NCBI GenBank assembly: GCA_003141315.1 | Contig: PLLP01000002.1 | Location: 124,001 to 188,000 of the forward strand | Direction of reading: 5' to 3' | DNA from: Phycisphaerales bacterium | GTDB lineage: Bacteria > Planctomycetota > Phycisphaerae > Sedimentisphaerales > Anaerobacaceae | Length of the DNA stretch: 64,000 nt | Part shown: one piece after another, positions 1-64,000 of the stretch | Position numbering within the stretch: the first letter of the stretch is position 1 | Layout: every line of letters begins with the position of its first letter | The notes under the pieces: generated by a model | What the model saw: the letters and a program-made list of their open reading frames with translations, nothing else | Databases searched by the model: none | What the model was told of the DNA's origin: nothing | Made by a program: the position numbers and the translations under genes

Positions 1-56
1 TCGTGTTCGGAGGTTGCTATCGGTTCTTTCAGGCCCAGTTCTTTTTCGAGCGGCAT
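1..56 (-). CDS. Partial CDS, N-terminus only, unidentified
   Basis: A reverse-strand ATG at 54-56 opens a frame that stays open to the window edge. The 18 visible codons read MPLEKELGLKEPIATSEH. A GGTG lies a few bases before the ATG as a possible ribosome-binding site, and AT-rich DNA follows, as expected of a promoter. The opening resembles the N-terminus of some MarR-family regulators, but 18 residues are too few to name a family; that is a guess. Confidence 0.4.
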   Translation of the reverse strand, partial: MPLEKELGLKEPIATSEH

Positions 57-547
57 AATTTCACCAGTGTTTGTTTTTATATTGTTAATAAACAGATTGT
101 ATATATGCGAACTATCTTGTCAATAAGAATTTTAAAAATAATTTAAACTTACAAAGGCGTATGGGTTTATTGATAGGCTGTGGATAACTTGTTAAGAAAT
201 GCCGGTTTCTTTTAACAGGTAAATCGCCGGACGGAGCAACAAGCGGGCATTTACCGGTAAGGTAGTTTCTCTTAACAGAGGCTTCAACAGCTTTTGCACA
301 TAGGTTATTATCTTAAACCTTTCTATAAAGGGTTGTTAAATAAGGGATTACAATATACCCTCTGTGAGAAATCACACTACTATCAGGGTATATGAATACT
401 ACTAATATTTTAAAATATATATTATAGTATAGGGTATTCATCTAACTTTTGCCTTGTGACTATAACGAGCAGGCTTCAAATAAAAACGTCGCCAAGGCTT
501 TGTTAATGAGCCGTTGGCGACGCAGGTTATTTACATTTCAAGAGCCA
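57..547. other. AT-rich intergenic region with DnaA-box-like site and inverted repeats
   Basis: No convincing gene lies in this 490-base gap. It holds one perfect reverse-strand DnaA-box consensus TTATCCACA (179-187). It also has an inverted pair GGTAAAT/ATTTACC (218-224 and 249-255) and a loose direct repeat around TTTCTTTTAACAG and TTTCTCTTAACAG (near 205-217 and 265-277). A further inverted pair ATATACCCT/AGGGTATAT lies at 353-361 and 385-393. A single DnaA box with no dnaA or dnaN neighbour is not enough to call an origin. Confidence 0.5.
476..522 (-). terminator. Rho-independent terminator of the YVTN propeller gene
   Basis: On the reverse strand a 9-base-pair stem CGTCGCCAA/TTGGCGACG (487-495 with 514-522) is followed at once by TTTTTATTTG. 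It lies about 25 bases after the stop codon of the upstream reverse-strand gene. The stem and T-run are seen directly. Confidence 0.75.
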
Positions 548-1609
548 TTATTTTTGAGAGGGGCCGACAATTAATAATTCGAACGAGCCCGGCTCGAAAT
601 TTCTGCGGCGGCCACCCTGCACCTCGCCGGCAGCAGGGGCCTTGAGTTTCGCTGTCACAAGATATACCAAATGCGTTTTCATATCGAGGGTCATCGTGCG
701 TGCCATCGGCGCTGTTGAAACAGTCTCAACAACTTTAAACTGGCCCGGCGTCTCTTCCTTTACGACGGTAAGCGTGCCATCCTGACCATTAGAGCTGAAT
801 GCAAGGCCTGCCTGCGGGTCAAACCCTGCCCCATCAGGACCTTTGCCTATCTCCGCCGTCGCGATGACCTTGCCGGTTGTGTAATCACTTATTACCATTT
901 TGCCGTTCGAGCAGACGGAAAATAGCCGGTTGTTCCTGCGGTCAATCGCTAATCCGCTTGGTTCTTCGCCGGGCGCTAACGGCCATCGTTTGGTGACGGT
1001 CATCTTTACCGCGTCTATCGCAGCGATTTCACTCGTGTCCTCGATATTGACAAATACCTGTCCCTTCTCATCAGATTCTGCGAATTCCGGCTTGCCGCCC
1101 AATGGTATTGTGCCGAGAAGTTTGTTGCTGTTGGCGTCGATAACACTGCAGTCGCTGCTTCCGCCGTTAAATACGAAAACGCGATTTGTCATCTGGTCAA
1201 ACATAATGGCATCGGGCCTGTTGCCGACTTTGATGCGGCTGGTCTCTTTTAAAGTAGCGAGGTCAAAGACGGTGACCGAGTTATCGCCGCCGTTGCTTAT
1301 AAAACCTTTATTGCGCTTGGGAGCGATTGCTATGCCGTGGACGCCCGGCGTGTTGTTAATATCGCCGATCACTTTTTCTTTCGCTGTATCGAAAACTACG
1401 ACATGGGTCTGGTGCGAAATATAACACCGCTGTGTGCTGCTATCGACGGCAAGAGCATCCCATCCGCCATCTCCGCCTATAGGAATTTTCTTTATCAGTT
1501 TATACGATGACTCTTTTTCCGCACCTGCCGCGACGCCGTTTAACGCAATCGTGCAGAGGGCGGCTGTTAATAACAGCACACTAATTAAACATCTTTTTTT
1601 GGCATTCAT
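548..1609 (-). CDS. Secreted YVTN-type beta-propeller protein
   Basis: A 353-residue protein with an N-terminal signal peptide: basic MNAKKR, then a hydrophobic run to about residue 26, with likely cleavage near VAAGA. The rest is made of repeated roughly 40-residue blades with the pattern of YVTN/YncE-like propellers, such as DNSVTVFDLATLKETSRIKV followed by NRPDAIMFDQ. Such proteins are exported and act as binding or structural propellers; no catalytic residues can be named. The start is well supported by AAGGAG eight bases before the ATG. It stands alone, has its own terminator, and is separated from rsmH by about 100 bases. Confidence 0.8.
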   Translation of the reverse strand: MNAKKRCLISVLLLTAALCTIALNGVAAGAEKESSYKLIKKIPIGGDGGWDALAVDSSTQRCYISHQTHVVVFDTAKEKVIGDINNTPGVHGIAIAPKRNKGFISNGGDNSVTVFDLATLKETSRIKVGNRPDAIMFDQMTNRVFVFNGGSSDCSVIDANSNKLLGTIPLGGKPEFAESDEKGQVFVNIEDTSEIAAIDAVKMTVTKRWPLAPGEEPSGLAIDRRNNRLFSVCSNGKMVISDYTTGKVIATAEIGKGPDGAGFDPQAGLAFSSNGQDGTLTVVKEETPGQFKVVETVSTAPMARTMTLDMKTHLVYLVTAKLKAPAAGEVQGGRRRNFEPGSFELLIVGPSQK

Positions 1610-1717
1610 TTGTTTTTCTCCTTATAAAATATTTTATACCATCGATATTTCGCGTATTGCGTGATTCACGACATTTTATGATACCGAAACGTCCTTGAGT
1701 TGCAATAAGAGAAATGC

Positions 1718-2827
1718 TTAGGAGGATTTCAGGACAGCCCAGCGGAACTTGGCGGATGCGCTGCGGGGGTTTGCGTTGATTTCTTTGGATTGCGGCGTGA
1801 TGGGGTCATCGGCGGTCCGCCATATGGCGGAGTATATGCCGTTTCGGACGCCTTCGCGAAAAGCCTTTTTGACGAGGCGGTCTTCGCCGCTGTGGAAACT
1901 GATAATTCCGATTCTGCCACCCGGATGCAGGCAGTATGGGGCGACTCGCAAAAGTTCTTTCAGGCAGCCAAGCTCATCATTGACTAATATGCGCAGGGCC
2001 TGGAATGTCAGGGCGGCGGGATGAAGCAGGGCGGCTGCGGCTTGTGAAGTGCGGCGCTCCTGCCGCCAGGTTTTCTGAATAATGCCTTTGGCGTCGAAAA
2101 TCAAATTGACGAGCTGTGAGGTTTGCGTAATCGGCTGCACGGCACGCTGGGTGATTATTGCGCGGGCGATTTTTTTATTTTCTGGTTCGTCGGCCAATTC
2201 CCAAAACGCGGTAGAGAGTTTTTCTTCGGAAAGGCTGTTAAGCAAATCCGCAGCGGTTTGCTTTAGGCGGTCGTCCATACGCATATCGAGAGGGCCCTGG
2301 TATTTGTAGCTCATACCGCGGTCGGGATTATCTATTTGCATACTCGAAACGCCGAGGTCGGCAAAAATTATGTCGCAGCCGGTGAGGTTTTCTTTTTTCA
2401 GCACCTTGCCGATGCCGGCGAAGTTGCTGCGATGGAAACTGGCGGGGGCGTTTTCTTTGCTGAGCCGGTCGCGGGTGCGTTCGAGCTCTGCGTTATCGAC
2501 GTCGAGGGCGATTAATTTTCCGCCGGTGCCGATGCGATTTAGAAACTCGATTGCGTGGCCGCCATAGCCAACGGTGCAGTCAACGACTATTTCGCCGCTC
2601 TTCGGGTTCAGGCAGGATAAGACTTCCTCTATCAGGACGGGGATATGGGTGCCGGCGGGCGTTTTGCCTTTCGCGAGCAGATGGGCCTTTATCTCCGGGT
2701 AGGCGGCGAGGTTGTGCTCCTTGTATTTTTGCTGGAAGCTTTTCGGGTGGGTTCCGCTGTATCTTGTTCGCCTCTGGCGCTTCGCCGGCTGCTGTTCGGG
2801 ACTGCCCTGCTGTTCAGATTCGTTCAT
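1718..2827 (-). CDS. rsmH: 16S rRNA (cytosine-1402-N4)-methyltransferase RsmH
   Basis: S-adenosylmethionine-dependent enzyme that methylates N4 of C1402 in the ribosomal P site. Family motifs seen are THIPVLIEEVL, the SAM-binding DCTVGYGGHA, DLGVSSMQID, MRMDDR and the C-terminal GIISFHSGEDRLVKKAF. I chose the ATG at 2825-2827, which has GGAG seven bases upstream; a frame from 2845 would add six residues. That gives 369 residues, longer than the usual 300-320, because of a basic N-terminal extension of about 50 residues (KRQRRTRYSG). It is not next to mraZ or ftsI and instead follows the pseudouridine synthase gene by 14 bases, so it lies outside a classical division cluster. Confidence 0.93.
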   Translation of the reverse strand: MNESEQQGSPEQQPAKRQRRTRYSGTHPKSFQQKYKEHNLAAYPEIKAHLLAKGKTPAGTHIPVLIEEVLSCLNPKSGEIVVDCTVGYGGHAIEFLNRIGTGGKLIALDVDNAELERTRDRLSKENAPASFHRSNFAGIGKVLKKENLTGCDIIFADLGVSSMQIDNPDRGMSYKYQGPLDMRMDDRLKQTAADLLNSLSEEKLSTAFWELADEPENKKIARAIITQRAVQPITQTSQLVNLIFDAKGIIQKTWRQERRTSQAAAALLHPAALTFQALRILVNDELGCLKELLRVAPYCLHPGGRIGIISFHSGEDRLVKKAFREGVRNGIYSAIWRTADDPITPQSKEINANPRSASAKFRWAVLKSS

Positions 2828-2841
2828 TTTTACTCCGGAAA

Positions 2842-3582
2842 TCACTGCGTATCGGCGGCGATGCGGGATTTACATGTCCTGCCCTGGCTATTATCCATAA
2901 ATTCATTAAAATAATTCGGCAATCTGGCTTCAAAAGTCATCTGCTGACCAGTAGCGGGGTGTTTGAAGGAAATCGATTTGGAATGCAGAGCTAATCGCCT
3001 GAACGCATCCTTTGGTTTTCCATATTTGCGGTCGCCCACGACCGGATGCCCGGTATCAGCCAGATGCACGCGTATCTGGTTTTTCCTGCCGGTAAGCAAA
3101 TTAATCTCCAGCAGACTAAACTGCCTATTCTCTTTAAGCACCTTATACGCGGTATGTGCCAGTTTGCCTTTTATAGAGTCCGGGGTGGAATATACGACAA
3201 AGGCCTTGTTCTCAGCGAGGTATGAGGTTAAACAATCCTCTTTTTTTGCCAGCTGACCATAAACCACGGCGACATATTTTTTTTCCGTATCTTTCCACTG
3301 CGATTGCAGGCGGAACTTGGCCTCTTCGTTTTTCGCGAATACCAGCACGCCGGACGTGGACTGGTCGAGCCGGTGAACAATGAAAATCTGGTTTCGCGAT
3401 TTGGAATTGCCTTTGCGGACGTAATCGGTGAGCAGGTAGTAAGCCGTATTCGTTTTATTGTTCGCCGTCCCGACGGTCAATAGGCCTGCCGGTTTATCTA
3501 CCACCAGGATATCCCTGTCTTCGTAGATTATTTCCAGCCCTTTTGGCTGATGTCTGCCGGCCAAATGTCGTTTCTTAGGCAT
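2842..3582 (-). CDS. RluA-family RNA pseudouridine synthase
   Basis: Isomerises uridine to pseudouridine in rRNA or tRNA. The catalytic motif HRLDQSTSGVLVFAKN holds the conserved Asp, and the family motifs KKYVAVVYG, LLTGRKNQIRVHL and GDRKYG follow in order. The ATG at 3580-3582 (MPKKRH) is preferred; an upstream TTG at 3615 would add 11 residues that look non-conserved. No S4 domain precedes the catalytic domain, as in the shorter RluA-like enzymes. The target site cannot be told from sequence. It lies 14 bases before rsmH and is probably co-transcribed with it. Confidence 0.88.
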   Translation of the reverse strand: MPKKRHLAGRHQPKGLEIIYEDRDILVVDKPAGLLTVGTANNKTNTAYYLLTDYVRKGNSKSRNQIFIVHRLDQSTSGVLVFAKNEEAKFRLQSQWKDTEKKYVAVVYGQLAKKEDCLTSYLAENKAFVVYSTPDSIKGKLAHTAYKVLKENRQFSLLEINLLTGRKNQIRVHLADTGHPVVGDRKYGKPKDAFRRLALHSKSISFKHPATGQQMTFEARLPNYFNEFMDNSQGRTCKSRIAADTQ

Positions 3583-3718
3583 AGTGAATTCTCTATTATT
3601 GCGCAATTGCCCCAACTATTCAATATTAAAAAATTGGTACAGTGTCACCAGATTTAGATTTTTGTTTTGTTTGATATTTTTAGGCGTTTTTCATTCCGAT
3701 TTGCCACCACTTCCACAT

Positions 3719-5137
3719 TTATAATTTCAAAATCGCTTGAATTTTTTCGAGATGACTTTTGTTAGTTTTCCAAATAGTAGTCTCTTCTTTAATTCTTTCT
3801 ATCACATCTTGCTTTGATGCATTTTTTGCCCATTTGTATTCTGTCAATCTGGATAAAATAAAATGATAGGTACATCTTTTCAATGCAACTGGTGTTGGAT
3901 ATTTTTTTAAGCTATCGGGGTTAGTTTTCGGATAATCTACACTTCCATAAAAAGGAATAAAATCTTTTACACCACTTTTTATTCCTTCTCTACATATTGG
4001 GCAAGAACAGATCTCCTTATAGAAATTTTCCTTTGTTTTTCCAATATCGTTTTTAATAAATAAATCATATGAAGTTAATACTTGTTCGCGAACATGTAAA
4101 GTCGGAATATAAAACTGTGCAGTTGGTATTCCTCCCCTTACTGGTTCTGCTTCTCTTTGAAGACCATATCCTATATTATTTACCATTCCTGTTAAACCAA
4201 AAGGAAAAAGAAATGGTGTTAATCCACCCGAATATAAATTCGTAACCTTTTTACCTCTCAAAAAAGCTTTTTCAACAAACTCAACATATGCTCCAAGATG
4301 AGAGTCTGACGCTTTTTCTTCGTCAAAGCCATCTATCCAAAAAAATATCTTACTTTTTTGATTTGATTCTAATGTGTCCAACAACAAGTTAAGATTGTTT
4401 TCTAAAAACCCAATAGTACACTGTAAGACTAGTGCTCCATTCTCGTCTTTATATTGTGAATCGAATTCCCTCCAAATTTTCTGCATTAAATCTAAGTCCT
4501 CATGATTTTCAATCAAAAAATATGGGGATAAAATAGTTATCGGTTCAGGAATCACATCTTTAAAATCAGAATACCTTGAAGTGTCATATCTTCCTGTAAT
4601 CGCTTCTTTCTGGTAAGAAATAACTCTTTCGACAAAACTACTAATAGTTGCATCGTCAAAATCACTATTATTTATAGAACGGTTTCCTGCTATATTGGCA
4701 ACATTGTCGGGGAAATACCTGTCAGCTAAATGCCTGTAAGATTTTGATATATTAAAAATCTCAACTTTATTTTTTTGTTTTTTGGTTGGATTCTGTATTT
4801 TCCTTATCCAAGCATTTGGTAAAGCGTCATTTTTTCTTAATTTTAAATCACTTCTTATTCTCTCCTCAGCCTCGTCCTTATTGATTTTTTGCCAACTGTG
4901 TAAATAATCTGGGGCAAGTTTGAATACATAAGTAACAGGATCAATAATATATCCGATGGGCGATTTCAAAGAATCAAACTTTAAAAAGATACCGCTAAGC
5001 ATTCCAGGGGAAGCTTCAAAATAATTTGCTTTTACTAATAATCCAGAAAAAAGAGCCCCCATCTTTTTTACATATTCCTTCTCTTTGTTAGATCCAATTC
5101 TTAAAAAAAATATTTTCCCGTTGTCTTCCATATCCAT
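3719..5137 (-). CDS. Uncharacterised protein with a TGT-like CxCxxC...H zinc site
   Basis: A 472-residue protein that I do not recognise outright. Near residue 380 it carries CSCPIC and about 40 residues later a histidine (RCTYHFIL). That C-x-C-x2-C...H spacing is typical of the zinc site of tRNA-guanine transglycosylases and their DNA-modifying relatives (DpdA). Upstream, alternating strand and helix segments (FFWIDGFDEE, then VTNLYSGG and FGLTGMVNNIGYG) could belong to a TIM barrel. A base-exchange enzyme is therefore possible, but the usual TGT signatures (DSGGFQ, for example) are absent, so this is only inference. It is the last gene of an AT-rich four-gene operon, 24 bases after the nuclease-like gene. 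Confidence 0.6.
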   Translation of the reverse strand: MDMEDNGKIFFLRIGSNKEKEYVKKMGALFSGLLVKANYFEASPGMLSGIFLKFDSLKSPIGYIIDPVTYVFKLAPDYLHSWQKINKDEAEERIRSDLKLRKNDALPNAWIRKIQNPTKKQKNKVEIFNISKSYRHLADRYFPDNVANIAGNRSINNSDFDDATISSFVERVISYQKEAITGRYDTSRYSDFKDVIPEPITILSPYFLIENHEDLDLMQKIWREFDSQYKDENGALVLQCTIGFLENNLNLLLDTLESNQKSKIFFWIDGFDEEKASDSHLGAYVEFVEKAFLRGKKVTNLYSGGLTPFLFPFGLTGMVNNIGYGLQREAEPVRGGIPTAQFYIPTLHVREQVLTSYDLFIKNDIGKTKENFYKEICSCPICREGIKSGVKDFIPFYGSVDYPKTNPDSLKKYPTPVALKRCTYHFILSRLTEYKWAKNASKQDVIERIKEETTIWKTNKSHLEKIQAILKL

Positions 5138-5161
5138 ACATCTACTTTCCGTACCTATTCT

Positions 5162-5584
5162 CTACTCTAGTACATACTTGATTAAATTATTATCCTTGTG
5201 TTCCGATTTTTTGGGTTTTATTTTTACCTCAGCATAATATCGATCCCAAGCATCTCTTCTTACAAAAATTAATCCTATTCCCGTTTTATGTGACAATTCA
5301 ATAGCTTTCTTATTGCATCCATTCTTCAATATTGCGACATAAACATAATCCGCGATATATCTATATCTCGATGCTTGTTCAAAAGCTTTTGATGGAGCAT
5401 TAACTTTGGCTTCAATAGCTGCAAGCTTTTTAGTTTTCTTATTTATACATAGGATATCAATAAATCTTTCACAAAACTGCGCTTCAGTTATTTGTTCTTT
5501 ATAACCCCTATCTCTAAATAAAGAAGAAATAGCTTTTACCAACTTTAGTTCTGAAGGTCTCTTTCGTTCTTTCATCTTCATCAT
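5162..5584 (-). CDS. Small PD-(D/E)xK-like nuclease candidate
   Basis: A 140-residue basic protein. An N-terminal helix (SELKLVKAISSLF) is followed by FIDILCINKKTKKLAAIEAKV, in which the D...E-x-K spacing matches the catalytic core of PD-(D/E)xK nucleases. Then come a basic helix with SRYRYIADYVYVAI and a strand with GIGLIFV, as in many small restriction-like folds. That points to DNA cleavage, but catalysis is inferred only from motif spacing. The stop codon directly abuts the neighbouring genes and the frame is AT-rich like the rest of the cassette. Two in-frame ATGs at the very start leave the first residue ambiguous by a few codons. Confidence 0.6.
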   Translation of the reverse strand: MMKMKERKRPSELKLVKAISSLFRDRGYKEQITEAQFCERFIDILCINKKTKKLAAIEAKVNAPSKAFEQASRYRYIADYVYVAILKNGCNKKAIELSHKTGIGLIFVRRDAWDRYYAEVKIKPKKSEHKDNNLIKYVLE

Positions 5585-6136
5585 CTATTCTGCAACCTCG
5601 TATTTATTACAAAGGTCGCTATACTTATCCCTTTTGATCTCTTTTATTGCCCATAAAATTATTATTAGTAAAAACAGAATACATACCGATATTCCACATA
5701 CACTCATTGTCAATAAGCCCCTTTTAAAGATAAAGAGTAGCACTCCTAAAATTAGCGTTAATACGGGGATACAAACAATTCCATATTTAAATAATCTAAA
5801 CGCCTTCACATAGCTTTTATATACTCTCTCGGAATTCAAGAAATCTACGATTAACATTGAATTTGCTGAAAAATAATCGTTTAATTTGGTTTTGCATATC
5901 TCGACATAATCGTCAGTAGTTGTTCCCTGGTCTTTCTCTGGTAAACTATTTGCGACATCTACCGCCATTCTGATTCTTACTGTTTCTAAAAAACTCTTTC
6001 TCAAGGCATCGATTTCCCCTTTTTCACTAAAAGGTTTCATTATTAAAGCAAATAATCCAGAAAAAACTGTAGGTCCCAAAATCGTTAGTAACTGAATAAC
6101 TTGCTGTACGTAATCTTTTTCCTGCCCATCGTTCAT
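5585..6136 (-). CDS. Membrane protein of unknown function
   Basis: A 183-residue protein with a first hydrophobic segment near residues 12-33 and two more near 118-138 and 141-164. They flank a charged loop of about 80 residues containing ETVRIRMAVDVANSLPEKDQ. No enzyme motif is visible. It is translationally coupled: its ATG overlaps the stop of the preceding gene by four bases, and its stop is immediately followed by the nuclease-like gene. In a defence-type cassette a small membrane protein would be a plausible effector or anchor; that is inference from context only. Confidence 0.6.
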   Translation of the reverse strand: MNDGQEKDYVQQVIQLLTILGPTVFSGLFALIMKPFSEKGEIDALRKSFLETVRIRMAVDVANSLPEKDQGTTTDDYVEICKTKLNDYFSANSMLIVDFLNSERVYKSYVKAFRLFKYGIVCIPVLTLILGVLLFIFKRGLLTMSVCGISVCILFLLIIILWAIKEIKRDKYSDLCNKYEVAE

Positions 6137-6696
6137 AATACTTGGTCTCTTATTTCTGATTCAGTTGTATAGTCTGGATATTTTACATATATGTACTTCA
6201 GCAGTTCGTTCAAAGACTTCTTTGCATATCTTTTTTTAATGTCTTCTATTTTTTTAGATTCTTCTGATTCGATAAGATTATTTTCCTTTAAGTAGTTAAC
6301 TCCTTTTGCTGTGACTCTATATACAATCATGTCGTCATTAGCAGTTCTTTCCTCTATATCGTCTCCTTCATCGGTAGAAGTTAAATCAGATGTTGCCGAT
6401 AGCAAGTCCTCAACTTTAATTTTATCAATTTCATCGAGGGAGAGTTCACTAATTTTAGAATCTTCTCCTGATTTTTCCAGAAAGCCAATGTTTACTAGAA
6501 ATTCGATATCATCATAAAGTGTTTTTGAGACAGGTCCAAATTTAAAAGCTTCAAAGTTGAATGATTCTTTTTCAGCTCTTAACCCTTTTTCTTTTTCAAC
6601 TAAAAACAATAATTTTTGTAGGCGTGTTGTTCCGACTATTGGTGTACTGTGATTAGAATATAAAAGTGTTAATATTATTTCATTTTTCGTCATCAT
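6133..6696 (-). CDS. YwgA/SocA-like (winged-helix) protein, first gene of the cassette
   Basis: A 187-residue protein. Its N-terminal half, with TTRLQKLLFLVEKEKG and NFEAFKFGPVSKTLYDDIEF, matches the pattern of YwgA-like and Panacea/SocA-type domains (RLQKLLF ... FGP...LYDD). These are often seen beside mobile and defence genes. An acidic linker (residues about 85-115) separates it from VYRVTAKGVNYLKE, typical of a winged-helix wing. It could be a regulator or an antitoxin-like partner. It leads an operon of four reverse-strand genes with overlaps of four and zero bases. A second ATG directly follows the first. Confidence 0.65.
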   Translation of the reverse strand: MMTKNEIILTLLYSNHSTPIVGTTRLQKLLFLVEKEKGLRAEKESFNFEAFKFGPVSKTLYDDIEFLVNIGFLEKSGEDSKISELSLDEIDKIKVEDLLSATSDLTSTDEGDDIEERTANDDMIVYRVTAKGVNYLKENNLIESEESKKIEDIKKRYAKKSLNELLKYIYVKYPDYTTESEIRDQVL

Positions 6697-6727
6697 ATCT
6701 ATTTCGCCTTATTTATAGGTGCCTTGG

Positions 6728-6733
6728 ATTATA
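6728..6733 (-). promoter_or_regulatory. Possible -10 box of the AT-rich cassette
   Basis: Reverse-strand TATAAT lies about 32 bases before the first ATG of the cassette. No good -35 element is visible at 16-18 bases, so this is only a suggestion of where transcription begins. Confidence 0.35.
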
Positions 6734-6766
6734 TAGACCCCAAAAATGCCTACTTATTTCTCCCTA

Positions 6767-6835
6767 TTAAACGCTTGGCTGCGCAACCAAGCCTTTCAAT
6801 TCCATAATAATACCCAAAACTTTCTCGAAATACAA
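6767..6835. repeat. Hairpin repeat, copy 1 (flanks the RRM gene)
   Basis: A stretch of about 65 bases starting ATTAAACGCTTGGCT. It contains the hairpin GCTTGG...CCAAGC followed by TTTCAATTCCATAATAATACC. The same sequence with a few changes recurs at 7560-7627, on the other side of the RRM gene. The 297-base gap 6697-6993 otherwise holds only the terminator at 6930-6965. Confidence 0.75.
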
Positions 6836-6921
6836 TCGTTAAGATGGCAAAGCCACAATCTGAAGTATTCATTACGGCATTTGTTGCCAGATTCACCGAA
6901 ATCCGAAAATATATTCTAATA

Positions 6922-6955
6922 ACAATAAACCGGGCCCCAACGTTTCGGAGCCCGG
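6922..6955 (-). terminator. Intrinsic terminator after the RRM gene
   Basis: Stem CCGGGC/GCCCGG (6930-6935 with 6950-6955) with a T-rich flank on both strands. On the reverse strand it is followed by TTTATTGTT and lies about 38 bases after the RRM gene stop. It may work in both directions, which would also shield the cassette. Confidence 0.75.
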
Positions 6956-6993
6956 TTTTGTATTCTTAAGCAATAGTTGAATTTGATGATTTA

Positions 6994-7377
6994 TTAGAAG
7001 CGTCTTCCGCCGCCACCGCCACCGCCGCCACCGCCACCGCCGCCTCTTGGGCCTCTGTCGCCAGAGCGACCGCCGCCACCGCCACCGCCGCCACCGTAAC
7101 CGCCTCGTCCACCGCCTCCGCCGCCACCGCGGTCGGTCTTCGGCTTTGCCTCGTTGACGCTAACGGCTTTGCCTTTAATGTCTTTGCCGTTCATGCCGGC
7201 GAGAGCCGCTGTGGCCTCGTCCTTTGAAGGCATCTCGATAAAGCCGAATCCTCTCGATTCACCGCTAAACTTGTCCGTTATCACACTGGCGGATTCGACC
7301 TTGCCAAATGCTTCAAAAGCCTGACGTAAATCGTCGCCGGTAACGTCAGAGGACAAATTGCCTACATAAATATTCAT
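6994..7377 (-). CDS. Glycine-rich RRM RNA-binding protein
   Basis: A 127-residue protein. Residues 1-80 form one RNA recognition motif with RNP2 (IYVGNL, residues 3-8) and RNP1 (SRGFGFIEM, near 42-50). The tail from about residue 84 is almost only Gly and Arg in runs. Bacterial proteins of this type are usually single-RRM, cold- or stress-linked RNA binders. The start is secure, with AAGGAG eight bases before the ATG. The tail is encoded by near-tandem GGN triplets (CCACCG on the plus strand), so its length may vary by slippage. It stands alone, with a terminator after it and a hairpin repeat on each side. Confidence 0.9.
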   Translation of the reverse strand: MNIYVGNLSSDVTGDDLRQAFEAFGKVESASVITDKFSGESRGFGFIEMPSKDEATAALAGMNGKDIKGKAVSVNEAKPKTDRGGGGGGGRGGYGGGGGGGGGRSGDRGPRGGGGGGGGGGGGGRRF

Positions 7378-7559
7378 TCCAAGCTCCTTTCAAAAAACAG
7401 ATTACACCGGACGCCCGATGTTTATTTAATTCCTTAACTTATTATTATTCCAAAACCGGTCAGCCTTACCTTGAATCCAGGAAAAGATAAAGTTAACCGA
7501 CATTTCCCATATTTATCCGCCATCCGCCTTCGCCAAGGCTTCGTCGGACAAGCAGGCGG

Positions 7560-7627
7560 ATTAAACGCTTGGCTACGCAACCAAGCCTTTCAATCTCATA
7601 ATAATACCAAAATCTTCCTCGAATTGC
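7560..7627. repeat. Hairpin repeat, copy 2 (flanks the RRM gene)
   Basis: Second copy of the element at 6767-6835, preceded here by a palindromic stretch CCGCCTTCGCC...GGCGG (7517-7560). The 305-base gap 7378-7682 holds only this repeat and the 5' region of the RRM gene; I see no further gene or clear promoter. Confidence 0.75.
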
Positions 7628-7682
7628 AATAATTTTAGAATGGACAAAATCGATTCGATTCATCTGTGGTAATCTGGGTGTG

Positions 7683-8729
7683 TCAATTTATAAGGAGGTC
7701 GATGCCGGGGGTTTTGGAGAGTTTGTAAGCCGGGGCAGGTGAGATGAGAATGGCCTCGGTGTGCGGTAGAGTTTTAATCAGGGCGAGACCTTTTTCCGGG
7801 CCTAAAACGTTGACGGCGGTGGAGATCGCATCGGCGTCGGCGGCGAGCGGCGTGATTATGGTATCGCTCGCGAGGCCTTGCGCGCTGCGGCCGGTAAGGG
7901 GGTTAACGATGTGGCTGAAATGCCGGCCATTAATGGTGGCGAATCGGCGGTAATCGCCGCTGGTGGTGACGGCGGTATCGTTAAGTTTCAGCGTGAGGAT
8001 TGTCTGGTTGGGGGAATCGAGGTTCGGATTTTGCAGGCCAATGAGCCAGTGTTTGTTATTGTGCGGCGGGGTTCCGAAGCAGCGGAGGTCGCCCCCGATG
8101 ACGACGATGCCGCCGAGGGCGCCGTTATTTTTAATTGCTTCGATGGCGGTGTCGATGCCGTAACCTTTTGCGATGCCGCCGAGGTCGAGCCGCATACCGC
8201 TGACGGCGAAGCGGACGGTTGAATTGGCATCGTCGAGAATCAGTTTGTCGCAGCCGACGAGCGCGCGGGCGGATTGGAGCTGCTCATCTGTCGGCGGTGT
8301 GTTTGCGTCGCCGGCGTTGTGCCAGAGGTCAACGAGCGGGCCGACGGTGATGTCGAATGCGCCGCTGGTTAATTTGCTGAACTGGATACTTTTTTTGATG
8401 AGCTGATAGACCTGCGGGCTTACCCGGACGGGTGAGTCGGCGGCGTGCTGGTTGATGGCGGAGATTTCGGAATCGGGTTTGAAATAGCTGAAGAGGTTTT
8501 CGATGGTGTCGATTTGTTTTATGGCGGCGTCGAGGCAGCGCTGGGCGGTTTGCTTGTCGGCGGCGATGACGGTGATGTGTGCGACGGTTCCCATTTTGCG
8601 GAGGCTGCCGCTTTCGGCCTGATACAGAGGTTTGCTGTAATAAAAAAACGTAAATGCAATGCAGAGAATCGCGAGTCCGCCGAGGCAGACGAGGATTCCA
8701 AGCCGGGTTAGTTTTTTATCTTTATCCAT
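7683..8729 (-). CDS. apbE: FAD:protein FMN transferase (ApbE family)
   Basis: Transfers FMN from FAD to a Ser/Thr of target proteins outside or at the membrane. The 348-residue protein begins with one membrane segment (about residues 8-30), so it is membrane-anchored and outward-facing. Family motifs are FKPDSEISAIN, GAFDITVGPLVDLW, LDLGGIAKGYGID, GALGGIVVIGGD and SHIVNPLTGR. No flavoprotein substrate such as rnf or nqr genes is visible nearby, so its target lies elsewhere. The downstream gap contains the family repeats and the divergent radical SAM gene. Confidence 0.92.
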   Translation of the reverse strand: MDKDKKLTRLGILVCLGGLAILCIAFTFFYYSKPLYQAESGSLRKMGTVAHITVIAADKQTAQRCLDAAIKQIDTIENLFSYFKPDSEISAINQHAADSPVRVSPQVYQLIKKSIQFSKLTSGAFDITVGPLVDLWHNAGDANTPPTDEQLQSARALVGCDKLILDDANSTVRFAVSGMRLDLGGIAKGYGIDTAIEAIKNNGALGGIVVIGGDLRCFGTPPHNNKHWLIGLQNPNLDSPNQTILTLKLNDTAVTTSGDYRRFATINGRHFSHIVNPLTGRSAQGLASDTIITPLAADADAISTAVNVLGPEKGLALIKTLPHTEAILISPAPAYKLSKTPGIDLLIN

Positions 8730-8767
8730 AACGAAAAACGACCCCGCAATATAAAAAAAGAAACGGC

Positions 8768-8825
8768 AACCCCCTTATAAATAAGGGGGCTAAATACAAC
8801 GTCGCCGTGCCGGCGACGGCTAAAC
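8768..8825. repeat. Two adjacent palindromic repeats between apbE and the radical SAM gene
   Basis: First a hairpin CCCCCTTA...TAAGGGGG followed by GCTAAATACAAC (8768-8800), one of several copies in the window. Then comes the palindrome GTCGCCGTGCCGGCGACGGC with TAAAC (8801-8825). The latter 25 bases recur exactly inside the radical SAM coding region at 10234-10258. Confidence 0.85.
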
Positions 8826-8874
8826 AACTACTGAATACAGTGGTAAATAGTAAGCGATTTTTTATAATGGGGCA

Positions 8875-10761
8875 ATGGATAACAGAAAGGTTCAGAATTT
8901 GGAAGGGCGGGTGAACGGGGAATTTTTGCCTTTTGTTCGCAGGCCCGCGAGGTATATCGGCGGCGAGGTGAACCAGGTTAAAAAGGACTTGTCTGACTGC
9001 CGGCTGCGGATAGCGCTGTGCTTTCCCGACGTGTATGAAGTGGGGATGAGCCATACGGGGCTGGCGATTATTTACGATATTCTCAATCAACTGGCCGGTG
9101 TGGCGGCGGAGCGGTGTTTTTCGCCGTGGGCGGATGCGGAAAAAATCCTGCGGGATAAAAAAATCCCGATGTTCAGTCTCGAATCGAAGGCGGCACTGGC
9201 GAGTTTCGATTGCATAGGTTTCAGTCTTACCAATGAGTTGTGTTATACGAACGTGCTGAACATTCTGGATTTGGCGGGTCTGAAATTACGCAGCAGGGAC
9301 AGGGATGAAAGCGACCCGCTGATAATCGGCGGGGGGATGCAGGCGAACAGTTGCGAGCCGGCGGCGGATTTTTTCGACTTGTTTGTTCTGGGCGATGGCG
9401 AAGAGGCGGTTGTCGCGCTTGCGAAGGTTTTGATTGAGGAAAAGGCGAAGGGGACAAGCAAAAGGGATACCCTTAAGCGAATAGCGGAAAGTTTCGAGTG
9501 GGCTTATGTGCCGCAGTTTTATGAATTGGAAAATAATCGCCTGAAGCCGCTCCTGCCGGATTTGCGGACGCAATTTAAGAGCGCGGTTGTTGAGGATTTT
9601 GAAAATGCGTCAGTGCCGCTGTCGCCGATAGTGCCGTTTGTGCAGGCGATTCACGAGCGTGTATGCGTCGAGATAATGCGGGGCTGCCCGGGCAGATGCC
9701 GGTTTTGCCAGGCGAGTTTTTGCAGGAGGCCGATACGATACCGCAGCATCGACAGGATAGTCGAGATTGCGAAGAAGGCTTATGCGGCGACGGGATTCGA
9801 CACGGTGAGTCTGCTGAGTTTATCGAGCGGGGATTATCCGGATTTGGAAAAGCTCGTTGAAAAGCTGAATGAATATTTTCACGAAAAAAGCGTGGGGCTG
9901 TCGCTACCGAGCCTGCGGGTTCAAGAGCAGTTAAAACTTTTGCCTGCGCTGGCGTCGGACGTTCGCAAGGGAGCGATTACGATTGCGGTGGAGGCGGCGG
10001 GCGAGCGGCTTCGGCGGGTTATTAATAAGCCGTTGAAGGATGAGGATTTGTTTGCGGCGGTCGGGCAGGCGTGGAAGTCGGGCTGGGGGCATATAAAGTT
10101 GTATTTCATGGTGGGATTGCCGGGCGAAACGGAAGAGGATATCAGGAAAATCGTTGAGCTTTGTGTGAGGCTTGCGAACCTTCGAAGGGAGATTGACGCA
10201 GGGCCGGAAGGCGTCGCCGTGCAAACAGAAAGCGTCGCCGTGCCGGCGACGGCTAAACGGTTTGGTGGTTCACGGGCGGGCCAGATAAACGCCGCGGTGA
10301 GCTGGTTTGTGCCGAAGGCGCATACGCCATTCGGGTGGCTGGGGCAGAAGCCGGCAGGATATTTCGAGAAGGCGAGGCAGATAATTCTGGATGAAAAACG
10401 GAGACTATATGCGAAGACGGTTCAGTTTAAGTTTCATCATATAGATATGAGTATTCTCGAAGCGGCGATTGGCCGCGGCGACAGGCAGCTATCGAATGTG
10501 ATCGAATCCGCGTTTCGCAGGGGGGCGAGGTTCGACCTGTGGGACGATTGTTTCGATGCGGAGAAATGGAAGGGGGCGTTTGCAGAGGCCGGTTTGGATA
10601 TGGAGGCCTGTGCGCAGAAGCAGTTCGTGCCTGCTGATGGCGGGCCGTGGGAGCATTTGGGCGGGCCGGAAAAGGAATATCTGATGGGCCATCTTGAGGA
10701 GGCGGTAAAAGAGAAGACAGAAGGCAGAGGACAGAACACAGAACAAAAAAATAACCAATGA
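8875..10761 (+). CDS. B12-binding-like radical SAM protein (TIGR03960-type)
   Basis: A 628-residue protein whose N-terminal part (VGMSHTGLAIIYDILN, FSLTNELCYTNVL, IIGGGMQANSCEPAADFFD) is a cobalamin-binding-like domain. It is followed by a radical SAM core with MRGCPGRCRFCQASF, the CxxxCxxC cluster near residues 265-275. This matches the uncharacterised TIGR03960-type family, whose substrate is unknown. At about residue 457 the stretch VAVQTESVAVPATAKR is encoded by a copy of a palindromic intergenic repeat and is probably an insertion. The last codons (GRGQNTEQKNNQ) also run into a repeat, so the natural C-terminus may have been shorter. It is transcribed divergently from apbE. Confidence 0.85.
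   Translation: MDNRKVQNLEGRVNGEFLPFVRRPARYIGGEVNQVKKDLSDCRLRIALCFPDVYEVGMSHTGLAIIYDILNQLAGVAAERCFSPWADAEKILRDKKIPMFSLESKAALASFDCIGFSLTNELCYTNVLNILDLAGLKLRSRDRDESDPLIIGGGMQANSCEPAADFFDLFVLGDGEEAVVALAKVLIEEKAKGTSKRDTLKRIAESFEWAYVPQFYELENNRLKPLLPDLRTQFKSAVVEDFENASVPLSPIVPFVQAIHERVCVEIMRGCPGRCRFCQASFCRRPIRYRSIDRIVEIAKKAYAATGFDTVSLLSLSSGDYPDLEKLVEKLNEYFHEKSVGLSLPSLRVQEQLKLLPALASDVRKGAITIAVEAAGERLRRVINKPLKDEDLFAAVGQAWKSGWGHIKLYFMVGLPGETEEDIRKIVELCVRLANLRREIDAGPEGVAVQTESVAVPATAKRFGGSRAGQINAAVSWFVPKAHTPFGWLGQKPAGYFEKARQIILDEKRRLYAKTVQFKFHHIDMSILEAAIGRGDRQLSNVIESAFRRGARFDLWDDCFDAEKWKGAFAEAGLDMEACAQKQFVPADGGPWEHLGGPEKEYLMGHLEEAVKEKTEGRGQNTEQKNNQ
10234..10258. repeat. Palindromic repeat inside the radical SAM coding sequence
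   Basis: Exact 25-base copy of 8801-8825, in frame within the gene. A partial GCGTCGCCGTGC copy sits just before it (10211-10222). Neither breaks the reading frame. Confidence 0.9.
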
Positions 10762-10768
10762 CCAAGAG

Positions 10769-10834
10769 ACAATAACCAAGGCAATAACCAATGACCAAAC
10801 GCACAAGTTTTTTGGAATTTGCATCTTGGTTTTT
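10769..10834. repeat. Dispersed repeat with CCAAG/CTTGG arms, copy 1
   Basis: Reiterated AATAACCAA units are followed by a 42-base core (10793-10834, beginning GACCAAACGCACAAG). That core recurs at 41459-41500 with three mismatches. It occupies the gap between the convergent radical SAM gene and mraY. Confidence 0.85.
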
Positions 10835-10870
10835 GGTGATTTCCGCAAAAAAAGTGGGAAGGGTAATATT

Positions 10871-12010
10871 TTAACGGATTTTGATAGTGACGAGGGCGAG
10901 GGCGGCGAAGGCGGCGGCGAGGAGCCAAAAACGTACGACGACCTGAGGCTCACTCCAGCCTTTGAGCTGGAAGTGGTGATGGATGGGGGCCATTCTGAAG
11001 ATACGTTTTCCGCCTGTTAGTTTGAAGCAGCCGACCTGTAGTATGACGCTGGCGAGTTCCATAACAAAGACGCCGCCGATGACGAGCAGGAGGATTTCAT
11101 TTCTTGTGACGAGCGCGCCGTAGCCCATAGCGGCGCCGAGCGGCAGCGAGCCGGTATCACCCATAAAGACCTGTGCGGGGTGGCAATTATACCAGAGGAA
11201 GCCGAGGACGGAGCCGAGAATAGCAGCGTAAAAGACGGACAGTTCGCCGGCGTCGGTAATGAATGGCAGCGAAAGGTAACCTGCCCAGGTAGCGGTGGTG
11301 TAAGGCGACATAGTTTCGGAGGCGACGTAGCAGAGTATGATGAGGACGAGGCTGACGAGCCCGACGAGACCTGCGGCGAGGCCATCCATACCGTCGGCGA
11401 AATTGACGGCGTTGCTTGTGGCGGTGATGTAGAGGATTGCGATGATGATGAAGACGGCGTTTGCGAGCGGCAGGCCGTGCTTATAGAAAGGGAGCCAGAG
11501 TTGTCTGCCGTCGGGGATATTAGCGAAGTCGGTATAGAGGAATGAGGCGATGAGGACAGAGCCTCCGATTTGGAAGAGGATTTTTTCCCAGGGTTTCAGG
11601 CCGTTGCGGCTGCGCTGTTTGATTTGGCTGGTGAGTTTGAGCCAGTCGTCGGCGGCGCCGATTGCGCCGAACCAGAGTATGATGATGATGGCCTTCTGGA
11701 TGAAGGGGTTGGTAAGTTTTGCCCAGAGCAGGACGGCTGAGAGAGCAGCGATGAGAATTATGATGCCGCCCATAGTCGGGGTGTTGGCTTTGTCTTTGGT
11801 GAGGTCGTTGAGGGCGGCGTTGTGGAATTCGGGCTTGTCGCCGATTTTTTTGCTGAGCAGGAATCGAATGATTTTGGGCGCAAGCAATAGTGCGAGCAGG
11901 AAGCTTGTGAGCAGCGCGGCCATTGAGCGGAACATCACGTTTTGCCAGGCGTAGAAGCCGAGGTTGTGCGTGATACTATCTCGAAGATACCAGAAAAGGT
12001 GGTATATCAT
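10871..12010 (-). CDS. mraY: Phospho-N-acetylmuramoyl-pentapeptide transferase MraY
   Basis: Integral membrane enzyme that makes lipid I from UDP-MurNAc-pentapeptide and undecaprenyl phosphate. Family motifs are KANTPTMGGIIIL (an early cytoplasmic loop), the Asp-rich FGAIGAADDWLKL, NAVNFADGMDGLAAG and FMGDTGSLPLGA, plus the C-terminal APIHHHFQLKGWSE. About ten hydrophobic segments fit the family. I start at the ATG at 12008-12010 (MIYHLFWYLRDS), the family-like N-terminus, rather than at 12028, where the extra codons come from an A/T-rich repeat. It is the third gene of murE-murF-mraY. Confidence 0.95.
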   Translation of the reverse strand: MIYHLFWYLRDSITHNLGFYAWQNVMFRSMAALLTSFLLALLLAPKIIRFLLSKKIGDKPEFHNAALNDLTKDKANTPTMGGIIILIAALSAVLLWAKLTNPFIQKAIIIILWFGAIGAADDWLKLTSQIKQRSRNGLKPWEKILFQIGGSVLIASFLYTDFANIPDGRQLWLPFYKHGLPLANAVFIIIAILYITATSNAVNFADGMDGLAAGLVGLVSLVLIILCYVASETMSPYTTATWAGYLSLPFITDAGELSVFYAAILGSVLGFLWYNCHPAQVFMGDTGSLPLGAAMGYGALVTRNEILLLVIGGVFVMELASVILQVGCFKLTGGKRIFRMAPIHHHFQLKGWSEPQVVVRFWLLAAAFAALALVTIKIR

Positions 12011-12051
12011 AAAAAAATCAAAAATCAAAAACCAAGAACCGAAATCAAAGA

Positions 12052-13449
<1,398 letters not shown>

Positions 13450-13453
13450 ATTT

Positions 13454-13486
13454 GGTTCGACCCCTTCGACAAGCTCAGGGCAGGCC
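13454..13486. repeat. Dispersed TTCGACAAGCTCAGGG repeat at the murE/murF junction
   Basis: The sequence GGTTCGACCCCTTCGACAAG continues as CTCAGGGCAGGC. It also encodes the last residues of MurE. Related pieces occur at 50032-50070, 59481-59510 and 59951-59976. Confidence 0.8.
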
Positions 13487-14986
13487 GCTCACCACTTTGG
13501 TTTTGAGAAATTCGGTTGCAGTTTCCTGGTCTGAGAAGTGGATGGTTTTGTCCGCGAGGATTTGGTAATTTTCGTGGCCTTTGCCTGCGATGAGGACAAC
13601 ATCATTTTTTTGTGCGTTTTCTACGGCGATGCCGATGGCCTTATATCTATCCGGTTCAACTTTGATTTTAGATGAATTTGGATTTGTGAAACCGGCGATG
13701 ATTTCGCTGATTATTGTTTGGGGGTTTTCGGTTCTGGGGTTGTCGCTGGTGACGATGATGAGGTCTGCGAAGTGTTCTGCGACTTTGGCCATACGGGGTC
13801 GTTTGGTTTTGTCGCGGTCTCCGCCGCAGCCGAAAACGACGATGAGTTTTCCTGCGCAAAGTGGTTTAAGAGTTTCGAGGACGTTTTGCAGAGCGTCGTC
13901 GGTGTGCGCGTAATCGACGAGGACGGTAAAGGGATTTTCGTGCGGCACTTTCTGGAGTCTGCCGGGCGGGGGCGCGGGGTTGGAAAGGGCAGAGCAGATT
14001 GTGTCGAGGCTGATTCCTGCGGCGATTGCGAGTCCTGCGGCGGCGAGGCAGTTGCTTATGTTGAATTTGCCGAGCAGAGGCGATTTGATTATATGTTTTT
14101 GGCCCTGGTATTCGAGGGCGAAGGTTGTGCCGGTAGTGTTCATAACCTCGATGTGTGCGGTCAAATCGGCGGGTGCGTCGATTGAATACCAGAGCAGGCG
14201 CGCCTTTGTGTGCTGTGCGATATATTCGGATTCCGGGGATTGTTTATTGAGGATGGCGGCGGCGTTTTTGTCGAGCGAGGAGAAGAGTTTAGTTTTGGCG
14301 GCGAGGTAGTTATCTTTGGTTTTGTGGTAGTCGAGGTGGTCGCCCGTGAGGTTGGTGAAGGCAGCGGCGGCGAAGCGGATGCCTGCGAGCCTGTGCTGGT
14401 CGAGTGCGTGGCTGCTGGCTTCGGTGACCATAAATTCTGCGCCGGCTTCGACCATCTGGTTTGTGATGTCGGCGATGGTGAAGGAATCGGGGGTGGTGAG
14501 TTTTGACGGGAATAATTTTTCGCCGGTATCGTAGAGGACGGTGCTGATTAGGCCGCATCGGGAGCCTGCGGTTTGGATTATGGAGCGGACGAGGTATGCG
14601 GTGGTTGTTTTGCCGTTGGTGCCGGTGACGGCGAGGCAGGTGAGTTTATCGGCAGGGAAACCTTTTTTCGCGTGTGCGAGCAGGGCTGCGGCGCGGGCGG
14701 AGTTATCGACGAGGATAAATTCACTGCTCGTCGCTCGTCGCTCCGCCTCGGGTCCGCCGGAGGCGGATAAGTCGTCGCTCGTTGCTTGTGGTTTGTAATT
14801 TGGATTATCGATAACGATGAATTTTGCGCCTTGTTCGATGGCCTGTTTGATAAAGTTGTGGCCATTGAGCTTTGCGCCTTTTACGGCGATGAAGATGTCG
14901 CCCGGTTTTACGGTTCGAGAATCAACGCAGAGGTTAGGTGGGCCTGGTCGGCTGACGAGTTTCAGCAGGTTTTCAAAGGTTATCAT
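13475..14986 (-). CDS. murE: UDP-MurNAc-tripeptide ligase MurE (meso-diaminopimelate type)
   Basis: Adds the third amino acid to UDP-MurNAc-L-Ala-D-Glu. The P-loop AVTGTNGKTTTAYLV and STVLYDTGEKLFPS are seen, and the specificity motif DNPR (TSDNPRTENP) predicts meso-diaminopimelate as substrate. Around residues 68-85 the stretch TSDDLSASGGPEAERRATSS is unusual for the family. It is encoded by direct CGTCGCTCG repeats around the palindrome TCCGCCGGAGGCGGA (14753-14767), so it is probably a repeat insertion. The C-terminus (KTKVVSGLP) ends inside another dispersed repeat. First gene of murE-murF-mraY; no clear promoter is visible before it. Confidence 0.95.
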   Translation of the reverse strand: MITFENLLKLVSRPGPPNLCVDSRTVKPGDIFIAVKGAKLNGHNFIKQAIEQGAKFIVIDNPNYKPQATSDDLSASGGPEAERRATSSEFILVDNSARAAALLAHAKKGFPADKLTCLAVTGTNGKTTTAYLVRSIIQTAGSRCGLISTVLYDTGEKLFPSKLTTPDSFTIADITNQMVEAGAEFMVTEASSHALDQHRLAGIRFAAAAFTNLTGDHLDYHKTKDNYLAAKTKLFSSLDKNAAAILNKQSPESEYIAQHTKARLLWYSIDAPADLTAHIEVMNTTGTTFALEYQGQKHIIKSPLLGKFNISNCLAAAGLAIAAGISLDTICSALSNPAPPPGRLQKVPHENPFTVLVDYAHTDDALQNVLETLKPLCAGKLIVVFGCGGDRDKTKRPRMAKVAEHFADLIIVTSDNPRTENPQTIISEIIAGFTNPNSSKIKVEPDRYKAIGIAVENAQKNDVVLIAGKGHENYQILADKTIHFSDQETATEFLKTKVVSGLP

Positions 14987-15081
14987 TTTTATTATAGCAC
15001 TCTTTCAAGTTTCGGATTATACTTTTTAAGGCATAAAGGATATTTCGTCAAATTCAATTCATTATGATAAGGATAGCTGCG

Positions 15082-16638
15082 ATGAGAAAGATAATTTTTT
15101 GCGTTTCGGGATTTGTTTTTCTTTTTTGTTTTGGTGTAAGGCTTTCGGCAGCGGCGGTCAGGTCTGCCGCGGGCGGGGCTGCGATGGGCGAGGAGAACTA
15201 TTTTGCGCTTTTTATGGAGGGCAAAAAGGTCGGCTACGCCGTCAACACGAGAGAGATGGCTGACGGGAAGGTAAAGACGGGGACGACAATCAATGTTACG
15301 ATAAATCGTGGGGGCGCGTCGGTATCAATGCAGATGTCTGAATCAACGGTGGAGACCGAGAAGGGCAAGCCGCTTTCGTTCGAGTCGGAGCAGCAGATGA
15401 GTTTTATGAAGATGGGGCTGTCAGGCAGGGTTGAGCCGAATGGGATGCTTACGATTACCAATAGCGGCACGGGCGGTGGGCAGAACAGGAAGATTCCGTG
15501 GCCTGCCGGTGCGCTGATGCCGGAGGGGCTTCGGCTTTTGGAAAAGGAAAAAGGATTAAAGAAGGGGACGACTTACAAGGTGAAGGCATTTGAATCTTCG
15601 TCGGCGGACGTGGTTGATGTTAATGTGAGTGTCGGCGAGAGGCAAAAGGTGAACCTGCTGGGGAGAGTTGTGGAGCTTACGGAGGTTAGGACAAAGATGA
15701 TGCTGCCGATGGCGGGCGAGATTGAGAACGTCGGATACGTGGATGATAATCTGGAGATTCAAAAGAGCATAATGCCGATTCTGGGAATGACGATTGAAAT
15801 GGTTGCCTGCCCGAAGGAATTTGCGGAGGCTCCGCCGGAAGTTTTCGATGTGATTGGCAAGATGTTTGTGAAATCGCCGCAGCCAATCAGCGACGTGCGC
15901 GGGGCGGAATCGATAACGTATTATCTTAGCCCGGCTGTCGATGCTAATGTGCCTGCCGGGTCCGCGAGGGCGGATATAATCAAGCTGGAGCGGATTCCAT
16001 CGACGAATTATCAGGTTGTTTCGAGGCAGGAAGGCGGGAAGGTGGTTGTGCGGGTAAGTCAGGCGGTGATGCCGAAGGGTGCGCGGATTCCGTATAATGG
16101 AAATGACGCGGAGGCGGTGGCGGCGTTGAAGCCGAGCAGGTTTGTGCAGAGCGATAATGAAAAGATAGTGAAACTCGCCAGGCAGGCGGTCGGTAATACG
16201 GATGACGCGGCGGAGGCGGCGAGAAGGATAGAAAAATTTGTGGCGGGGTACATCGAGAGCAAGACGTTATCGGTCGGCTATGCATCGGCGGCTGAGGTAG
16301 CACAGAGCAGGGAGGGCGATTGCTCGGAGTTTGCGGTTTTGACTGCGGGATTGTGCCGGGCAGCAGGGATACCGGCGCAGGTGGTTGTCGGTATTGCGTA
16401 TGTGAGTGAATGGCATGATATTAAAAATAGTTTCGGTGGGCATGCGTGGGTTCAGGCATACATCGGCGACAGGTGGGTCGGGCTGGATTCGGCGTTTAAG
16501 AGCTCAGGCAGGGGCGGGTTTGATGCGGGGCATATTGCTTTGGCGATAGGCAGCGGCGACCCGGAGGACGTGTTCCGGCTGGTGAATACGTTTGGCAAAT
16601 TCAGGATAGACAAAATAGAAGTGGCGGCGAAAAAGTGA
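15082..16638 (+). CDS. Secreted transglutaminase-like protein
   Basis: A protein of about 518 residues with a signal peptide (MRKIIFCVSGFVFLFCFGV). A long, mostly beta N-terminal region is followed by a transglutaminase/cysteine-protease-like core near residues 395-475. The core has REGDCSEFAVLTAG (Cys), FGGHAWVQAYIG (His) and VGLDSAFK (Asp), a complete Cys-His-Asp triad. It therefore probably acts outside the cytoplasm on peptides or proteins. The ATG at 15082 follows AAGGATAG and begins the signal peptide directly; the upstream ATG at 15064 would add six residues. It is divergent from murE and convergent with recJ. Confidence 0.85.
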   Translation: MRKIIFCVSGFVFLFCFGVRLSAAAVRSAAGGAAMGEENYFALFMEGKKVGYAVNTREMADGKVKTGTTINVTINRGGASVSMQMSESTVETEKGKPLSFESEQQMSFMKMGLSGRVEPNGMLTITNSGTGGGQNRKIPWPAGALMPEGLRLLEKEKGLKKGTTYKVKAFESSSADVVDVNVSVGERQKVNLLGRVVELTEVRTKMMLPMAGEIENVGYVDDNLEIQKSIMPILGMTIEMVACPKEFAEAPPEVFDVIGKMFVKSPQPISDVRGAESITYYLSPAVDANVPAGSARADIIKLERIPSTNYQVVSRQEGGKVVVRVSQAVMPKGARIPYNGNDAEAVAALKPSRFVQSDNEKIVKLARQAVGNTDDAAEAARRIEKFVAGYIESKTLSVGYASAAEVAQSREGDCSEFAVLTAGLCRAAGIPAQVVVGIAYVSEWHDIKNSFGGHAWVQAYIGDRWVGLDSAFKSSGRGGFDAGHIALAIGSGDPEDVFRLVNTFGKFRIDKIEVAAKK

Positions 16639-16650
16639 CGGAGGAAAATA

Positions 16651-16676
16651 GGCACAAAGGCACAAAGGAAATAAGA
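16651..16676. repeat. GGCACAAAGGCACAAAGG purine-rich repeat
   Basis: Between the convergent transglutaminase and recJ genes. This is a member of the GGCACARAG family seen also near 18671, 22184, 25060, 26053 (reverse), 49561, 51301 and 59430. Confidence 0.7.
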
Positions 16677-16699
16677 GTCGCCTGCGACGGAAGGCTGTC

Positions 16700-18535
16700 T
16701 TAGTCGTTGTCGAACTGGATATCGGCGAGGACGAGTTCGACGCTGGAAGAGCCGTTATAGGTATTGATTTGGGGGTGGTAGGCGACGTGGAAACAGTCGT
16801 GTTCGAGGAGTTTTTTCTCGAAGGGGGCGAACCTGAAGCCGACACACCTGATTGATTTTTTGTTGTCCGTGATGGCGAGCTGGAGGTGGTCACCGTTAGC
16901 GCCGCATTTTCTGGGCGGGCTGCAGAGGCGCACCGCCTTTGTGGCAAAGAGGGGCTGAGGATTGCCCTGTCCGAAAGGTTCGAGCATCTGCATTTCTTTT
17001 ATAAGAGCGGGGCTAAGTTCGCTGAGCGCAGAATCGACGTCGATGTGCAGGGTGGCGGTGAAAGGGGCGGTCGTATTTTGCTGTGCGTATTTTTCGATGG
17101 AGTCTGCGAAGCGTTCGATTTTTTCCGGTTCGATTTTCAGTCCTGCGGCCATTTTATGTCCGCCGAACCCGGCGAGATGGTTCGAGCAGGCGGCGATGGC
17201 GGCGAGGATGTCGAAACCGGGGACGGAGCGTGCGGAGCCTTGCGCGAGTTTTTCATCTTTTTCCGCCGGTTCGCCTTCGGTGGATTCGGGGCGGTCCGGG
17301 AGGCTTGCGACGGGCGAGCTATTAATAAGGATAGCGGGCTTGTTGAATTTATCGACGATGCGTGAGGCGACGATGCCGATGATGCCGGTGTGCCAGTTGT
17401 CGTCTGCGAGGACGATAGTTTTTCGGTCGGGGGAATTGAGGCCTTTTTGCTTTATGATTTCGCAGGCGGCTTTGAAGATTTTCTTTTCGATTTGCTGCCG
17501 CTGGGTGTTTTGCGATTTGAGGTATTCCGCGATTTCTTTTGCGCGTGCGGGTTTGTCGGTAGTGAGCAGTTCGACGGCGAGTCTCGCGTGTCCCATTCTT
17601 CCAGCGGCGTTGAGCATAGGAGCGAGGCGAAAGCCGATATGGAAGCTGTCGATGGTTTCGCCCGCGAGGCCAGCGGTTTCGATAAGGGCGGCGATGCCGG
17701 GGAGGCTGCTTTCGGGGAGAGTTTTCAGGCCGAAACTGGCGAGTATTCTGTTTTCGCCGCGAAGGCTTACGACATCCGCGATAGTTCCCATAGCGGCGAG
17801 CGAGGTGGCGTTGATAAAGAAGTTTCGCAGCGTGGGGTCGAGCTTTGTTTCGCCGTTGATTTTATTGGCGAGAGCCCAGGCGAGTTTGAATGCGACCAAT
17901 GAGCCTGCGGAATCCTGGTTGGGGTAAGTTGGGTCGAGGGCCGGGTGGACGATTGCGGAGGCGGCGGGCAATGTTGCTGCCGGCTGGTGGTGGTCGGTGA
18001 TGATGAGGCCGACGTTGAGTTTTTTCGCGAGTTTGGCGGAATCGTCGGCGTTAATGCCGCAGTCAACGGTGATGAGGAGTTTGGTTCCGTTTTTTGCGAG
18101 GAGTCGGACGGCGTCGGTGTTGAGGCCGTAGCCTTCGTCGATTCGGTGCGGGATGTAGAAGTCGGCATCGGCGCCGAGGAGGCCGAAAAGATGCCAGAGG
18201 ATTGCGGTGCCTGTGATGCCGTCGACGTCGTAATCGCCATAGACGGTTATTTTTTGTTTTTCTTCGATTGCGCGGAGGATTACGGGCAGTGCGTTCTGGA
18301 CGCCGGGCATTTTTTCCGGCCTGATGAGGTCTGCAAGTTTTGGCCTGAGGAATTGCGAGGCTTCGCCGGCGTCTGATACGCCGCGATTGATGAGGATTTG
18401 CGCGAGCAGGGGCGAGACCTTTAGTGCGGCTGCGAGCTGCTTTGCGTCCGGGCTTGGCGGGCAGATTGCCCATAATTTTGCATCTGTTCCGGCGAAGGCG
18501 GATTTCCTGTGGAGCTTTTGCGTCCCTGCGAACAT
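16700..18535 (-). CDS. recJ: Single-stranded-DNA-specific exonuclease RecJ
   Basis: 5'-3' exonuclease of recombination and repair. It has the DHH-family motifs DYDVDGITGTAIL, LITVDCGIN, IITDHHQP, LAAMGTIADVVSL, LNAAGRMGHA and HLAGFGGHKMAAGL. The start is set at the ATG at 18533-18535 (MFAGTQKL), giving 611 residues. The frame is open a further 105 codons upstream, but that part is encoded by intergenic repeats and has no RecJ character. Around residues 405-430 the stretch SLPDRPESTEGEPAEKDEKL separates NSSPVA from ARSVPGFD. RecJ proteins normally go straight through here, so this is probably an insertion. Confidence 0.93.
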   Translation of the reverse strand: MFAGTQKLHRKSAFAGTDAKLWAICPPSPDAKQLAAALKVSPLLAQILINRGVSDAGEASQFLRPKLADLIRPEKMPGVQNALPVILRAIEEKQKITVYGDYDVDGITGTAILWHLFGLLGADADFYIPHRIDEGYGLNTDAVRLLAKNGTKLLITVDCGINADDSAKLAKKLNVGLIITDHHQPAATLPAASAIVHPALDPTYPNQDSAGSLVAFKLAWALANKINGETKLDPTLRNFFINATSLAAMGTIADVVSLRGENRILASFGLKTLPESSLPGIAALIETAGLAGETIDSFHIGFRLAPMLNAAGRMGHARLAVELLTTDKPARAKEIAEYLKSQNTQRQQIEKKIFKAACEIIKQKGLNSPDRKTIVLADDNWHTGIIGIVASRIVDKFNKPAILINSSPVASLPDRPESTEGEPAEKDEKLAQGSARSVPGFDILAAIAACSNHLAGFGGHKMAAGLKIEPEKIERFADSIEKYAQQNTTAPFTATLHIDVDSALSELSPALIKEMQMLEPFGQGNPQPLFATKAVRLCSPPRKCGANGDHLQLAITDNKKSIRCVGFRFAPFEKKLLEHDCFHVAYHPQINTYNGSSSVELVLADIQFDND

Positions 18536-18779
18536 AGAAGTAATCCTGCAAACGGTAATTTTTTTTGTTCTCTGTATTATATTTGCTATTTGGGAAATGT
18601 CAAATATTAACAGGAGAATCCCCGCTTCGCCGAGGCGGACTACGGCGTGGTAAGCAGGGCACAGAATGAAGGCACATAGGCACAAAGGCACAGAGAACAA
18701 AAGACAGAACACAGAATCCAGAAGCCAGAATCCAGTCCGCCACACGAATGGCGGATCTACGAAATCCAAAAGGAAGGGG
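18536..18779. repeat. Intergenic cluster of modular repeats
   Basis: No gene is seen. The gap holds GCCGAGGCGGACTACGGC, then GGCACATAGGCACAAAGGCA (18671-18690), then AGACAGAACACAGAATCCAG. It ends in a 41-base element (18728-18768, GAATCCAGTCCGCCACACG...) that recurs identically at 33696-33736. Confidence 0.85.
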
Positions 18780-19742
18780 TTATTGGTTTTCAGCGAGGGC
18801 TTTTTCGATTTGTTCGAGATTGGGCGGTTCGTCCGGCCAGTAGTGGACACAGGAGCCGTCCTTTAGAAGGACGACGAGCGGCGTTTTTACGAACCACTGT
18901 TTGCTGGTATCGAGTTTGCCGGAGAGGCACGCTGTGTCGGATTTGACGGGGTTTTGGTCGGCTGGGCCATAAAGCGGTTTGGCGCCGCTTACCACAACGG
19001 GGGCTTCGATGAAGACGACGGGTGCGATGTTGTCGGCGAGGACCTGGTGGATTTGCTCGAATTGCGGGATGGCCTGGCGGCAATCGGGGCAGTCATAGTG
19101 ATAAATGAAGACGACGGCGAAGCCGATACTGATTTTATCTGCGATGTCGATGTGCGCGAGCAGGGGCCATTTGGCTCGCCCAGGCGAGTTCGGGTCGGGG
19201 TTTTTGACGAGCCAGGTTTCGGGTTTTATTACTTCGTATTGGACGGTGATATTGGGTGGTTTGTTAAAGACGAGGACTGGAACGAGTGTAGCGAGAATTA
19301 TAAAGGTCGGGATGGCGACGGCGAAAAAATGTTTTGCCGATGGCCAGGGCGGCGGCAACAGCCTTTGGCCTTTTGGTCGAAAGATTGCCAGCAGGATAAA
19401 GAGCGGTAAGTCGATTGCGGTAAGGGTTATCCATGGTTTGACGTGAACTACTCCGAAACAACCGCAGGAGGCGGCGCCGATCCACCACTTGGCAATGGTT
19501 ATGCCGATAAAGCCTGCGAAGGCGAGTATTGCGAGGAGCCAGGCGGCTTTTCGGAAGAGGCCTGAAACGAGCCAGATGCCGAGGCCGAGTTCGAGCGGGA
19601 TTTGGATGACGGTGAAGAGCCAGGATTCCCAGAAGCCGGCGGTGACTATCGGCTCGGTGAGGAGCTGATGGCTTTTTAGAATAGAAGCGACAATGAGAAG
19701 TGCGCCGGCGACAAACATTACGATTTTATTGGCGATTTTCAT
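18780..19742 (-). CDS. MauE/DoxX-like membrane protein with thioredoxin-like domain
   Basis: About 320 residues. The N-terminal half holds four hydrophobic segments in the MauE/DoxX pattern (LIVASILKSHQLLTEP, then VIQIPLELGLGIWLVSGLF, WWIGAASCGCFGVVHV). A further membrane segment lies near 150-170. The C-terminal part is thioredoxin-like and has the redox motif YHYDCPDCRQAIPQF. It probably works in membrane-linked thiol redox, as in cytochrome or amine-dehydrogenase maturation; the exact substrate is unknown. The ATG at 19740-19742 starts a normal basic N-terminus (MKIANKIVMF); the open frame upstream is non-conserved. Confidence 0.78.
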   Translation of the reverse strand: MKIANKIVMFVAGALLIVASILKSHQLLTEPIVTAGFWESWLFTVIQIPLELGLGIWLVSGLFRKAAWLLAILAFAGFIGITIAKWWIGAASCGCFGVVHVKPWITLTAIDLPLFILLAIFRPKGQRLLPPPWPSAKHFFAVAIPTFIILATLVPVLVFNKPPNITVQYEVIKPETWLVKNPDPNSPGRAKWPLLAHIDIADKISIGFAVVFIYHYDCPDCRQAIPQFEQIHQVLADNIAPVVFIEAPVVVSGAKPLYGPADQNPVKSDTACLSGKLDTSKQWFVKTPLVVLLKDGSCVHYWPDEPPNLEQIEKALAENQ

Positions 19743-19870
19743 ATTACAGATTTTACCAAAAATGCGATTGGTAAGCAAGGGCGCAAGTCGTAAGTCGCAG
19801 GTCATAAGTCATAAGAAAAACGACGCGATACGATATACGCATTATGAATTTGGTTCGGCACACTCACCAC

Positions 19871-20662
19871 TTATAGTCGCATAAGCAGGCCGCCATTGAC
19901 GTGGAGGAATGCGCCGGTAATGAAAGAAGCGGCTTCGCTGGAAGAGAGGAAAAGGATTGCCTTTGCGATGTCGTCGGCGGAGCCGTTCCTACCGAGTGGG
20001 GTTTGGAGGGCGACGGCGGCTCGGCGCTCAGCGGTGCTGAAACGCTCGTGGAAGCGGGTTTCGATAAGGCCTGGGACAACGCAGTTGACGCGGATTTTGT
20101 ATTTTGCGAATTCGACGGCCATAGCGATGGTTTCGGTGAGGACGGCGGCCTTTGCGGCGGCGTAGATTCCTGAGCCGCCCGCGCCGCCATTGAAGGAGGC
20201 GATGGTGCCGATATTGACGATGCAGCCTTTGGATTTTTTGAGGTGAGGCAGGGCGGCCTTCGCGGCGAGGAAGACGCTGCGGGCGTTTGTGGCGAAGGCG
20301 TCCTCGTGATAATCGAGCGGTGCGGTCTCGAAGGGGTGGCGGGCGAGAAGAGAGCCGGCGTTATTGACGAGGATGTCGATTCTGCCGGCGTGTTTTTTTT
20401 CGAAAGCAAGGGCGGGGGTTTTGGCGAAGCGTTCGACCATAATATTTACCTGCTTTTCGGAGCGGACGTCGGCCTTCAGTAAAATGCCATCGCTGTATTT
20501 TTTTACTTCGGTCAGTGTCTTTTCGCCGCCGTCTTTGGTTTGGAAATAGTGGACGCCGACGAAGGCGCCCTGTTTAGCAAACATAATCGCCGTTGCCTGG
20601 CCGATACCGCTCGATGAGCCGGTGACGAGAACTTTTTTGCCTTTCAGGTCTTCGTAAATCAT
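19871..20662 (-). CDS. Short-chain dehydrogenase/reductase (FabG-like)
   Basis: NAD(P)-dependent oxidoreductase of 263 residues. It shows the cofactor motif GSSSGIGQATA, the structural NNAGS, the catalytic IGTIASFNG serine region and YAAAKAAVL with the Tyr-x3-Lys pair, and ends in FITGAFLHVNGG. The fold and cofactor class are clear; the substrate is not, and no fab neighbours are present. It starts directly at the stop of rmuC, so the two are probably translated from one message. Confidence 0.88.
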   Translation of the reverse strand: MIYEDLKGKKVLVTGSSSGIGQATAIMFAKQGAFVGVHYFQTKDGGEKTLTEVKKYSDGILLKADVRSEKQVNIMVERFAKTPALAFEKKHAGRIDILVNNAGSLLARHPFETAPLDYHEDAFATNARSVFLAAKAALPHLKKSKGCIVNIGTIASFNGGAGGSGIYAAAKAAVLTETIAMAVEFAKYKIRVNCVVPGLIETRFHERFSTAERRAAVALQTPLGRNGSADDIAKAILFLSSSEAASFITGAFLHVNGGLLMRL

Positions 20663-21673
20663 TTATTTATCCTGCGATTGTATTTGGGAAAGATTCATAC
20701 CGAATTTATCTAATTTTTTGGTGGATTCATCGAATTTGTTGGAGGCGTTTCGGAGGTGGCTGCCGAGGGTGTCGAAGGTGGAGACGAATTCGGCGAAGGA
20801 GGCGTTGAGGGTTTTTAGGTTTTGGCGGATTTCGGCGGCCTGTTTTTCGATTTGCAGGCCATGCAGGCCCATAACGACCGTCATCAGATACGCATACAAT
20901 AAATTCGGGCTGACGGGTATGATTTTTTTGTCGAGCGAGTATTGCAGGATGTCTTTGGTGTCGTCAGGATATTTTATTATCGTTTCGTAATAGATGTTTT
21001 CTGCGGGGAGAAACATTAGCGCGAAATCGACGGTGCCTTCGGCGGGCCTTATGTAATTGGAAGCGATTTTGTCGATGTGGATAGTGACGTCTTTCTGGAA
21101 CTGCCTGCGTGCTTTTGCTTTTTCATCATCGGTTTGTGCCTTTGCGATGGCCTCGAATGCGGGCATCGGGAATTTGGCATCGACGGGGACGGAGAAGTCG
21201 GCCAATTTTATGAGGGCGTCGACCCGCTGGCCGTCACGAAACTGGTATTGCAGGGCGTAGCTGTCGGCGGGCAGGATATTTTTAAGCAGGTTTTCGAGCG
21301 ACCATTCGCCCAATTGTCCGCGAAGTTTCGGGCTGGAGAGGATTTCTTCGAGCCGTCTTACGTCGGTGCCGAGGTTAAGCATTTGTTTATTGGTGCCCTG
21401 GAGTTCGCCGACCTGACTGTTGAGTCTTGAGAGGATTTGCTGGCTGGACTGGAGCGACTGGGTTATGGAGGTTTGGCCTGCGAGCAGGGATTTGTGGAGA
21501 GTGTCGGAGACCTGGTTTTGTGCGGTTCTGAGGGCTTCGATGTTTTGGGAGAGGGAATCCACCTTTGCGGCCTGGCCGGCAGAATCCCTTCGGAAGGCTG
21601 ATAGCGATATGCCGAGCCAGATTACAAAGCCGACAAGAGCAAGCAGAACTACGAATAAAACGGTTTCTGACAT
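20663..21673 (-). CDS. rmuC: DNA recombination protein RmuC
   Basis: A 336-residue protein with an N-terminal membrane segment (VVLLALVGFVIWLGI). A coiled coil follows (residues about 35-110), then the RmuC core with LRGQLGEWSLENLLKNILP, PVDAKFPMPAFEAI, KDVTIHIDKIASNYIRP and FLPAENIYYETII. RmuC limits DNA inversions and has a restriction-like nuclease core. It lies immediately upstream of the SDR gene and opposite the ASCH gene. Confidence 0.93.
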   Translation of the reverse strand: MSETVLFVVLLALVGFVIWLGISLSAFRRDSAGQAAKVDSLSQNIEALRTAQNQVSDTLHKSLLAGQTSITQSLQSSQQILSRLNSQVGELQGTNKQMLNLGTDVRRLEEILSSPKLRGQLGEWSLENLLKNILPADSYALQYQFRDGQRVDALIKLADFSVPVDAKFPMPAFEAIAKAQTDDEKAKARRQFQKDVTIHIDKIASNYIRPAEGTVDFALMFLPAENIYYETIIKYPDDTKDILQYSLDKKIIPVSPNLLYAYLMTVVMGLHGLQIEKQAAEIRQNLKTLNASFAEFVSTFDTLGSHLRNASNKFDESTKKLDKFGMNLSQIQSQDK

Positions 21674-21739
21674 AGTGTTTCCCTTAAAAGATATTTCGAT
21701 TATAATTTTTTCGGAGTGTTAGTCAAAGGACAAAATTTT

Positions 21740-22177
21740 ATGGTGAAATATCATTTGGTGATATTGAAGAAGGCTTACTTAGATTCGATAGTGGAGGGCG
21801 GGAAGACTATCGAGTCGCGATTTTTGAAGGTGAACAAGGCGCCGTTCGGGCAGGTGAGCGTTGGCGACGTTTTGTTTCTGAAAGAGAGCAGCGGGCCTGT
21901 GGTCGGCAGGGCGGCGGTAAAGGCGGTCGAGTTTTTCGATGATTTGTCGCCGGAAAAGATAGTGGGAATAAAAGAGCGATACAATCATCTTATAGGCGGC
22001 AGCGATGAATACTGGCAGGAGCGGAGCGGGTGCAGATTCGGCGTGCTTGTGTGGCTTGGCGGGGCGGAGCGGATGGAGCCTGTGCGGATTACAAAGAAGG
22101 ATTGGCGCGGGTGGGTAGTGCTTACGGAGAGAGAAAACTTCGGGCTGTTCAGACGCAAGACCAAAGAGAAAAAATAG
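21740..22177 (+). CDS. ASCH-domain-like protein
   Basis: A 145-residue protein. Its opening HLVILKKAYLDSIVEGGKTI and ESRFLKVNKAPFGQVSVGDV matches the ASCH/PUA-like beta-barrel pattern (SRF...GD.V.F). Such domains bind RNA or modified nucleotides; several are hydrolases of acetylated cytidine. No function is assigned here. The ATG at 21740 has AAAGGA nine bases upstream and is preferred to the in-frame ATG at 21716. Confidence 0.7.
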   Translation: MVKYHLVILKKAYLDSIVEGGKTIESRFLKVNKAPFGQVSVGDVLFLKESSGPVVGRAAVKAVEFFDDLSPEKIVGIKERYNHLIGGSDEYWQERSGCRFGVLVWLGGAERMEPVRITKKDWRGWVVLTERENFGLFRRKTKEKK

Positions 22178-22180
22178 CCA

Positions 22181-22270
22181 CTAAGGCACAGAGGCACAGA
22201 GAAAATTTGAAATCTCAAATTGCAAATTTCAAATATAAAAAAGTAAGAAAAGTAAAAAGGGTTTGAAAAG
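22181..22270. repeat. Purine-rich modular repeat after the ASCH gene
   Basis: AAGGCACAGAGGCACAGAG (22184-22202) runs into AAATTTCAAATATAAAAAAG and TAAGAAAAGT. The second module recurs near 23310, 37605 and 47545. Confidence 0.75.
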
Positions 22271-22342
22271 CCGGCGGGAGAGGTTAGAATTTACGGCGTT
22301 CAGGGCAGGGTTTGAGAAGGTATAGTGTTAAGGAGATTTATT

Positions 22343-22585
22343 ATGTCGCCATTTTATTTTATTCCGCTTTTGGGGCCGGTGTTTTTTGTTCCCTGTTGCT
22401 GCTGCTTCGGTCTTTTTTTTGCCATACTCTGGATATGGATGCTCATAGATTGTTTGGTGAACGAGCCGTCGGAGGGCAACGACAAGGTTATATGGGTGCT
22501 GGTGATTATTTTTCTGGGCTGGCTGGGGGCATTGATATATTTACTCGCCCGCAGGCCGACAAGAAAAACAAAATACGGGCGTTAA
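22343..22585 (+). CDS. Small PLDc_N-like membrane protein
   Basis: An 80-residue protein with two membrane segments and a cysteine-rich first segment (FFVPCCCCFGLFFAI). The pattern ILWIWMLIDCLVNEP...VIWVLVIIFLGWLGALIYL is that of the PLDc_N family of small membrane proteins, whose role is unknown. AAGGAG lies seven bases before the ATG at 22343, which fixes the start. Confidence 0.75.
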   Translation: MSPFYFIPLLGPVFFVPCCCCFGLFFAILWIWMLIDCLVNEPSEGNDKVIWVLVIIFLGWLGALIYLLARRPTRKTKYGR

Positions 22586-22623
22586 TTCTGCAAGGCGGGT
22601 TCGCTTTCGGCGGAAGTATCTGA

Positions 22624-22650
22624 AACCCCCAGGCAGGCCTGGGGGCTAAC
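22624..22650. repeat. CCCCC/GGGGG hairpin repeat with GCTAAC flank
   Basis: AACCCCCAGG...CCTGGGGG followed by GCTAAC. Another member of the hairpin family at 8768, 28912, 28949 and 56817. It lies just after the PLDc_N-like gene. Confidence 0.75.
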
Positions 22651-22783
22651 CTGAATACCGCTCCCTTATGGTCGCGGCTCTGAACTGCCAACCAAAAGAC
22701 GAATCACTTTTTATCAATTTACTGTTGCGGGGGGTGATAATCTTTTGTTGCGGAGGGGCGGTTTTTTCGTTAAGATTCAGCGG

Positions 22784-23266
22784 ATGTCTGCTAAACTGAA
22801 AAAAGATGAGAATTCCGGCCAGGTGGTGGCGAATAAGAAGGCGTGGCGTAATTTCGAGCTGGTGGAGAAGTTCGAGGCCGGCCTGTCGCTTTTAGGCAGC
22901 GAGGTCAAGAGCCTTCGTGCGGGGACGGCGGATCTGACGGGTTCTTACGGGAGGATTGACGGCAGCGAGTGCTGGCTGGTCGGGGCGACGATTTCGCCAT
23001 ATAAATTTACCGGCAGCGAACTCGGGCATCCGCCGGACAGGAAGCGGAAACTGCTGCTGCACAAAAGCGAGATTCGTAAAATCAGGAGCAAACTCGAACT
23101 GCGGGGTTTTACGCTGGTGCCGCTGCGGATTTATTTTAATAAGCGCGGGATTGCGAAGATTGAGCTTGCCCTCGCGACGGGCAAAAGGCAGTATGATAAG
23201 CGCAGGTCGATTACGGACCGGCAGCAGAAAAAAGATATAGACAGGGAGACGAAAAAGTATAAATAA
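22784..23266 (+). CDS. smpB: SsrA-binding protein SmpB
   Basis: Binds tmRNA and brings it to stalled ribosomes for trans-translation. The family pattern is complete: NKKAWRNFELVEKFEAGLSL, LLGSEVKSLRAG, GRIDGSECWLVGA, KRKLLLHKSEI, LVPLRIYFNKRGIAKIEL, and the basic tail KRQYDKRRSITDRQQKKDID. The start at 22784 (MSAKLKKDENSG) gives 160 residues, the normal length; the 13 extra upstream codons are non-conserved. No ssrA gene was found in the window. Confidence 0.95.
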   Translation: MSAKLKKDENSGQVVANKKAWRNFELVEKFEAGLSLLGSEVKSLRAGTADLTGSYGRIDGSECWLVGATISPYKFTGSELGHPPDRKRKLLLHKSEIRKIRSKLELRGFTLVPLRIYFNKRGIAKIELALATGKRQYDKRRSITDRQQKKDIDRETKKYK

Positions 23267-23276
23267 GAATACAGTC

Positions 23277-23350
23277 CGCTCCGCCTGCGGCGGACCTTCG
23301 GCAGTAAGAAAAATAAAATATCAAATTTCAAATATAAAAAAGTAAAAAAG
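23277..23350. repeat. CCGCCTGCGGCGG palindrome plus A/T-rich module
   Basis: A short palindrome (CCGCCTGCGGCGGACC) is followed by AAAATATCAAATTTCAAATA and AAAAAAGTAAAAAAG. It is closely similar to 37600-37690 and 47530-47585. Confidence 0.75.
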
Positions 23351-23383
23351 AGAATATAGAATTTAGAATATGGAGTGTGAGAA

Positions 23384-23773
23384 ATGGCAGAAAAAGAAGA
23401 AAAGGATAAAAAGATTATAATAGATGAGGATTGGAAAAATCAGGCGCATAAGGAGAAGGAAAAACTCGCGGAGCAGGAAAAGTCGGAAAAAGGAAAAGGG
23501 AAAAAAGAATCCAGGCAGCTTCCGAAAGGGGATTTTTTGACACTCGTGAGCATGCTTGTGACGCAGGCGTTATTTTCGCTGGGGCTTATTCATCCTGAAG
23601 GCGAGTCGCCCGACGGCGGAGCGGTAAACCTGGAGCTGGCGAGGATAAATATCGAGATGCTCGATAGTCTTGCGGAAAAGACGAAAGGGAATTTGACGGA
23701 TGACGAAAAGAAGATGCTCGAAAACTCGCTCAATGAGCTTCGAATAGCATACGTGAAGATTGCGGGGGTATAG
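23384..23773 (+). CDS. DUF1844-family protein
   Basis: A 129-residue cytoplasmic protein. The first 45 residues are highly charged (KKDKKIII-like and KEKEKLAEQEKSEKGKGKK). The conserved part FLTLVSMLVTQALFSLG, then LELARINIEMLDSLAEKTKG and LTDDEKKMLENSLNELR is the DUF1844 signature. Function unknown. It lies 35 bases before trpC on the same strand. Confidence 0.88.
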   Translation: MAEKEEKDKKIIIDEDWKNQAHKEKEKLAEQEKSEKGKGKKESRQLPKGDFLTLVSMLVTQALFSLGLIHPEGESPDGGAVNLELARINIEMLDSLAEKTKGNLTDDEKKMLENSLNELRIAYVKIAGV

Positions 23774-23808
23774 AATTTTAGATTTGAAAATTTAGAGGCG
23801 GGCTGCCG

Positions 23809-24609
23809 GTGAGTGTTTTAGACGAGATAATTCGGGATAAAAGGGCGGAGGTGGCGAGGTTAAAATTGCAGGAGACAATTGGCCAATTCAAGGAGAGAAT
23901 CGCCGGTTTGCCGCGGTGCAGGAATTTTTATAAGGCGGTGACGAAGCAGAATAAGCGGGGGATTAACGTAATTGCGGAGGTGAAGAAGGCGTCGCCGTCG
24001 GCGGGGGTAATCAGAGCGGATTTTGACCCGGTCGAGATTGCGAAGACTTACCAAAAGTGCGGTGCGGATGCGATAAGCGTCCTTACGGATGAAAAGTATT
24101 TTCAGGGTCGGCTCGAATATCTGACAGCGGTGAAGGGGGCGGTTGAGCTGCCGATTTTACGCAAGGATTTTATTATTGACCCGTGGCAGATTTACCAGTC
24201 GCGGGCGGTGGGGGCGGATGCGATACTGCTGATAGCGGACTACCTCAAGCTGGCGGAGCTGTCGGATTTTTTGATACTGGCGGCGGAATTGACGCTTACG
24301 GTTCTTTTGGAGGTTCACAGCGCCGATGTGCTTTTGAATGTTCGCAGCCTGGCGGGTTTTCCGAAAAAGGGAAACTGCGTCCTCGGGATAAATAACCGCG
24401 ACCTTTCGACAATGGAAGTGGATTTGAATACGACAAGCAGACTCATCAGCCTGCTGGAAGAAGATGCCGAGGTGGTTGCAGAAAGCGGAATCAAAAGAAA
24501 AGCGGATGTCGAGAAATTAAAAGGCGTCGGCGTGCGAGCGGTTTTGATTGGTCAGACGCTTTGCGAAAGCGGGAATATTGAAGGAAAATTCTCGGAATTA
24601 TTCGGCTGA
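23809..24609 (+). CDS. trpC: Indole-3-glycerol phosphate synthase
   Basis: Closes the indole ring in tryptophan synthesis. A TIM-barrel protein of 266 residues with IAEVKKASPSAGVIRADFDP, SVLTDEKYFQGRLEYL, LPILRKDFIIDPWQIYQSR, GADAILLIADYL, LGINNRDLSTMEVDL and VAESGIKRKADV. These include the catalytic Lys and Glu positions. It starts at GTG, with GAGGCGGG just upstream. No other trp operon gene is adjacent; a separate trpB2 lies at 40 kb, so tryptophan genes are dispersed. Confidence 0.95.
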   Translation: MSVLDEIIRDKRAEVARLKLQETIGQFKERIAGLPRCRNFYKAVTKQNKRGINVIAEVKKASPSAGVIRADFDPVEIAKTYQKCGADAISVLTDEKYFQGRLEYLTAVKGAVELPILRKDFIIDPWQIYQSRAVGADAILLIADYLKLAELSDFLILAAELTLTVLLEVHSADVLLNVRSLAGFPKKGNCVLGINNRDLSTMEVDLNTTSRLISLLEEDAEVVAESGIKRKADVEKLKGVGVRAVLIGQTLCESGNIEGKFSELFG

Positions 24610-24667
24610 TTGAACAGCCGATACGTTTGGCGGAAACGAAGCTTTAATTTTTTAGGATGGTTTAGTT

Positions 24668-25027
24668 ATGAGTACGATTTATTGTCTGCTGATAGGTCTT
24701 GCCGCCGGCGTTCTTAGCGGCATACTCGGTATAGGCGGCGGGATAATCATTATTCCTTCACTCGTGTTGCTGCTCGGTATGTCGCAGCAGACGGCGCAGG
24801 GGACGACGCTTGCGATGATGGTTCCGCCGATAGGCCTGCTGGCGGCGTGGATGTATTACAAAGGCGGCTTCGTCGATTTGAAGGTAGCTGGCGTTATGTG
24901 CGCGACGTTTGTGATTGGCAGTGTTATCGGCGCCAAATTCGCGGTGAATCTTTCGGATGTCGTATTAACGAAAATTTTCGGCGTGGCGCTGCTGCTTATT
25001 TCGCTGAAGATGATTTTTTTCAAATAG
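24668..25027 (+). CDS. Half-size TSUP (TauE/SafE) family transporter
   Basis: A 119-residue membrane protein that looks like one half of a TauE/SafE-type anion exporter. It shows LLIGLAAGVLSGILGIGGGI, IIIPSLVLLLGMSQQTAQGT, then further hydrophobic segments ending LLLISLKMIF. The usual protein is about 250 residues with two such halves, so this short form would have to pair with itself. The ATG is preceded by TTAGGATGG. A GGCACAGAG-type repeat follows. Confidence 0.8.
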   Translation: MSTIYCLLIGLAAGVLSGILGIGGGIIIIPSLVLLLGMSQQTAQGTTLAMMVPPIGLLAAWMYYKGGFVDLKVAGVMCATFVIGSVIGAKFAVNLSDVVLTKIFGVALLLISLKMIFFK

Positions 25028-25059
25028 ATTTTGCCGCAGAGTTAAAAAGATTTTTTTTA

Positions 25060-25087
25060 GCCACAGAGGTCACAGAGGACACAGAGA
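25060..25087. repeat. CACAGAGGTCACAGAGGACACAGAG repeat
   Basis: Three tandem CACAGAGG units just after the transporter stop, a variant of the GGCACAGAG family. Confidence 0.7.
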
Positions 25088-25183
25088 TTTAAATCAAAAG
25101 AAAAACACAAGTTAAAAAAAGAAAAGTCGGACGACTTTGAGATAAAATAAGTAAGATGCCCTCGGATTTCCGGAGAGAAAAAC

Positions 25184-25947
25184 ATGCAGATTTATAAACA
25201 AGAAGATATTCAGAAAATCAAATCCGAATTGTACTCGCTTAGAATAAAGTATTGCGACCTTATGGGCCAGATATTTGACCTATCTGCAAAGATAAAGGAA
25301 GAAAAAGCAAGGGAATATCTGCACTATGGTGTAGGGCGTAGGCTGGAAGTTATCGAACGTTGTATAGAAAACATATTTTTGATCTTCCCCGTGGAAAGAA
25401 ACAATTTATTATGCCGTGAAGAATTAATAGACGTTATGATAAATCTTCATGCTTTTTTTGTAAACATATTTGGGCTTTTGGACAATTTAGCATGGGTGTT
25501 GATTCATGAGAAAAAGTTAGCAGGTATTATTGATAAAAAGAAAGTCGGGTTGTTTAAAAGGGAGACAAAAAAATATTTACCCAATAAATTTTGTCAATAC
25601 TTGGATTCTCCTCAAATGAAGCTATGGCACGAACAGTACCTAACAAATTATAGAGACGCGTTTTCGCATCGTATCCCTCTGTATGTACCCCCCCCCAAAT
25701 ATTAAATACTGAACAAAAAAACCAATTAGCGCAAATAGATCAAGAAATAATCAATTGTTATAAATCACATGATTTTAATGCTCTTGATAAACTTCGAAAA
25801 CAACAGAGGAATATCAGAACGGTATGCCCAATCTTTGTCCACGATTCATCTGAGAATAAGGAAGTTTTACTGCATCCACAACTTATGGCTGATTTCAATA
25901 CGATTGAAGAAATAGTAAAAAAGTATTGCGAGATGTTTTTCGAGTGA
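25184..25947 (+). pseudogene. AT-rich gene of unknown function, frame broken at a nine-C tract
   Basis: The frame from 25184 codes for 173 residues and stops at 25703-25705, just after CCCCCCCCC (25688-25696). The following sequence, read with the frame shifted by one inserted base, stays open to TGA 25945-25947 and is plainly protein-like (ILNTEQKNQLAQIDQEI ... VCPIFVHDSSENKEVLLHP ... KKYCEMFFE). A tract of ten C would give one protein of about 254 residues. The first part contains LLDNLAWVLIHEKKL and NYRDAFSHRIPLYVPP, resembling uncharacterised proteins with an R...HRIP motif. The break could be phase variation, a real mutation, or a homopolymer sequencing error. Base use is far more AT-rich than in neighbouring genes. 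Confidence 0.75.
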
Positions 25948-25994
25948 ATGACCATACGAGAAGTGTTTATCACAAAAAAACTGATATCTCCTTA

Positions 25995-26071
25995 ATTGCT
26001 AAGAGAAAGTGTCGGGGCAAGCCCCGCCCTACATATATATAATGGGGAAAAGTCTCTGTGCCCTCTGTGGT
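25995..26071. repeat. GGGGCAAGCCCC hairpin and reverse GGCACAGAG repeat
   Basis: GTCGGGGCAAGCCCCGCCC forms a short hairpin in the gap after the broken gene. TCTCTGTGCCCTCTGTGG (26053-26070) is the reverse complement of the CACAGAGGGCACAGAG module, next to the glnS stop. Confidence 0.65.
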
Positions 26072-27771
26072 TAAATTAAATCGGCGGTTGGTTTTTGCTG
26101 GATTTTTGCCCAGGAGTCTTTGAGGGTAGTGGTGCGGTTGAAGACGAGTTTGCCGGGGCGGCTGTCGATGTCAACAGAGAAGTAGCCAAGCCTTTCGAAC
26201 TGGAAACGATTTAAAGGTTTTGCGTTCGCAATCGACGGTTCGATAAAGCAGTTGTCGAGAGTTTTCAAAGAATCGGGATTTAAAAAGTCTGTAAATTTTT
26301 TTCCTTCCGGGACATCGTCGGGGTTGGCTGAAGTGAAGAGGTGGTCGTAAAGGCGGACTTCGGCTTTTATCGCATCTTTCGCGGAGAGCCAGTGGATAGT
26401 GGATTTTACTTTTCGGCCATCGGGTGCGTCGCCGCCGCGAGTGGCGGGGTCGTAGGTGCAGTGCAGTTCGGTGATTTTGCCGGCGCTGTCTTTTACGACA
26501 TTGGTGCAGGTGATGAAATATGCGTAGCGGAGGCGGACTTCTCTACCCGGCGAGAGGCGGAAGAATTTTTTGGGCGGGTTTTCCATAAAATCATCCTGCT
26601 CGATATAAAGCACCTTCGAGAACGGTACTTTGCGTATGCCCGCTGATGGGTCTTCCGGATTATTGACGGCATCGAGCATTTCGGTTTGGTCATCCGGGTA
26701 GTTATCGATAACGACCTTCAATGGATTTATGACGGCCATTACGCGCGAGCTGGTTTTATTTAGGTCTTCGCGGAGGCAGTGTTCTAATAGTGCGATGTCG
26801 ATGGTGCTGTTGAATTTGTTGATGCCGATGAGGGTGCAGAAGTTTCTGATTGATTCGGGCGAGTAGCCTCTGCGCCGCATACCGGAGATTGTGGGCATAC
26901 GCGGGTCGTCCCAGCCTTTGACGAGGTTTTGCTCGACGAGCTGGAGGAGTTTTCGTTTGCTCATCACGGTGTAGGTAAGGTTCAATCGGGCGAATTCGAT
27001 TTGCTGCGGGTGGTGGATTGGTAGCTGGTCGATGAACCAATCGTATAGAGGCCTGTGATTTTCGAATTCGAGTGTGCAGATGGAATGGGTGATTCCTTCG
27101 ATGGAATCTTCCAGGCCGTGCGCCCAGTCGTAGGTTGGATAGATGCACCAGGTGTCGCCCGTGCGGTGGTGTGTTGCGCGGAGGATGCGGTACATAATCG
27201 GGTCTCGCAGATTGAGGTTGGGGTGCGCCATATCGATTTTGGCGCGGAGGGTTTTGGTGCCGTCGGCGAATTCGCCTTTTCGCATGCGCTCGAAGAGGTC
27301 GATATTTTCCTCGATGGAGCGGTTGCGGAATGGGCTGTTCTTTCCGGGCTGGGTTAAAGTGCCGCGGTATTCTCTTACCTGGTCAGCGGTTTGGTCGCAG
27401 ACGTAGGCCTTGCCCGACTCTATTATGTGGACGGCGAAGTCGTACATCTGCTGGAAGTAATCGGAGGCGAAGTAGAGTCTGTCCTGCCAGTCCCAGCCGA
27501 GCCATTTGACGTTGTCGGTGATAGAGTCGACGTATTCCTGCTCTTCTTTTTCGGGGTTTGTGTCGTCGAAGCGGAGGTTGCAGGTTCCGCCGAACTCGGA
27601 AGCGATGCCGAAGTTGAGGCAGATGCTTTTTGCGTGGCCGATGTGGAGATAGCCGTTTGGCTCAGGCGGGAAGCGTGTGGCGACCCGGCCTTTCCATTTG
27701 CCGCTTTTGTTATCCTCGACAACCATCTGCCGGATAAAATCCAGCCTTTGCTCGCTATTGTTCTCTGTCAT
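26071..27771 (-). CDS. glnS: Glutaminyl-tRNA synthetase
   Basis: Class I synthetase that charges tRNA-Gln directly. The 566-residue protein shows the HIGH motif in [20 protein letters not shown] and the signature loop VMSKRKLL. It also has [38 protein letters not shown] and [15 protein letters not shown], followed by the anticodon-binding beta-barrels. Having GlnRS as well as GluRS (29.1 kb) means the indirect amidotransferase route is not needed for Gln. It is divergent from the YCF48-like gene. Confidence 0.96.
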
Positions 27772-27871
27772 TGTTTATATCCCATTCGAATTTTGCTTTA
27801 CCTTTGTTTATCATTTATTATATTGATAAAAATCGCAGCGTCAATTTGAACACGTATTTTCGAGGGCGAAT

Positions 27872-28906
27872 ATGAAAATTTTTTTGGCGGTATTAGCGGC
27901 GGTTGTCATTTCGGGATGTTCGTGCAATGCGACAAAATTGTCGCATCCGGAGTGGCAAACACAAATGAATGAAGCCGGCGTGAGTTTCAGGGGGCTTTGC
28001 GCGGTTAATTCTGAAGCAGCGTGGGCGTCGGGCAGCGGCGGAACGTTCGCACGGACAATCGATGGCGGCAAAACCTGGCAGAGCGGGAAAATCGCCGGCG
28101 CGGAAAAAATAGATTTTCGCGACGTGGCGGCCTTCGATGAAAAAACGGCTGTCGTTTTCGGCATTGCATCGCCTGCGAAATTCTACAAGACGACTGACGG
28201 CGGGAAAAACTGGAAGCTGGTTTACGAGAACGATAACAACGACGTATTTTTCAGTGCAGCATCTTTTTGTGATAATAAAAATGGTATCGCGCTGAGCGAC
28301 CCGGTCGGCGGTAAATTCCTTATTCTGCAAACTCTCGATGGCGGCGAGAACTGGAAGCAAATGGAAAATCTGCCGGGGGCTATAAAGGGCGAGGGGATTT
28401 TTGCAGCGAGCGGGTCGAATATTGCGAGGCCGGCCAGGGATAGAATTATTTTTGTGACGGGCTGCACCGCCGCCAGGGTTTTTATGTCGGCTGATAATGG
28501 GGCAGAGTGGAGTTTTGCCAACGCGCCTTTGGAGGGCGGGAACGGCACGAGCGGGATTTTCTCAATCGCTATGAAAAATGAAAATCAGGGCATTATTATC
28601 GGCGGGGATTATAAAAAGGAAAGCGAAATCGGGACAAATGCGGCTATCACGACTGACGGCGGCAGGAACTGGAGGCTTATTGAAAAGAATAAGCCGTCGG
28701 GTTTTCGGGAGTGTGTTGTTTATAGGCCGGGGACGAATATTGCATTAACGGTCGGGCCGAACGGCTCGGATGTTTCTTACGATGGGGGCGGCAATTGGGC
28801 GAGGTTTAGTGCGGAGGGTTTTCACGCGATAGCGTTTTCGCCGGATGGCCGTAGCTGCTGGGCAGCGGGCCGGGGCAGGATAGCAAAACTTGTCTGGCGG
28901 GATTAG
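27872..28906 (+). CDS. YCF48-like/BNR beta-propeller lipoprotein
   Basis: A 344-residue exported protein with a lipobox ISGC at residues 13-16. It is made of repeated propeller blades of the form TIDGGKTWQSGKI, TTDGGKNWKLVYE, TLDGGENWKQMENL and TTDGGRNWRLIEK. These are typical of BNR/Asp-box and YCF48-like photosystem-assembly-type repeats. Related proteins are annotated as oxidoreductase-like or glycosyl hydrolase-like propellers, but no catalytic residues are evident. It is followed by two hairpin repeats. Confidence 0.85.
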   Translation: MKIFLAVLAAVVISGCSCNATKLSHPEWQTQMNEAGVSFRGLCAVNSEAAWASGSGGTFARTIDGGKTWQSGKIAGAEKIDFRDVAAFDEKTAVVFGIASPAKFYKTTDGGKNWKLVYENDNNDVFFSAASFCDNKNGIALSDPVGGKFLILQTLDGGENWKQMENLPGAIKGEGIFAASGSNIARPARDRIIFVTGCTAARVFMSADNGAEWSFANAPLEGGNGTSGIFSIAMKNENQGIIIGGDYKKESEIGTNAAITTDGGRNWRLIEKNKPSGFRECVVYRPGTNIALTVGPNGSDVSYDGGGNWARFSAEGFHAIAFSPDGRSCWAAGRGRIAKLVWRD

Positions 28907-28911
28907 ATTTA

Positions 28912-28977
28912 AACCCCCAGTAGAACTGGGGGCTAAATATAACGACAAAAACCCCCACCGCAGGGGTGGGGGCTAAC
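28912..28977. repeat. Two tandem CCCCC/GGGGG hairpin repeats
   Basis: AACCCCCAG...CTGGGGG with GCTAAATATAACGAC (28912-28945), then ACCCCCACC...GGTGGGGG with GCTAACC (28949-28977). The conserved GGGGGCTAA edge links them to the copies at 8768, 22624 and 56817. Confidence 0.85.
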
Positions 28978-29016
28978 CAACGACAAAGACAACTCCGCAC
29001 TGAAGGGGGTGCGTTC

Positions 29017-29045
29017 TTGACAATGGGGCTGATTTGCCTTAGCTT
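29017..29045 (+). promoter_or_regulatory. Possible promoter of gltX
   Basis: A perfect -35 TTGACA (29017-29022) is followed after 17 bases by TAGCTT, a poor -10. It lies about 50 bases before the gltX start; the weak -10 keeps confidence low. Confidence 0.35.
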
Positions 29046-29092
29046 ACCGGTTTGGCCGCGATAAGGCGGAATTTGGTTTTCGAGGTTCGTAT

Positions 29093-30715
29093 ATGGATAT
29101 GGTAATAACGCGATTTGCGCCGTCGCCGACGGGATACCTGCATGTAGGCGGTGCGAGGACTGCGCTGTTTAACTGGCTTTGGGCGAGGGAAAACGGCGGC
29201 AAATTCATTCTGCGCATCGAGGATACCGACCTGCGGCGTAATACGCCGACAGCAATGCAGCAGGTAATCAACGACCTGCGGTGGCTTGGGCTGGAATGGG
29301 ACGAAGGGCCTGATATCGGCGGGCCGAACGGGCCTTATTTGCAGTCGCAAAGACTCGATTTATATACGATGTATGCCAAAAGGCTCATCGAGCAGGGCAA
29401 GGCGTATTATTGTTTCGATACGTCGGCAGAATTAGAGGCGATGAGAGAGAAGGCTTCTGCGGAGAAGAACAACATTGTTTATCAGAGGCCCGCAAGATTT
29501 CCTGATGAAAGCGATGTCAAAAAGGCGCGGGCGGAGGGCAAGCCTGTGACGGTTCGGTTTGCGATGCCGGCTGAGGAGATTGTGATTAACGATTGTCTGC
29601 GTGGCGAGGTGCGGTTTAACGGCGCGGAGCTTGGCGACTGGATAATAATCAAGAGCGACGGATTTCCGACGTATAACTTTGCGGTGGTTGTGGATGATGC
29701 GCTGATGAAGGTGAGCTGGGTGATTCGGGGACAGGAGCATTTGATGAATACGCCGGGCCAGCAGGAATTGTGGAAGACGCTCGGATTCGGTGAGCTGCCG
29801 AAATATGTGCATATGTCGGTGACGATTAGCGAAGGCGGCGGCAAGTTGTCGAAACGCGAAAGGCCTGCGTCGCTGCGGAAGGCGATAAAGAAAACGGAAG
29901 GGGCGGACGTCGAAAAAATTGCCGCTGCGGGCAGTATCGGTGCGGAGGAGATGAAGGGTTTTCTCGATGGCAAGACGATGCCTGATATGCCGGCGGTGGA
30001 TGCGATGGCGAAATACTTAGGCGTGGAATTGCCGGAGATTAACGTGGTGGATTTTTTCCGCAGCGGTTATATCCCGGAAACGATGGTGAATTTTCTTGCG
30101 CTATTGGGTTGGAATCCGGGGACGGGCCAGGAGATTATGACAAGGGAGCAGTTGGTTGCGGGCTTTGACATTTCGCGACTTACTAAATCGAACAGCCTGT
30201 TCGACAGGCAGAAGCTGCTGTCGTTCAATATGGAGCATTTGAGATTGACGCCGAAAGAAAAGGTGGCGGGGTATTTCAAGGATTTTTTGAAGGAGGAGCA
30301 GTCGCCTGTGGCAAAGGCGGATGACGCGAGGCTGGAGAAACTTTTGGCGATTTGCGATGGCGCCAGGACGCTTGCGGAGGTCGAGCAGAAGAGCAGATTC
30401 CTGTTTGTGGAAGACGAAAAAATCGAGTATGATGAAAAGGCTGTAAGGAAGGTTTTGTCCGCCGGCGGCGGAGAGTTTTTGAAGATTATCCGGGACAAAT
30501 TATCAGCGATGGATAGTTTGAGCGAGCAGGCGGTTGAGCAGATGCTGCGGGCTATTGCGGAAGAAAAGGGAGTGGGGCTCGGCAAGATTGCACAGCCTTT
30601 GCGTGTTGCGCTTTGCGGCTCGACGGTGAGTTTGTCGATGTTCGAGTCGGTTGTTATGCTCGGGAAAGACAGAACGCTAACCAGGATTGATATTGCCCTG
30701 AAAAAATTCGGATAG
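29093..30715 (+). CDS. gltX: Glutamyl-tRNA synthetase
   Basis: Class I synthetase for glutamate. It has RFAPSPTGYLHVGGARTALF with the HVGG form of the HIGH motif, FILRIEDTDLRRNT, VVVDDALMKVSWVIRGQEHL and the signature loop KLSKRERP. The 540-residue length is on the long side of normal. GAGG lies seven bases before the ATG at 29093. The neighbouring glnS makes a discriminating GluRS likely. Confidence 0.95.
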   Translation: MDMVITRFAPSPTGYLHVGGARTALFNWLWARENGGKFILRIEDTDLRRNTPTAMQQVINDLRWLGLEWDEGPDIGGPNGPYLQSQRLDLYTMYAKRLIEQGKAYYCFDTSAELEAMREKASAEKNNIVYQRPARFPDESDVKKARAEGKPVTVRFAMPAEEIVINDCLRGEVRFNGAELGDWIIIKSDGFPTYNFAVVVDDALMKVSWVIRGQEHLMNTPGQQELWKTLGFGELPKYVHMSVTISEGGGKLSKRERPASLRKAIKKTEGADVEKIAAAGSIGAEEMKGFLDGKTMPDMPAVDAMAKYLGVELPEINVVDFFRSGYIPETMVNFLALLGWNPGTGQEIMTREQLVAGFDISRLTKSNSLFDRQKLLSFNMEHLRLTPKEKVAGYFKDFLKEEQSPVAKADDARLEKLLAICDGARTLAEVEQKSRFLFVEDEKIEYDEKAVRKVLSAGGGEFLKIIRDKLSAMDSLSEQAVEQMLRAIAEEKGVGLGKIAQPLRVALCGSTVSLSMFESVVMLGKDRTLTRIDIALKKFG

Positions 30716-30793
30716 TTGTGGGTTTTTATATTGGGAAAGAATGAGAAAGTCGAAACAAAAATACATGGTTATAATCGTGCAGAAAATTGTAGA

Positions 30794-31573
30794 TTAAATT
30801 AGCTTCAGGATTTTTTTCCTTTCTCTATCTGTTAGAATCTTAACCTCACAATTATATGAAGAGCAGTCGGCGCAGGCGCAAATGTTTTTTTTGTAATTTG
30901 CGTCACCGACGAGGATGAGCTGAACATTTTCCTTTTTGAGCATATGGTAGTGATAAGCGTCTCGGCGAGTTGCGGATGGAAGGGACTGAAATTTATTTAG
31001 TGTTTCACAATTAGGTAGAATTTTAATACTTACTTTCCTTTTTTCAGAGAATACCGAAGACGTAATATTATGAAGGCCCCAATATGGCAAGATTAGGCTT
31101 ATGTCGATAGTTAGTATCCCATTATCGGGAGTGAGCATTCGGTTATAGGTTTCAATTTTCCGTTTCATACTTTCTATTAACTTTACAGAGAACTTTTCGG
31201 GGTCTTTTATATTGCTATCAATCTCATCTATAACATCCGAGAAGAAAAATGTTTGTACTCGACTGTTTTTATTGCCTACCCAGCCTCCCATTTGGCCGTC
31301 AAGGAGTAATTTTAAGGCCATTCCTTTCAGTGACTCTCTTTGTACAGGTGAAAAGTCTTTGACTTTTTCAAGTCTGGTGATAGGATTTGAATAAAATGTA
31401 TCGGCTTTAAACTTAAAGATGTTTTTTAGCTCTGTAAGGGAGTCTTCGTGGGCTATTAGTGTATGGTGTATATAGTTATCCCAGAGTGCTTCATAACACT
31501 CCTGAGTAAGTGGGGTAACGGTTACTAATGGCATTATGCTGGAAGATTCAAGGCCTATAAGGTTCTTTTTCAT
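30794..31573 (-). CDS. Unidentified protein paired with a controller-like regulator; candidate restriction enzyme
   Basis: A 259-residue AT-rich gene whose ATG overlaps the stop of the XRE gene by four bases, so the two are coupled. I do not recognise the family. Visible features are GMALKLLLDGQMGGWVGNKN, TIDISLILPYWGLHNI, and a C-terminal cysteine cluster (ICACADCSSYNC). No clear PD-(D/E)xK or HNH signature can be named. The candidate role as restriction endonuclease rests only on its position after a C-protein-like regulator with C-box-like sites. No DNA methyltransferase gene is seen within the window around it. Confidence 0.55.
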   Translation of the reverse strand: MKKNLIGLESSSIMPLVTVTPLTQECYEALWDNYIHHTLIAHEDSLTELKNIFKFKADTFYSNPITRLEKVKDFSPVQRESLKGMALKLLLDGQMGGWVGNKNSRVQTFFFSDVIDEIDSNIKDPEKFSVKLIESMKRKIETYNRMLTPDNGILTIDISLILPYWGLHNITSSVFSEKRKVSIKILPNCETLNKFQSLPSATRRDAYHYHMLKKENVQLILVGDANYKKNICACADCSSYNCEVKILTDRERKKILKLI

Positions 31574-31779
31574 TTGATATTTAAGAGTTCTGAAAGTGTT
31601 ATCTGGAGAGCAGAGGCAATTTTATTTATGTTTACTAAAGAAATGTTTCTCGTTCCCCGTTCGACATCACCAATATATTGACGGCTTAGACCAGATAATT
31701 CTGCTAATTGCTCTTGGGTTATTCCTTTAGCAGAACGAAGCTCTTTTACGTGAAGTCCAAATTTTTGAAGAATAGTCAT
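31570..31779 (-). CDS. XRE-family regulator resembling restriction-modification controller (C) proteins
   Basis: A 69-residue helix-turn-helix protein: GLHVKELRSAKGITQEQLAE, LSGLSRQYIGDVERGTRNIS, LVNINKIASALQITLSELL. The RG.RN.SLVNI.KIA.AL pattern is the one common in C proteins of type II restriction systems. The ATG at 31777-31779 is preferred. It has no Shine-Dalgarno, but a reverse-strand TTATCT lies seven bases upstream, which fits the leaderless transcripts known for C genes. A GTG at 31803 would add eight residues. Tandem C-box-like repeats lie directly upstream. Confidence 0.75.
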   Translation of the reverse strand: MTILQKFGLHVKELRSAKGITQEQLAELSGLSRQYIGDVERGTRNISLVNINKIASALQITLSELLNIK

Positions 31780-31800
31780 GGTAGAAAGATAACGAGTGAC

Positions 31801-31830
31801 CACTATGCGTGTCTACCTACTATGAGTGTC
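31801..31830 (-). promoter_or_regulatory. Tandem C-box-like operator
   Basis: Two direct repeats, CACTATGCGTGTC (31801-31813) and TACTATGAGTGTC (31818-31830), lie 17 bases apart. On the reverse strand they read GACACGCATAGTG and GACACTCATAGTA. The latter includes the dyad ACT-CAT-AGT, the core shape of C-protein operators. They sit 22-51 bases before the regulator ATG, where an autoregulatory site would be. Confidence 0.55.
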
Positions 31831-31859
31831 ATTATAAATATTTTTGAAGGGTCATTGTT

Positions 31860-32039
31860 ATGTTTTGTATACATACTTGTGAAGGTTCAGTTATTGAGTT
31901 CAATACAACAGAGGAATTGAAAGAGTATATTGAAATTAGACATGCCGAAGATGGAGGTTTTGATTGGATTTCTGAGATAAAGGACGAGGGGGAAAATTAT
32001 TATGGATGTAGTTGGAAGTTGGAAATTGAGCGGCTTTAG
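31860..32039 (+). CDS. Small AT-rich open frame, 59 residues, unidentified
   Basis: The ATG at 31860 is preceded by GAAGGG eight bases upstream. The product (MFCIHTCEGSVIEFNTTEEL...CSWKLEIERL) is acidic and has a plausible composition, but no family is recognised. It is divergent from the controller gene and lies in the same AT-rich block. It could be a small partner protein of the module or a remnant. Confidence 0.4.
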   Translation: MFCIHTCEGSVIEFNTTEELKEYIEIRHAEDGGFDWISEIKDEGENYYGCSWKLEIERL

Positions 32040-32145
32040 AAAGAGCGCAAAGACAAAGCCAAGGGGATGGTATCTAAAGCGGAAGAATTACAAATATGTT
32101 TTGAGTACGAATAATTCAGAAGAGGTGCTGTTAATAGGGAGGTAA
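32002..32145 (+). CDS. Second small overlapping open frame, 47 residues, basic
   Basis: Starts inside the previous small frame and reads MDVVGSWKLSGFRKSAKTKP then RGWYLKRKNYKYVLSTNNSEEV. It ends three bases before the PfkB-family start. Its GGGAGG also serves as the ribosome-binding site of that kinase. The strongly basic product could be real or chance; the evidence is weak. Confidence 0.28.
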   Translation: MDVVGSWKLSGFRKSAKTKPRGWYLKRKNYKYVLSTNNSEEVLLIGR

Positions 32146-32148
32146 GTT

Positions 32149-33087
32149 ATGTCATTATTGGTGACCGGTTCGATAGGGATAGATACGGTGACGACGCCTT
32201 ACGGGAGGCGGGATAACTGTCTGGGTGGGTCGGCGGTTTATTTTAGTATGGCGGCGAGTTTCTTCTGCCCGGTAAGGCTTGTCGGCGTGGTCGGTTCGGA
32301 TTGCCCGGTTAATTTGAATGAGTTTTTTGCGGGCAGAGATGTTGACCTTCGCGGGCTTGAAGTGCGAGGGATGAGCAGGACGTTCCGATGGAAGGGGTCT
32401 TATCACGATACGGCTTCGGACGCGATAACGGAAAATATAGAGCTTAATGTTCTTTCGGAGCAGCCGCCAAAAGTGCCTGATGAATTTAAGGACAGCTCGT
32501 TCGTATTTTTGGCGAACACGGCACCCGCGCTTCAGATTGAGCTTTTGGAAAGGATAGAGAAACCCGCGTTTGTGGCGGCGGACACGATGAACTGCTGGAT
32601 TGACGGCAGGCGGGACGATTTGAAAAAATTGCTCGAGCGGATAGATTGTTTGATTATCAATGCTGAAGAGGCGAAGGCGCTGGCAAAAGAAGGCAACCTG
32701 ATAAAAGCGGCGGATGTGATTTTGCAGATGGGGCCGCGAATTGTGATTATCAAGAAGGGCGAATCGGGCAGCGTGATGTGCGAGTCCGATGAATGGCATG
32801 AGCAATCATCGGCGGGAAGCGGAGCGAAGAAGTTTTTATTGCCGGCTTTTCCGGCGGCTAACGTGAAAGACCCGACGGGAGCGGGAGACAGTTTTGCGGG
32901 CGGATTTATGGGGCGACTGGCGAGCACGGGCAAAAGCGATACGCAATCCCTGAAGGAAGCGATTGCCTACGGGACGGTGCTTGCTTCGTTTGCGATTTCG
33001 GAATTTTCGCTGGAAGGGCTTGAGAAAATCAGGCGGCCTGATATAGACAAGAGATTTGAGCAGCTGCGGGAGCTGGTGAATTTTTAA
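32149..33087 (+). CDS. PfkB-family carbohydrate/nucleoside kinase
   Basis: A 312-residue sugar-kinase-like enzyme. GSIGIDTVTTPYGRRDNCLG opens the N-terminal strand, followed by GGSAVYFSMAASFF, then CLIINAEEAKAL, VIIKKGESGSVM and the anion-hole/catalytic motif KDPTGAGDSFAGGFMG with the catalytic Asp. The substrate (ribose, adenosine or another sugar) cannot be fixed. GGGAGG precedes the ATG at 32149. It is probably co-transcribed with thpR, 23 bases downstream. Confidence 0.88.
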   Translation: MSLLVTGSIGIDTVTTPYGRRDNCLGGSAVYFSMAASFFCPVRLVGVVGSDCPVNLNEFFAGRDVDLRGLEVRGMSRTFRWKGSYHDTASDAITENIELNVLSEQPPKVPDEFKDSSFVFLANTAPALQIELLERIEKPAFVAADTMNCWIDGRRDDLKKLLERIDCLIINAEEAKALAKEGNLIKAADVILQMGPRIVIIKKGESGSVMCESDEWHEQSSAGSGAKKFLLPAFPAANVKDPTGAGDSFAGGFMGRLASTGKSDTQSLKEAIAYGTVLASFAISEFSLEGLEKIRRPDIDKRFEQLRELVNF

Positions 33088-33110
33088 TCCGCGAGCGGCG
33101 GAGTGAATAG

Positions 33111-33686
33111 ATGCGAGTTTTTATAGCGGTAGATATAAATGAGCAGGTGAAGGCGGCGATAGGCCGGCTGCAGGAACAGCTGAAGAAAAAAAGAGAGGCC
33201 GGCCCGTTTTCAACGGAGCAGGTGAAGTGGGTAAGACGGGAAGCGATGCATTTGACGCTGAAGTTTTTGGGTGAGATTGATAATGAGCAGCTTGCGGCGG
33301 TTTCCAAAATTATCGAGGAGATTGCGAAAGAGCGTAAGAGTTTTGAGCTTGATGTTGAATCGGCAGGGTTTTTCGGCGGTCGAGCCGCAAAGGTCTTATG
33401 GGTCGGCAGCACAAGGGGCAGCGAAAAATTGTGCGATTTAGCAAAGGCGATTGAGGAAAGGCTTGCAGAGGCAGGTTTTCCGAAAGAAGAGCGTGAGTTT
33501 TCGGCACATTTGACAATTTGCAGGATAAAGGATTTGGCGTCGGGAAAAAGGCTTGCCGAAGAGGCGGGCAAATTGGGCTCTTTTAAGGCTGGGACAGTTT
33601 TGATAGATGCTGTTAAAGTTTATCAGAGCCAGCTTATGCCGACGGGGCCTGTTTATACGGTTTTGGGAAATTATAAATTACAATAA
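33111..33686 (+). CDS. thpR: RNA 2',3'-cyclic phosphodiesterase (LigT/ThpR)
   Basis: A 2H phosphoesterase of 191 residues with the two HxTx motifs HLTLKFLGEI and HLTICRIKDL. The opening MRVFIAVDINEQVKAAIGRL is typical. It opens 2',3'-cyclic phosphates of RNA ends. It follows the kinase gene and precedes recA, from which it is separated by a 41-base repeat. Confidence 0.9.
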   Translation: MRVFIAVDINEQVKAAIGRLQEQLKKKREAGPFSTEQVKWVRREAMHLTLKFLGEIDNEQLAAVSKIIEEIAKERKSFELDVESAGFFGGRAAKVLWVGSTRGSEKLCDLAKAIEERLAEAGFPKEEREFSAHLTICRIKDLASGKRLAEEAGKLGSFKAGTVLIDAVKVYQSQLMPTGPVYTVLGNYKLQ

Positions 33687-33695
33687 GAAAAAAAA

Positions 33696-33736
33696 GAATC
33701 CAGTCCGCCACACGAATGGCGGATCTACGAAATCCA
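33696..33736. repeat. 41-base repeat with CCGCCACACGAATGGCGG hairpin, copy 2
   Basis: Identical to 18728-18768. The centre is a hairpin TCCGCC...GGCGGA. Parts of it occur within the coaB gene (56343-56372) and inside another hairpin at 56831-56850. Confidence 0.92.
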
Positions 33737-33783
33737 GGATACAGTAGAGGATGAGTTTGTTATTAACGACAGGAGAAAAAGGA

Positions 33784-34809
33784 ATGGGAAAAATAAAGAA
33801 AGATGAGAAGGAAACGAAAGTTAGCGGTAAGGAAGCTGCTTTGGAGCGGGTGATTGCGCAGATCGAGAAGCAATATGGCCAGGGTTCGATTATGCAGATG
33901 GATGAGCATAAGTATGCCCGGATTGAGGGCATAAGCACAGGCACGCTGTCGCTGGATATTGCGCTTGGGGGCAGCGGTGTGCCGCGGGGCAGGGTGACGG
34001 AAATGTTCGGGCCGGAATCATCAGGCAAGACGACGCTTGCGCTGCATATTATCGCCAATGCCCAGAAGAAGGGAGGCGTGGCGGCGTTTATCGATGCCGA
34101 GCATGCGCTTGATACGACGTGGGCGAAGAAATTAGGTGTGGATGTCAACAGTCTGCTGGTGAGCCAGCCTGATACCGGCGAGCAAGCTCTCGATATCGCG
34201 GAGATGCTAATCAAGTCGAATTCGGTGGATGTAATTGTGATTGATTCGGTGGCGGCACTTACGCCGAAAGCGGAGCTCGAAGGCGAGATGGGCGCCAGCC
34301 ATATGGGTTTGCAGGCGCGGCTGATGAGCCAGGCCATGCGGAAGCTTACGGCGATAATCGGCAAGAGCAAGACGTGTTTGATTTTCATAAACCAGATAAG
34401 GATGAAGATAGGCGTTATGTTCGGCAATCCTGAGACGACCAGCGGCGGGCAGGCGCTGAAGTTTTACTGTTCGATACGCATCGACATCAGGCGCATCGGG
34501 AGCATAAAGGAGGCGGCTGGCGTGGTCGGCAACCATGTGCGGGCGAGGGTTGTCAAGAACAAGATTGCGCCGCCTTTCCGCGAGGCGGAGTTCGATATTA
34601 TGTTCGACAGCGGCATCAGCCTCGAAGGCGACATCGTTGATGTTGGCAGCGAATCGACAGTCATTCAAAAAAGCGGTGCGTGGTTTTTATATGGCGACGT
34701 GCGGCTCGGGCAGGGCAGGGAGCAGGCGAAAAAGTTTTTGAAAGAGAATCCGGATTTGTGCAGTGAAATTAAACAGAAGATTCTTATTGCCAAAGGCGTG
34801 ACAGGTTAG
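33784..34809 (+). CDS. recA: Recombinase RecA
   Basis: Binds single-stranded DNA, drives strand exchange and triggers the SOS response. It shows the Walker [14 protein letters not shown], the B-strand [40 protein letters not shown], and KVVKNK-like [18 protein letters not shown]. The ATG at 33784 ([10 protein letters not shown]) with CAGGAG upstream gives 341 residues, the usual size. No LexA-type box is recognised in the short upstream gap, which is filled by a dispersed repeat. alaS follows by a few bases. Confidence 0.97.
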
Positions 34810-34815
34810 AGAGTG

Positions 34816-37569
34816 ATGAATATGCAAACTTCGAGTCAAATCAGGAATGATTTTATAGAGTTTTTCAAGAGCAGGGGACATACTTTTGTTCCGAGTTCGC
34901 CATTGGTTCCGGCGGGGGACGACACGCTGCTGTTTGCCAATGCGGGGATGAACCAGTTCAAGGATATATTTCTGGGTTTATCTGCGCCGACATACAGGCG
35001 TGCGGCAAACAGCCAGAAGTGCCTGCGTGTGAGCGGCAAGCACAACGACCTCGACGAGGTCGGCAGGGATAGTTATCACCACACGTTTTTCGAGATGCTC
35101 GGCAACTGGTCGTTCGATGATTACTTCAAGGCGGAGGCGATTGAATGGGCGTGGGAGCTTTTCACGAAGGTATGGGGAATAGATGCGGACAAGCTCTGGG
35201 CGTCGGTCTTTGCGGGCGACGAGGCGGATAAACTGCCGAGAGACGAAGAGGCGGCAAAGTTATGGACGAAGGTGACGACGATAAAGCCTGAACATGTTTT
35301 GTATTTTGGCAGGAAGGATAATTTTTGGGAGATGGGTGCGGCGGGGCCTTGCGGTCCTTGCAGCGAGATACACATCGACCTCGGGCCGGAGCATTGCGAC
35401 AAAAAGAATGAGCCGGGACATAAATGCGCCGTCAATGGCGGCTGCGCCAGATACATCGAGCTTTGGAACTTGGTTTTTATACAGTATAACCGCAGCGAGG
35501 CCGGCATATTGAATCCGCTGGGGGCAAGATACATCGATACCGGCGCAGGATTAGAAAGGCTCGCAGCGGTTCTGCAGAAAAAGAAAAGCAATTACGATAC
35601 GGATTTATTCTCGCCGATAATCGGGGCGATTTCGGATATTACGGGTCATAAATATACTCATAAGCTCGATAGTCACTCTGATACCGCATTTAGGGTCGTG
35701 GCGGACCATATTCGCGCACTAACCTTTGCGATAACCGATGGGGCGAGCCCATCGAATGAGGGCAGGGGATATTGCGTGCGGCGGATTTTGCGGCGAGGCG
35801 CGAGGTTCGGCAGAGAGCTTGGTATGCACGAGCCGTTCATATACAAATTGACGCCGGTGGTGGTCGATTGCTTAGGCGGGGCGTTCGATGAAATCAGGCA
35901 GAGGGCTGATTATGTTTCGAGCGTTATAAAAAGTGAAGAGGAGAGTTTCGGCAGGACGGTTGACCGGGGTATCGAGATTTTCAGCGCAGCAGCCGAGCGC
36001 GCGAAAGGGCGGGCCGACAAAACGATTGACGGCGAGGACGCGTTTCAGCTTTACGATACTTATGGTTTTCCTTTGGATTTGACGGAGCTGATGGCGCGCG
36101 AGAGCGGTCTCGGTGTCGATACGACCAAATTCGAGGAGCTGATGGACGAACAGCGGACTCGTGCGAGGGCGGCGCAGAAGGGTAATTCTCTGGCGGCCCG
36201 CCTGGGCGGGTCGGATACGGAACTGCCTGTGACGGAGGATATGCACAAATACAAGATGGATAGCTGCCGGGTGCAGGTCGTCGGATTTTTGGATTCGGGC
36301 GGCTACAAGGACAGCGGCAGGATTGAAAAAGGAGCGGAGGCGGGAGTTGTTCTCGACAAGACGTGTTTTTATGCGGAGTCCGGCGGGCAGGTCGGCGATA
36401 CGGGTACGATTTCAATATTTGATGAGTCGGGCAAACAGAAGGCGCTGTTCATTGTGGATAATACGGCCAGGGTGGCCGGCTGTGTGATTCACAGGGGCAA
36501 GGTTGTCGAAGGGGCGATTGCGGTCGGCGACAAGGTTAAGGCGGTTGTGAGCAGGGACAGGGATTCTACGAGGAAGAATCATACAGCTACGCATCTTTTG
36601 CAGTGGGCTCTTCAGCAGACGGCAGGCAAAGCCGTCACCCAGCAGGGGAGTTTGGTAAGTCCGGATTATCTGCGGTTCGATTTTACGTGTCCGGCGGCCT
36701 TGACGGGCCAGCAGATAAAAGAGGTTGAGAAATTAGTAAGAGAAAAGATTGCGGATGATTCGCCGGTGACGTTTGCCGAGATGGCCAGGGACGAGGCGAA
36801 GAAGCTCGGCGCGATGGCGCTATTCAGCGAAAAGTATGGCGACCGGGTGCGGGTTGTGTGCATCGGGACCGATAGCGAGGACAGGTTGTGCGATGCGTTC
36901 AGCAGGGAATTTTGCGGCGGGACGCACGTCGAGAGGCTGGGGTTAATCGGGGGTTTCAAGATAATCAAGGAGGAAAGCGTGTCAGCAGGAGTGCGAAGGA
37001 TAACAGCCCTTACGGGCGGCAGGCTCGAAGAATACTTAGAAAAGAGAAGCGATATTCTGGATACGTTATCTGCATTATTGAAAGTTCCCGCGGAAGGACT
37101 TATCGACAGGGTGAACCAATTGCTTGTCGAAAACAAAAAACTTGCGAAGGAGGCCAAAGGTGCGGCGAAGCAATCAGCGGACGGCGGGGCGCAGGCAAGT
37201 AAGCTGCTGGAGAAGGCTGAGAAAATCGGAGATTCTTTTGTGATTGTCGGCAGGCTCGCAGATGTGAATGACGAGCAGGCGCGCGGCGTGGTAGATATGC
37301 TAAAGAAGAAGGCGAAGTCGGCGGCGATATTGCTGGCGACCCGCCACGGCGGGTCGGACGGCAAGGTGATGCTGCTGGCGGGGGTGACGGAGGACCTTAT
37401 CGCCAAAGGCTTGAGCGCAGGGGATATTGTAAAAAATGTTGCGCCGATTGTCGGCGGGGGCGGCGGGGGCAAGGCGCACCTGGCGCAGGCGGGCGGAAAA
37501 AATCCGGAAAAAATCGACGAGGCCCTTGCGGCGGCGGCGAAACTGATTAAGGAAAAACTTAAAGGTTAA
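34816..37569 (+). CDS. alaS: Alanyl-tRNA synthetase
   Basis: Class II synthetase of about 917 residues with catalytic, editing and DHHA1 C-terminal domains. It shows FFKSRGHTFVPSSPLVP, ANAGMNQFKDIFLG, the editing-site histidines HTATHLLQWAL and the zinc residues near FCGGTHVERLG. Two short segments are encoded by palindromes and look inserted. LAARLGGSD (near residue 460) comes from CCCGCCTGGGCGGG at 36197-36210, and LATRHGGSDGK (near 841) from 37339-37354. The first ATG is at 34816; a third, at 34822, is also possible. The gene starts six bases after recA. Confidence 0.96.
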   Translation: MNMQTSSQIRNDFIEFFKSRGHTFVPSSPLVPAGDDTLLFANAGMNQFKDIFLGLSAPTYRRAANSQKCLRVSGKHNDLDEVGRDSYHHTFFEMLGNWSFDDYFKAEAIEWAWELFTKVWGIDADKLWASVFAGDEADKLPRDEEAAKLWTKVTTIKPEHVLYFGRKDNFWEMGAAGPCGPCSEIHIDLGPEHCDKKNEPGHKCAVNGGCARYIELWNLVFIQYNRSEAGILNPLGARYIDTGAGLERLAAVLQKKKSNYDTDLFSPIIGAISDITGHKYTHKLDSHSDTAFRVVADHIRALTFAITDGASPSNEGRGYCVRRILRRGARFGRELGMHEPFIYKLTPVVVDCLGGAFDEIRQRADYVSSVIKSEEESFGRTVDRGIEIFSAAAERAKGRADKTIDGEDAFQLYDTYGFPLDLTELMARESGLGVDTTKFEELMDEQRTRARAAQKGNSLAARLGGSDTELPVTEDMHKYKMDSCRVQVVGFLDSGGYKDSGRIEKGAEAGVVLDKTCFYAESGGQVGDTGTISIFDESGKQKALFIVDNTARVAGCVIHRGKVVEGAIAVGDKVKAVVSRDRDSTRKNHTATHLLQWALQQTAGKAVTQQGSLVSPDYLRFDFTCPAALTGQQIKEVEKLVREKIADDSPVTFAEMARDEAKKLGAMALFSEKYGDRVRVVCIGTDSEDRLCDAFSREFCGGTHVERLGLIGGFKIIKEESVSAGVRRITALTGGRLEEYLEKRSDILDTLSALLKVPAEGLIDRVNQLLVENKKLAKEAKGAAKQSADGGAQASKLLEKAEKIGDSFVIVGRLADVNDEQARGVVDMLKKKAKSAAILLATRHGGSDGKVMLLAGVTEDLIAKGLSAGDIVKNVAPIVGGGGGGKAHLAQAGGKNPEKIDEALAAAAKLIKEKLKG

Positions 37570-37746
37570 GAGTGAAGAGAGAAGAGTGAAGGGTAAGAAA
37601 AAATAAAATATCAAATTTCAAATATCAAAAATAAAAAAGAGGACACAGGACACAGAATATAAAAAGTAGAAAAGTAAGAAAAGTGCGAAGGGTGAAGGGT
37701 AAAGGTTGGCAATTCATTTTATTCAATGTTTTTTGAAGGGTTTGGT
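37570..37746. repeat. Intergenic modular repeats between alaS and the GH36 gene
   Basis: A chain of A/G-rich modules: AAGAGTGAAGAGAGAAGAG, AAAATATCAAATTTCAAATA, GAGGACACAGGACACAGAA, then AGTAAGAAAAGTGCGAAGGG. No gene is seen here. The same modules recur in other gaps of the window. Confidence 0.7.
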
Positions 37747-39927
37747 ATGAAATATGTTGGCAGCAAAGAGCCGCCGATAGTGCAGGCGGAAGACAGCTGG
37801 GATGAGAAAAGCAGGACTTTAACGTACACTTACGGGTCGATTGCAATTATACAAATAAAGATTCCCGGTGCGGGCGAGGTATCTTACAGGCACGACTCGG
37901 ACGGGACGCTGAACAGCATACCGCTTGTGCAGCAGATATACGTGATGATGCCGGAGAAGACGGTTGCGGAAGTAAGGCTGTGTTTAGGTGCAGAGACGGT
38001 GAATCTCAGGCCGAAACGCGCGGCGAGGGAGCAGGCCATTATCGGGCAGGTCGGCGGCTCGCTGCTGTATGGCGTCAACGCGCTGTATGATATCGGCAGG
38101 GACTGCCTGCTGTCGTGGTATGGCAGAAACTGGCGATGGAAAAGCGAACGGCTGGAGCGGGACGAAAAAGGGAATTTGTTTGCGAAGCTTGAGGTTGAGC
38201 TTGGCGAGTCGGCGTGGTTTTTGAATTTTTTACCGCAATTATATCGCACCCATTACGGGTATAAATATCACGAGCCTTGGCGCGTAAGGCCGGAACTGAA
38301 ACCGATTAGCGGATGGTGCTCATGGGAGGCCTACAGGCGCAACGTATCGCAGCAGGCGATTGAAGATACGGCGAAATTTTGTTCGGAAAATTTTAAGCCT
38401 TACGGGATGGAATACGTTCAGCTCGATGACGGTTTTCAGAAGATGCCGCTGCCGGCAGACCCCAAAGCGCCGATACCGGAGGCGTGGCTGGATATAAACA
38501 AAGAAAAATTTCCTGAAGGACACCCGGGGATAGTAAAAGGGATAGAAAAGACTGGTATGGCGCCGGGCATCTGGACGAGCGTTTCGATTTATAACGATGA
38601 GTTTCCGAAATACCAGTCGGAATATCTTGTGAAGGGCAGAGACGGTAAGCCGATACTCGGCGACTGGATAAAATATTTGATTGACTGCACGCCGCCGACG
38701 CTGGCGAGGCACGTAAGGCCGGTGTATGAGGGGCTTGCGAAATTCGGGTATAAGTATTTCAAGACCGATGTCACGCGGCATTTGCTGTTCGATGGTTTTC
38801 ATAAGGCGGTGATTGACGGCACAATGACGAGCGATGAGGCGACGGCGAAACACCGGGCGTACCTCGAGGCGGCCAGAGATGGAATCGGGAAGGAAGCGTT
38901 CTGGCTTTTGTCGTGGGGCATAATGACGGAAGGCGCGGGCGTTGTGGATGCGTGCAGGGTATCGATGGATGCGCTGCCGACGTGGTCCGGGCTGCGGATG
39001 CAGATTATGGAATCTGCGCGGTGGTGGCATTTGCAGAGGATTTTGTGGCAGAATGACCCCGACCATATTTGTATGCGTGCGCACCGGGAGTGGGTGCGGT
39101 CGGTTATATCGCTTGTTTCGCTGAGCGGCGGGCTTTTGATGCTGTCGGATTCGATAGACAAATACGATAAAGAGCGGGTTTATATGATTCAGCGGTGTCT
39201 GCCGCCGCTGCCTGCGAAGGCGGGCGAGACGGGCGTGCTGGATTTGGAATATACGGCGTTCACGTGGACGAAGTTTCACGGGTTCGGCGTTTTGAATGAC
39301 CCGCCTTATTCTGCTGAGGAAATGGGCGAGCAGGAAGCGAGAGATATGGCGGGGTGGTCGCCCTCGATGGACGATAATCACCCGTTCGGCTCGCTATGGT
39401 CATTTCATATAGATAACGGCAGGGAGGGCTGGTGCGTTCTTTACAGGGGCGCGGTGAGCCCGCTGAAGAAAAGCGTTATCGGGCTGGAGGCGATTGGTCT
39501 TGAAAATGGTGAGTATCTTGCTTTTGATTTCTGGGAGCAGAAGTTTCTTGGCAAGGTGACGGACAAAATTAAGTGCCGGCCTCTTGCATTAGGTTATTGC
39601 CAGGTGATTTCGCTTCGTCGTGCGAAGGGCAGGCCGCAATTTTTATCATCGTCGCGTCACATAAGTCAGGACGCAGTTAGCGTGGCGGGTGAGGATTGGC
39701 GGGACGGGCAGCTTGTTTTGCAGCTTAAAGGCGTGCCCGGAACAAAGGAAATTTACTGGATTTATTTGCCTGAAGGTTTTGCTGTTTCCTCGGTTGAGGG
39801 ACGCGGGGCGTCGGCGAAGATTCGCAAAATGGTTAAACGGGGAAATGAGCAGGTTGCGGGCATTGAAGTCTCTTTCGGGGCTTCTGTCGTCGCCGGGCAT
39901 ATAGCAGAATTGATTGTTAAGTGCTGA
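37747..39927 (+). CDS. GH36-type alpha-galactosidase-like glycoside hydrolase
   Basis: A 726-residue enzyme without a signal peptide, so probably cytoplasmic. The catalytic (beta/alpha)8 part has GWCSWEAYRRNVSQQAI, YVQLDDGFQKMP, FKTDVTRHLLFDG (nucleophile Asp region) and LLSWGIMTEGAGVVDACRVS (acid/base region). These fit clan GH-D and the Sip1/raffinose-synthase-like branch of GH36. A beta-rich N-terminal domain of about 160 residues precedes it. It likely releases alpha-linked galactose or a similar sugar from an oligosaccharide. GAAGGG precedes the ATG at 37747. Confidence 0.82.
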   Translation: MKYVGSKEPPIVQAEDSWDEKSRTLTYTYGSIAIIQIKIPGAGEVSYRHDSDGTLNSIPLVQQIYVMMPEKTVAEVRLCLGAETVNLRPKRAAREQAIIGQVGGSLLYGVNALYDIGRDCLLSWYGRNWRWKSERLERDEKGNLFAKLEVELGESAWFLNFLPQLYRTHYGYKYHEPWRVRPELKPISGWCSWEAYRRNVSQQAIEDTAKFCSENFKPYGMEYVQLDDGFQKMPLPADPKAPIPEAWLDINKEKFPEGHPGIVKGIEKTGMAPGIWTSVSIYNDEFPKYQSEYLVKGRDGKPILGDWIKYLIDCTPPTLARHVRPVYEGLAKFGYKYFKTDVTRHLLFDGFHKAVIDGTMTSDEATAKHRAYLEAARDGIGKEAFWLLSWGIMTEGAGVVDACRVSMDALPTWSGLRMQIMESARWWHLQRILWQNDPDHICMRAHREWVRSVISLVSLSGGLLMLSDSIDKYDKERVYMIQRCLPPLPAKAGETGVLDLEYTAFTWTKFHGFGVLNDPPYSAEEMGEQEARDMAGWSPSMDDNHPFGSLWSFHIDNGREGWCVLYRGAVSPLKKSVIGLEAIGLENGEYLAFDFWEQKFLGKVTDKIKCRPLALGYCQVISLRRAKGRPQFLSSSRHISQDAVSVAGEDWRDGQLVLQLKGVPGTKEIYWIYLPEGFAVSSVEGRGASAKIRKMVKRGNEQVAGIEVSFGASVVAGHIAELIVKC

Positions 39928-39955
39928 TGAAACAGAAGGATAAGGCGGAAGTTTC

Positions 39956-39984
39956 TTGACAATAAGAAATTTATTTTATAAAAT
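39956..39984 (+). promoter_or_regulatory. Strong sigma70-type promoter of trpB2
   Basis: Perfect -35 TTGACA (39956-39961), a 17-base spacer and -10 TAAAAT (39979-39984). They lie 54 bases before the trpB2 ATG, with no coding gene between. Confidence 0.72.
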
Positions 39985-40037
39985 GAGATTTTTATGTTTT
40001 GAGGTAAGCGAAAGAAATTTGATTTGGAGGTTTTTTA

Positions 40038-41426
40038 ATGGATCAGAAAATATTACTCAAAGAAAGTGACATACCGAAACAATGGTATAATCTGGCAGCG
40101 GATTTGCCGACGCCTTTGCTGCCGCCGGTGACGCCGGACGGCAAACCCATCGGCCCGGAGATGCTGGCGCCGGTTTTCCCGATGAACCTTATCGAGCAGG
40201 AAGTGAGCACTAAGCGGTGGATAGATATTCCTGAAGAGATATTGAATATTTTGTATCGCTGGCGGCCGACGCCGCTGCGAAGGGCGGTGAATCTTGAGAA
40301 GTATTTGGGGACGCCTGCCCATATTTATTATAAGGATGAGAGCGTAAGCCCTCCCGGCAGCCACAAGCCGAACACTGCTGTACCGCAGGCGTGGTATAAT
40401 AAGCAGTTCGGCATCAAGAATCTTGTGACGGAAACGGGCGCCGGTCAGTGGGGAAGCGCGCTTGCTTTTGCGTGCAAATTAGTGGGGCTATCCTGCAAGG
40501 TTTATATGGTGAGGATAAGTTTTGACCAGAAGCCGTTCCGCAGGATAATGATGAACATCTGGGGAGCGACATGCATTGCGAGCCCGAGCAACGAGACAAA
40601 TGCGGGCAGGAAGATTTTGGCGGAGATGCCGAATACGCCGGGCAGCCTGGGGATTGCGATAAGCGAGGCAATCGAGTCAGCTGTGACGGATTCGAGCGGC
40701 AAGACGCGGTATGCGCTGGGCAGCGTATTGAATCACGTGCTGCTTCATCAGACGATAATCGGCCTGGAGGCGAAAAAGCAATTGAAGATTGCCGGCGAGA
40801 AGCTGCCGGATATTGTGATAGGATGCGCGGGCGGCGGAAGCAATTTCGCGGGTCTGGCGTTTCCGTTTACCGCTGACAAGATAAGCGGAGCGAATATGGA
40901 GATAATTCCAGTTGAGCCGACGGCGTGCCCGACGATGACGAGGGGGCCGTTTGCTTACGATTTCGGCGATACGGCTTGTATGACGCCGATGCTTGCGATG
41001 CACACGCTTGGTCATGCGTTCATACCGCCTCCGATACACGCTGGCGGATTGCGTTATCACGGGATGGCGCCGCTGGTTTGCCAGGCTATCATTGAAGGAT
41101 TGTTCAAGCCTCGTGCGATAGACCAGGTTGAGTGTTATAAGGCTGCCCTTTTGTGGGCGCATACAGAGGGAAGCATTTGCGCACCGGAGACCAGTCACGC
41201 AATCGCTGCGACTATTCAGGAAGCCAAAAAGGCGAAAGAAGAAGGCAAAGAAAAGGTAATCCTGTTTAATTACAGCGGTCACGGGATGATGGATATGCTG
41301 GGCTACGATGCTTACCTGACGGGCAAATTAGCGCCTTACGAACTGCCCGATACGGAGCTTGCGTCGGCGGAGGCCTGCCTGAAGCAGTACCCGAAGGCGC
41401 CGCAGAGAAAGAGCGGCAAGTGGTAA
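40038..41426 (+). CDS. trpB2: Tryptophan synthase beta-like protein TrpB2
   Basis: A PLP-dependent enzyme of 462 residues, longer than TrpB1. [20 protein letters not shown] and the PLP lysine in [10 protein letters not shown] ([15 protein letters not shown]) are seen. [35 protein letters not shown] and [14 protein letters not shown] follow, all in the TrpB2 pattern. TrpB2 acts without a tightly bound TrpA, in some lineages as a serine-dependent indole-salvage enzyme. No trpA is adjacent. It has its own strong promoter and GGAGG before the start. Confidence 0.93.
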
Positions 41427-41434
41427 AATAAAGG

Positions 41435-41500
41435 AATAACCAATAACCAAGAAATAATGACCAAGCGCACAAGTTTTTTGGAATTTGTATCTTGGTTATT
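41435..41500. repeat. Dispersed repeat with CCAAG/CTTGG arms, copy 2
   Basis: AATAACCAATAACCAAG is followed by the 42-base core at 41459-41500, which matches 10793-10834 at 39 of 42 positions. It ends 14 bases before tRNA-Tyr. Confidence 0.85.
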
Positions 41501-41514
41501 GGGATTTTATAATT

Positions 41515-41597
41515 GGGTCGGTGCCCGAGCGGCTAAAGGGGACGGACTGTAAATCCGTTGTCGGAAGACTTCGTAGGTTCAAATCCTGCCCGGCCCA
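41515..41597 (+). tRNA. tRNA-Tyr (anticodon GTA)
   Basis: A class II tRNA with a long variable arm. The acceptor stem is GGGTCGG/CCGGCCC (41515-41521 with 41590-41596). The anticodon stem ACGGA/TCCGT encloses loop CTGTAAA with anticodon GTA at 41549-41551. The variable arm has a GTC/GAC stem, and the T arm is GTAGG-TTCAAAT-CCTGC. The CCA end is not encoded. Confidence 0.96.
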
Positions 41598-41619
41598 TTA
41601 CACTCTGCAAGTCTAAGGG

Positions 41620-41693
41620 AACTTCTAAAAATATGTTTATGGAAGTGACCGCTCACTCATGTTAGCGGCTCTGTTTCTGAATTTTTAGAGGTT
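41620..41693. repeat. Large inverted repeat after tRNA-Tyr
   Basis: AACTTCTAAAAAT (41620-41632) pairs with ATTTTTAGAGGTT (41681-41693) with one mismatch. It encloses a second hairpin CCGCT/AGCGG (41649-41653 with 41664-41668). It could be a terminator-like structure, a small RNA or a miniature element; no gene is seen in it. Confidence 0.65.
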
Positions 41694-41705
41694 GCCTTTA
41701 ATTCT

Positions 41706-41745
41706 ATTTTTGAAAAAAGAAGGCCGGTCTGAAAAAGGCCGGCCT
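41706..41745 (-). terminator. Intrinsic terminator of dnaK
   Basis: On the reverse strand GGCCGG...CCGGCC (41739-41744 with 41722-41727) is followed by TTCTTTTTTCAAAAATAG. It lies about 35 bases after the dnaK stop. Confidence 0.8.
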
Positions 41746-41777
41746 GTACAAATTTATGTTAATCAAGCAATCAAGAA

Positions 41778-43700
41778 TTATTTGTCTTTAGCTTCGAATT
41801 CGGCGTCGATTACATCATCGTCGCCTTTTCTTTTAACCTCGCCTTCGGGGGGTTTGTTCTCAGCGGGCCTCGCTGCACCCTGTTTTTTGGCGGCCTCTTC
41901 GTAAAGCGTCTTTCCAAGCTCTCCGCTCGCATCGCCGAGTGCGTCTATGGCCTTGCGTATCGCGCTTGCATCGTCGCCTTTAACTGTCTCTTTCAGGTTG
42001 TTCACGGCGGATTCGATATTGCCCCGGACAGTTCCTGAAACCTTCTCGCCATGCTCGCGCAGCGTTTTTTCGGTTGTATAAATAAGCTGATCTGCCTGGT
42101 TTTTCAAATCGACGACCTGCCGTTTTCGCTTATCCTCTTCGGAATGCGCCTCCGCCTCTTTCGTCATTTTCTTGACCTCTTCGTCGCTGAGGCCGGAACT
42201 CGATTTAATCACAATCGACCGCTGTTTGCCGGTGGTGAGGTCTTTGGCTGACACGCTCAAAATGCCGTTGGCGTCAATATCGAAAGCCACCTCTATCTGC
42301 GGTATCCCCCGCGGCGCAAGCGGAATATCGGCAAGCTGAAACCTGCCGAGCGTCCTGTTATCGCCGGCGAATTCCCGTTCGCCCTGCAGGACGTGAATAT
42401 CAACCGTAGTCTGACTGTCCGACGCGGTGGAGAATATTTCTTTTTTGCTGGTGGGTATTGTTGTATTTCTATCTATAAGTTTTGTCATAACGCCGCCCAT
42501 CGTCTCGACGCCCAGCGAAAGCGGCGTGACATCGAGAAGCAGTATATCCTTAACGCCCGCATCGCCCGCGAGAACCGCACCCTGTATTGCCGCTCCCATC
42601 GCCACAACCTCATCGGGGTTGATGCTGCGGTTAGGTTCTTTCTGGAATATTTCTTTTACAATCTGCTGGACTTTGGGTGTTCGTGTAGCGCCGCCCACCA
42701 GCAGGACCTCTGCAATATCTGCCGGCTTCAGCTTCGCATCTGCCATTGCCTTTAGGCAGGGGGCTTTTAGCCGTTCGAATATAGGCTCGGCGATGGATTC
42801 GAATTTGCTCCTGGTGATAGTCATCTGGAGGTGCTTTGGGCCTGAAGCATCTGCTGATATGAACGGCAGATTGATTGTGGCTTCTATCTGGCTGGACAGC
42901 TCGCACTTGGCCTTTTCCGCTGCCTCTTTTAGCCTTTGAAGCGCCATCGGGTCTTTGCGGAGGTCGATGCCGTATTGTTTTTTGAATTCGTCCGCGAGGT
43001 AATGAATCAATAATTCATCGAGGTCGTCGCCGCCGAGATGCGTATCGCCATTGGTGCTTAAGACCTCGAAGACGTTATCGCCGATATCGAGAATAGATAT
43101 ATCGAACGTACCGCCGCCGAAATCGAAGACGGCGACTTTTTCATTTTTCTTTTTTTCGAGGCCGTAAGCAAGCGCCGATGCGGTCGGCTCATTGATGATT
43201 CGCTCGACCTTCAGGCCTGCGATTTGGCCAGCATCTTTTGTGGCCTGTCTTTGTGCATCGTTAAAATACGCCGGCACGGTGATGACGGCGCGTTCGACTT
43301 TTTCGCCGAGATAATCTTCAGCGGTTTTTTTCAAATCCTGGAGAATCATCGCCGATACTTCCGGGGGCGTGAACTCTTTGCCGCGAACATTTACCTTCAC
43401 GAGCTCGGTTGCGCCGCCGACAATTTTATAAGGCACCGTTTTTTCCTCGGTTGCCACCTCGTTGTGCCGTCTGCCCATAAATCGCTTTATGGAATATACC
43501 GTGTTTTCAGGATTGGTGACCTGTTGGTGTTTTGCAATCTGGCCGACGAGCCTTTCGCCTTTGTCTGTAAAACCCACGACCGACGGCGTAAGCCGCGAGC
43601 CGGAAGCGTTTATCAAAACCTTCGGCGTCGAGCCTTCCATAACCGCAACCACTGAGTTGGTCGTGCCGAGGTCTATTCCTATTATCTTGTTAGTTGCCAT
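41778..43700 (-). CDS. dnaK: Molecular chaperone DnaK (Hsp70)
   Basis: A 640-residue ATP-driven chaperone. It shows the phosphate-binding [46 protein letters not shown], the signature [31 protein letters not shown] and the substrate-binding domain [18 protein letters not shown]. The tail ends [14 protein letters not shown], normal for the family. AAGGGA before the ATG sets the start. No grpE or dnaJ neighbours are present. A CIRCE-geometry inverted repeat lies 37-63 bases upstream. Confidence 0.97.
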
Positions 43701-43736
43701 TTTTATTCCCTTTCAGTTTTTATCTTTGCATAAAAC

Positions 43737-43763
43737 TTTTGCTCACTCTTTAATTGAGCAAAA
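43737..43763 (-). promoter_or_regulatory. CIRCE-geometry inverted repeat before dnaK
   Basis: TTTTGCTCA - nine bases - TGAGCAAAA: two perfect 9-base arms (43737-43745 and 43755-43763) around a 9-base spacer. This is the same arrangement as the HrcA operator CIRCE (TTAGCACTC-N9-GAGTGCTAA), though with different arm sequence. Its position just upstream of dnaK suggests a heat-shock operator. No T-run makes it look like a terminator. Confidence 0.6.
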
Positions 43764-43923
43764 CCCGTGCCAACCGGCTATTGCAGTCCGCCTTCGGCGG
43801 ATAAGCCGCTGTAAAGTATAAACTTAACACATTATCGCAGTTGTAAGGTCCGTTTTCCAGCAATTATTACTTGCCATTTTGGCAGGCGGTATTTATCTAT
43901 ACCCTATCCCATAAACCCTGTCC

Positions 43924-43952
43924 TTGACTAAATGCCTTTGGCGAATTATCCT
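43924..43952 (+). promoter_or_regulatory. Promoter of aspS
   Basis: -35 TTGACT (43924-43929), 17-base spacer, -10 TATCCT (43947-43952), 55 bases before the aspS ATG. The 306-base divergent gap 43701-44006 otherwise holds the dnaK operator and a CCGCCTTCGGCGG palindrome. Confidence 0.5.
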
Positions 43953-44006
43953 TACGGCGGGTAAATTTGCAGAAAATCCAAACTATTTCAATACAGAAAG
44001 AACTTT

Positions 44007-45803
44007 ATGCTCAAAAGGACACATACCTGCGGCCAGCTGAGGCCAGACGACATCGGTAAAAAAATTATACTTTCCGGCTGGGTGCATAACTGGCGAGACC
44101 ACGGTAATATTTATTTTCTCGACCTGCGGGATAGATACGGCATAACCCAGCTTGTAATCGATGCGGAAAAGACGCCCGACATACACAAGCAGGTTCAAAA
44201 AATCCGGTGCGAATGGGTCGTCGCCGTCGAGGGGACAGTCCGCAAACGCGGCGAAGAAAATCCGAAGCTGCCAACCGGCTCAATCGAAATCCTCGTTGAG
44301 AAAATTGAAGTTCTCAATGAGGCTGCGACGCCGCCATTCGAGCTTGCGGACGCCGGGAAAATTTCGGAAGAGCTTCGTTTGAAGTATCGCTATCTCGATT
44401 TGCGAAGGCCTCAAATGCAGTCGCGGCTCGAAACCCGGCACCGCATAACCAAAATCGCACGGGACTATTACAATGAACTGGGTTTCTGGGAAATCGAGAC
44501 GCCTATGCTCGCAAAAAGCACTCCTGAAGGCGCGAGGGATTTTCTTGTGCCGTGCAGGCTTTTCAAGAATACGTTTTATGCCCTGCCGCAATCGCCGCAA
44601 CTCTTTAAGCAGATACTGATGATGAGCGGCACCGATAAGTATTTCCAGATTGTCCGCTGTTTTCGTGATGAGGACCCGCGGGCGGACAGGCAGGCGGAAT
44701 TTACGCAGATTGATGTCGAGGCGAGTTTTGTCGATACTAACGATATTATAAGCATTCACGAAAAACTCATCGCGAAATTCTGGAAGGAAATTCTCGACAT
44801 TGAAATCCCGCTGCCTATCCGGCGGATGGGTTATAAAGAGGCGGTCGATAATTACGGCATCGACAGGCCTGACCTGCGATTCGATATGAAATTGAAAGAC
44901 GTTTCCGATATCGCGAAAAATTCGACTTTTAAGGTATTCAAAACCGTTATCGAAAAAGGCGGTGTTGTGAGGGGCATTTGCTGTCCGTCCCGCCTGGGCG
45001 GGCCTGGTGGTTCGCAGATACTTACCAGAAATTATATCGAAAAGGATTTGACCGCTTTTGTCGCGGACTACGGAGCAAAAGGGATTGTCTGGCTGAAAGT
45101 TTCCGACGAGGGCGGCAAACTTTCCTGCACCGGCAGCGTCGCGAAATTTTTCGATGCGGCACAGCTCGAACAAATCGCGAAACGATTTGATGCGAAAAAC
45201 GGCGACACGCTTCTTTTCATTGCCGATACCTTAAAGAACGCCAATAAAGCCCTCGCGCCGCTTCGATGCAGGCTCGGTAAAGACGTCAAACTTTATGGCG
45301 AAGGCAGGTTCGAGTTTGTCTGGATTACGGATTTTCCGCTTTTCGAGTGGAACGAGGAAGAGAATCGCTGCGACTCGACGCATCATCCTTTCACGGCGCC
45401 TATCGAAGCGGACCTGGCGAAACTCGACACCGACCCGCTCTCCATTACCTCACAGGCTTACGATATTGTTGTCAACGGTTCGGAAATCGGCGGGGGCAGC
45501 ATACGTATCCACAGGCCCGAAATCCAGCAGAAGATTTTCGACCTGCTCAAGATTACGAGGCAGCAGGCGCAGGACCGGTTCGGGTTCTTTTTGCGTGCGC
45601 TGGATTACGGGACGCCGCCGCACGGCGGAATCGCACTGGGCTTAGACAGAATGATTATGATTCTTACCGGCACCGACAACATCAGGGACGTAATCGCCTT
45701 TCCGAAAACGCAGAAAGGCCAGTGCCTTATGACGGAAGCCCCGAGCAGCGTTGACCAGAAACAGCTCGATGAGCTTAATTTGATGCTGAAGCCGGAAAAA
45801 TAA
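44007..45803 (+). CDS. aspS: Aspartyl-tRNA synthetase
   Basis: Class II synthetase of 598 residues: OB-fold anticodon domain (ILSGWVHNWRDHGNIYFLDL), then RYLDLRRPQMQSRLETRH, FLVPCRLFKNTFYALPQSPQ, CFRDEDPRADRQAEFTQIDV and GIALGLDRMIMILTG. The GAD insert makes it the bacterial type. Near residue 327 the stretch ICCPSRLGGPGGSQIL is encoded by CCCGCCTGGGCGGG (44989-45002) and is longer than usual, so it is probably an in-frame repeat insertion. It is followed closely by the histidine kinase gene. Confidence 0.96.
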   Translation: MLKRTHTCGQLRPDDIGKKIILSGWVHNWRDHGNIYFLDLRDRYGITQLVIDAEKTPDIHKQVQKIRCEWVVAVEGTVRKRGEENPKLPTGSIEILVEKIEVLNEAATPPFELADAGKISEELRLKYRYLDLRRPQMQSRLETRHRITKIARDYYNELGFWEIETPMLAKSTPEGARDFLVPCRLFKNTFYALPQSPQLFKQILMMSGTDKYFQIVRCFRDEDPRADRQAEFTQIDVEASFVDTNDIISIHEKLIAKFWKEILDIEIPLPIRRMGYKEAVDNYGIDRPDLRFDMKLKDVSDIAKNSTFKVFKTVIEKGGVVRGICCPSRLGGPGGSQILTRNYIEKDLTAFVADYGAKGIVWLKVSDEGGKLSCTGSVAKFFDAAQLEQIAKRFDAKNGDTLLFIADTLKNANKALAPLRCRLGKDVKLYGEGRFEFVWITDFPLFEWNEEENRCDSTHHPFTAPIEADLAKLDTDPLSITSQAYDIVVNGSEIGGGSIRIHRPEIQQKIFDLLKITRQQAQDRFGFFLRALDYGTPPHGGIALGLDRMIMILTGTDNIRDVIAFPKTQKGQCLMTEAPSSVDQKQLDELNLMLKPEK

Positions 45804-45824
45804 CAGAAACGAAAATTACAAAGA

Positions 45825-47477
45825 ATGGCGATGAAGATTCAAAATTTATTTCACAAGGTCGGTGAGGTTTATCATCGCTTTTTGGTGCTTGTGCATTTAT
45901 CGCCGCTGTCGCTTGCGGAAAAATGCAGGATAGCATTCGGCATCGCCATTTTGCTGATTCTGTCGCTGGTGCTGAGCATCCTGTATGTCTGGATGGGCAA
46001 ACTTACAATCCAGAGCTACTACAGTTCTGAGCGTGCCCGAACCGAAATTCTTTTTCGCCAGCATTTTCAGCCCGCAAATGTCCGCAAGGATTCGTCCTCA
46101 TCTCTCAATATCGCCGGCTCTCCTGCCGACCCGAACAAGAACGACATTCACTGGATTCATCTCCAGAAGGATGAGCCGCCGGATATAAAAGACCTCACAA
46201 AAATACAGAGGAAAATGGTCGCCGCTATAATTGAGGATAAACATATAAAAGAAAGCCTTGAATTTGAAAAAAGAGGCAAACTTACTTACATAAATTACGC
46301 CAGGCCCATCAGGGGCTCCGACACCTATGCAGGCTACCATGACCCGCAGGGCGCCGCCGGCGCCTTCAGCGAGGGCGAACTGGTCGGCATAGTCGTCACG
46401 GAAAGGGCCGTAAGCGACTACGGCAAAACAAATCTCCTAAACGCCTTCTGGGTTATCATCGCGGGGCTTATCGGCGCTACGGGCGCATTCGTGGCCTTTT
46501 ATGTTATTACGCAGCGGGTAATTCTCTCGCCCGTCAGGCAGCTTCGCGCAATGGCGGACAACGTGGCCGAAGGCAATCTCGAAATCAGAAGCTCAATAAA
46601 GACCCGCGACGAATACCAGAAGCTCGCGGAGGCCTTTAACCACATGCTCGACAACCTCCAGAAAAGCCAGGAGAAACTTTACCAGACCAACAGGCAGCTC
46701 GACGAAAAAATCGCAGAACTTTCAAGCCGGAACATCGAACTTTTTAAAGCCAACAAGGTGAAGGGCGAATTCATCGCAAACGTCTCGCACGAGCTTCGAA
46801 CACCGCTGAACGCTATTCTCGGCTTTGCGCAAATCCTGAAGGAAAAACCCGCCCTGCTGAAGGAAGAGAAAGGCCGGCGATACACAGAACATATAATTTC
46901 CGGCGGGAAAAGCCTGCTTACTATGATAAACGACCTGCTGAACCTGGCCAAAATCGAGGCGGGGAAAATCGAGCTGCATATCGAAAAGACTTTTATCTGC
47001 CCGCTTCTCGAAGACATCGAAGTCACGTTCACACAGATTGCCGAGGAGAAAAACATAAAATTATCCGTTGTCTGCAATCCCGAAATCCAGCCATTCAGCA
47101 CCGATGCGGGGAAGGTGAGGCAGATTCTTTATAACTTCACGAGCAACGCCCTGAAATTTACGCCCGATGCCGGCAGAATCACGATTGAAGCTTCTATGCC
47201 CGACGAAAAAACGGTTCGCCTGTCCGTAAGCGATACCGGCTGCGGAATTGCAGAGGAAAATTTTGAAAAGATATTCGATAATTTCAGCCAGGTTGACGGC
47301 TCCATCACGAAGGAAAGAAGCGGCGCCGGGCTCGGGCTTGCCATAAGCAGGAAACTGGCGGACCTGATGGCGGGCAGTATAGGTCTCGAAAGCAAGATAG
47401 GCAAAGGGTCTGTTTTCTGGCTGGACCTTCCCGTGAGCTTCACACCACCTGAAAGCGAAACACAAGCGAAGAGTTAG
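45825..47477 (+). CDS. Membrane sensor histidine kinase
   Basis: A 550-residue protein. Two membrane segments (about residues 42-63 and 205-228) border an extracytoplasmic sensor region. They are followed by a HAMP domain (RQLRAMADNVAEGNLEIRS), a coiled coil, the phosphorylated-His helix FIANVSHELRTPLNAILGFA (His near 323) and an ATPase domain (NALKFTPDAG, VSDTGCGIAEENFEKIFDNF, GAGLGLAISRKLADL). No response regulator gene is adjacent, so the partner is unknown. It starts 21 bases after aspS. Confidence 0.92.
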   Translation: MAMKIQNLFHKVGEVYHRFLVLVHLSPLSLAEKCRIAFGIAILLILSLVLSILYVWMGKLTIQSYYSSERARTEILFRQHFQPANVRKDSSSSLNIAGSPADPNKNDIHWIHLQKDEPPDIKDLTKIQRKMVAAIIEDKHIKESLEFEKRGKLTYINYARPIRGSDTYAGYHDPQGAAGAFSEGELVGIVVTERAVSDYGKTNLLNAFWVIIAGLIGATGAFVAFYVITQRVILSPVRQLRAMADNVAEGNLEIRSSIKTRDEYQKLAEAFNHMLDNLQKSQEKLYQTNRQLDEKIAELSSRNIELFKANKVKGEFIANVSHELRTPLNAILGFAQILKEKPALLKEEKGRRYTEHIISGGKSLLTMINDLLNLAKIEAGKIELHIEKTFICPLLEDIEVTFTQIAEEKNIKLSVVCNPEIQPFSTDAGKVRQILYNFTSNALKFTPDAGRITIEASMPDEKTVRLSVSDTGCGIAEENFEKIFDNFSQVDGSITKERSGAGLGLAISRKLADLMAGSIGLESKIGKGSVFWLDLPVSFTPPESETQAKS

Positions 47478-47614
47478 GATTGCCTGCCGGGCGGATTCGC
47501 CTGCGGCGAACCTACGGCGGACAAGCTCCGGCACAGAGAATAAAATATCAAAAATCAAATATAAAAAAGTAAGAAAGGTTTGAATAGTGTGAAGGGCGGG
47601 AATTGGGTTCGTTT
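47478..47614. repeat. Palindrome and A/T-rich module between convergent genes
   Basis: GGGCGGATTCGCCTGCGGCG is followed by GGCACAGAGAATAAAATATC and AAATATAAAAAAGTAAGAAA. No gene is seen. Confidence 0.7.
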
Positions 47615-49504
47615 TCAGAGGTTTTTGCGCAGGGGGAAAACAGCATCTTTTTTATCAGGGAGGTTTGTTTCTGCGAGGTATCTGCGGGACAGTTCTTCGA
47701 CTTTTTCCTGTATTTCTTTGACAGATGATGTCGGGGGCATCGGGTTTCCAAAATAGATGCGGACTTTCCGGAGGAATTTTTTCGGGAATTTCGTGAGTGG
47801 TTTTCCGCCGAAATAGCTGAAGATGCTTCCCCATGTGCCGCCGATATAGACGGGAACGACAGCGCAATTGCTTTTTTCGATTATAAGGCGAAGGCCTCTT
47901 CTGAAGGGCTGCAAATCACCAGTTCGCGTCATAGAGCCTTCCGCGAAGATGCAGACGGCCTGTCCGTTATTTACGGCATCTCTGGCGGTTCGCAGGGAGC
48001 GGGCAATCAATTCCGGAGTATCTTTCTCTGAAACAGGGATAACATTCATAATCCGGCATAAAGGTTTCAGCAGGGGGACGTTAAAGAAATCTTTATCCAT
48101 AATGAATCGTATGTGCCTGTGCTGGGCGGCTGTGAGGACGAGGGCATCGGACCAGGCACTGTGGTTGCTTACGAAGAGCAGGCCGCCCCCGGCAGGGATA
48201 TTTTCGGCATCGATAATTTTGAGGCGGTAGCAGAATTTAACGAGTGCGACGAGGAAGGCTCGCAGCAGGAGAGCCGGCATAATTATTACGGAGGCGGCAG
48301 CCATAATTGCCGTCATAGCGGAGAGGACGAGGAAGATTTGTGCAGCGGTGAACTTGAGCGGGCTGCTGAGGAGGAAGACAAAGACCGAAGCGAGAAATGA
48401 GCCGACCCAGCAGAGGAAGTTTGCGGCGGCGATAGTTCGACCTCTTCGCTCGGCGGGGCTTTGAAGCTGGATATAGGTATTCAGCGGCACGAGAATCAAG
48501 CCTGAACTTGCGCCGAGGAAAAAAATAAACAGGAAGGCGATAACAAGGCTGCTTTTCATAAGGGCGAGACCGGCGGTGAGGAAAACGACGGCGATGGCTC
48601 CTGCGCTGACGAGGCCGGGCTCGACGTTCCTGCCGCAGATTTTGCCTGCGAGAAATGCGCCTGCGGCGATGCCGAATGCGCCGGGCAGAAACAGATACAT
48701 ACTATTTGTCTGGTCGAGTGCGAGTTTTTCTATGCCGTAAGGAATTATGACGAGCGTGACGGAAACGCCTATGAGCAGAAAATATGCGGATGCGAAGATG
48801 GCGAGCAGCAGGCCTTTTTTGTGGCGGACGTCGTAGAGGGAGCGTGCGATATCGGCAAAGAAGAAAATGCTGGAGCGGCCTTTTTGGCCGAGCGGTGCGG
48901 TTTTTTTGATTGCCAGGCTTGTGAAAGTTCCGCTTATCGCAACGAGGACGCAGGTAATCGAGGCGAGGACATAATTATCTGAGGTTATCCAGACGAGTAT
49001 TGGAACTAAGGCGGCGGCGGCGATGCCGGCCAGGTAGGTAGTGGCCTCGACCATGCCGTTTGCGTGTGTCAGATTTTCCCGCTCGACGAGCTCGGGGATT
49101 AAGCCGTATTTGGATGGGCTGAAAAATGCACTGTGGGTGGTCATAAGGAACATAACCATATAGAGGAGCAATTGCGAGCCTGCGAAAAAAGCGGCGACGC
49201 CTGTAAGCATAATTGCGATTTCAGCGAATTTGAGGGTGACGGTGATTTTGCTTTTACTGAAGCGGTCTGCGAGTCTGCCGGCGTAGGCGGAAAAGATGAG
49301 AAAGGGCAGTGTGAATACGGCGCCGGCGGTGGCGGAGATTTTGCCTGCGGATATTTGGCCTTCTTTACCGATGAGGTACGCCACGACGAGCAGCTTGTAG
49401 AGGTTGTCGTTCAATACGCCGAGCGCCTGCGTGGCGTTGAGCCAGCCGAAAGTGGTTCGGGACTGGTCGGCGGCGAAATTATCTGATTTTTGTTTTGTCT
49501 GCAT
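47615..49504 (-). CDS. Fused MFS transporter and 1-acylglycerol-3-phosphate acyltransferase
   Basis: A 629-residue protein. Residues 1-410 form about 12 membrane segments of an MFS permease (NDNLYKLLVVAYLIGKEGQ, FSAYAGRLADRFSKSKITVT, TTHSAFFSPSKYGLIPELV). The rest is a PlsC-type acyltransferase with the HX4D motif NHSAWSDAL near residue 450 and FAEGSMTRTGDL, then PVYIGGTWGS. The N-terminal part resembles LplT-like lysophospholipid flippases, which are known to work with acyltransferases. A lysophospholipid import and re-acylation role is likely. No AMP-binding (Aas synthetase) domain follows. Confidence 0.87.
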   Translation of the reverse strand: MQTKQKSDNFAADQSRTTFGWLNATQALGVLNDNLYKLLVVAYLIGKEGQISAGKISATAGAVFTLPFLIFSAYAGRLADRFSKSKITVTLKFAEIAIMLTGVAAFFAGSQLLLYMVMFLMTTHSAFFSPSKYGLIPELVERENLTHANGMVEATTYLAGIAAAALVPILVWITSDNYVLASITCVLVAISGTFTSLAIKKTAPLGQKGRSSIFFFADIARSLYDVRHKKGLLLAIFASAYFLLIGVSVTLVIIPYGIEKLALDQTNSMYLFLPGAFGIAAGAFLAGKICGRNVEPGLVSAGAIAVVFLTAGLALMKSSLVIAFLFIFFLGASSGLILVPLNTYIQLQSPAERRGRTIAAANFLCWVGSFLASVFVFLLSSPLKFTAAQIFLVLSAMTAIMAAASVIIMPALLLRAFLVALVKFCYRLKIIDAENIPAGGGLLFVSNHSAWSDALVLTAAQHRHIRFIMDKDFFNVPLLKPLCRIMNVIPVSEKDTPELIARSLRTARDAVNNGQAVCIFAEGSMTRTGDLQPFRRGLRLIIEKSNCAVVPVYIGGTWGSIFSYFGGKPLTKFPKKFLRKVRIYFGNPMPPTSSVKEIQEKVEELSRRYLAETNLPDKKDAVFPLRKNL

Positions 49505-49560
49505 AAAAACAGGTTTCCGAAAATCGCAGGTATTATACGGGAATAGCGAGAAGTTTCAAA

Positions 49561-49628
49561 GGAACAAAGGCACTAAGGCACAAAGAAGAAAAAGGAAAAT
49601 AGGCACAGAGGCACAAAGGGACAAAAGG
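49561..49628. repeat. GGCACAGAG/GGCACAAAG repeat cluster
   Basis: GGAACAAAGGCACTAAGGCA and then AGGCACAGAGGCACAAAGGG: four or more units of the window's purine-rich family in the gap before the MFS-fusion start. Confidence 0.75.
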
Positions 49629-49669
49629 ATTTGCCGAGTAGCACGAGGGAATCTGGAAATGCGATAAAG

Positions 49670-50176
49670 CTAAGGGGTGGTGCCTTCGAGCCAGTGCTGA
49701 GCAAAAAGAGCAAAGTCAGCAAAGTCAACGTCGCCATCACGATTTAAATCAGCACCGCCACACCAGTTGTTGCCGGCATTGCAGCCTGTATTTAGCCACT
49801 TTTCTTTGAAAAGAGCAAGGTCATCGTTATCTACATCATCGTCATAGTCCAGGTCACCTAAAATACATGGGGCTAATTTTATAAGATAGACATCGTAAGA
49901 CCCTGCACCAAAGGAATTTGTATAGCCAGCGATTATATAACCACCGTCAGAAGTCTCTTGAACCGAATAGCTATAGTCAGTGTAGCTTCCGCCGAAAGTT
50001 TGTTCCCATTGGACATGCGGCCCATTCGACTGGTTCGACAAGCTCACCACAGGCAAGCTCAGGGCAAGCCCATCGGCTTGAGCAGGCGGTTCGGCTGTGC
50101 TCACCGCAGGCAGGGATAGAATGCAGGCAATAAGGCAGAATAAAAGGTAAAAGAACGAATTTTTTTTCGCATCCAC
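49670..50176 (-). CDS. Short secreted protein with dockerin-like repeats, probably a remnant
   Basis: A 168-residue protein: signal peptide (FFYLLFCLIACILSLPAVS), then one propeller-like repeat (WEQTFGGSYTDYSYSVQETS, DGGYIIAGYTNSFG). Two calcium-loop repeats of the type-I dockerin kind follow: GDLDYDDDVDNDDLALFKEK and ADLNRDGDVDFADFALFAQH. Full-length relatives in planctomycetes usually carry many such propeller units, so this looks like an internally deleted copy. The segment after the signal peptide (LALSLPVVSLSNQS) is encoded by a dispersed TTCGACAAGCTCA repeat. The real role is unknown, presumably cell-surface. Confidence 0.75.
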   Translation of the reverse strand: MDAKKNSFFYLLFCLIACILSLPAVSTAEPPAQADGLALSLPVVSLSNQSNGPHVQWEQTFGGSYTDYSYSVQETSDGGYIIAGYTNSFGAGSYDVYLIKLAPCILGDLDYDDDVDNDDLALFKEKWLNTGCNAGNNWCGGADLNRDGDVDFADFALFAQHWLEGTTP

Positions 50177-50398
50177 TTTTAAGGCCTCCTTTTGTAAGTT
50201 CGGCGCAAATTATAACCGAAGGTCAGCCAAAAAGCAAGGGGAAAATGGGTATAGGGGATAGGGTTTAGGGGATGGTAAATAGCGTGCAGCGGATAGGTAG
50301 TAGGGAAGGGAGAAGAGCGAAGGGTGCAAAGTGTGAAGGGTAAGAAAGGTGTGGGGAAATTTTGAAAAAAGATGAAACATTTTGGGGTTTGGGGCGTC

Positions 50399-50564
50399 TA
50401 TAATAATAAATGGTAAAAAAAGCGGTCCGCCGAGGCGGAATAATACGAAACTCAGCACGGACATTTGAGAAAAAAATACGGTTTGAAAGGAATCCCGATT
50501 GAGCGGGGTAAAAGTCCGTGTTATCTTCCTCCGAAGGGCCTGTAAAATGAGCAGGCCCTTTTTT
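50399..50564 (+). ncRNA. Structured RNA with intrinsic terminator upstream of psd
   Basis: TATAAT at 50399-50404 could start a transcript near 50411. It would have a first hairpin TCCGCC/GGCGGA (50425-50438). Next comes a 9-base-pair domain AGCACGGAC/GTCCGTGTT (50454-50462 with 50514-50522) enclosing the hairpin CCCG/CGGG. Last is a terminator GGGCCTG/CAGGCCC with six T (50536-50564). It ends 38 bases before psd, the arrangement of a riboswitch or attenuator, but it may be a free small RNA. No known riboswitch class was recognised. No good -35 is visible. The rest of the 425-base gap 50177-50601 is G/A-rich modular repeat. Confidence 0.5.
50534..50564 (+). terminator. Rho-independent terminator in the psd leader
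   Basis: Stem AAGGGCCTG/CAGGCCCTT with a short loop, followed by a T-run (50559-50564). Typical and strong. Confidence 0.85.
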
Positions 50565-50601
50565 GTTGAAAAAGAGGGGCGGTTTATTTAGCATATCCGG
50601 T

Positions 50602-51300
50602 ATGATTAAATTGACTAAATACGGCCTGCCTCAAGTGGCGGTGTTTCCTGTGGTGATGGGGGTCGTTATGGCGATTACGGCCATAGCGGGGTATGCGGGG
50701 CTATCGGGGCGGGTTGTCTGGCCGATAGAAGCGGTTCTGGGGATAATTTTAATATGGATATTGTCGTTTTTTCGCGACCCAGAACGCGCTATTCCCGGTG
50801 AGGCGAACCTGATACTTGCGCCTGCGGACGGGAAAATCACGGATATTGAAATTGTCGAAGACGAGACCCGAAATGCCGGGGTCAGCGGGGTAAGGCAGAT
50901 TCGGGTGGGGATTTTTTTGAGCATTTTCAACGTTCATTTAAATCGGGCGCCCTGTAATTGTTCGGTCGATAAAATAATATACAGGGAGGGGGTTTTCAAA
51001 AACGCGATGAACGTGCAGTCGGGGCGGGTTAATGAATCGAATGAGCTTTGGCTACGTCGGACAGATGAGCCGAGAGATGTGATTATTGTAAGGCAGATAA
51101 GCGGCGCCATTGCGAGGCGGATTGTCTGCGAGGCGAAAGAGGGCGGGGATTTGGCTGGCGGGCAACTGTTCGGTATGATAAAATTCGGGTCACGATGCGA
51201 GATTTATATGCCTGCCCGCGATGATGTTCAGCTGCTGGTTAAAATTGGCGATAAAGTAAAGGCGGGGCTGACAGTGGTGGCAGAATATAGTAGAAAGTAG
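50602..51300 (+). CDS. psd: Phosphatidylserine decarboxylase proenzyme
   Basis: Makes phosphatidylethanolamine from phosphatidylserine. 232 residues from the ATG at 50602. It has two membrane segments near the N-terminus, FFRDPERAIPGEANLILAPA with DGKITDIEIV, IFLSIFNVHLNRAPCNC and LFGMIKFGSRCEIYMP. In the last, the Gly-Ser bond is self-cleaved to form the pyruvoyl cofactor. This is the short archaeal-like form of the family. A terminator-bearing leader precedes it, and pssA lies about 110 bases downstream on the same strand. Confidence 0.93.
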   Translation: MIKLTKYGLPQVAVFPVVMGVVMAITAIAGYAGLSGRVVWPIEAVLGIILIWILSFFRDPERAIPGEANLILAPADGKITDIEIVEDETRNAGVSGVRQIRVGIFLSIFNVHLNRAPCNCSVDKIIYREGVFKNAMNVQSGRVNESNELWLRRTDEPRDVIIVRQISGAIARRIVCEAKEGGDLAGGQLFGMIKFGSRCEIYMPARDDVQLLVKIGDKVKAGLTVVAEYSRK

Positions 51301-51400
51301 GAAGGCACAGAGGCACAAAGGGGCAGAGGCACAGAGAAAAATAAAAAAGAGAACACAGGACACAGAAGGCAGTAGAACGACAGGGTATAAGGGATAGAAG
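51301..51400. repeat. GGCACAGAGGCACAAAGGGGCAGAGG repeats between psd and pssA
   Basis: Purine-rich units followed by AAAAATAAAAAAGAGAACAC and AGGACACAGAAGGCAGTAG. The same modules occur at 18700 and 37637. Confidence 0.75.
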
Positions 51401-51408
51401 TAAAAGCG

Positions 51409-52323
51409 ATGGCAAGAGACAAAAGACATGGTCGGCGGTTCACGGCGGGCGGATTCGAGGGCAAGGGCAAACGGCTCCGCTATATTACGGTTCTGCCATC
51501 GCTGGTGACGCTGCTGAACGGGGTGTGCGGTTTTGCGTCGATAGTTCTTGCCACCAATCACGATTTTGTACTTGCGAGCTACTTTATTCTGGTGGCTATG
51601 GTGGCGGATATTTTGGATGGTCATCTCGCGAGGGTGAGCAACAGCTCGTCGAGTTTCGGCGGGCAGCTTGACAGCCTGTGCGATATGATAAGTTTCGGGG
51701 TGGCGCCGGCGTTTTTGATGTTCAAGATTTTCGAGTATAAAGTTGAGCTTGTGAATTCGGAATTGCTGGAGCGATTTGTGTGGCTTGCGGCGGCGGCGTA
51801 TATGTGTTGCACGGCGATCCGGCTTGCGAGGTTTAACGTGGAGAACGTCAAGGAAGGGCCTTCGCATTTGACTTTTACGGGACTTCCTTCGCCGGCGGCG
51901 GCAGGTGTGATTATAAGCCTTGTGATATTTCATCAGCAGAGACTAATCAAGGTGTTCGATGCGGGCAGCAGCGATTTCCGTATGGCAGAGAATATTCTGA
52001 TATATTCACTTCCAATTATTTCCGTTTTGACGGCGGCGCTGATGGTGAGCCGGGTGAGATACCCGCATCTCGGCAACCAGTATTTAAAGGGGAAAAAGCC
52101 AATCGGGCATCTTATATGGCTGCTGGTGGTGCTGGGTGTGGTGTGGTGGAACCTGCAGTTTGCGCTGGTGCTGATGTTCTGCGGGTTCGCAGCCGCCGGC
52201 CCGTTAAAATGGCTTTATCTGAAGATTTCCCGCCGGTCAGCAGAGGGCGGGTTAGGTATGGAGCATTCGCCTGCTATTCAGACTGATTCTGGAGGCAGCC
52301 CCAGTCAGGGCGGAAGTGCCTGA
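51409..52323 (+). CDS. pssA: CDP-diacylglycerol--serine O-phosphatidyltransferase
   Basis: Makes phosphatidylserine from CDP-diacylglycerol and serine, the substrate of psd just upstream. The CDP-alcohol phosphotransferase signature DGHLARVSNSSSSFGGQLDS, followed by LCD, is complete, and about eight hydrophobic segments follow. The first 25 residues are basic. The last 50 bases overlap the 3' end of the convergent PilZ gene; the C-terminal residues (EGGLGMEHSPAIQTDSGGSP) look non-conserved. Confidence 0.94.
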   Translation: MARDKRHGRRFTAGGFEGKGKRLRYITVLPSLVTLLNGVCGFASIVLATNHDFVLASYFILVAMVADILDGHLARVSNSSSSFGGQLDSLCDMISFGVAPAFLMFKIFEYKVELVNSELLERFVWLAAAAYMCCTAIRLARFNVENVKEGPSHLTFTGLPSPAAAGVIISLVIFHQQRLIKVFDAGSSDFRMAENILIYSLPIISVLTAALMVSRVRYPHLGNQYLKGKKPIGHLIWLLVVLGVVWWNLQFALVLMFCGFAAAGPLKWLYLKISRRSAEGGLGMEHSPAIQTDSGGSPSQGGSA

Positions 52324-53158
52324 CGCAGGTTTTTGTTTTGACTCCCACCTGCGGGCAGCGGTCGTACTCGTTGGTGCGATTCAATTCGTAATAAAGTTCC
52401 GTCACAGCCGCGAGCCTGGTAAGTGTAAGCCTTCCTTCTTTGCTTGCTTCGAGTCCGACCATTTGCATTCCGTGACAAACGCACAGGCCGTCAGCCGTCG
52501 GCAGTATGTTTCTAATCTGTGCGGAAAATTCGAGATTTGCCTCTGATGGCAGAGGCGCAAAGGCAACCTGCGCGAACTGGCCTTCGGAGAAATCCGGTTT
52601 CTGCAGGGCTGGAATGGCGAGCTGCAGACCTCCCGCGGAGAGGTCAATCAATCTTCCCCGCCAGATTTTTTCCGGCTGTGAATCCTGCCGGAAGCAGCGA
52701 TGCCAGACGGCGACCTCGACATCGAGTTTATCGGGGACGTGGACGCGGTAGAAGCTTCTTCGTGAAATCAGCTCGATTTGTTCGGGGGTTTCGAGCATGA
52801 TTACGCCGCCGGTGGAATCCGGTGAGAATTCGAAGTCGGTGACTTTCGTTTCGAATATAAACTTGCCGCCCTCGTATTTGAGCGCAAGGCCTGCGGATTG
52901 GCCGATATGAATATTGACGGGCCTTGGTCTGAATTCGGGCGACTGGCGTGCGCCGTCGGAAATTAATCCCGAAGCATCGGGATGAGCAGACAGGACAGAA
53001 GCTGCCAGGCCGTTATCGTCGGCTTTTATGGGCAGTATCTTTGCGATGTGCCATTTGCCCCTCGACAGATAGCACATATTAGCCTGGATTTTTTTCTCGA
53101 TGATACACTGCAGGATTCTTCCTGCTTCCGCGTTCTTCAGCACCACGACTTCGTTCAC
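52274..53158 (-). CDS. PilZ-domain c-di-GMP-binding protein (YcgR-like)
   Basis: About 294 residues. An N-terminal YcgR-like region is followed by a PilZ domain: the RxxxR motif in ISRRSFYRVHVP and the D-x-S-x2-G motif LIDLSAGGLQLAIP, the two c-di-GMP-binding signatures. Such proteins change motility, secretion or adhesion in response to c-di-GMP; no flagellar gene is nearby. I set the start at GTG 53156-53158 because GGGAGG lies seven bases upstream. Open codons further up (to 53230) have no ribosome-binding site. It overlaps pssA by 50 bases tail to tail. Confidence 0.82.
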   Translation of the reverse strand: MNEVVVLKNAEAGRILQCIIEKKIQANMCYLSRGKWHIAKILPIKADDNGLAASVLSAHPDASGLISDGARQSPEFRPRPVNIHIGQSAGLALKYEGGKFIFETKVTDFEFSPDSTGGVIMLETPEQIELISRRSFYRVHVPDKLDVEVAVWHRCFRQDSQPEKIWRGRLIDLSAGGLQLAIPALQKPDFSEGQFAQVAFAPLPSEANLEFSAQIRNILPTADGLCVCHGMQMVGLEASKEGRLTLTRLAAVTELYYELNRTNEYDRCPQVGVKTKTCVRHFRPDWGCLQNQSE

Positions 53159-53352
53159 TTCAATACCTCCCGGCAGAATGCGGCACACCATCAGGGTGCA
53201 GGCTGCGCTGCCAAATAGAATCAAGGACACTTCTACACAAAATATACAAATAAAAAAGGCAGGTTCAAAATGCGGAAAAATATATGTCTGATTATGGGCC
53301 GATAAGAGTTTCGTATTCGGGGAGGGGGCTTGCGGGGCGGAGCAGGAAATTG

Positions 53353-53381
53353 TTGATAATTGCGGGCATTGAGGCTATGCT
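53353..53381 (+). promoter_or_regulatory. Promoter of purB
   Basis: -35 TTGATA (53353-53358), 17-base spacer, -10 TATGCT (53376-53381), about 55 bases before the purB ATG and in the divergent gap with the PilZ gene. Confidence 0.5.
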
Positions 53382-53436
53382 ATGGTGATATTATAGGCCG
53401 CTCGTTTGGCCGGTAAGGATTTGTGAGGATAAAGAG

Positions 53437-54870
53437 ATGGCAGAGGCAAAGCAGATTTATACAAGCCCGCTTGTTGAGCGGAATGCGTCGGCGGAAATGG
53501 CGGAGCTTTTCGGTGCGCAGAAGAAATTCGGCACGTGGCGGCGGCTTTGGCTGGAACTTGCCAGGGCGGAAAAGAAATTAGGCCTGAAGATTACGCAGGC
53601 GCAGATAGACCAGATGGCTAAACACCTCGACGATATAGATTTTGCGAAGGCGGCGGGCTACGAGAAAAAATTCCGGCACGACGTTGTGGCGCACATTCAT
53701 ACCTTTGCCGATGCTGCTCCGAAGGCAAGGCCGATTATACATCTTGGCGCGACGAGCTGTGATATTACGGATAATGCGGATTTGATTATTATGCGGGAAG
53801 GGCTGGATATAATCGCGGGGAAAATCGCGGCGCTCGTCAACGAACTTGGCCGGTTCGCGAAAAAATACCGTGCGATGCCGACGCTGGGATTCACGCATTT
53901 TCAGCCTGCGCAGCTTACGACGGTAGGTAAGCGGGCGACGCTGTGGTGCTATGATTTTGTTCTGGACGTGCGGGAGATTGAACGGCGGATTGAGAGCCTC
54001 CCATTCAGGGGCGTAAAGGGGACGACGGGGACGCAGGCATCTTTCCTGGAGCTTTTCGGGGGCAATCATAATAAGGTGAAACGGCTCGATAAAATGGTGG
54101 CGGATGCCTTTGGGTTTGAAAATGTTTGTCCTGTGACGGGGCAGACCTATACGAGAAAAATAGATACGCTTATTATAAATTGCCTTGCGTCGGCGGCGCA
54201 GTCGGCTCATAAGATGTGCAATGACATAAGGCTGCTTGCGAATTTGAAGGAGATTGAAGAGCCTTTTGAAAAATCGCAGGTCGGCTCATCGGCGATGCCT
54301 TACAAAAGAAACCCGATGCGGTGCGAGCGGGCGACGGCGCTGTCGAGATTTGTTTTGAGCATAGCGACAAATCCTGCCCAGACGGCCTCGGAACAGTGGT
54401 TCGAGAGGACTTTAGATGATTCCGCCAACAGGAGATTGGTGATTCCGGAGGCGTTTTTGGCGGTGGACGGGATACTGGAGATACTCAACAATGTTGCTGC
54501 GGGATTAGAGGTTTATCCGAAGGTGATCGATTCGCACATAAAGGCGGAGCTGCCGTTTATGGTGACGGAAAATATTCTAATGGCGGCCTGCCTGGCGGGC
54601 GGCGACAGACAAAAACTGCACGAGAAAATCAGGCAGCACTCACAGGCAGCGGCGGCACAGGTTAAGCAATTAGGCAAACCCAACGACCTTATCGAAAGAC
54701 TGAAGGCTGATGATGATTTTGCAAAAGTGGATTTTAAGCGGGTCTTGAACCCGAAAGATTATATCGGCAGGTCGCCGCAGCAGGTAGATGAATTCACAGC
54801 GGAAGTTGTGAAGCCGGTTTTGAGAAAATACCGCAGCCGGCTAAACAGGAAAGTGGAACTGAAAGTATAA
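53437..54870 (+). CDS. purB: Adenylosuccinate lyase
   Basis: Cleaves adenylosuccinate and SAICAR in purine synthesis. A 477-residue member of the fumarase/aspartase superfamily. It has HDVVAHIHTFADAAP, HLGATSCDITDNADL, LGFTHFQPAQLTTVGKRATL, KGTTGTQASFLELFGG and the signature SSAMPYKRNPMRCE. GAGGATAAAGAG precedes the ATG. pyrE follows 51 bases on, probably in one operon linking purine and pyrimidine synthesis. Confidence 0.96.
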   Translation: MAEAKQIYTSPLVERNASAEMAELFGAQKKFGTWRRLWLELARAEKKLGLKITQAQIDQMAKHLDDIDFAKAAGYEKKFRHDVVAHIHTFADAAPKARPIIHLGATSCDITDNADLIIMREGLDIIAGKIAALVNELGRFAKKYRAMPTLGFTHFQPAQLTTVGKRATLWCYDFVLDVREIERRIESLPFRGVKGTTGTQASFLELFGGNHNKVKRLDKMVADAFGFENVCPVTGQTYTRKIDTLIINCLASAAQSAHKMCNDIRLLANLKEIEEPFEKSQVGSSAMPYKRNPMRCERATALSRFVLSIATNPAQTASEQWFERTLDDSANRRLVIPEAFLAVDGILEILNNVAAGLEVYPKVIDSHIKAELPFMVTENILMAACLAGGDRQKLHEKIRQHSQAAAAQVKQLGKPNDLIERLKADDDFAKVDFKRVLNPKDYIGRSPQQVDEFTAEVVKPVLRKYRSRLNRKVELKV

Positions 54871-54921
54871 GAAAGTGTGAAAAGTAAGAAGGGTGTGAAA
54901 AGCAAGAAAGGTGCTAAAGGA

Positions 54922-55446
54922 ATGACGAAACAGGAACTGATTAAACGGGTGAAAGATACGGCTTATTTAGAAGGGGATTTTATACTGCGAAGCGGCAAGC
55001 GGAGTAAATATTATTTAGATAAATACCTGTTTGAAACCTGTCCGGACATATTGAAAGCACTGGGTAAGGAATTTGCGAAATACGCGACAAATGATGTGAC
55101 GCTGATAGCGGGCGCGGAGCTTGGCGGGATTGCACTGGCGGCGGCGACGGCGATGGAGACGGGCAAAAACTGGATTATCATCCGCAACAGCAAAAAAGGA
55201 TACGGCACAGGAAAACTGATTGAGGGCTCATTCAAGCCGGGCGATGTTGTTCTGCTTGTTGAGGATATCGCGACGACGGGCGGGCAGGTGGTCGAGGCGG
55301 CGAAGGTAATAAATGAGGCGGGGGCGAAGGTGAAAAAAATTGTTGCCGTCATCGACCGCAAACAGGGAGCGCGGGAGAATATCGAGCAGGCCGGCTACGT
55401 GTTCGAGGCGATTTTAACCAAAGACGACCTCGGCATAAAAGATTAA
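54922..55446 (+). CDS. pyrE: Orotate phosphoribosyltransferase
   Basis: Joins orotate and PRPP to make OMP in pyrimidine synthesis. 174 residues from the ATG at 54922: FILRSGKRSKYYLDKYLFET, AGAELGGIALAAATAMETGK and the PRPP-binding motif VVLLVEDIATTGGQVVEAAK. The ATG at 54877 would add a lysine-rich tract (KSKKGVKSKKGAKG) encoded by an intergenic repeat, so it is not used. AAAGG lies about ten bases before the chosen ATG. Confidence 0.94.
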   Translation: MTKQELIKRVKDTAYLEGDFILRSGKRSKYYLDKYLFETCPDILKALGKEFAKYATNDVTLIAGAELGGIALAAATAMETGKNWIIIRNSKKGYGTGKLIEGSFKPGDVVLLVEDIATTGGQVVEAAKVINEAGAKVKKIVAVIDRKQGARENIEQAGYVFEAILTKDDLGIKD

Positions 55447-55478
55447 CGGCGAAGGCTGCGGAATTTGGCTTAAAAAAT

Positions 55479-56078
55479 ATGTTTGTAAGAAAAGGACAGC
55501 TGCCAATACTCATCTTCAACATCTGCCAACTGGTTTTCTTTTCGATTTATTTTTTAATGAGAGCCAATTATGAATTCGTTATGTATGTCGGGGTTATAGT
55601 ATTTTTTTTGGCAGTTTTCATTTGCGTCAATAATAAGGTTTTTTTCTCTAATTTCGTTCTGTGGGGATTATCGCTCTGGGCTCTTCTGCATATGCTCGGC
55701 GGCTCAGTTCGCATAAACGGCGACGTATTATACAACTTTATGATAATCCGCCTGTCCGGCAATTACCCGATTTTCAGATACGACCAGTTTATTCACATAA
55801 TAGGTTTTGGAATTGCGGCGCTCGTGATGTTCGAGTTGTTAAGGCCGCTGCTGAAAACCGGCGTTAGCAAATGGTGGTCGCTGTCGATAATAGTCGTTGC
55901 GGCGGGTTTGGGAGCCGGCGCGTTAAACGAGATTATCGAATTCCTTGCAACGGTTCTTGTCCCTGAGACAAACGTAGGCGGCTACATAAATACAGCGCTG
56001 GACCTCGTTTCCAATCTTGTCGGTGCGACAATCGCTATGGTTGTTATACGCTGGAAGGAAAAAAACATTTTTAGCTGA
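55479..56078 (+). CDS. DUF2238/YjdF-family membrane protein
   Basis: A 199-residue protein with five or six membrane segments. The conserved positions are LWALLHMLGGSVRI, YDQFIHIIGFGIAAL, NEIIEFLATVLVPETNVGGY and INTALDLVSNLVGA, which match the DUF2238 (YjdF) pattern of His, Asp and Glu in the membrane. Function unknown. Its last codons overlap the 3' end of the convergent coaB by 8 bases. Confidence 0.85.
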   Translation: MFVRKGQLPILIFNICQLVFFSIYFLMRANYEFVMYVGVIVFFLAVFICVNNKVFFSNFVLWGLSLWALLHMLGGSVRINGDVLYNFMIIRLSGNYPIFRYDQFIHIIGFGIAALVMFELLRPLLKTGVSKWWSLSIIVVAAGLGAGALNEIIEFLATVLVPETNVGGYINTALDLVSNLVGATIAMVVIRWKEKNIFS

Positions 56079-56751
56079 CTGGTTTTGCTGCCAGTTGTTC
56101 GACAATCGAGACGATTTTTTTTGCGGCGGATTGTTTTGTCGCGGGCTTAAGCTTTTGCCAGGGGCGGTCGGCAGGTTTGATAAAAAGCTGCGTTTTGTCA
56201 GAGCCGATAGAGGAGATGGGGTTGGCGATAATCATATCGAGGTTTTTTTCTTTCAGTTTCTTTTCGGCGTTTGTCTTGAGATTTTTATCTTCGAGGGCAA
56301 AACCCACTACGACTTGATTTTTGATTTTCGATTTTAGATTTCGCAGATCCGCCATTTGTGTGGCGGATTTGATTCTCTGTCTTCCTGCCCATTTGAGGAT
56401 ATCAACGGTCGGCTTTAGTTTTATGACCAAATTCATTTTCGATTTTTTGATTTTGATTTTCGATTTTTTAGCCGGCGTGTAATCCGAGACCGCGGCAGCC
56501 ATAATAAGGCAGTCGCATTTTGGGAAGTATTTTTTGACGGCGGCGAACATTTGCGCTGCGTTTTCGACGCCGACAAATTCGACACCGACCGGCGGCTGCA
56601 AATCGGAAGCGCTGATGAGTGTGACGCTGTGGCCGGCTTTAAGAGCGGCTTGTGCGAGGGCGAAGCCCATTTTTCCGCTGCTGGCGTTCGAGATAAAGCG
56701 GACGGGGTCAATGTATTCGCGAGTTCCGCCTGCGGTAATTAAAAAGTGCAT
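56071..56751 (-). CDS. coaB: Phosphopantothenate--cysteine ligase CoaB (separate from CoaC)
   Basis: Joins cysteine to 4'-phosphopantothenate in coenzyme A synthesis. 226 residues: LITAGGTREYIDPVRFISNA, SSGKMGFALAQAALKAG, IMAAAVSDYTPA, LKPTVDILKWAG and DMIIANPISSIGSDKTQLFI. In most bacteria it is fused to CoaC; here CoaC is a separate gene at 61790. Near residue 130 the stretch RIKSATQMADLRNLKSKIKN is encoded by the repeat TCCGCCATTTGTGTGGCGGA with an A/T-rich module. It lies between the TVDILKW and VVVGFALED motifs and is a likely insertion. It overlaps ogt by 13 bases. Confidence 0.92.
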   Translation of the reverse strand: MHFLITAGGTREYIDPVRFISNASSGKMGFALAQAALKAGHSVTLISASDLQPPVGVEFVGVENAAQMFAAVKKYFPKCDCLIMAAAVSDYTPAKKSKIKIKKSKMNLVIKLKPTVDILKWAGRQRIKSATQMADLRNLKSKIKNQVVVGFALEDKNLKTNAEKKLKEKNLDMIIANPISSIGSDKTQLFIKPADRPWQKLKPATKQSAAKKIVSIVEQLAAKPVS

Positions 56752-57419
56752 AGGTTTAAATCCTTTGATAAACGTTTATACCCCCGACCATCCGCCGGTG
56801 GCGGACCTGCGGGATCAACCCCCAACATAATCCGCCACACGAATGGCGGATAAAAGTTGGGGGCTTTAGGAACGACAAGACAGGTTGATTCGTGGTTGAG
56901 AAGTTTGGATTTCAAATTTGTGCCGCCTGGAGCGGAGAAGCCGCCCGGTAAGGAATCGCTGCGGATTATGCGGTGGCAGGGGATAATCAGGGGCAGGGGA
57001 TTTTGAGCCAGTGCACTACCGACAGCCCTGGCGGCGAGCGGTGAGGCGATTTTTTTTGCCAATTGGCCATAAGATGCCGTTTCGGCGAAGGTTATGGAAC
57101 GGCAGGCGGTCAAGACGCTTTTGGTAAAATAGTTAAACTGGTTAATGTCGATAAGGGTATCGTTAAAATCTACCGGATTGTCTTTGAAGTATGCCTGAAT
57201 TTTTTGCTGGAGGTTTTGGCAGAATTTTTTGTCGCGAATGGGGTTTTTCAGGTTTTTGAGGAGTAGTTTTTCGGCGGTTTTCTCATCCGCGGCCGGCAAA
57301 ACGGAGCGGAGGAGGGCATTTTGGCGGCCTGCAAGGCCGAAAAAGCCCCACCGGGTCTGAAAAATCGCATAAAAAAGCTTGTCGTTCGGTATTGTATTCA
57401 TAAGCGGCGAAATTTTCAT
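56739..57419 (-). CDS. ogt: O6-alkylguanine-DNA alkyltransferase
   Basis: Suicide repair protein that removes alkyl groups from guanine. It shows the helix-turn-helix TFAETASYGQLAKKIASPLA, the RAVGSALAQNPLPLIIPCHR active site with the acceptor Cys, and SDSLPGGFSAPGG. The C-terminus is abnormal: after about residue 175 the frame reads through a nested hairpin repeat. The tail NFYPPFVWRIMLGVDPAGPP, then ADGRGYKRLSKD has no family counterpart. 226 residues in all. It overlaps coaB by 13 bases on the same strand. Confidence 0.88.
   Translation of the reverse strand: MKISPLMNTIPNDKLFYAIFQTRWGFFGLAGRQNALLRSVLPAADEKTAEKLLLKNLKNPIRDKKFCQNLQQKIQAYFKDNPVDFNDTLIDINQFNYFTKSVLTACRSITFAETASYGQLAKKIASPLAARAVGSALAQNPLPLIIPCHRIIRSDSLPGGFSAPGGTNLKSKLLNHESTCLVVPKAPNFYPPFVWRIMLGVDPAGPPPADGRGYKRLSKDLNLCTF
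56817..56870. repeat. Nested hairpin repeat inside the ogt 3' end
   Basis: The outer stem CCCCCAAC/GTTGGGGG (56819-56826 with 56856-56863) with GCTTTAGGAACGAC belongs to the GGGGGCT family. In its loop sits TCCGCCACACGAATGGCGGA (56831-56850), the centre of the 41-base repeat. One repeat has entered the other, and both are translated as part of ogt. Confidence 0.85.
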
Positions 57420-57544
57420 CCTGTTAATTCAATTGACTTAAAATAGATTTCTGGTTAAATATATTGTTTTTGCGAAAAAACCAGCAGATTCAGTTAGAAG
57501 AGTATAAACTTAATAGGCCCAAAAAAGCAAGTGGTTTTGGTAAG

Positions 57545-58615
57545 ATGAGCATAGAGAAATTACGCAGCCGGATAAATAAGATAGATGACGAGCTTTTGTC
57601 GCTGCTCAATGAGCGGGCAAAGGTGGTAATCGAGATAGGCCGGCTCAAGAAGGAAAAAGATGCCCAGGTTTATTCGCCGGAGCGCGAGCGCGAGATATTC
57701 GACCGGATTTTGAAGGCGAACAAGGGGCCGCTGTCGTCGCGGACGCTGATGGCGGTTTGGCGCGAGCTGATGAGCGGTTCGCTGGAGCTGGAAAGGTCTT
57801 TGCGGATAGGGTATCTTGGGCCAGAGGGCAGTTTCAGTCATACGGCGGCGCTGCTGAAGTTCGGGCAGAGCGTCAGTTATGAGCCGCATTCGGATATTGT
57901 GGGTGTGTTCGAGGAAGTGGGCAGGGGGCAATGTGACCTTGGGATTGTGCCTGTCGAGAACACCACCGGCGGCGGGGTCGATGAAACTTTGGATTCGTTT
58001 TTCGAGACGGACGTCAAGGTTTGTGCGGAGGTTTTGATGGTGATTCATCACAACCTGCTGTCGAACTGTCCGCTGAAGAAGATTAAGAAGGTTTATTCAC
58101 GGCCTGAGATTTTTACGCAGTGCCGCAGGTGGTTAAGCACAACGCTTCGGGATGCGGAGACGGTGGCGGTGGCGTCATCTGCCAAAGCGGCGGATATCGC
58201 ATCGGCGGAGGAAGGGTCGGCGGCGATTGGTTCGGCTATGGCGGGCCAGCTTTACGGGCTGAAGGTTTTGCGGGAGAATATCGAGGATATTGCGGACAAT
58301 ATTACCCGGTTTTTTGTTATAGGCAAAGAAGACGCGAAGGCAACCGGCGATGATAAGACGGCGGTGCTGTTCAGCACGGCTCACAAGTCCGGCGCGCTGG
58401 CGGACGTGCTGGATATAATGAAGAAGCATAAAATAAATCTTACGTGCATAGAATCGAGGCCTTCGAAGAAGGGGCAGTTCGAGTATTATTTCTTTGTTGA
58501 TTTTCCGGGACACCGGACAGATAAGAATGTAAAGGCCGCTCTCGAAGAGGCGGCGGGACATTGCCTGAAATTAGTTATCCTGGGCAGTTTTCCGAGAGCA
58601 ACGCAGGTTTTATAG
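57545..58615 (+). CDS. pheA: Chorismate mutase/prephenate dehydratase (P-protein)
   Basis: Two steps of phenylalanine synthesis in one protein of 356 residues. It has an AroQ chorismate mutase domain (residues 1-85, KLRSRINKIDDELLSLLNER), a prephenate dehydratase domain (GYLGPEGSFSHTAALLKFG, DLGIVPVENTTGGGVDETLD, and the TRF catalytic motif in NITRFFVIG) and a C-terminal ACT domain for Phe feedback (LTCIESRPSKKGQFEYYFFV). The ATG at 57545 starts the mutase domain; the open frame from 57464 is non-conserved. Confidence 0.95.
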   Translation: MSIEKLRSRINKIDDELLSLLNERAKVVIEIGRLKKEKDAQVYSPEREREIFDRILKANKGPLSSRTLMAVWRELMSGSLELERSLRIGYLGPEGSFSHTAALLKFGQSVSYEPHSDIVGVFEEVGRGQCDLGIVPVENTTGGGVDETLDSFFETDVKVCAEVLMVIHHNLLSNCPLKKIKKVYSRPEIFTQCRRWLSTTLRDAETVAVASSAKAADIASAEEGSAAIGSAMAGQLYGLKVLRENIEDIADNITRFFVIGKEDAKATGDDKTAVLFSTAHKSGALADVLDIMKKHKINLTCIESRPSKKGQFEYYFFVDFPGHRTDKNVKAALEEAAGHCLKLVILGSFPRATQVL

Positions 58616-58669
58616 CTAAGATTAAAAATAAAAAATCGCGGATAGTTGTTATTGAATCAGGAGTTTTTT

Positions 58670-59431
58670 ATGCGAAAGCCGTTTGTGGCGGGAAACTGGA
58701 AAATGAATACCGACAGCCTGACGAGCGTAGGCCTGGCGAGGGCTGTGGCTGACAGCACAATTGATATCGCGGGCGAAACAGTTGACGTGGCGATACTGCC
58801 GCCTTTTGTTTATATGTGCAACGTGGTTGGCGCGTTAAGCACGAGCCATATAGCGGTCGGGGGGCAGGATGTTTATTTCGAACAGAAGGGCGCGTTCACG
58901 GGCGAGATTAGCGCGGCGATGCTGAAGGATGCCGGGTGTGCTTATGTTTTATGCGGACACTCGGAGCGGAGACACGTTATAAAAGAGACGGATGAGCTGA
59001 TAAACAAGAAGGTGTCGGCTTCGATTTCGGGAGGATTGCTTCCGATACTGTGCGTGGGCGAATTGCTGGATGAACGTAAGGCGAACAAGACCGGCGAGGT
59101 TGTGAAGCGTCAGATAGAGCGAGGGCTGGCGGGCTTAAGCGAGGAAAAGATGCTCGCGGTGACGATTGCATATGAACCTGTGTGGGCGATAGGGACGGGT
59201 TTGAATGCCACGCCGGAACAGGCGCAGCAGGTTCACAGTATGATAAGGATTCTTGTCGAGAAGCTGTATAATAAACATATCGCCGAAGAGATGCGGATAC
59301 TTTATGGCGGTTCAGTTAAGGCGGATAACGCGAAATTGCTTATGGAGCAGGCAGACATTGACGGGCTGCTGGTAGGCGGTGCGAGCCTTAAGGCGGATGA
59401 GTTTATTGCCATTATCAAGGCGGCCGTATAA
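58670..59431 (+). CDS. tpiA: Triosephosphate isomerase
   Basis: Interconverts dihydroxyacetone phosphate and glyceraldehyde 3-phosphate. 253 residues with NWKMN (Lys), CGHSERRHV (His), YEPVWAIGTG (catalytic Glu), the phosphate-loop ILYGGSVKADN and LLVGGASLKADEF. CAGGAG lies eight bases before the ATG at 58670. secG follows 40 bases downstream on the same strand, a pairing common in bacteria. Confidence 0.96.
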   Translation: MRKPFVAGNWKMNTDSLTSVGLARAVADSTIDIAGETVDVAILPPFVYMCNVVGALSTSHIAVGGQDVYFEQKGAFTGEISAAMLKDAGCAYVLCGHSERRHVIKETDELINKKVSASISGGLLPILCVGELLDERKANKTGEVVKRQIERGLAGLSEEKMLAVTIAYEPVWAIGTGLNATPEQAQQVHSMIRILVEKLYNKHIAEEMRILYGGSVKADNAKLLMEQADIDGLLVGGASLKADEFIAIIKAAV

Positions 59432-59471
59432 GGCACAAAGAGACAAAGACATTTTTTTTTGGAGTGTATTT

Positions 59472-59879
59472 ATGTTAAATGGTTCGACGTTGCTCACCAC
59501 AGGTAGTTCGATACTTGCAGCCGGCTTTTTTATGAACGTTCTTCTGGTTATCTGGGTTATCAGTGCGGTATCTCTTGTTTTGATAATCCTCATCCAGAAG
59601 GGAAAAGGCGGCGGCTTAAGCAGCGCATTTGGCGGTGGCATGGCGACCAATCTTCTCGGCGCCAACACCAAGAAGCCGCTCACGTGGTTCACGATAGGAC
59701 TGGTTGGCGTGTTTTTGTTATTGGCAATTTTGCTGGCGAAATACTATCCGATGAGTTCTTCGGACCTTGGTCCTGTGACACCACCTGCGGCGCGTCAGCC
59801 CGCAGGCCAGCCGGCATCAACGGCTCCGACAGGAACGGCAATTCCAAAGACGACTCCTGATATGAATTCGGGCAGATAA
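59472..59879 (+). CDS. secG: Preprotein translocase subunit SecG
   Basis: Small subunit of the SecYEG protein channel. 135 residues with two membrane segments and the family core IILIQKGKGGGLSSAFGGGM. The start is the ATG at 59472, with GGAG seven bases upstream; the longer open frame from 59379 overlaps tpiA and is discarded. The N-terminal residues (MLNGSTLLTTGSS) are partly encoded by a copy of the dispersed TTCGAC...CACCACAGG repeat. The tail is Pro/Ala/Thr-rich. Confidence 0.92.
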   Translation: MLNGSTLLTTGSSILAAGFFMNVLLVIWVISAVSLVLIILIQKGKGGGLSSAFGGGMATNLLGANTKKPLTWFTIGLVGVFLLLAILLAKYYPMSSSDLGPVTPPAARQPAGQPASTAPTGTAIPKTTPDMNSGR

Positions 59880-60032
59880 ACGGTTTAAGGACGATAGTTG
59901 TTTTTGATGCGTTTCTGACTGCGTTTTTATTTGGCGGCAAGTCCGCCATAGGTGGACTTACCACAGGCGGTTCGACTTTATTTGCCACAAGTGATGTGTG
60001 GCAAGCTATGCGAGTTTAAAGGCGGTGTCGAT
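59880..60032. repeat. Palindromic repeats between secG and yicC
   Basis: GGCAAGTCCGCCATAGGTGG and ACTTACCACAGGCGGTTCG are related to the dispersed repeat seen in secG and the dockerin gene, followed by TGCCACAAGTGATGTGTGGC. No gene is seen. Confidence 0.6.
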
Positions 60033-60944
60033 ATGATTTACAGTATGACGGGTTATGGCAGTGCGGATGCCAGCCTCGACGGGGTTAGTTATATTGTCGA
60101 GGTAAAGACGGTCAACAACCGGTATTACAAAACGAAGCTCCAGCTTCCGAACGCGGTGGCGTTTTTAGAGGATGATATTGAGAGCCTTCTTCGTCGGCAC
60201 ATCAGCCGCGGGATGATAAATCTTGTAGTTTATATCAAGAATGCGCCGGCGGGTCTTTTGTTCGATATAGATGAGGGGATGCTTAGCCAATTGCTGGTGA
60301 GGGTTGATGAGATAGGCAGGAAGACCAAGACAAAATATACAATAGACGTGGGCAACCTGCTGAATCTGCCGGACGTGATATTGCCCGCGAGCCCGGATGC
60401 GGAGACAGCGGGAAAGATAAAAGCGATAATCCTTGAGCTTACGGGCAAGGCGATAGAATCTTTAAAGAATATGCGGAAGGCCGAGGGAATCGCTCTTGAG
60501 GAAGACCTTGCGAGGCACTGCGATAAACTGAAGGAAAGCCTGGCGTTAATCAGCGGCCGCAGTGAAACGGTTTTAAAAGATTACGCAGGGCGATTGCAGA
60601 AGCGGGCAAACGAGTTGCTTGCCAGAAGCGAATTAAAAATCGACGAGCAGACGGTAGCGAGGGAGGTAGCGGTTTTTGCGGAGAAGTCTGATATATCAGA
60701 GGAGATAGACCGGCTTGATTCCCACATTCAGCAATTTACGGAGACTTGCAAAGGCGGTTCCAAACACGCAGGGCAAAATGCTGCCGAGCAGGCGGGCAAG
60801 CGTTTGGATTTTATATGCCAGGAGATGCTTCGTGAGGCCAATACCATCGGCAGCAAGGCGGCGGATTCGCAGATTATTCATACGGTTGTCGATATTAAGT
60901 GTTTGATAGACAGGATAAAAGAGCAGGTTCAGAACATAGAGTAA
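60033..60944 (+). CDS. yicC: YicC-family endoribonuclease
   Basis: A 303-residue protein of the YicC family, whose Escherichia coli member cleaves small RNA in a DUF1732-containing fold. It shows MIYSMTGYGSADASLDGVSY, EVKTVNNRYYKTKLQLP, RRHISRGMINLVVYI, then VFAEKSDISEEIDRLDSHIQ, GKRLDFICQEMLREANTIGS and VDIKCLIDRIKEQVQNIE. The length is normal. First gene of yicC-gmk-rpoZ-coaC, an order common in bacteria (gmk and rpoZ follow). Confidence 0.93.
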   Translation: MIYSMTGYGSADASLDGVSYIVEVKTVNNRYYKTKLQLPNAVAFLEDDIESLLRRHISRGMINLVVYIKNAPAGLLFDIDEGMLSQLLVRVDEIGRKTKTKYTIDVGNLLNLPDVILPASPDAETAGKIKAIILELTGKAIESLKNMRKAEGIALEEDLARHCDKLKESLALISGRSETVLKDYAGRLQKRANELLARSELKIDEQTVAREVAVFAEKSDISEEIDRLDSHIQQFTETCKGGSKHAGQNAAEQAGKRLDFICQEMLREANTIGSKAADSQIIHTVVDIKCLIDRIKEQVQNIE

Positions 60945-60964
60945 TAACCTCTTGGCGGGGCGGA

Positions 60965-61552
60965 ATGGCAGAAGCAGTCAGCAAAAAGGGAAAACTTATT
61001 GTGATAAGCGGGCCGAGCGGCGTCGGCAAGGGAACGATATGCGCAGAGGTTTGCCGGCGGCTTCCCAGCGTATATATCAACGTATCTGCGACGACGAGGC
61101 CTAAAGCGGCGTCAGAGGTGAACGGGAGGGAATACTGGTTCGTATCAGCGGCGGAATTCGAGGGGCTTAAAAAAGACGGGAAATTACTTGAATACGCGGA
61201 AGTTTTTGGTAATATGTATGGCACGCCGAGAGAGGGGGTCGATCGTGCGCTATCGGAAGGCAAAACGGTAATACTGGAAATCGACGTTCAGGGTGGCAGA
61301 AGCGTGAAGAGTGTTTATCCTGAAGCGGTTTCGATTTTTATATTGCCGCCTGACACAAAGGAGCTTGAAAGGCGTCTTGAAGGCCGCGGCCGGGAGACAA
61401 TCGAGGCTGCACAACGCAGACTGCAAAAGGCGGGCAAAGAGATGGGGGAGGCCGAAAAGTTTTATGACTATAAGGTGGTAAATGATAATCTCGAAAAGGC
61501 AATACAAAGGGTGATTGGTATTATCAGCAATATTGATGGAGAAAAAAGATGA
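60965..61552 (+). CDS. gmk: Guanylate kinase
   Basis: Phosphorylates GMP to GDP. 195 residues: P-loop LIVISGPSGVGKGTICAEVC, ATTRPKAASEVNGREYWFVS, EYAEVFGNMYGTPREGVDRA, ILEIDVQGGRSVKSVYPEAV, IFILPPDTKELERRLEGRGR. The ATG at 60965 (MAEAVSKKG) is chosen; the frame open from 60899 overlaps yicC. rpoZ overlaps its stop by four bases (ATGA). Confidence 0.96.
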   Translation: MAEAVSKKGKLIVISGPSGVGKGTICAEVCRRLPSVYINVSATTRPKAASEVNGREYWFVSAAEFEGLKKDGKLLEYAEVFGNMYGTPREGVDRALSEGKTVILEIDVQGGRSVKSVYPEAVSIFILPPDTKELERRLEGRGRETIEAAQRRLQKAGKEMGEAEKFYDYKVVNDNLEKAIQRVIGIISNIDGEKR

Positions 61553-61803
61553 TAGAGGCACTAAAGGATACGAAAATTATCGATAAGCTCGGCGGCAAGT
61601 ACAAGCTTACTGCTCTGATTCAAAAGCGGCTTATCGAGCTGATGGAAGGTCAGAGGCCGCTGATTGAGAACACGGTAGGCAAGACGAGGCTTGAAATTGT
61701 GGTCGAGGAGATATTGCATGATAAAATAACAGTGGAATTCCCGGCCAGCGCTTACGCCGAACAGCAGAGGGTGCGTATGCAGGAAAACTATGAAGCAGAG
61801 TGA
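61549..61803 (+). CDS. rpoZ: RNA polymerase omega subunit (RpoZ-like)
   Basis: An 84-residue protein: KYKLTALIQKRLIELMEGQR and ENTVGKTRLEIVVEEILHDK are the omega/Rpb6-type positions. It binds RNA polymerase and aids its assembly. It is translationally coupled to gmk by an ATGA overlap and overlaps coaC by 14 bases. Confidence 0.87.
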   Translation: MIEALKDTKIIDKLGGKYKLTALIQKRLIELMEGQRPLIENTVGKTRLEIVVEEILHDKITVEFPASAYAEQQRVRMQENYEAE

Positions 61804-62380
61804 GCAAAGAAGCGGTATCGCCGGCTTGAACATTCTGCTGTGTGTGACGGGCGGGATAGCGGCGTATAAGGCGGTCGATTTGGCGAGCAAATTAACGGCT
61901 GAGTCTGTCAAAGTGAAGACGGTGATGACCGATGCCGCGTGCCATCTTGTCGGGCCGAAGAGTTTCGAGGCGGTGACGGGTTCATCGGTTTTTACGAGCC
62001 TGTGGGAGACGGATGGGTCTGAGGCTATCAGGCACGTGGGGCTGGTTGACTGGGCGGATATTATTGTGGCGGCGCCTGCCACCGCTGACATCATAGCCAA
62101 ATTCGCAAACGGCATTTGCGACGACCTTGTAAGCACGGTGCTGTGCGTTTGCTGGTCGAAGCCGATAATTATGGCACCGGCTATGAACGTGGATATGTGG
62201 AACAATCCCGCGGTGCAGAAAAACGTAAATGCGCTCAAGGCGATGGGCGTTCATCTGATTGGTCCTGCAAAGGGGCGGCTTGCCTGCGGGGTAATAGCGG
62301 AAGGCAGAATGTCTGAGCCGCAGGAGATTCTCGAAGCAATCACAAAACTTGCGGAAAAAGCAGCACGCAAACCTAAATAG
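61790..62380 (+). CDS. coaC: Phosphopantothenoylcysteine decarboxylase CoaC (separate from CoaB)
   Basis: FMN-dependent decarboxylase of coenzyme A synthesis. 196 residues: LCVTGGIAAYKAVDLASKL, the His of IRHVGLVDWADIIVAAPATA, FANGICDDLVSTVL and PAMNVDMWNNPAVQKN, then a Cys loop RLACGVIAEGRM. It is the stand-alone CoaC; its usual fusion partner coaB lies on the other strand 5 kb away. Last gene of yicC-gmk-rpoZ-coaC, followed by an intrinsic terminator. Confidence 0.94.
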   Translation: MKQSEQRSGIAGLNILLCVTGGIAAYKAVDLASKLTAESVKVKTVMTDAACHLVGPKSFEAVTGSSVFTSLWETDGSEAIRHVGLVDWADIIVAAPATADIIAKFANGICDDLVSTVLCVCWSKPIIMAPAMNVDMWNNPAVQKNVNALKAMGVHLIGPAKGRLACGVIAEGRMSEPQEILEAITKLAEKAARKPK

Positions 62381-62497
62381 CACTAACAAAGAGTTAACCA
62401 ACAACCCCCAGTGATCCGCCTTCGTTTCCGTCTCCACTAAAGTTCCGCTAAAGTTCCGCCGGACAAGAACACTACGGCGGACTAAACAAAAAAATAA

Positions 62498-62530
62498 CCC
62501 CGCATAGAACGCGGGGCTGAATATTTTTTA
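62498..62530 (+). terminator. Intrinsic terminator of the yicC-coaC operon
   Basis: Stem CCCCGC/GCGGGG (62498-62503 with 62511-62516) followed by CTGAATATTTTTT. It lies about 120 bases after coaC, beyond a patch of CCGCC repeats. Confidence 0.75.
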
Positions 62531-62561
62531 AATTTGTATTGTGATGTCTATTGTGAGGGGT

Positions 62562-62761
62562 TTAAAAAAAAAGAACAGGACTGGGTGAGGAGGAGAGAGG
62601 AGGGAAGATGATACCCAGTCCTGCCTGCTACGCTAAGTAAATTTTCAAAAAGCAACTTTCGATACCAGACGCAACCCGCCAATCTAAAACAGGGCTGGGT
62701 GCGGAGGGAGGAGACAATGAGATTTCCCAGCCCTGTTGACGTCAATCCTCATTTGGTATCT
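62562..62761 (-). ncRNA. Candidate small RNA with two anti-Shine-Dalgarno-type loops
   Basis: Read on the reverse strand: promoter-like TTGGGT/TATAAT upstream, then two long hairpins. Hairpin 1 has stem AACAGGGCTGGG/CCCAGCCCTGTT (62726-62737 with 62688-62699) and loop motif TCTCCTCCCTCC. Hairpin 2 has stem CAGGACTGGGT/ACCCAGTCCTG (62613-62623 with 62576-62586) and a loop with TTCCCTCCTC and TCTCCTCCTC. Hairpin 2 is followed at once by TTCTTTTTTTTT, an intrinsic terminator. CCUCC-type single-stranded loops can pair with the GGAGG of ribosome-binding sites. The layout recalls alphaproteobacterial CcsR/cuckoo RNAs, though no sequence relation was shown. Not coding. Confidence 0.6.
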
Positions 62762-62767
62762 TTCACT

Positions 62768-62795
62768 ATTATACGGCATACCCATAAAAACCCAA
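62768..62795 (-). promoter_or_regulatory. Promoter-like element of the candidate small RNA
   Basis: Reverse-strand -10 TATAAT (62768-62773) and -35-like TTGGGT (62790-62795) with a 16-base spacer, placed to start RNA near 62761, just before the two hairpins. Confidence 0.45.
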
Positions 62796-63094
62796 CTCAG
62801 GAATAACCTGATTTTGCTTTCGTAAATACCTGATTTAAAAACAATCCTCTTCTTGGGACTGGGAGCAAAGGGGTGTGAATCCTGCCCAACCCTTTATTAT
62901 CGAGATGACATTTTAGCAGGAAATACTGGCACTGTCCAGAAAAAATTCAAATTTTTTTTAAAATTTTTCAAATAGCGTTTGAAACAGCGGAAAACATTTT
63001 TTGGCTCAAAACAGCCAAAACGACTGCTGGCATAATTTTATTTATGAGGAAGGGCAAGTCCGGTTTTTGATTTTTGTCGGGGAGGCGTTGAGAA
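62796..63094. other. Non-coding 3' region of secA with a degenerate third hairpin
   Basis: No gene is seen. TTGGGACTGGG (62853-62863) and CCTGCCCAA (62881-62889) form a weaker relative of the two small-RNA hairpins. A/T-rich DNA (62938-62970) follows. Confidence 0.5.
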
Positions 63095-64000
63095 TTACGC
63101 ATTTTTTCCGTGACATTTTTTATATTTTTTTCCGCTGCCGCAGGGGCAGGGGTCATTGCGTCCGACTTTTGGTTTTTCGAGAACAATTTGCTTAACCTGT
63201 GTTTCGCCCTGGGGGGCCTGGGCGGCCGCCCGCTGGCGTTCGGCGAGTGCGAACTGGCCGACTTCGTCGTGGGCGGTGCTGCTTACGTTCCAGACGCTTT
63301 TTGTTCTGGCGCCGGCCTCGAGGCGGACCTTGAAGATAATATCGGTGACCCTATCTTCGATAGTCTCGAGCATTTCTTCGAAGAGCTTGAAGCCCTCACG
63401 TTTGTATTCGGTTTTCGGGTCCTGCTCTGCAAGAGCGCGCAGGCCGATACCTTCCTTGAGATGGTCCATTACGTAGAGGTGGTCTTTCCAGGCGCTGTCA
63501 TAGACCTGGAGCAGGACGTATCTTTCGAGGTCGCTGAGCTCTTCCCGCAGGAATTCCCTTGCCGCTTCGAGGATTTTCCGGTTTCGTTCTTCGCCCTGGC
63601 CAATCGTCCGGTCGGTGAAAGAGGCGTTGAATCTTTCGTTGGCCCATTGAATAAGCTGGCTGGTTTCGAGGCTGCCTGCTTTGGAATCGACCATTTCTTT
63701 TAGCCTGTCGTTATTGAGCTTTTCGCTGAGTTCGAGCAGCCTGTTATAGAGGATAGAGGGTTTCAGGCTTTGAATATCTTCGGTTGAGATACCGGCCTCG
63801 AATTTTTTATTTGCCCATTTGGAAAGAGCCTCGATGCCGTATATGTTCGGGCCCTGCGGGCCGAAGACCATATTCATCGCGAATTCGACCGGGTATTCGA
63901 CTTCGCGCCTGCGGTATTTTTCCGCGGTTTTTTCGAGGACGAGTTTTTCCATCTGTTCGCCGTCGAGATTTTTCATCTGGTCGAGGCTGATGCTGATGTC
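63095..64000 (-). CDS. secA: Preprotein translocase ATPase SecA, 3' part only
   Basis: The last 301 residues of SecA; the frame is open to the window edge. The helical scaffold/wing region has [60 protein letters not shown]. It ends in the zinc-binding tail [19 protein letters not shown], which binds SecB or ribosomes. SecA drives export through the channel that includes SecG at 59.5 kb. Confidence 0.97.

Follow-up and report, generated by a model that had tools for sequence, protein, structure and literature searches.

A controller-protein module with a putative PIN-like nuclease bordered by fragments of EcoRV-type restriction-modification operons

The controller (C) proteins of type II restriction-modification systems, for example C.AhdI, C.BclI and C.Esp1396I, are encoded in C-R operons that are preceded by two tandem boxes (OL/OR), of which the proximal one lies beside the -35 element of a promoter with leaderless geometry. 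In the case of C.Esp1396I, the distal site activates and the proximal site represses (PMC4041747). Two other groups of operons are relevant here, namely those of the EcoRV family, in which an enzyme of the Endonuc-EcoRV family (PF09233) is combined with a D12 methylase, and the small operons of the VapC/FitB PIN toxins with their own DNA-binding regulators VapB or FitA. In addition, solitary restriction endonucleases have been described as apparent restriction genes without a methylase gene, with methyltransferase pseudogenes nearby (Ershova et al. 2012, PMC3488263).

The locus that we compare with these systems lies in a contig of a Phycisphaerales bacterium, in a stretch of 64,000 nucleotides that was analysed as a whole and is called the window in the following. 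A first-pass annotation of this stretch described a controller-regulated, restriction-like gene pair without a methyltransferase. Our preferred reading, held with modest confidence, is that a C-controlled PIN-like nuclease module has displaced EcoRV-type restriction genes here, and that the locus does not represent the C-R part of a system bereft of its methylase.

The controller gene, its operator and the conserved unit

The module comprises three genes, those for the C protein, for a 259-residue protein and for a small protein. The C gene (31570..31779 on the reverse strand, ATG at 31779, stop at 31570) encodes an XRE-type protein of 69 residues, whose best matches among solved structures are C.AhdI (E 1.3e-18), C.BclI (5.8e-18) and C.Esp1396I (2e-8), and for which the top PADLOC model is 'Control_protein' (2.3e-23). 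It is thus a true C protein of the C.AhdI/C.BclI family and a member of the short XRE controllers of type II systems. The gene for the 259-residue protein (30794..31573, reverse strand) starts within the C stop (AATGA), so that the coupling by ATGA, which had been noticed before, is confirmed. The first-pass annotation was right about controller-type regulation, about the operator and about the order C then R.

It had overlooked a third gene, which is read divergently from the other two (31860..32039, forward strand), encodes 59 residues with the pattern MF...EYIE.RHAE.GGFDWISEI.D...YYGC.W.L.IE and is found, with 59-60 codons, in the alignment of all seven module loci. These loci are the window and six others that were found in a single scan of 84,980 species genomes for relatives of the 259-residue protein (63-78% identity), and all of them come from metagenome assemblies. 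The relatives belong to Phycisphaerae (L005), Syntrophaceae (L006), Smithella (L007), a Deltaproteobacterium (L008), Nitrospirae (L009) and another genus of Planctomycetota (L010). All six keep the divergent small gene, C, the operator and the 259-residue gene, with the exceptions of an internal deletion in the 259-residue gene of L010, which lost about 105 codons, and of a frameshifted C gene in L008. As this arrangement is kept across the relatives, the conserved unit reads small gene - operator - C - 259-residue gene. In L008 (4105-4329), the frameshift is due to one missing A in an A-run, upstream of an intact nuclease gene; it could reflect an error in sequencing or a C-null variant. No relatives of the 259-residue protein were found in viral contigs, plasmids or phages.

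The operator upstream of C consists of two tandem boxes on the reverse strand. The distal box 1, ACACTCATAGT, with the dyad ACT-CAT-AGT (31819..31829), is conserved in all seven loci, whereas the proximal box 2, ACACGCATAGT (31802..31812), which lies beside the -35-like hexamer, is degenerate in L006 and L007. The first-pass annotation had made its reading depend on such conservation upstream of homologous regulators, and in this respect it held. Its tandem repeats of 13 bases are a tandem operator indeed, but their length is better given as 11-12 bp with a period of 17 bp, the spacing of the two boxes. No such boxes are expected in shuffles of the window, and in a search allowing up to three mismatches the operator occurs only once in the 2.35-Mb genome, which rules out a methyltransferase elsewhere under the same C protein. 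The promoter-like pair TAGACA (-35-like) and TATCTT (-10-like), separated by 18 nt (31786..31815, reverse strand), contains a TATC that is invariant in the seven loci. Since the -10-like hexamer ends 6 nt before the ATG of C, a leaderless start, of which signs had been noted earlier, is plausible.

For the small protein, the structure model (pLDDT 70) gave no informative structural match, weak hints at DUF1398 in three of the seven members were not significant, and a search for viral relatives found none. In each locus it is read outward from the operator of the C gene, on the opposite side, and it is a natural candidate for a restraint, such as an inhibitor or antitoxin.

The 259-residue protein

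Searches with the 259-residue protein against Pfam, NCBIfam, PADLOC and PDB sequences gave no family match, be it to restriction enzymes or to other proteins, and it does not belong to a known family of restriction endonucleases. A structure model calculated from six sequences reached a pLDDT of 69 and a pTM of 0.69. Foldseek returned no significant match for it, and neither did the comparison with a viral structure library, but when structural candidates were re-aligned, seven of the eleven best were PIN proteins, among them PAE0151, Pfu-367848, VapC and FitB, with Z scores of 5.0-6.9 that lie below the aligner's caution level of 8. The label "restriction-like" is therefore unsupported. The predicted fold comes closest to that of PIN nucleases, with a weak best match of Z 6.9.

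Four acidic residues, E9, E48, D205 and D224, are invariant in six sequences, and in the model they occupy the positions of a PIN active site: E9 follows strand 1, E48 lies within the helix that succeeds strand 2, D205 is placed at a late helix, and D224 comes behind the strand that follows. Peculiar to this family are a helical insert, which spans residues of about 55-150, and the four invariant cysteines C232, C234, C237 and C242, which form a Cys4 motif. A profile comparison with local PIN proteins, made with a shallow family alignment, gave no signal, and other PIN proteins were not found in the own genome. Taken together, the model makes it reasonably probable that the 259-residue protein is a PIN-like nuclease. 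Bacterial PIN proteins are mostly RNases, and for this reason RNA would be its likeliest target, which would also account for the absence of a retained DNA methylase.

Another planctomycete contains a deep relative (L004, 24-27% identity) with the acids E, E, D and N at the four positions. At this locus (L004:1483-2776), its gene overlaps an unassigned one of PD-(D/E)XK-like look, and neither a C protein nor a methylase is encoded close by.

Methylase fragments, junctions and movement of the module

The first-pass annotation saw no methyltransferase near the pair. This is correct in that there is no such gene in cis, but a remnant that adjoins the module was missed. It comprises the last 31 codons (329-359) of a D12 methyltransferase, here called M1, which lie 10 nt from the stop of the small gene (32050..32142, forward strand) and were detected in a flank-limited search (E 3.9e-10) and, independently of it, when the whole genome was searched (E 8.5e-6). 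The relatives likewise possess only truncated methyltransferases in cis. In L006, L008 and L009, pieces of M1 and of a second methyltransferase, M2 (N6_N4 class), lie beside the module and are all truncated where they meet it. In L005 and L010, the module instead adjoins the opening 95-97 codons of the gene for R', an EcoRV-type restriction enzyme (E 2.5e-7 and 1e-8 to EcoRV).

A search with M1 through 395 genomes from the same phylum as L006 yielded uninterrupted relatives. L155 contains an intact operon, with all genes in one direction, of a full N6_N4 methyltransferase M2, an EcoRV-type enzyme R' (Pfam Endonuc-EcoRV, 1e-109) and a full D12 methyltransferase M1, while L157, L158 and L159 contain R' and M1. 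None of these four loci codes for the C protein, the 259-residue protein or the small protein. M2-R'-M1 thus occurs in complete form where there is no module, and M1 and M2 are parts of an EcoRV-type system independent of it. L154 has an intact M1 beside a C-terminal fragment of Druantia DruA (L154:7471-7977), at the alaS site that in L008 is occupied by the module (alaS 94% identical at the DNA level), which suggests a hotspot of defence genes.

In the operon of L155 (2223-4775), the EcoRV-type enzyme is flanked by two different methylases, the DpnA-like M2 and the D12 methylase M1, which is akin to the C-terminal half of AlwI-family methyltransferases, whereas the EcoRV-type systems seen on plasmids show one methylase each. 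The plasmid relatives of M1 are C-terminal halves of AlwI-family methyltransferases; that M1 is the methylase of the plasmid EcoRV systems could be ruled out, as their methylase does not match M1.

These fragments bear on the view that the 259-residue protein is an unusual PIN-fold type II enzyme that once worked with M1 and M2, in a host that is now protected by another methylase or devoid of sites. C proteins are, after all, best known from type II systems, M1 and M2 pieces flank the module in the order M2-R-C-small-M1 in two phyla, and between L006 and L009 the identities of M1 (70%), M2 (73% over 152 residues) and the 259-residue protein (64%) speak for similar conservation. There is a precedent in the solitary restriction enzymes with nearby methyltransferase pseudogenes (74 genes, PMC3488263), and the genome is rich in methyltransferases, with nine N6_N4 and two D12 matches over the cut-off. 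The search for an orphan methyltransferase that the first-pass annotation had proposed thus found many enzymes, but none that is close to M1, which has no match in the own genome except for the 31-codon tail. The nearest to M2, at 38-40% identity, has a 180-residue ORF behind it that looks like a restriction gene of its own. As moreover the restriction partner of M1 and M2 is already present as R' in the module-free operon, as none of the seven loci has an intact methyltransferase and no second C operator exists, and as the M1 phylogeny splits the module-bearing copies (see below), we consider this view unlikely. The earlier alternative of a remnant that lost its methyltransferase or of a remotely protected system probably started from a wrong premise, as the scraps are those of an EcoRV-family operon M2-R'-M1 that was invaded at least twice. 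L009 was also considered as a complete cognate restriction-modification system, which was ruled out because both M1 and M2 are truncated there.

As to the own genome, a DpnA-like methylase overlaps a 180-residue gene, a probable PD-(D/E)XK restriction gene (L029:1321-2750), and both apparently form an intact compact restriction-modification system. In the window, several 6-bp palindromes are much rarer than expected (for example CTCGAG, 4 seen and 25 expected, and GTCGAC, 3 and 17), as might be the case in a genome with many restriction systems.

In all seven module loci, pieces of the EcoRV-type operon abut the module, at 0-40 nt from the stop of the 259-residue gene and at 1-26 nt from that of the small gene. 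When the junctions are read against L155 and L154, M2 breaks at codon 244 in L009 (0 nt from the module edge), 243 in L008 (0 nt), 175 in L006 (3 nt) and 217 in L007 (18 nt), M1 at codon 48 in L009 (17 nt), 146 in L006 (8 nt), 325 in L010 (1 nt) and 329 in the window (10 nt), and R' at codon 95 in L010 (19 nt) and 97 in L005 (40 nt). The EcoRV gene is either missing or broken off at a point between the PD and DxK motifs. Fixed ends of the module and varying break points fit a discrete module that replaces the R' region.

In the M1 tree, whose test rests on two module-bearing sequences, L009 groups with the uninterrupted L154 (99/97), apart from L006, and a single module-bearing clade of L006 and L009 is rejected (AU p=0.004), which requires two changes and hence at least two arrivals of the module. 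L006 and L007 share a tkt-cutA site, with a dS of about 1 to 2.2 or saturation in the flanking genes versus 0.30 in the 259-residue gene, and between L008 and L009 the dS is 0.06 in the 259-residue gene and 0.56 in M2. From the M1 tree and these contrasts it follows that the unit moved horizontally and repeatedly into or within such operons. The shared junctions of L008 and L009 and of the window and L010 may be single events each. What is left of M2 and M1 in L006 and L009 still reads as open frames, so that erosion from a few old insertions together with transfer keeps some residual plausibility. Genes for a transposase, integrase or recombinase are missing from the module, which also shows no evident terminal repeats and no target duplication that would explain its mobility; at the ends read in L009, a terminal repeat is likewise not evident, and the flanks share only one 9-bp match.

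Such a pattern could also be expected from a homing-type selfish nuclease that cuts DNA in EcoRV-type operons, the module then being copied into the break. All seven loci lie within such operons, two of them break R' in the conserved active-site stretch between PD and DxK, and the recent arrival at the same site in L006/L007 as well as the dS contrast of L008/L009 would agree with it. Precise homing, however, would not be expected to vary its break points among loci and to lose restriction-modification sequence, the protein matches no homing endonuclease family, and the predominance of RNases among bacterial PIN proteins does not favour a DNA target either, so that we regard homing as quite unlikely.

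A further link to EcoRV could lie in the C promoter, the -10 region of which contains GATATC, the EcoRV recognition sequence, in six of the seven mutually non-independent loci (L005-L010), while the window has GTTATC (31786-31793, reverse strand) and is the locus whose restriction-modification system is long gone. This is a speculative lead. If the module were specialised in parasitising or displacing EcoRV-type systems and sensed their methylation at GATATC, resident methylation of the promoter would report restriction-modification activity and gate the nuclease, which the C circuit would time, but we find this highly doubtful.

The least probable of the readings is that of a non-functional leftover, an old insertion that drifts to decay. 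The deletion in L010 and the frameshift in L008 could be taken in this sense, but the C and 259-residue frames and the operator are intact in the window, L005, L006, L007 and L009, and in the window the acids are intact as well. Moreover, the 259-residue gene has an omega of 0.18 between L006 and L007, which lack an intact methyltransferase in cis, and between the window and L010, in each of which only a tail of the cis M1 is left, dN is 0.13-0.18 at saturated synonymous sites. The 259-residue protein is therefore under purifying selection without a cis methylase, and to judge from the sequences its gene appears to be functional in this state.

Proposed course of events and comparison with known systems

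We think that a three-gene invader would replace R' in M2-R'-M1 and thereby break both flanking methylases, and that the window would represent an endpoint of this invasion with only the module and the 31-codon M1 tail left. Since the scraps belong to M2-R'-M1, the missing methylase is then the ruin of the invaded system and not a lost partner of the module. The removal of R' and of both methylases in one event would avoid the self-killing that is expected if methylation were lost first, as can be inferred from the known addiction to restriction-modification systems. From the operator geometry and by analogy to C.Esp1396I, the C protein may activate its own operon and the nuclease via the distal box and shut them off via the proximal box, that is, boost and then cap its own operon, and the delayed and capped output would make the nuclease a timed effector. 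The PIN-like nuclease would act on nucleic acid, most likely RNA, as a toxin or defence effector, possibly restrained by the 59-residue protein that is read outward from the same operator.

If this is correct, the module separates C proteins from restriction, as its controller circuit governs another nuclease, probably of the PIN type, and no methylase, and it offers a natural case of restriction-modification operons that are repeatedly taken over by another element. The before-and-after pairs L154/L008 and L155/L009 make the removal of addictive restriction-modification systems from genomes testable. It is also a warning that a "solitary restriction gene" beside broken methylases can be an invader and not an orphan.

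In the literature that was searched, no paper joined controller proteins and PIN domains, and each of the known systems is matched in part. With the C proteins of type II systems the module shares the family, the two tandem boxes, the position of the proximal box and the leaderless geometry, but its box spacing of 17 bp and its core ACACNCATAGT differ, its regulated gene is no recognised restriction enzyme, and it controls no methylase. The EcoRV family operons are its site, where it is flanked by pieces of R', M2 and M1, but it replaces R', and its three proteins are absent from the intact operons examined. The four acidic positions and the small operon with an own DNA-binding regulator, and tentatively the predicted fold, are as in the VapC/FitB toxins, from which the 259-residue protein differs in its length, helical insert and Cys4 motif, in being coupled to a C protein and not to VapB/FitA, and in the lack of detectable sequence similarity. 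Like the solitary restriction endonucleases (PMC3488263), the module presents an apparent R without M and methyltransferase pseudogenes nearby, but its scraps stem from a different, EcoRV-type system, so that this category describes the appearance of the module but not its cause.
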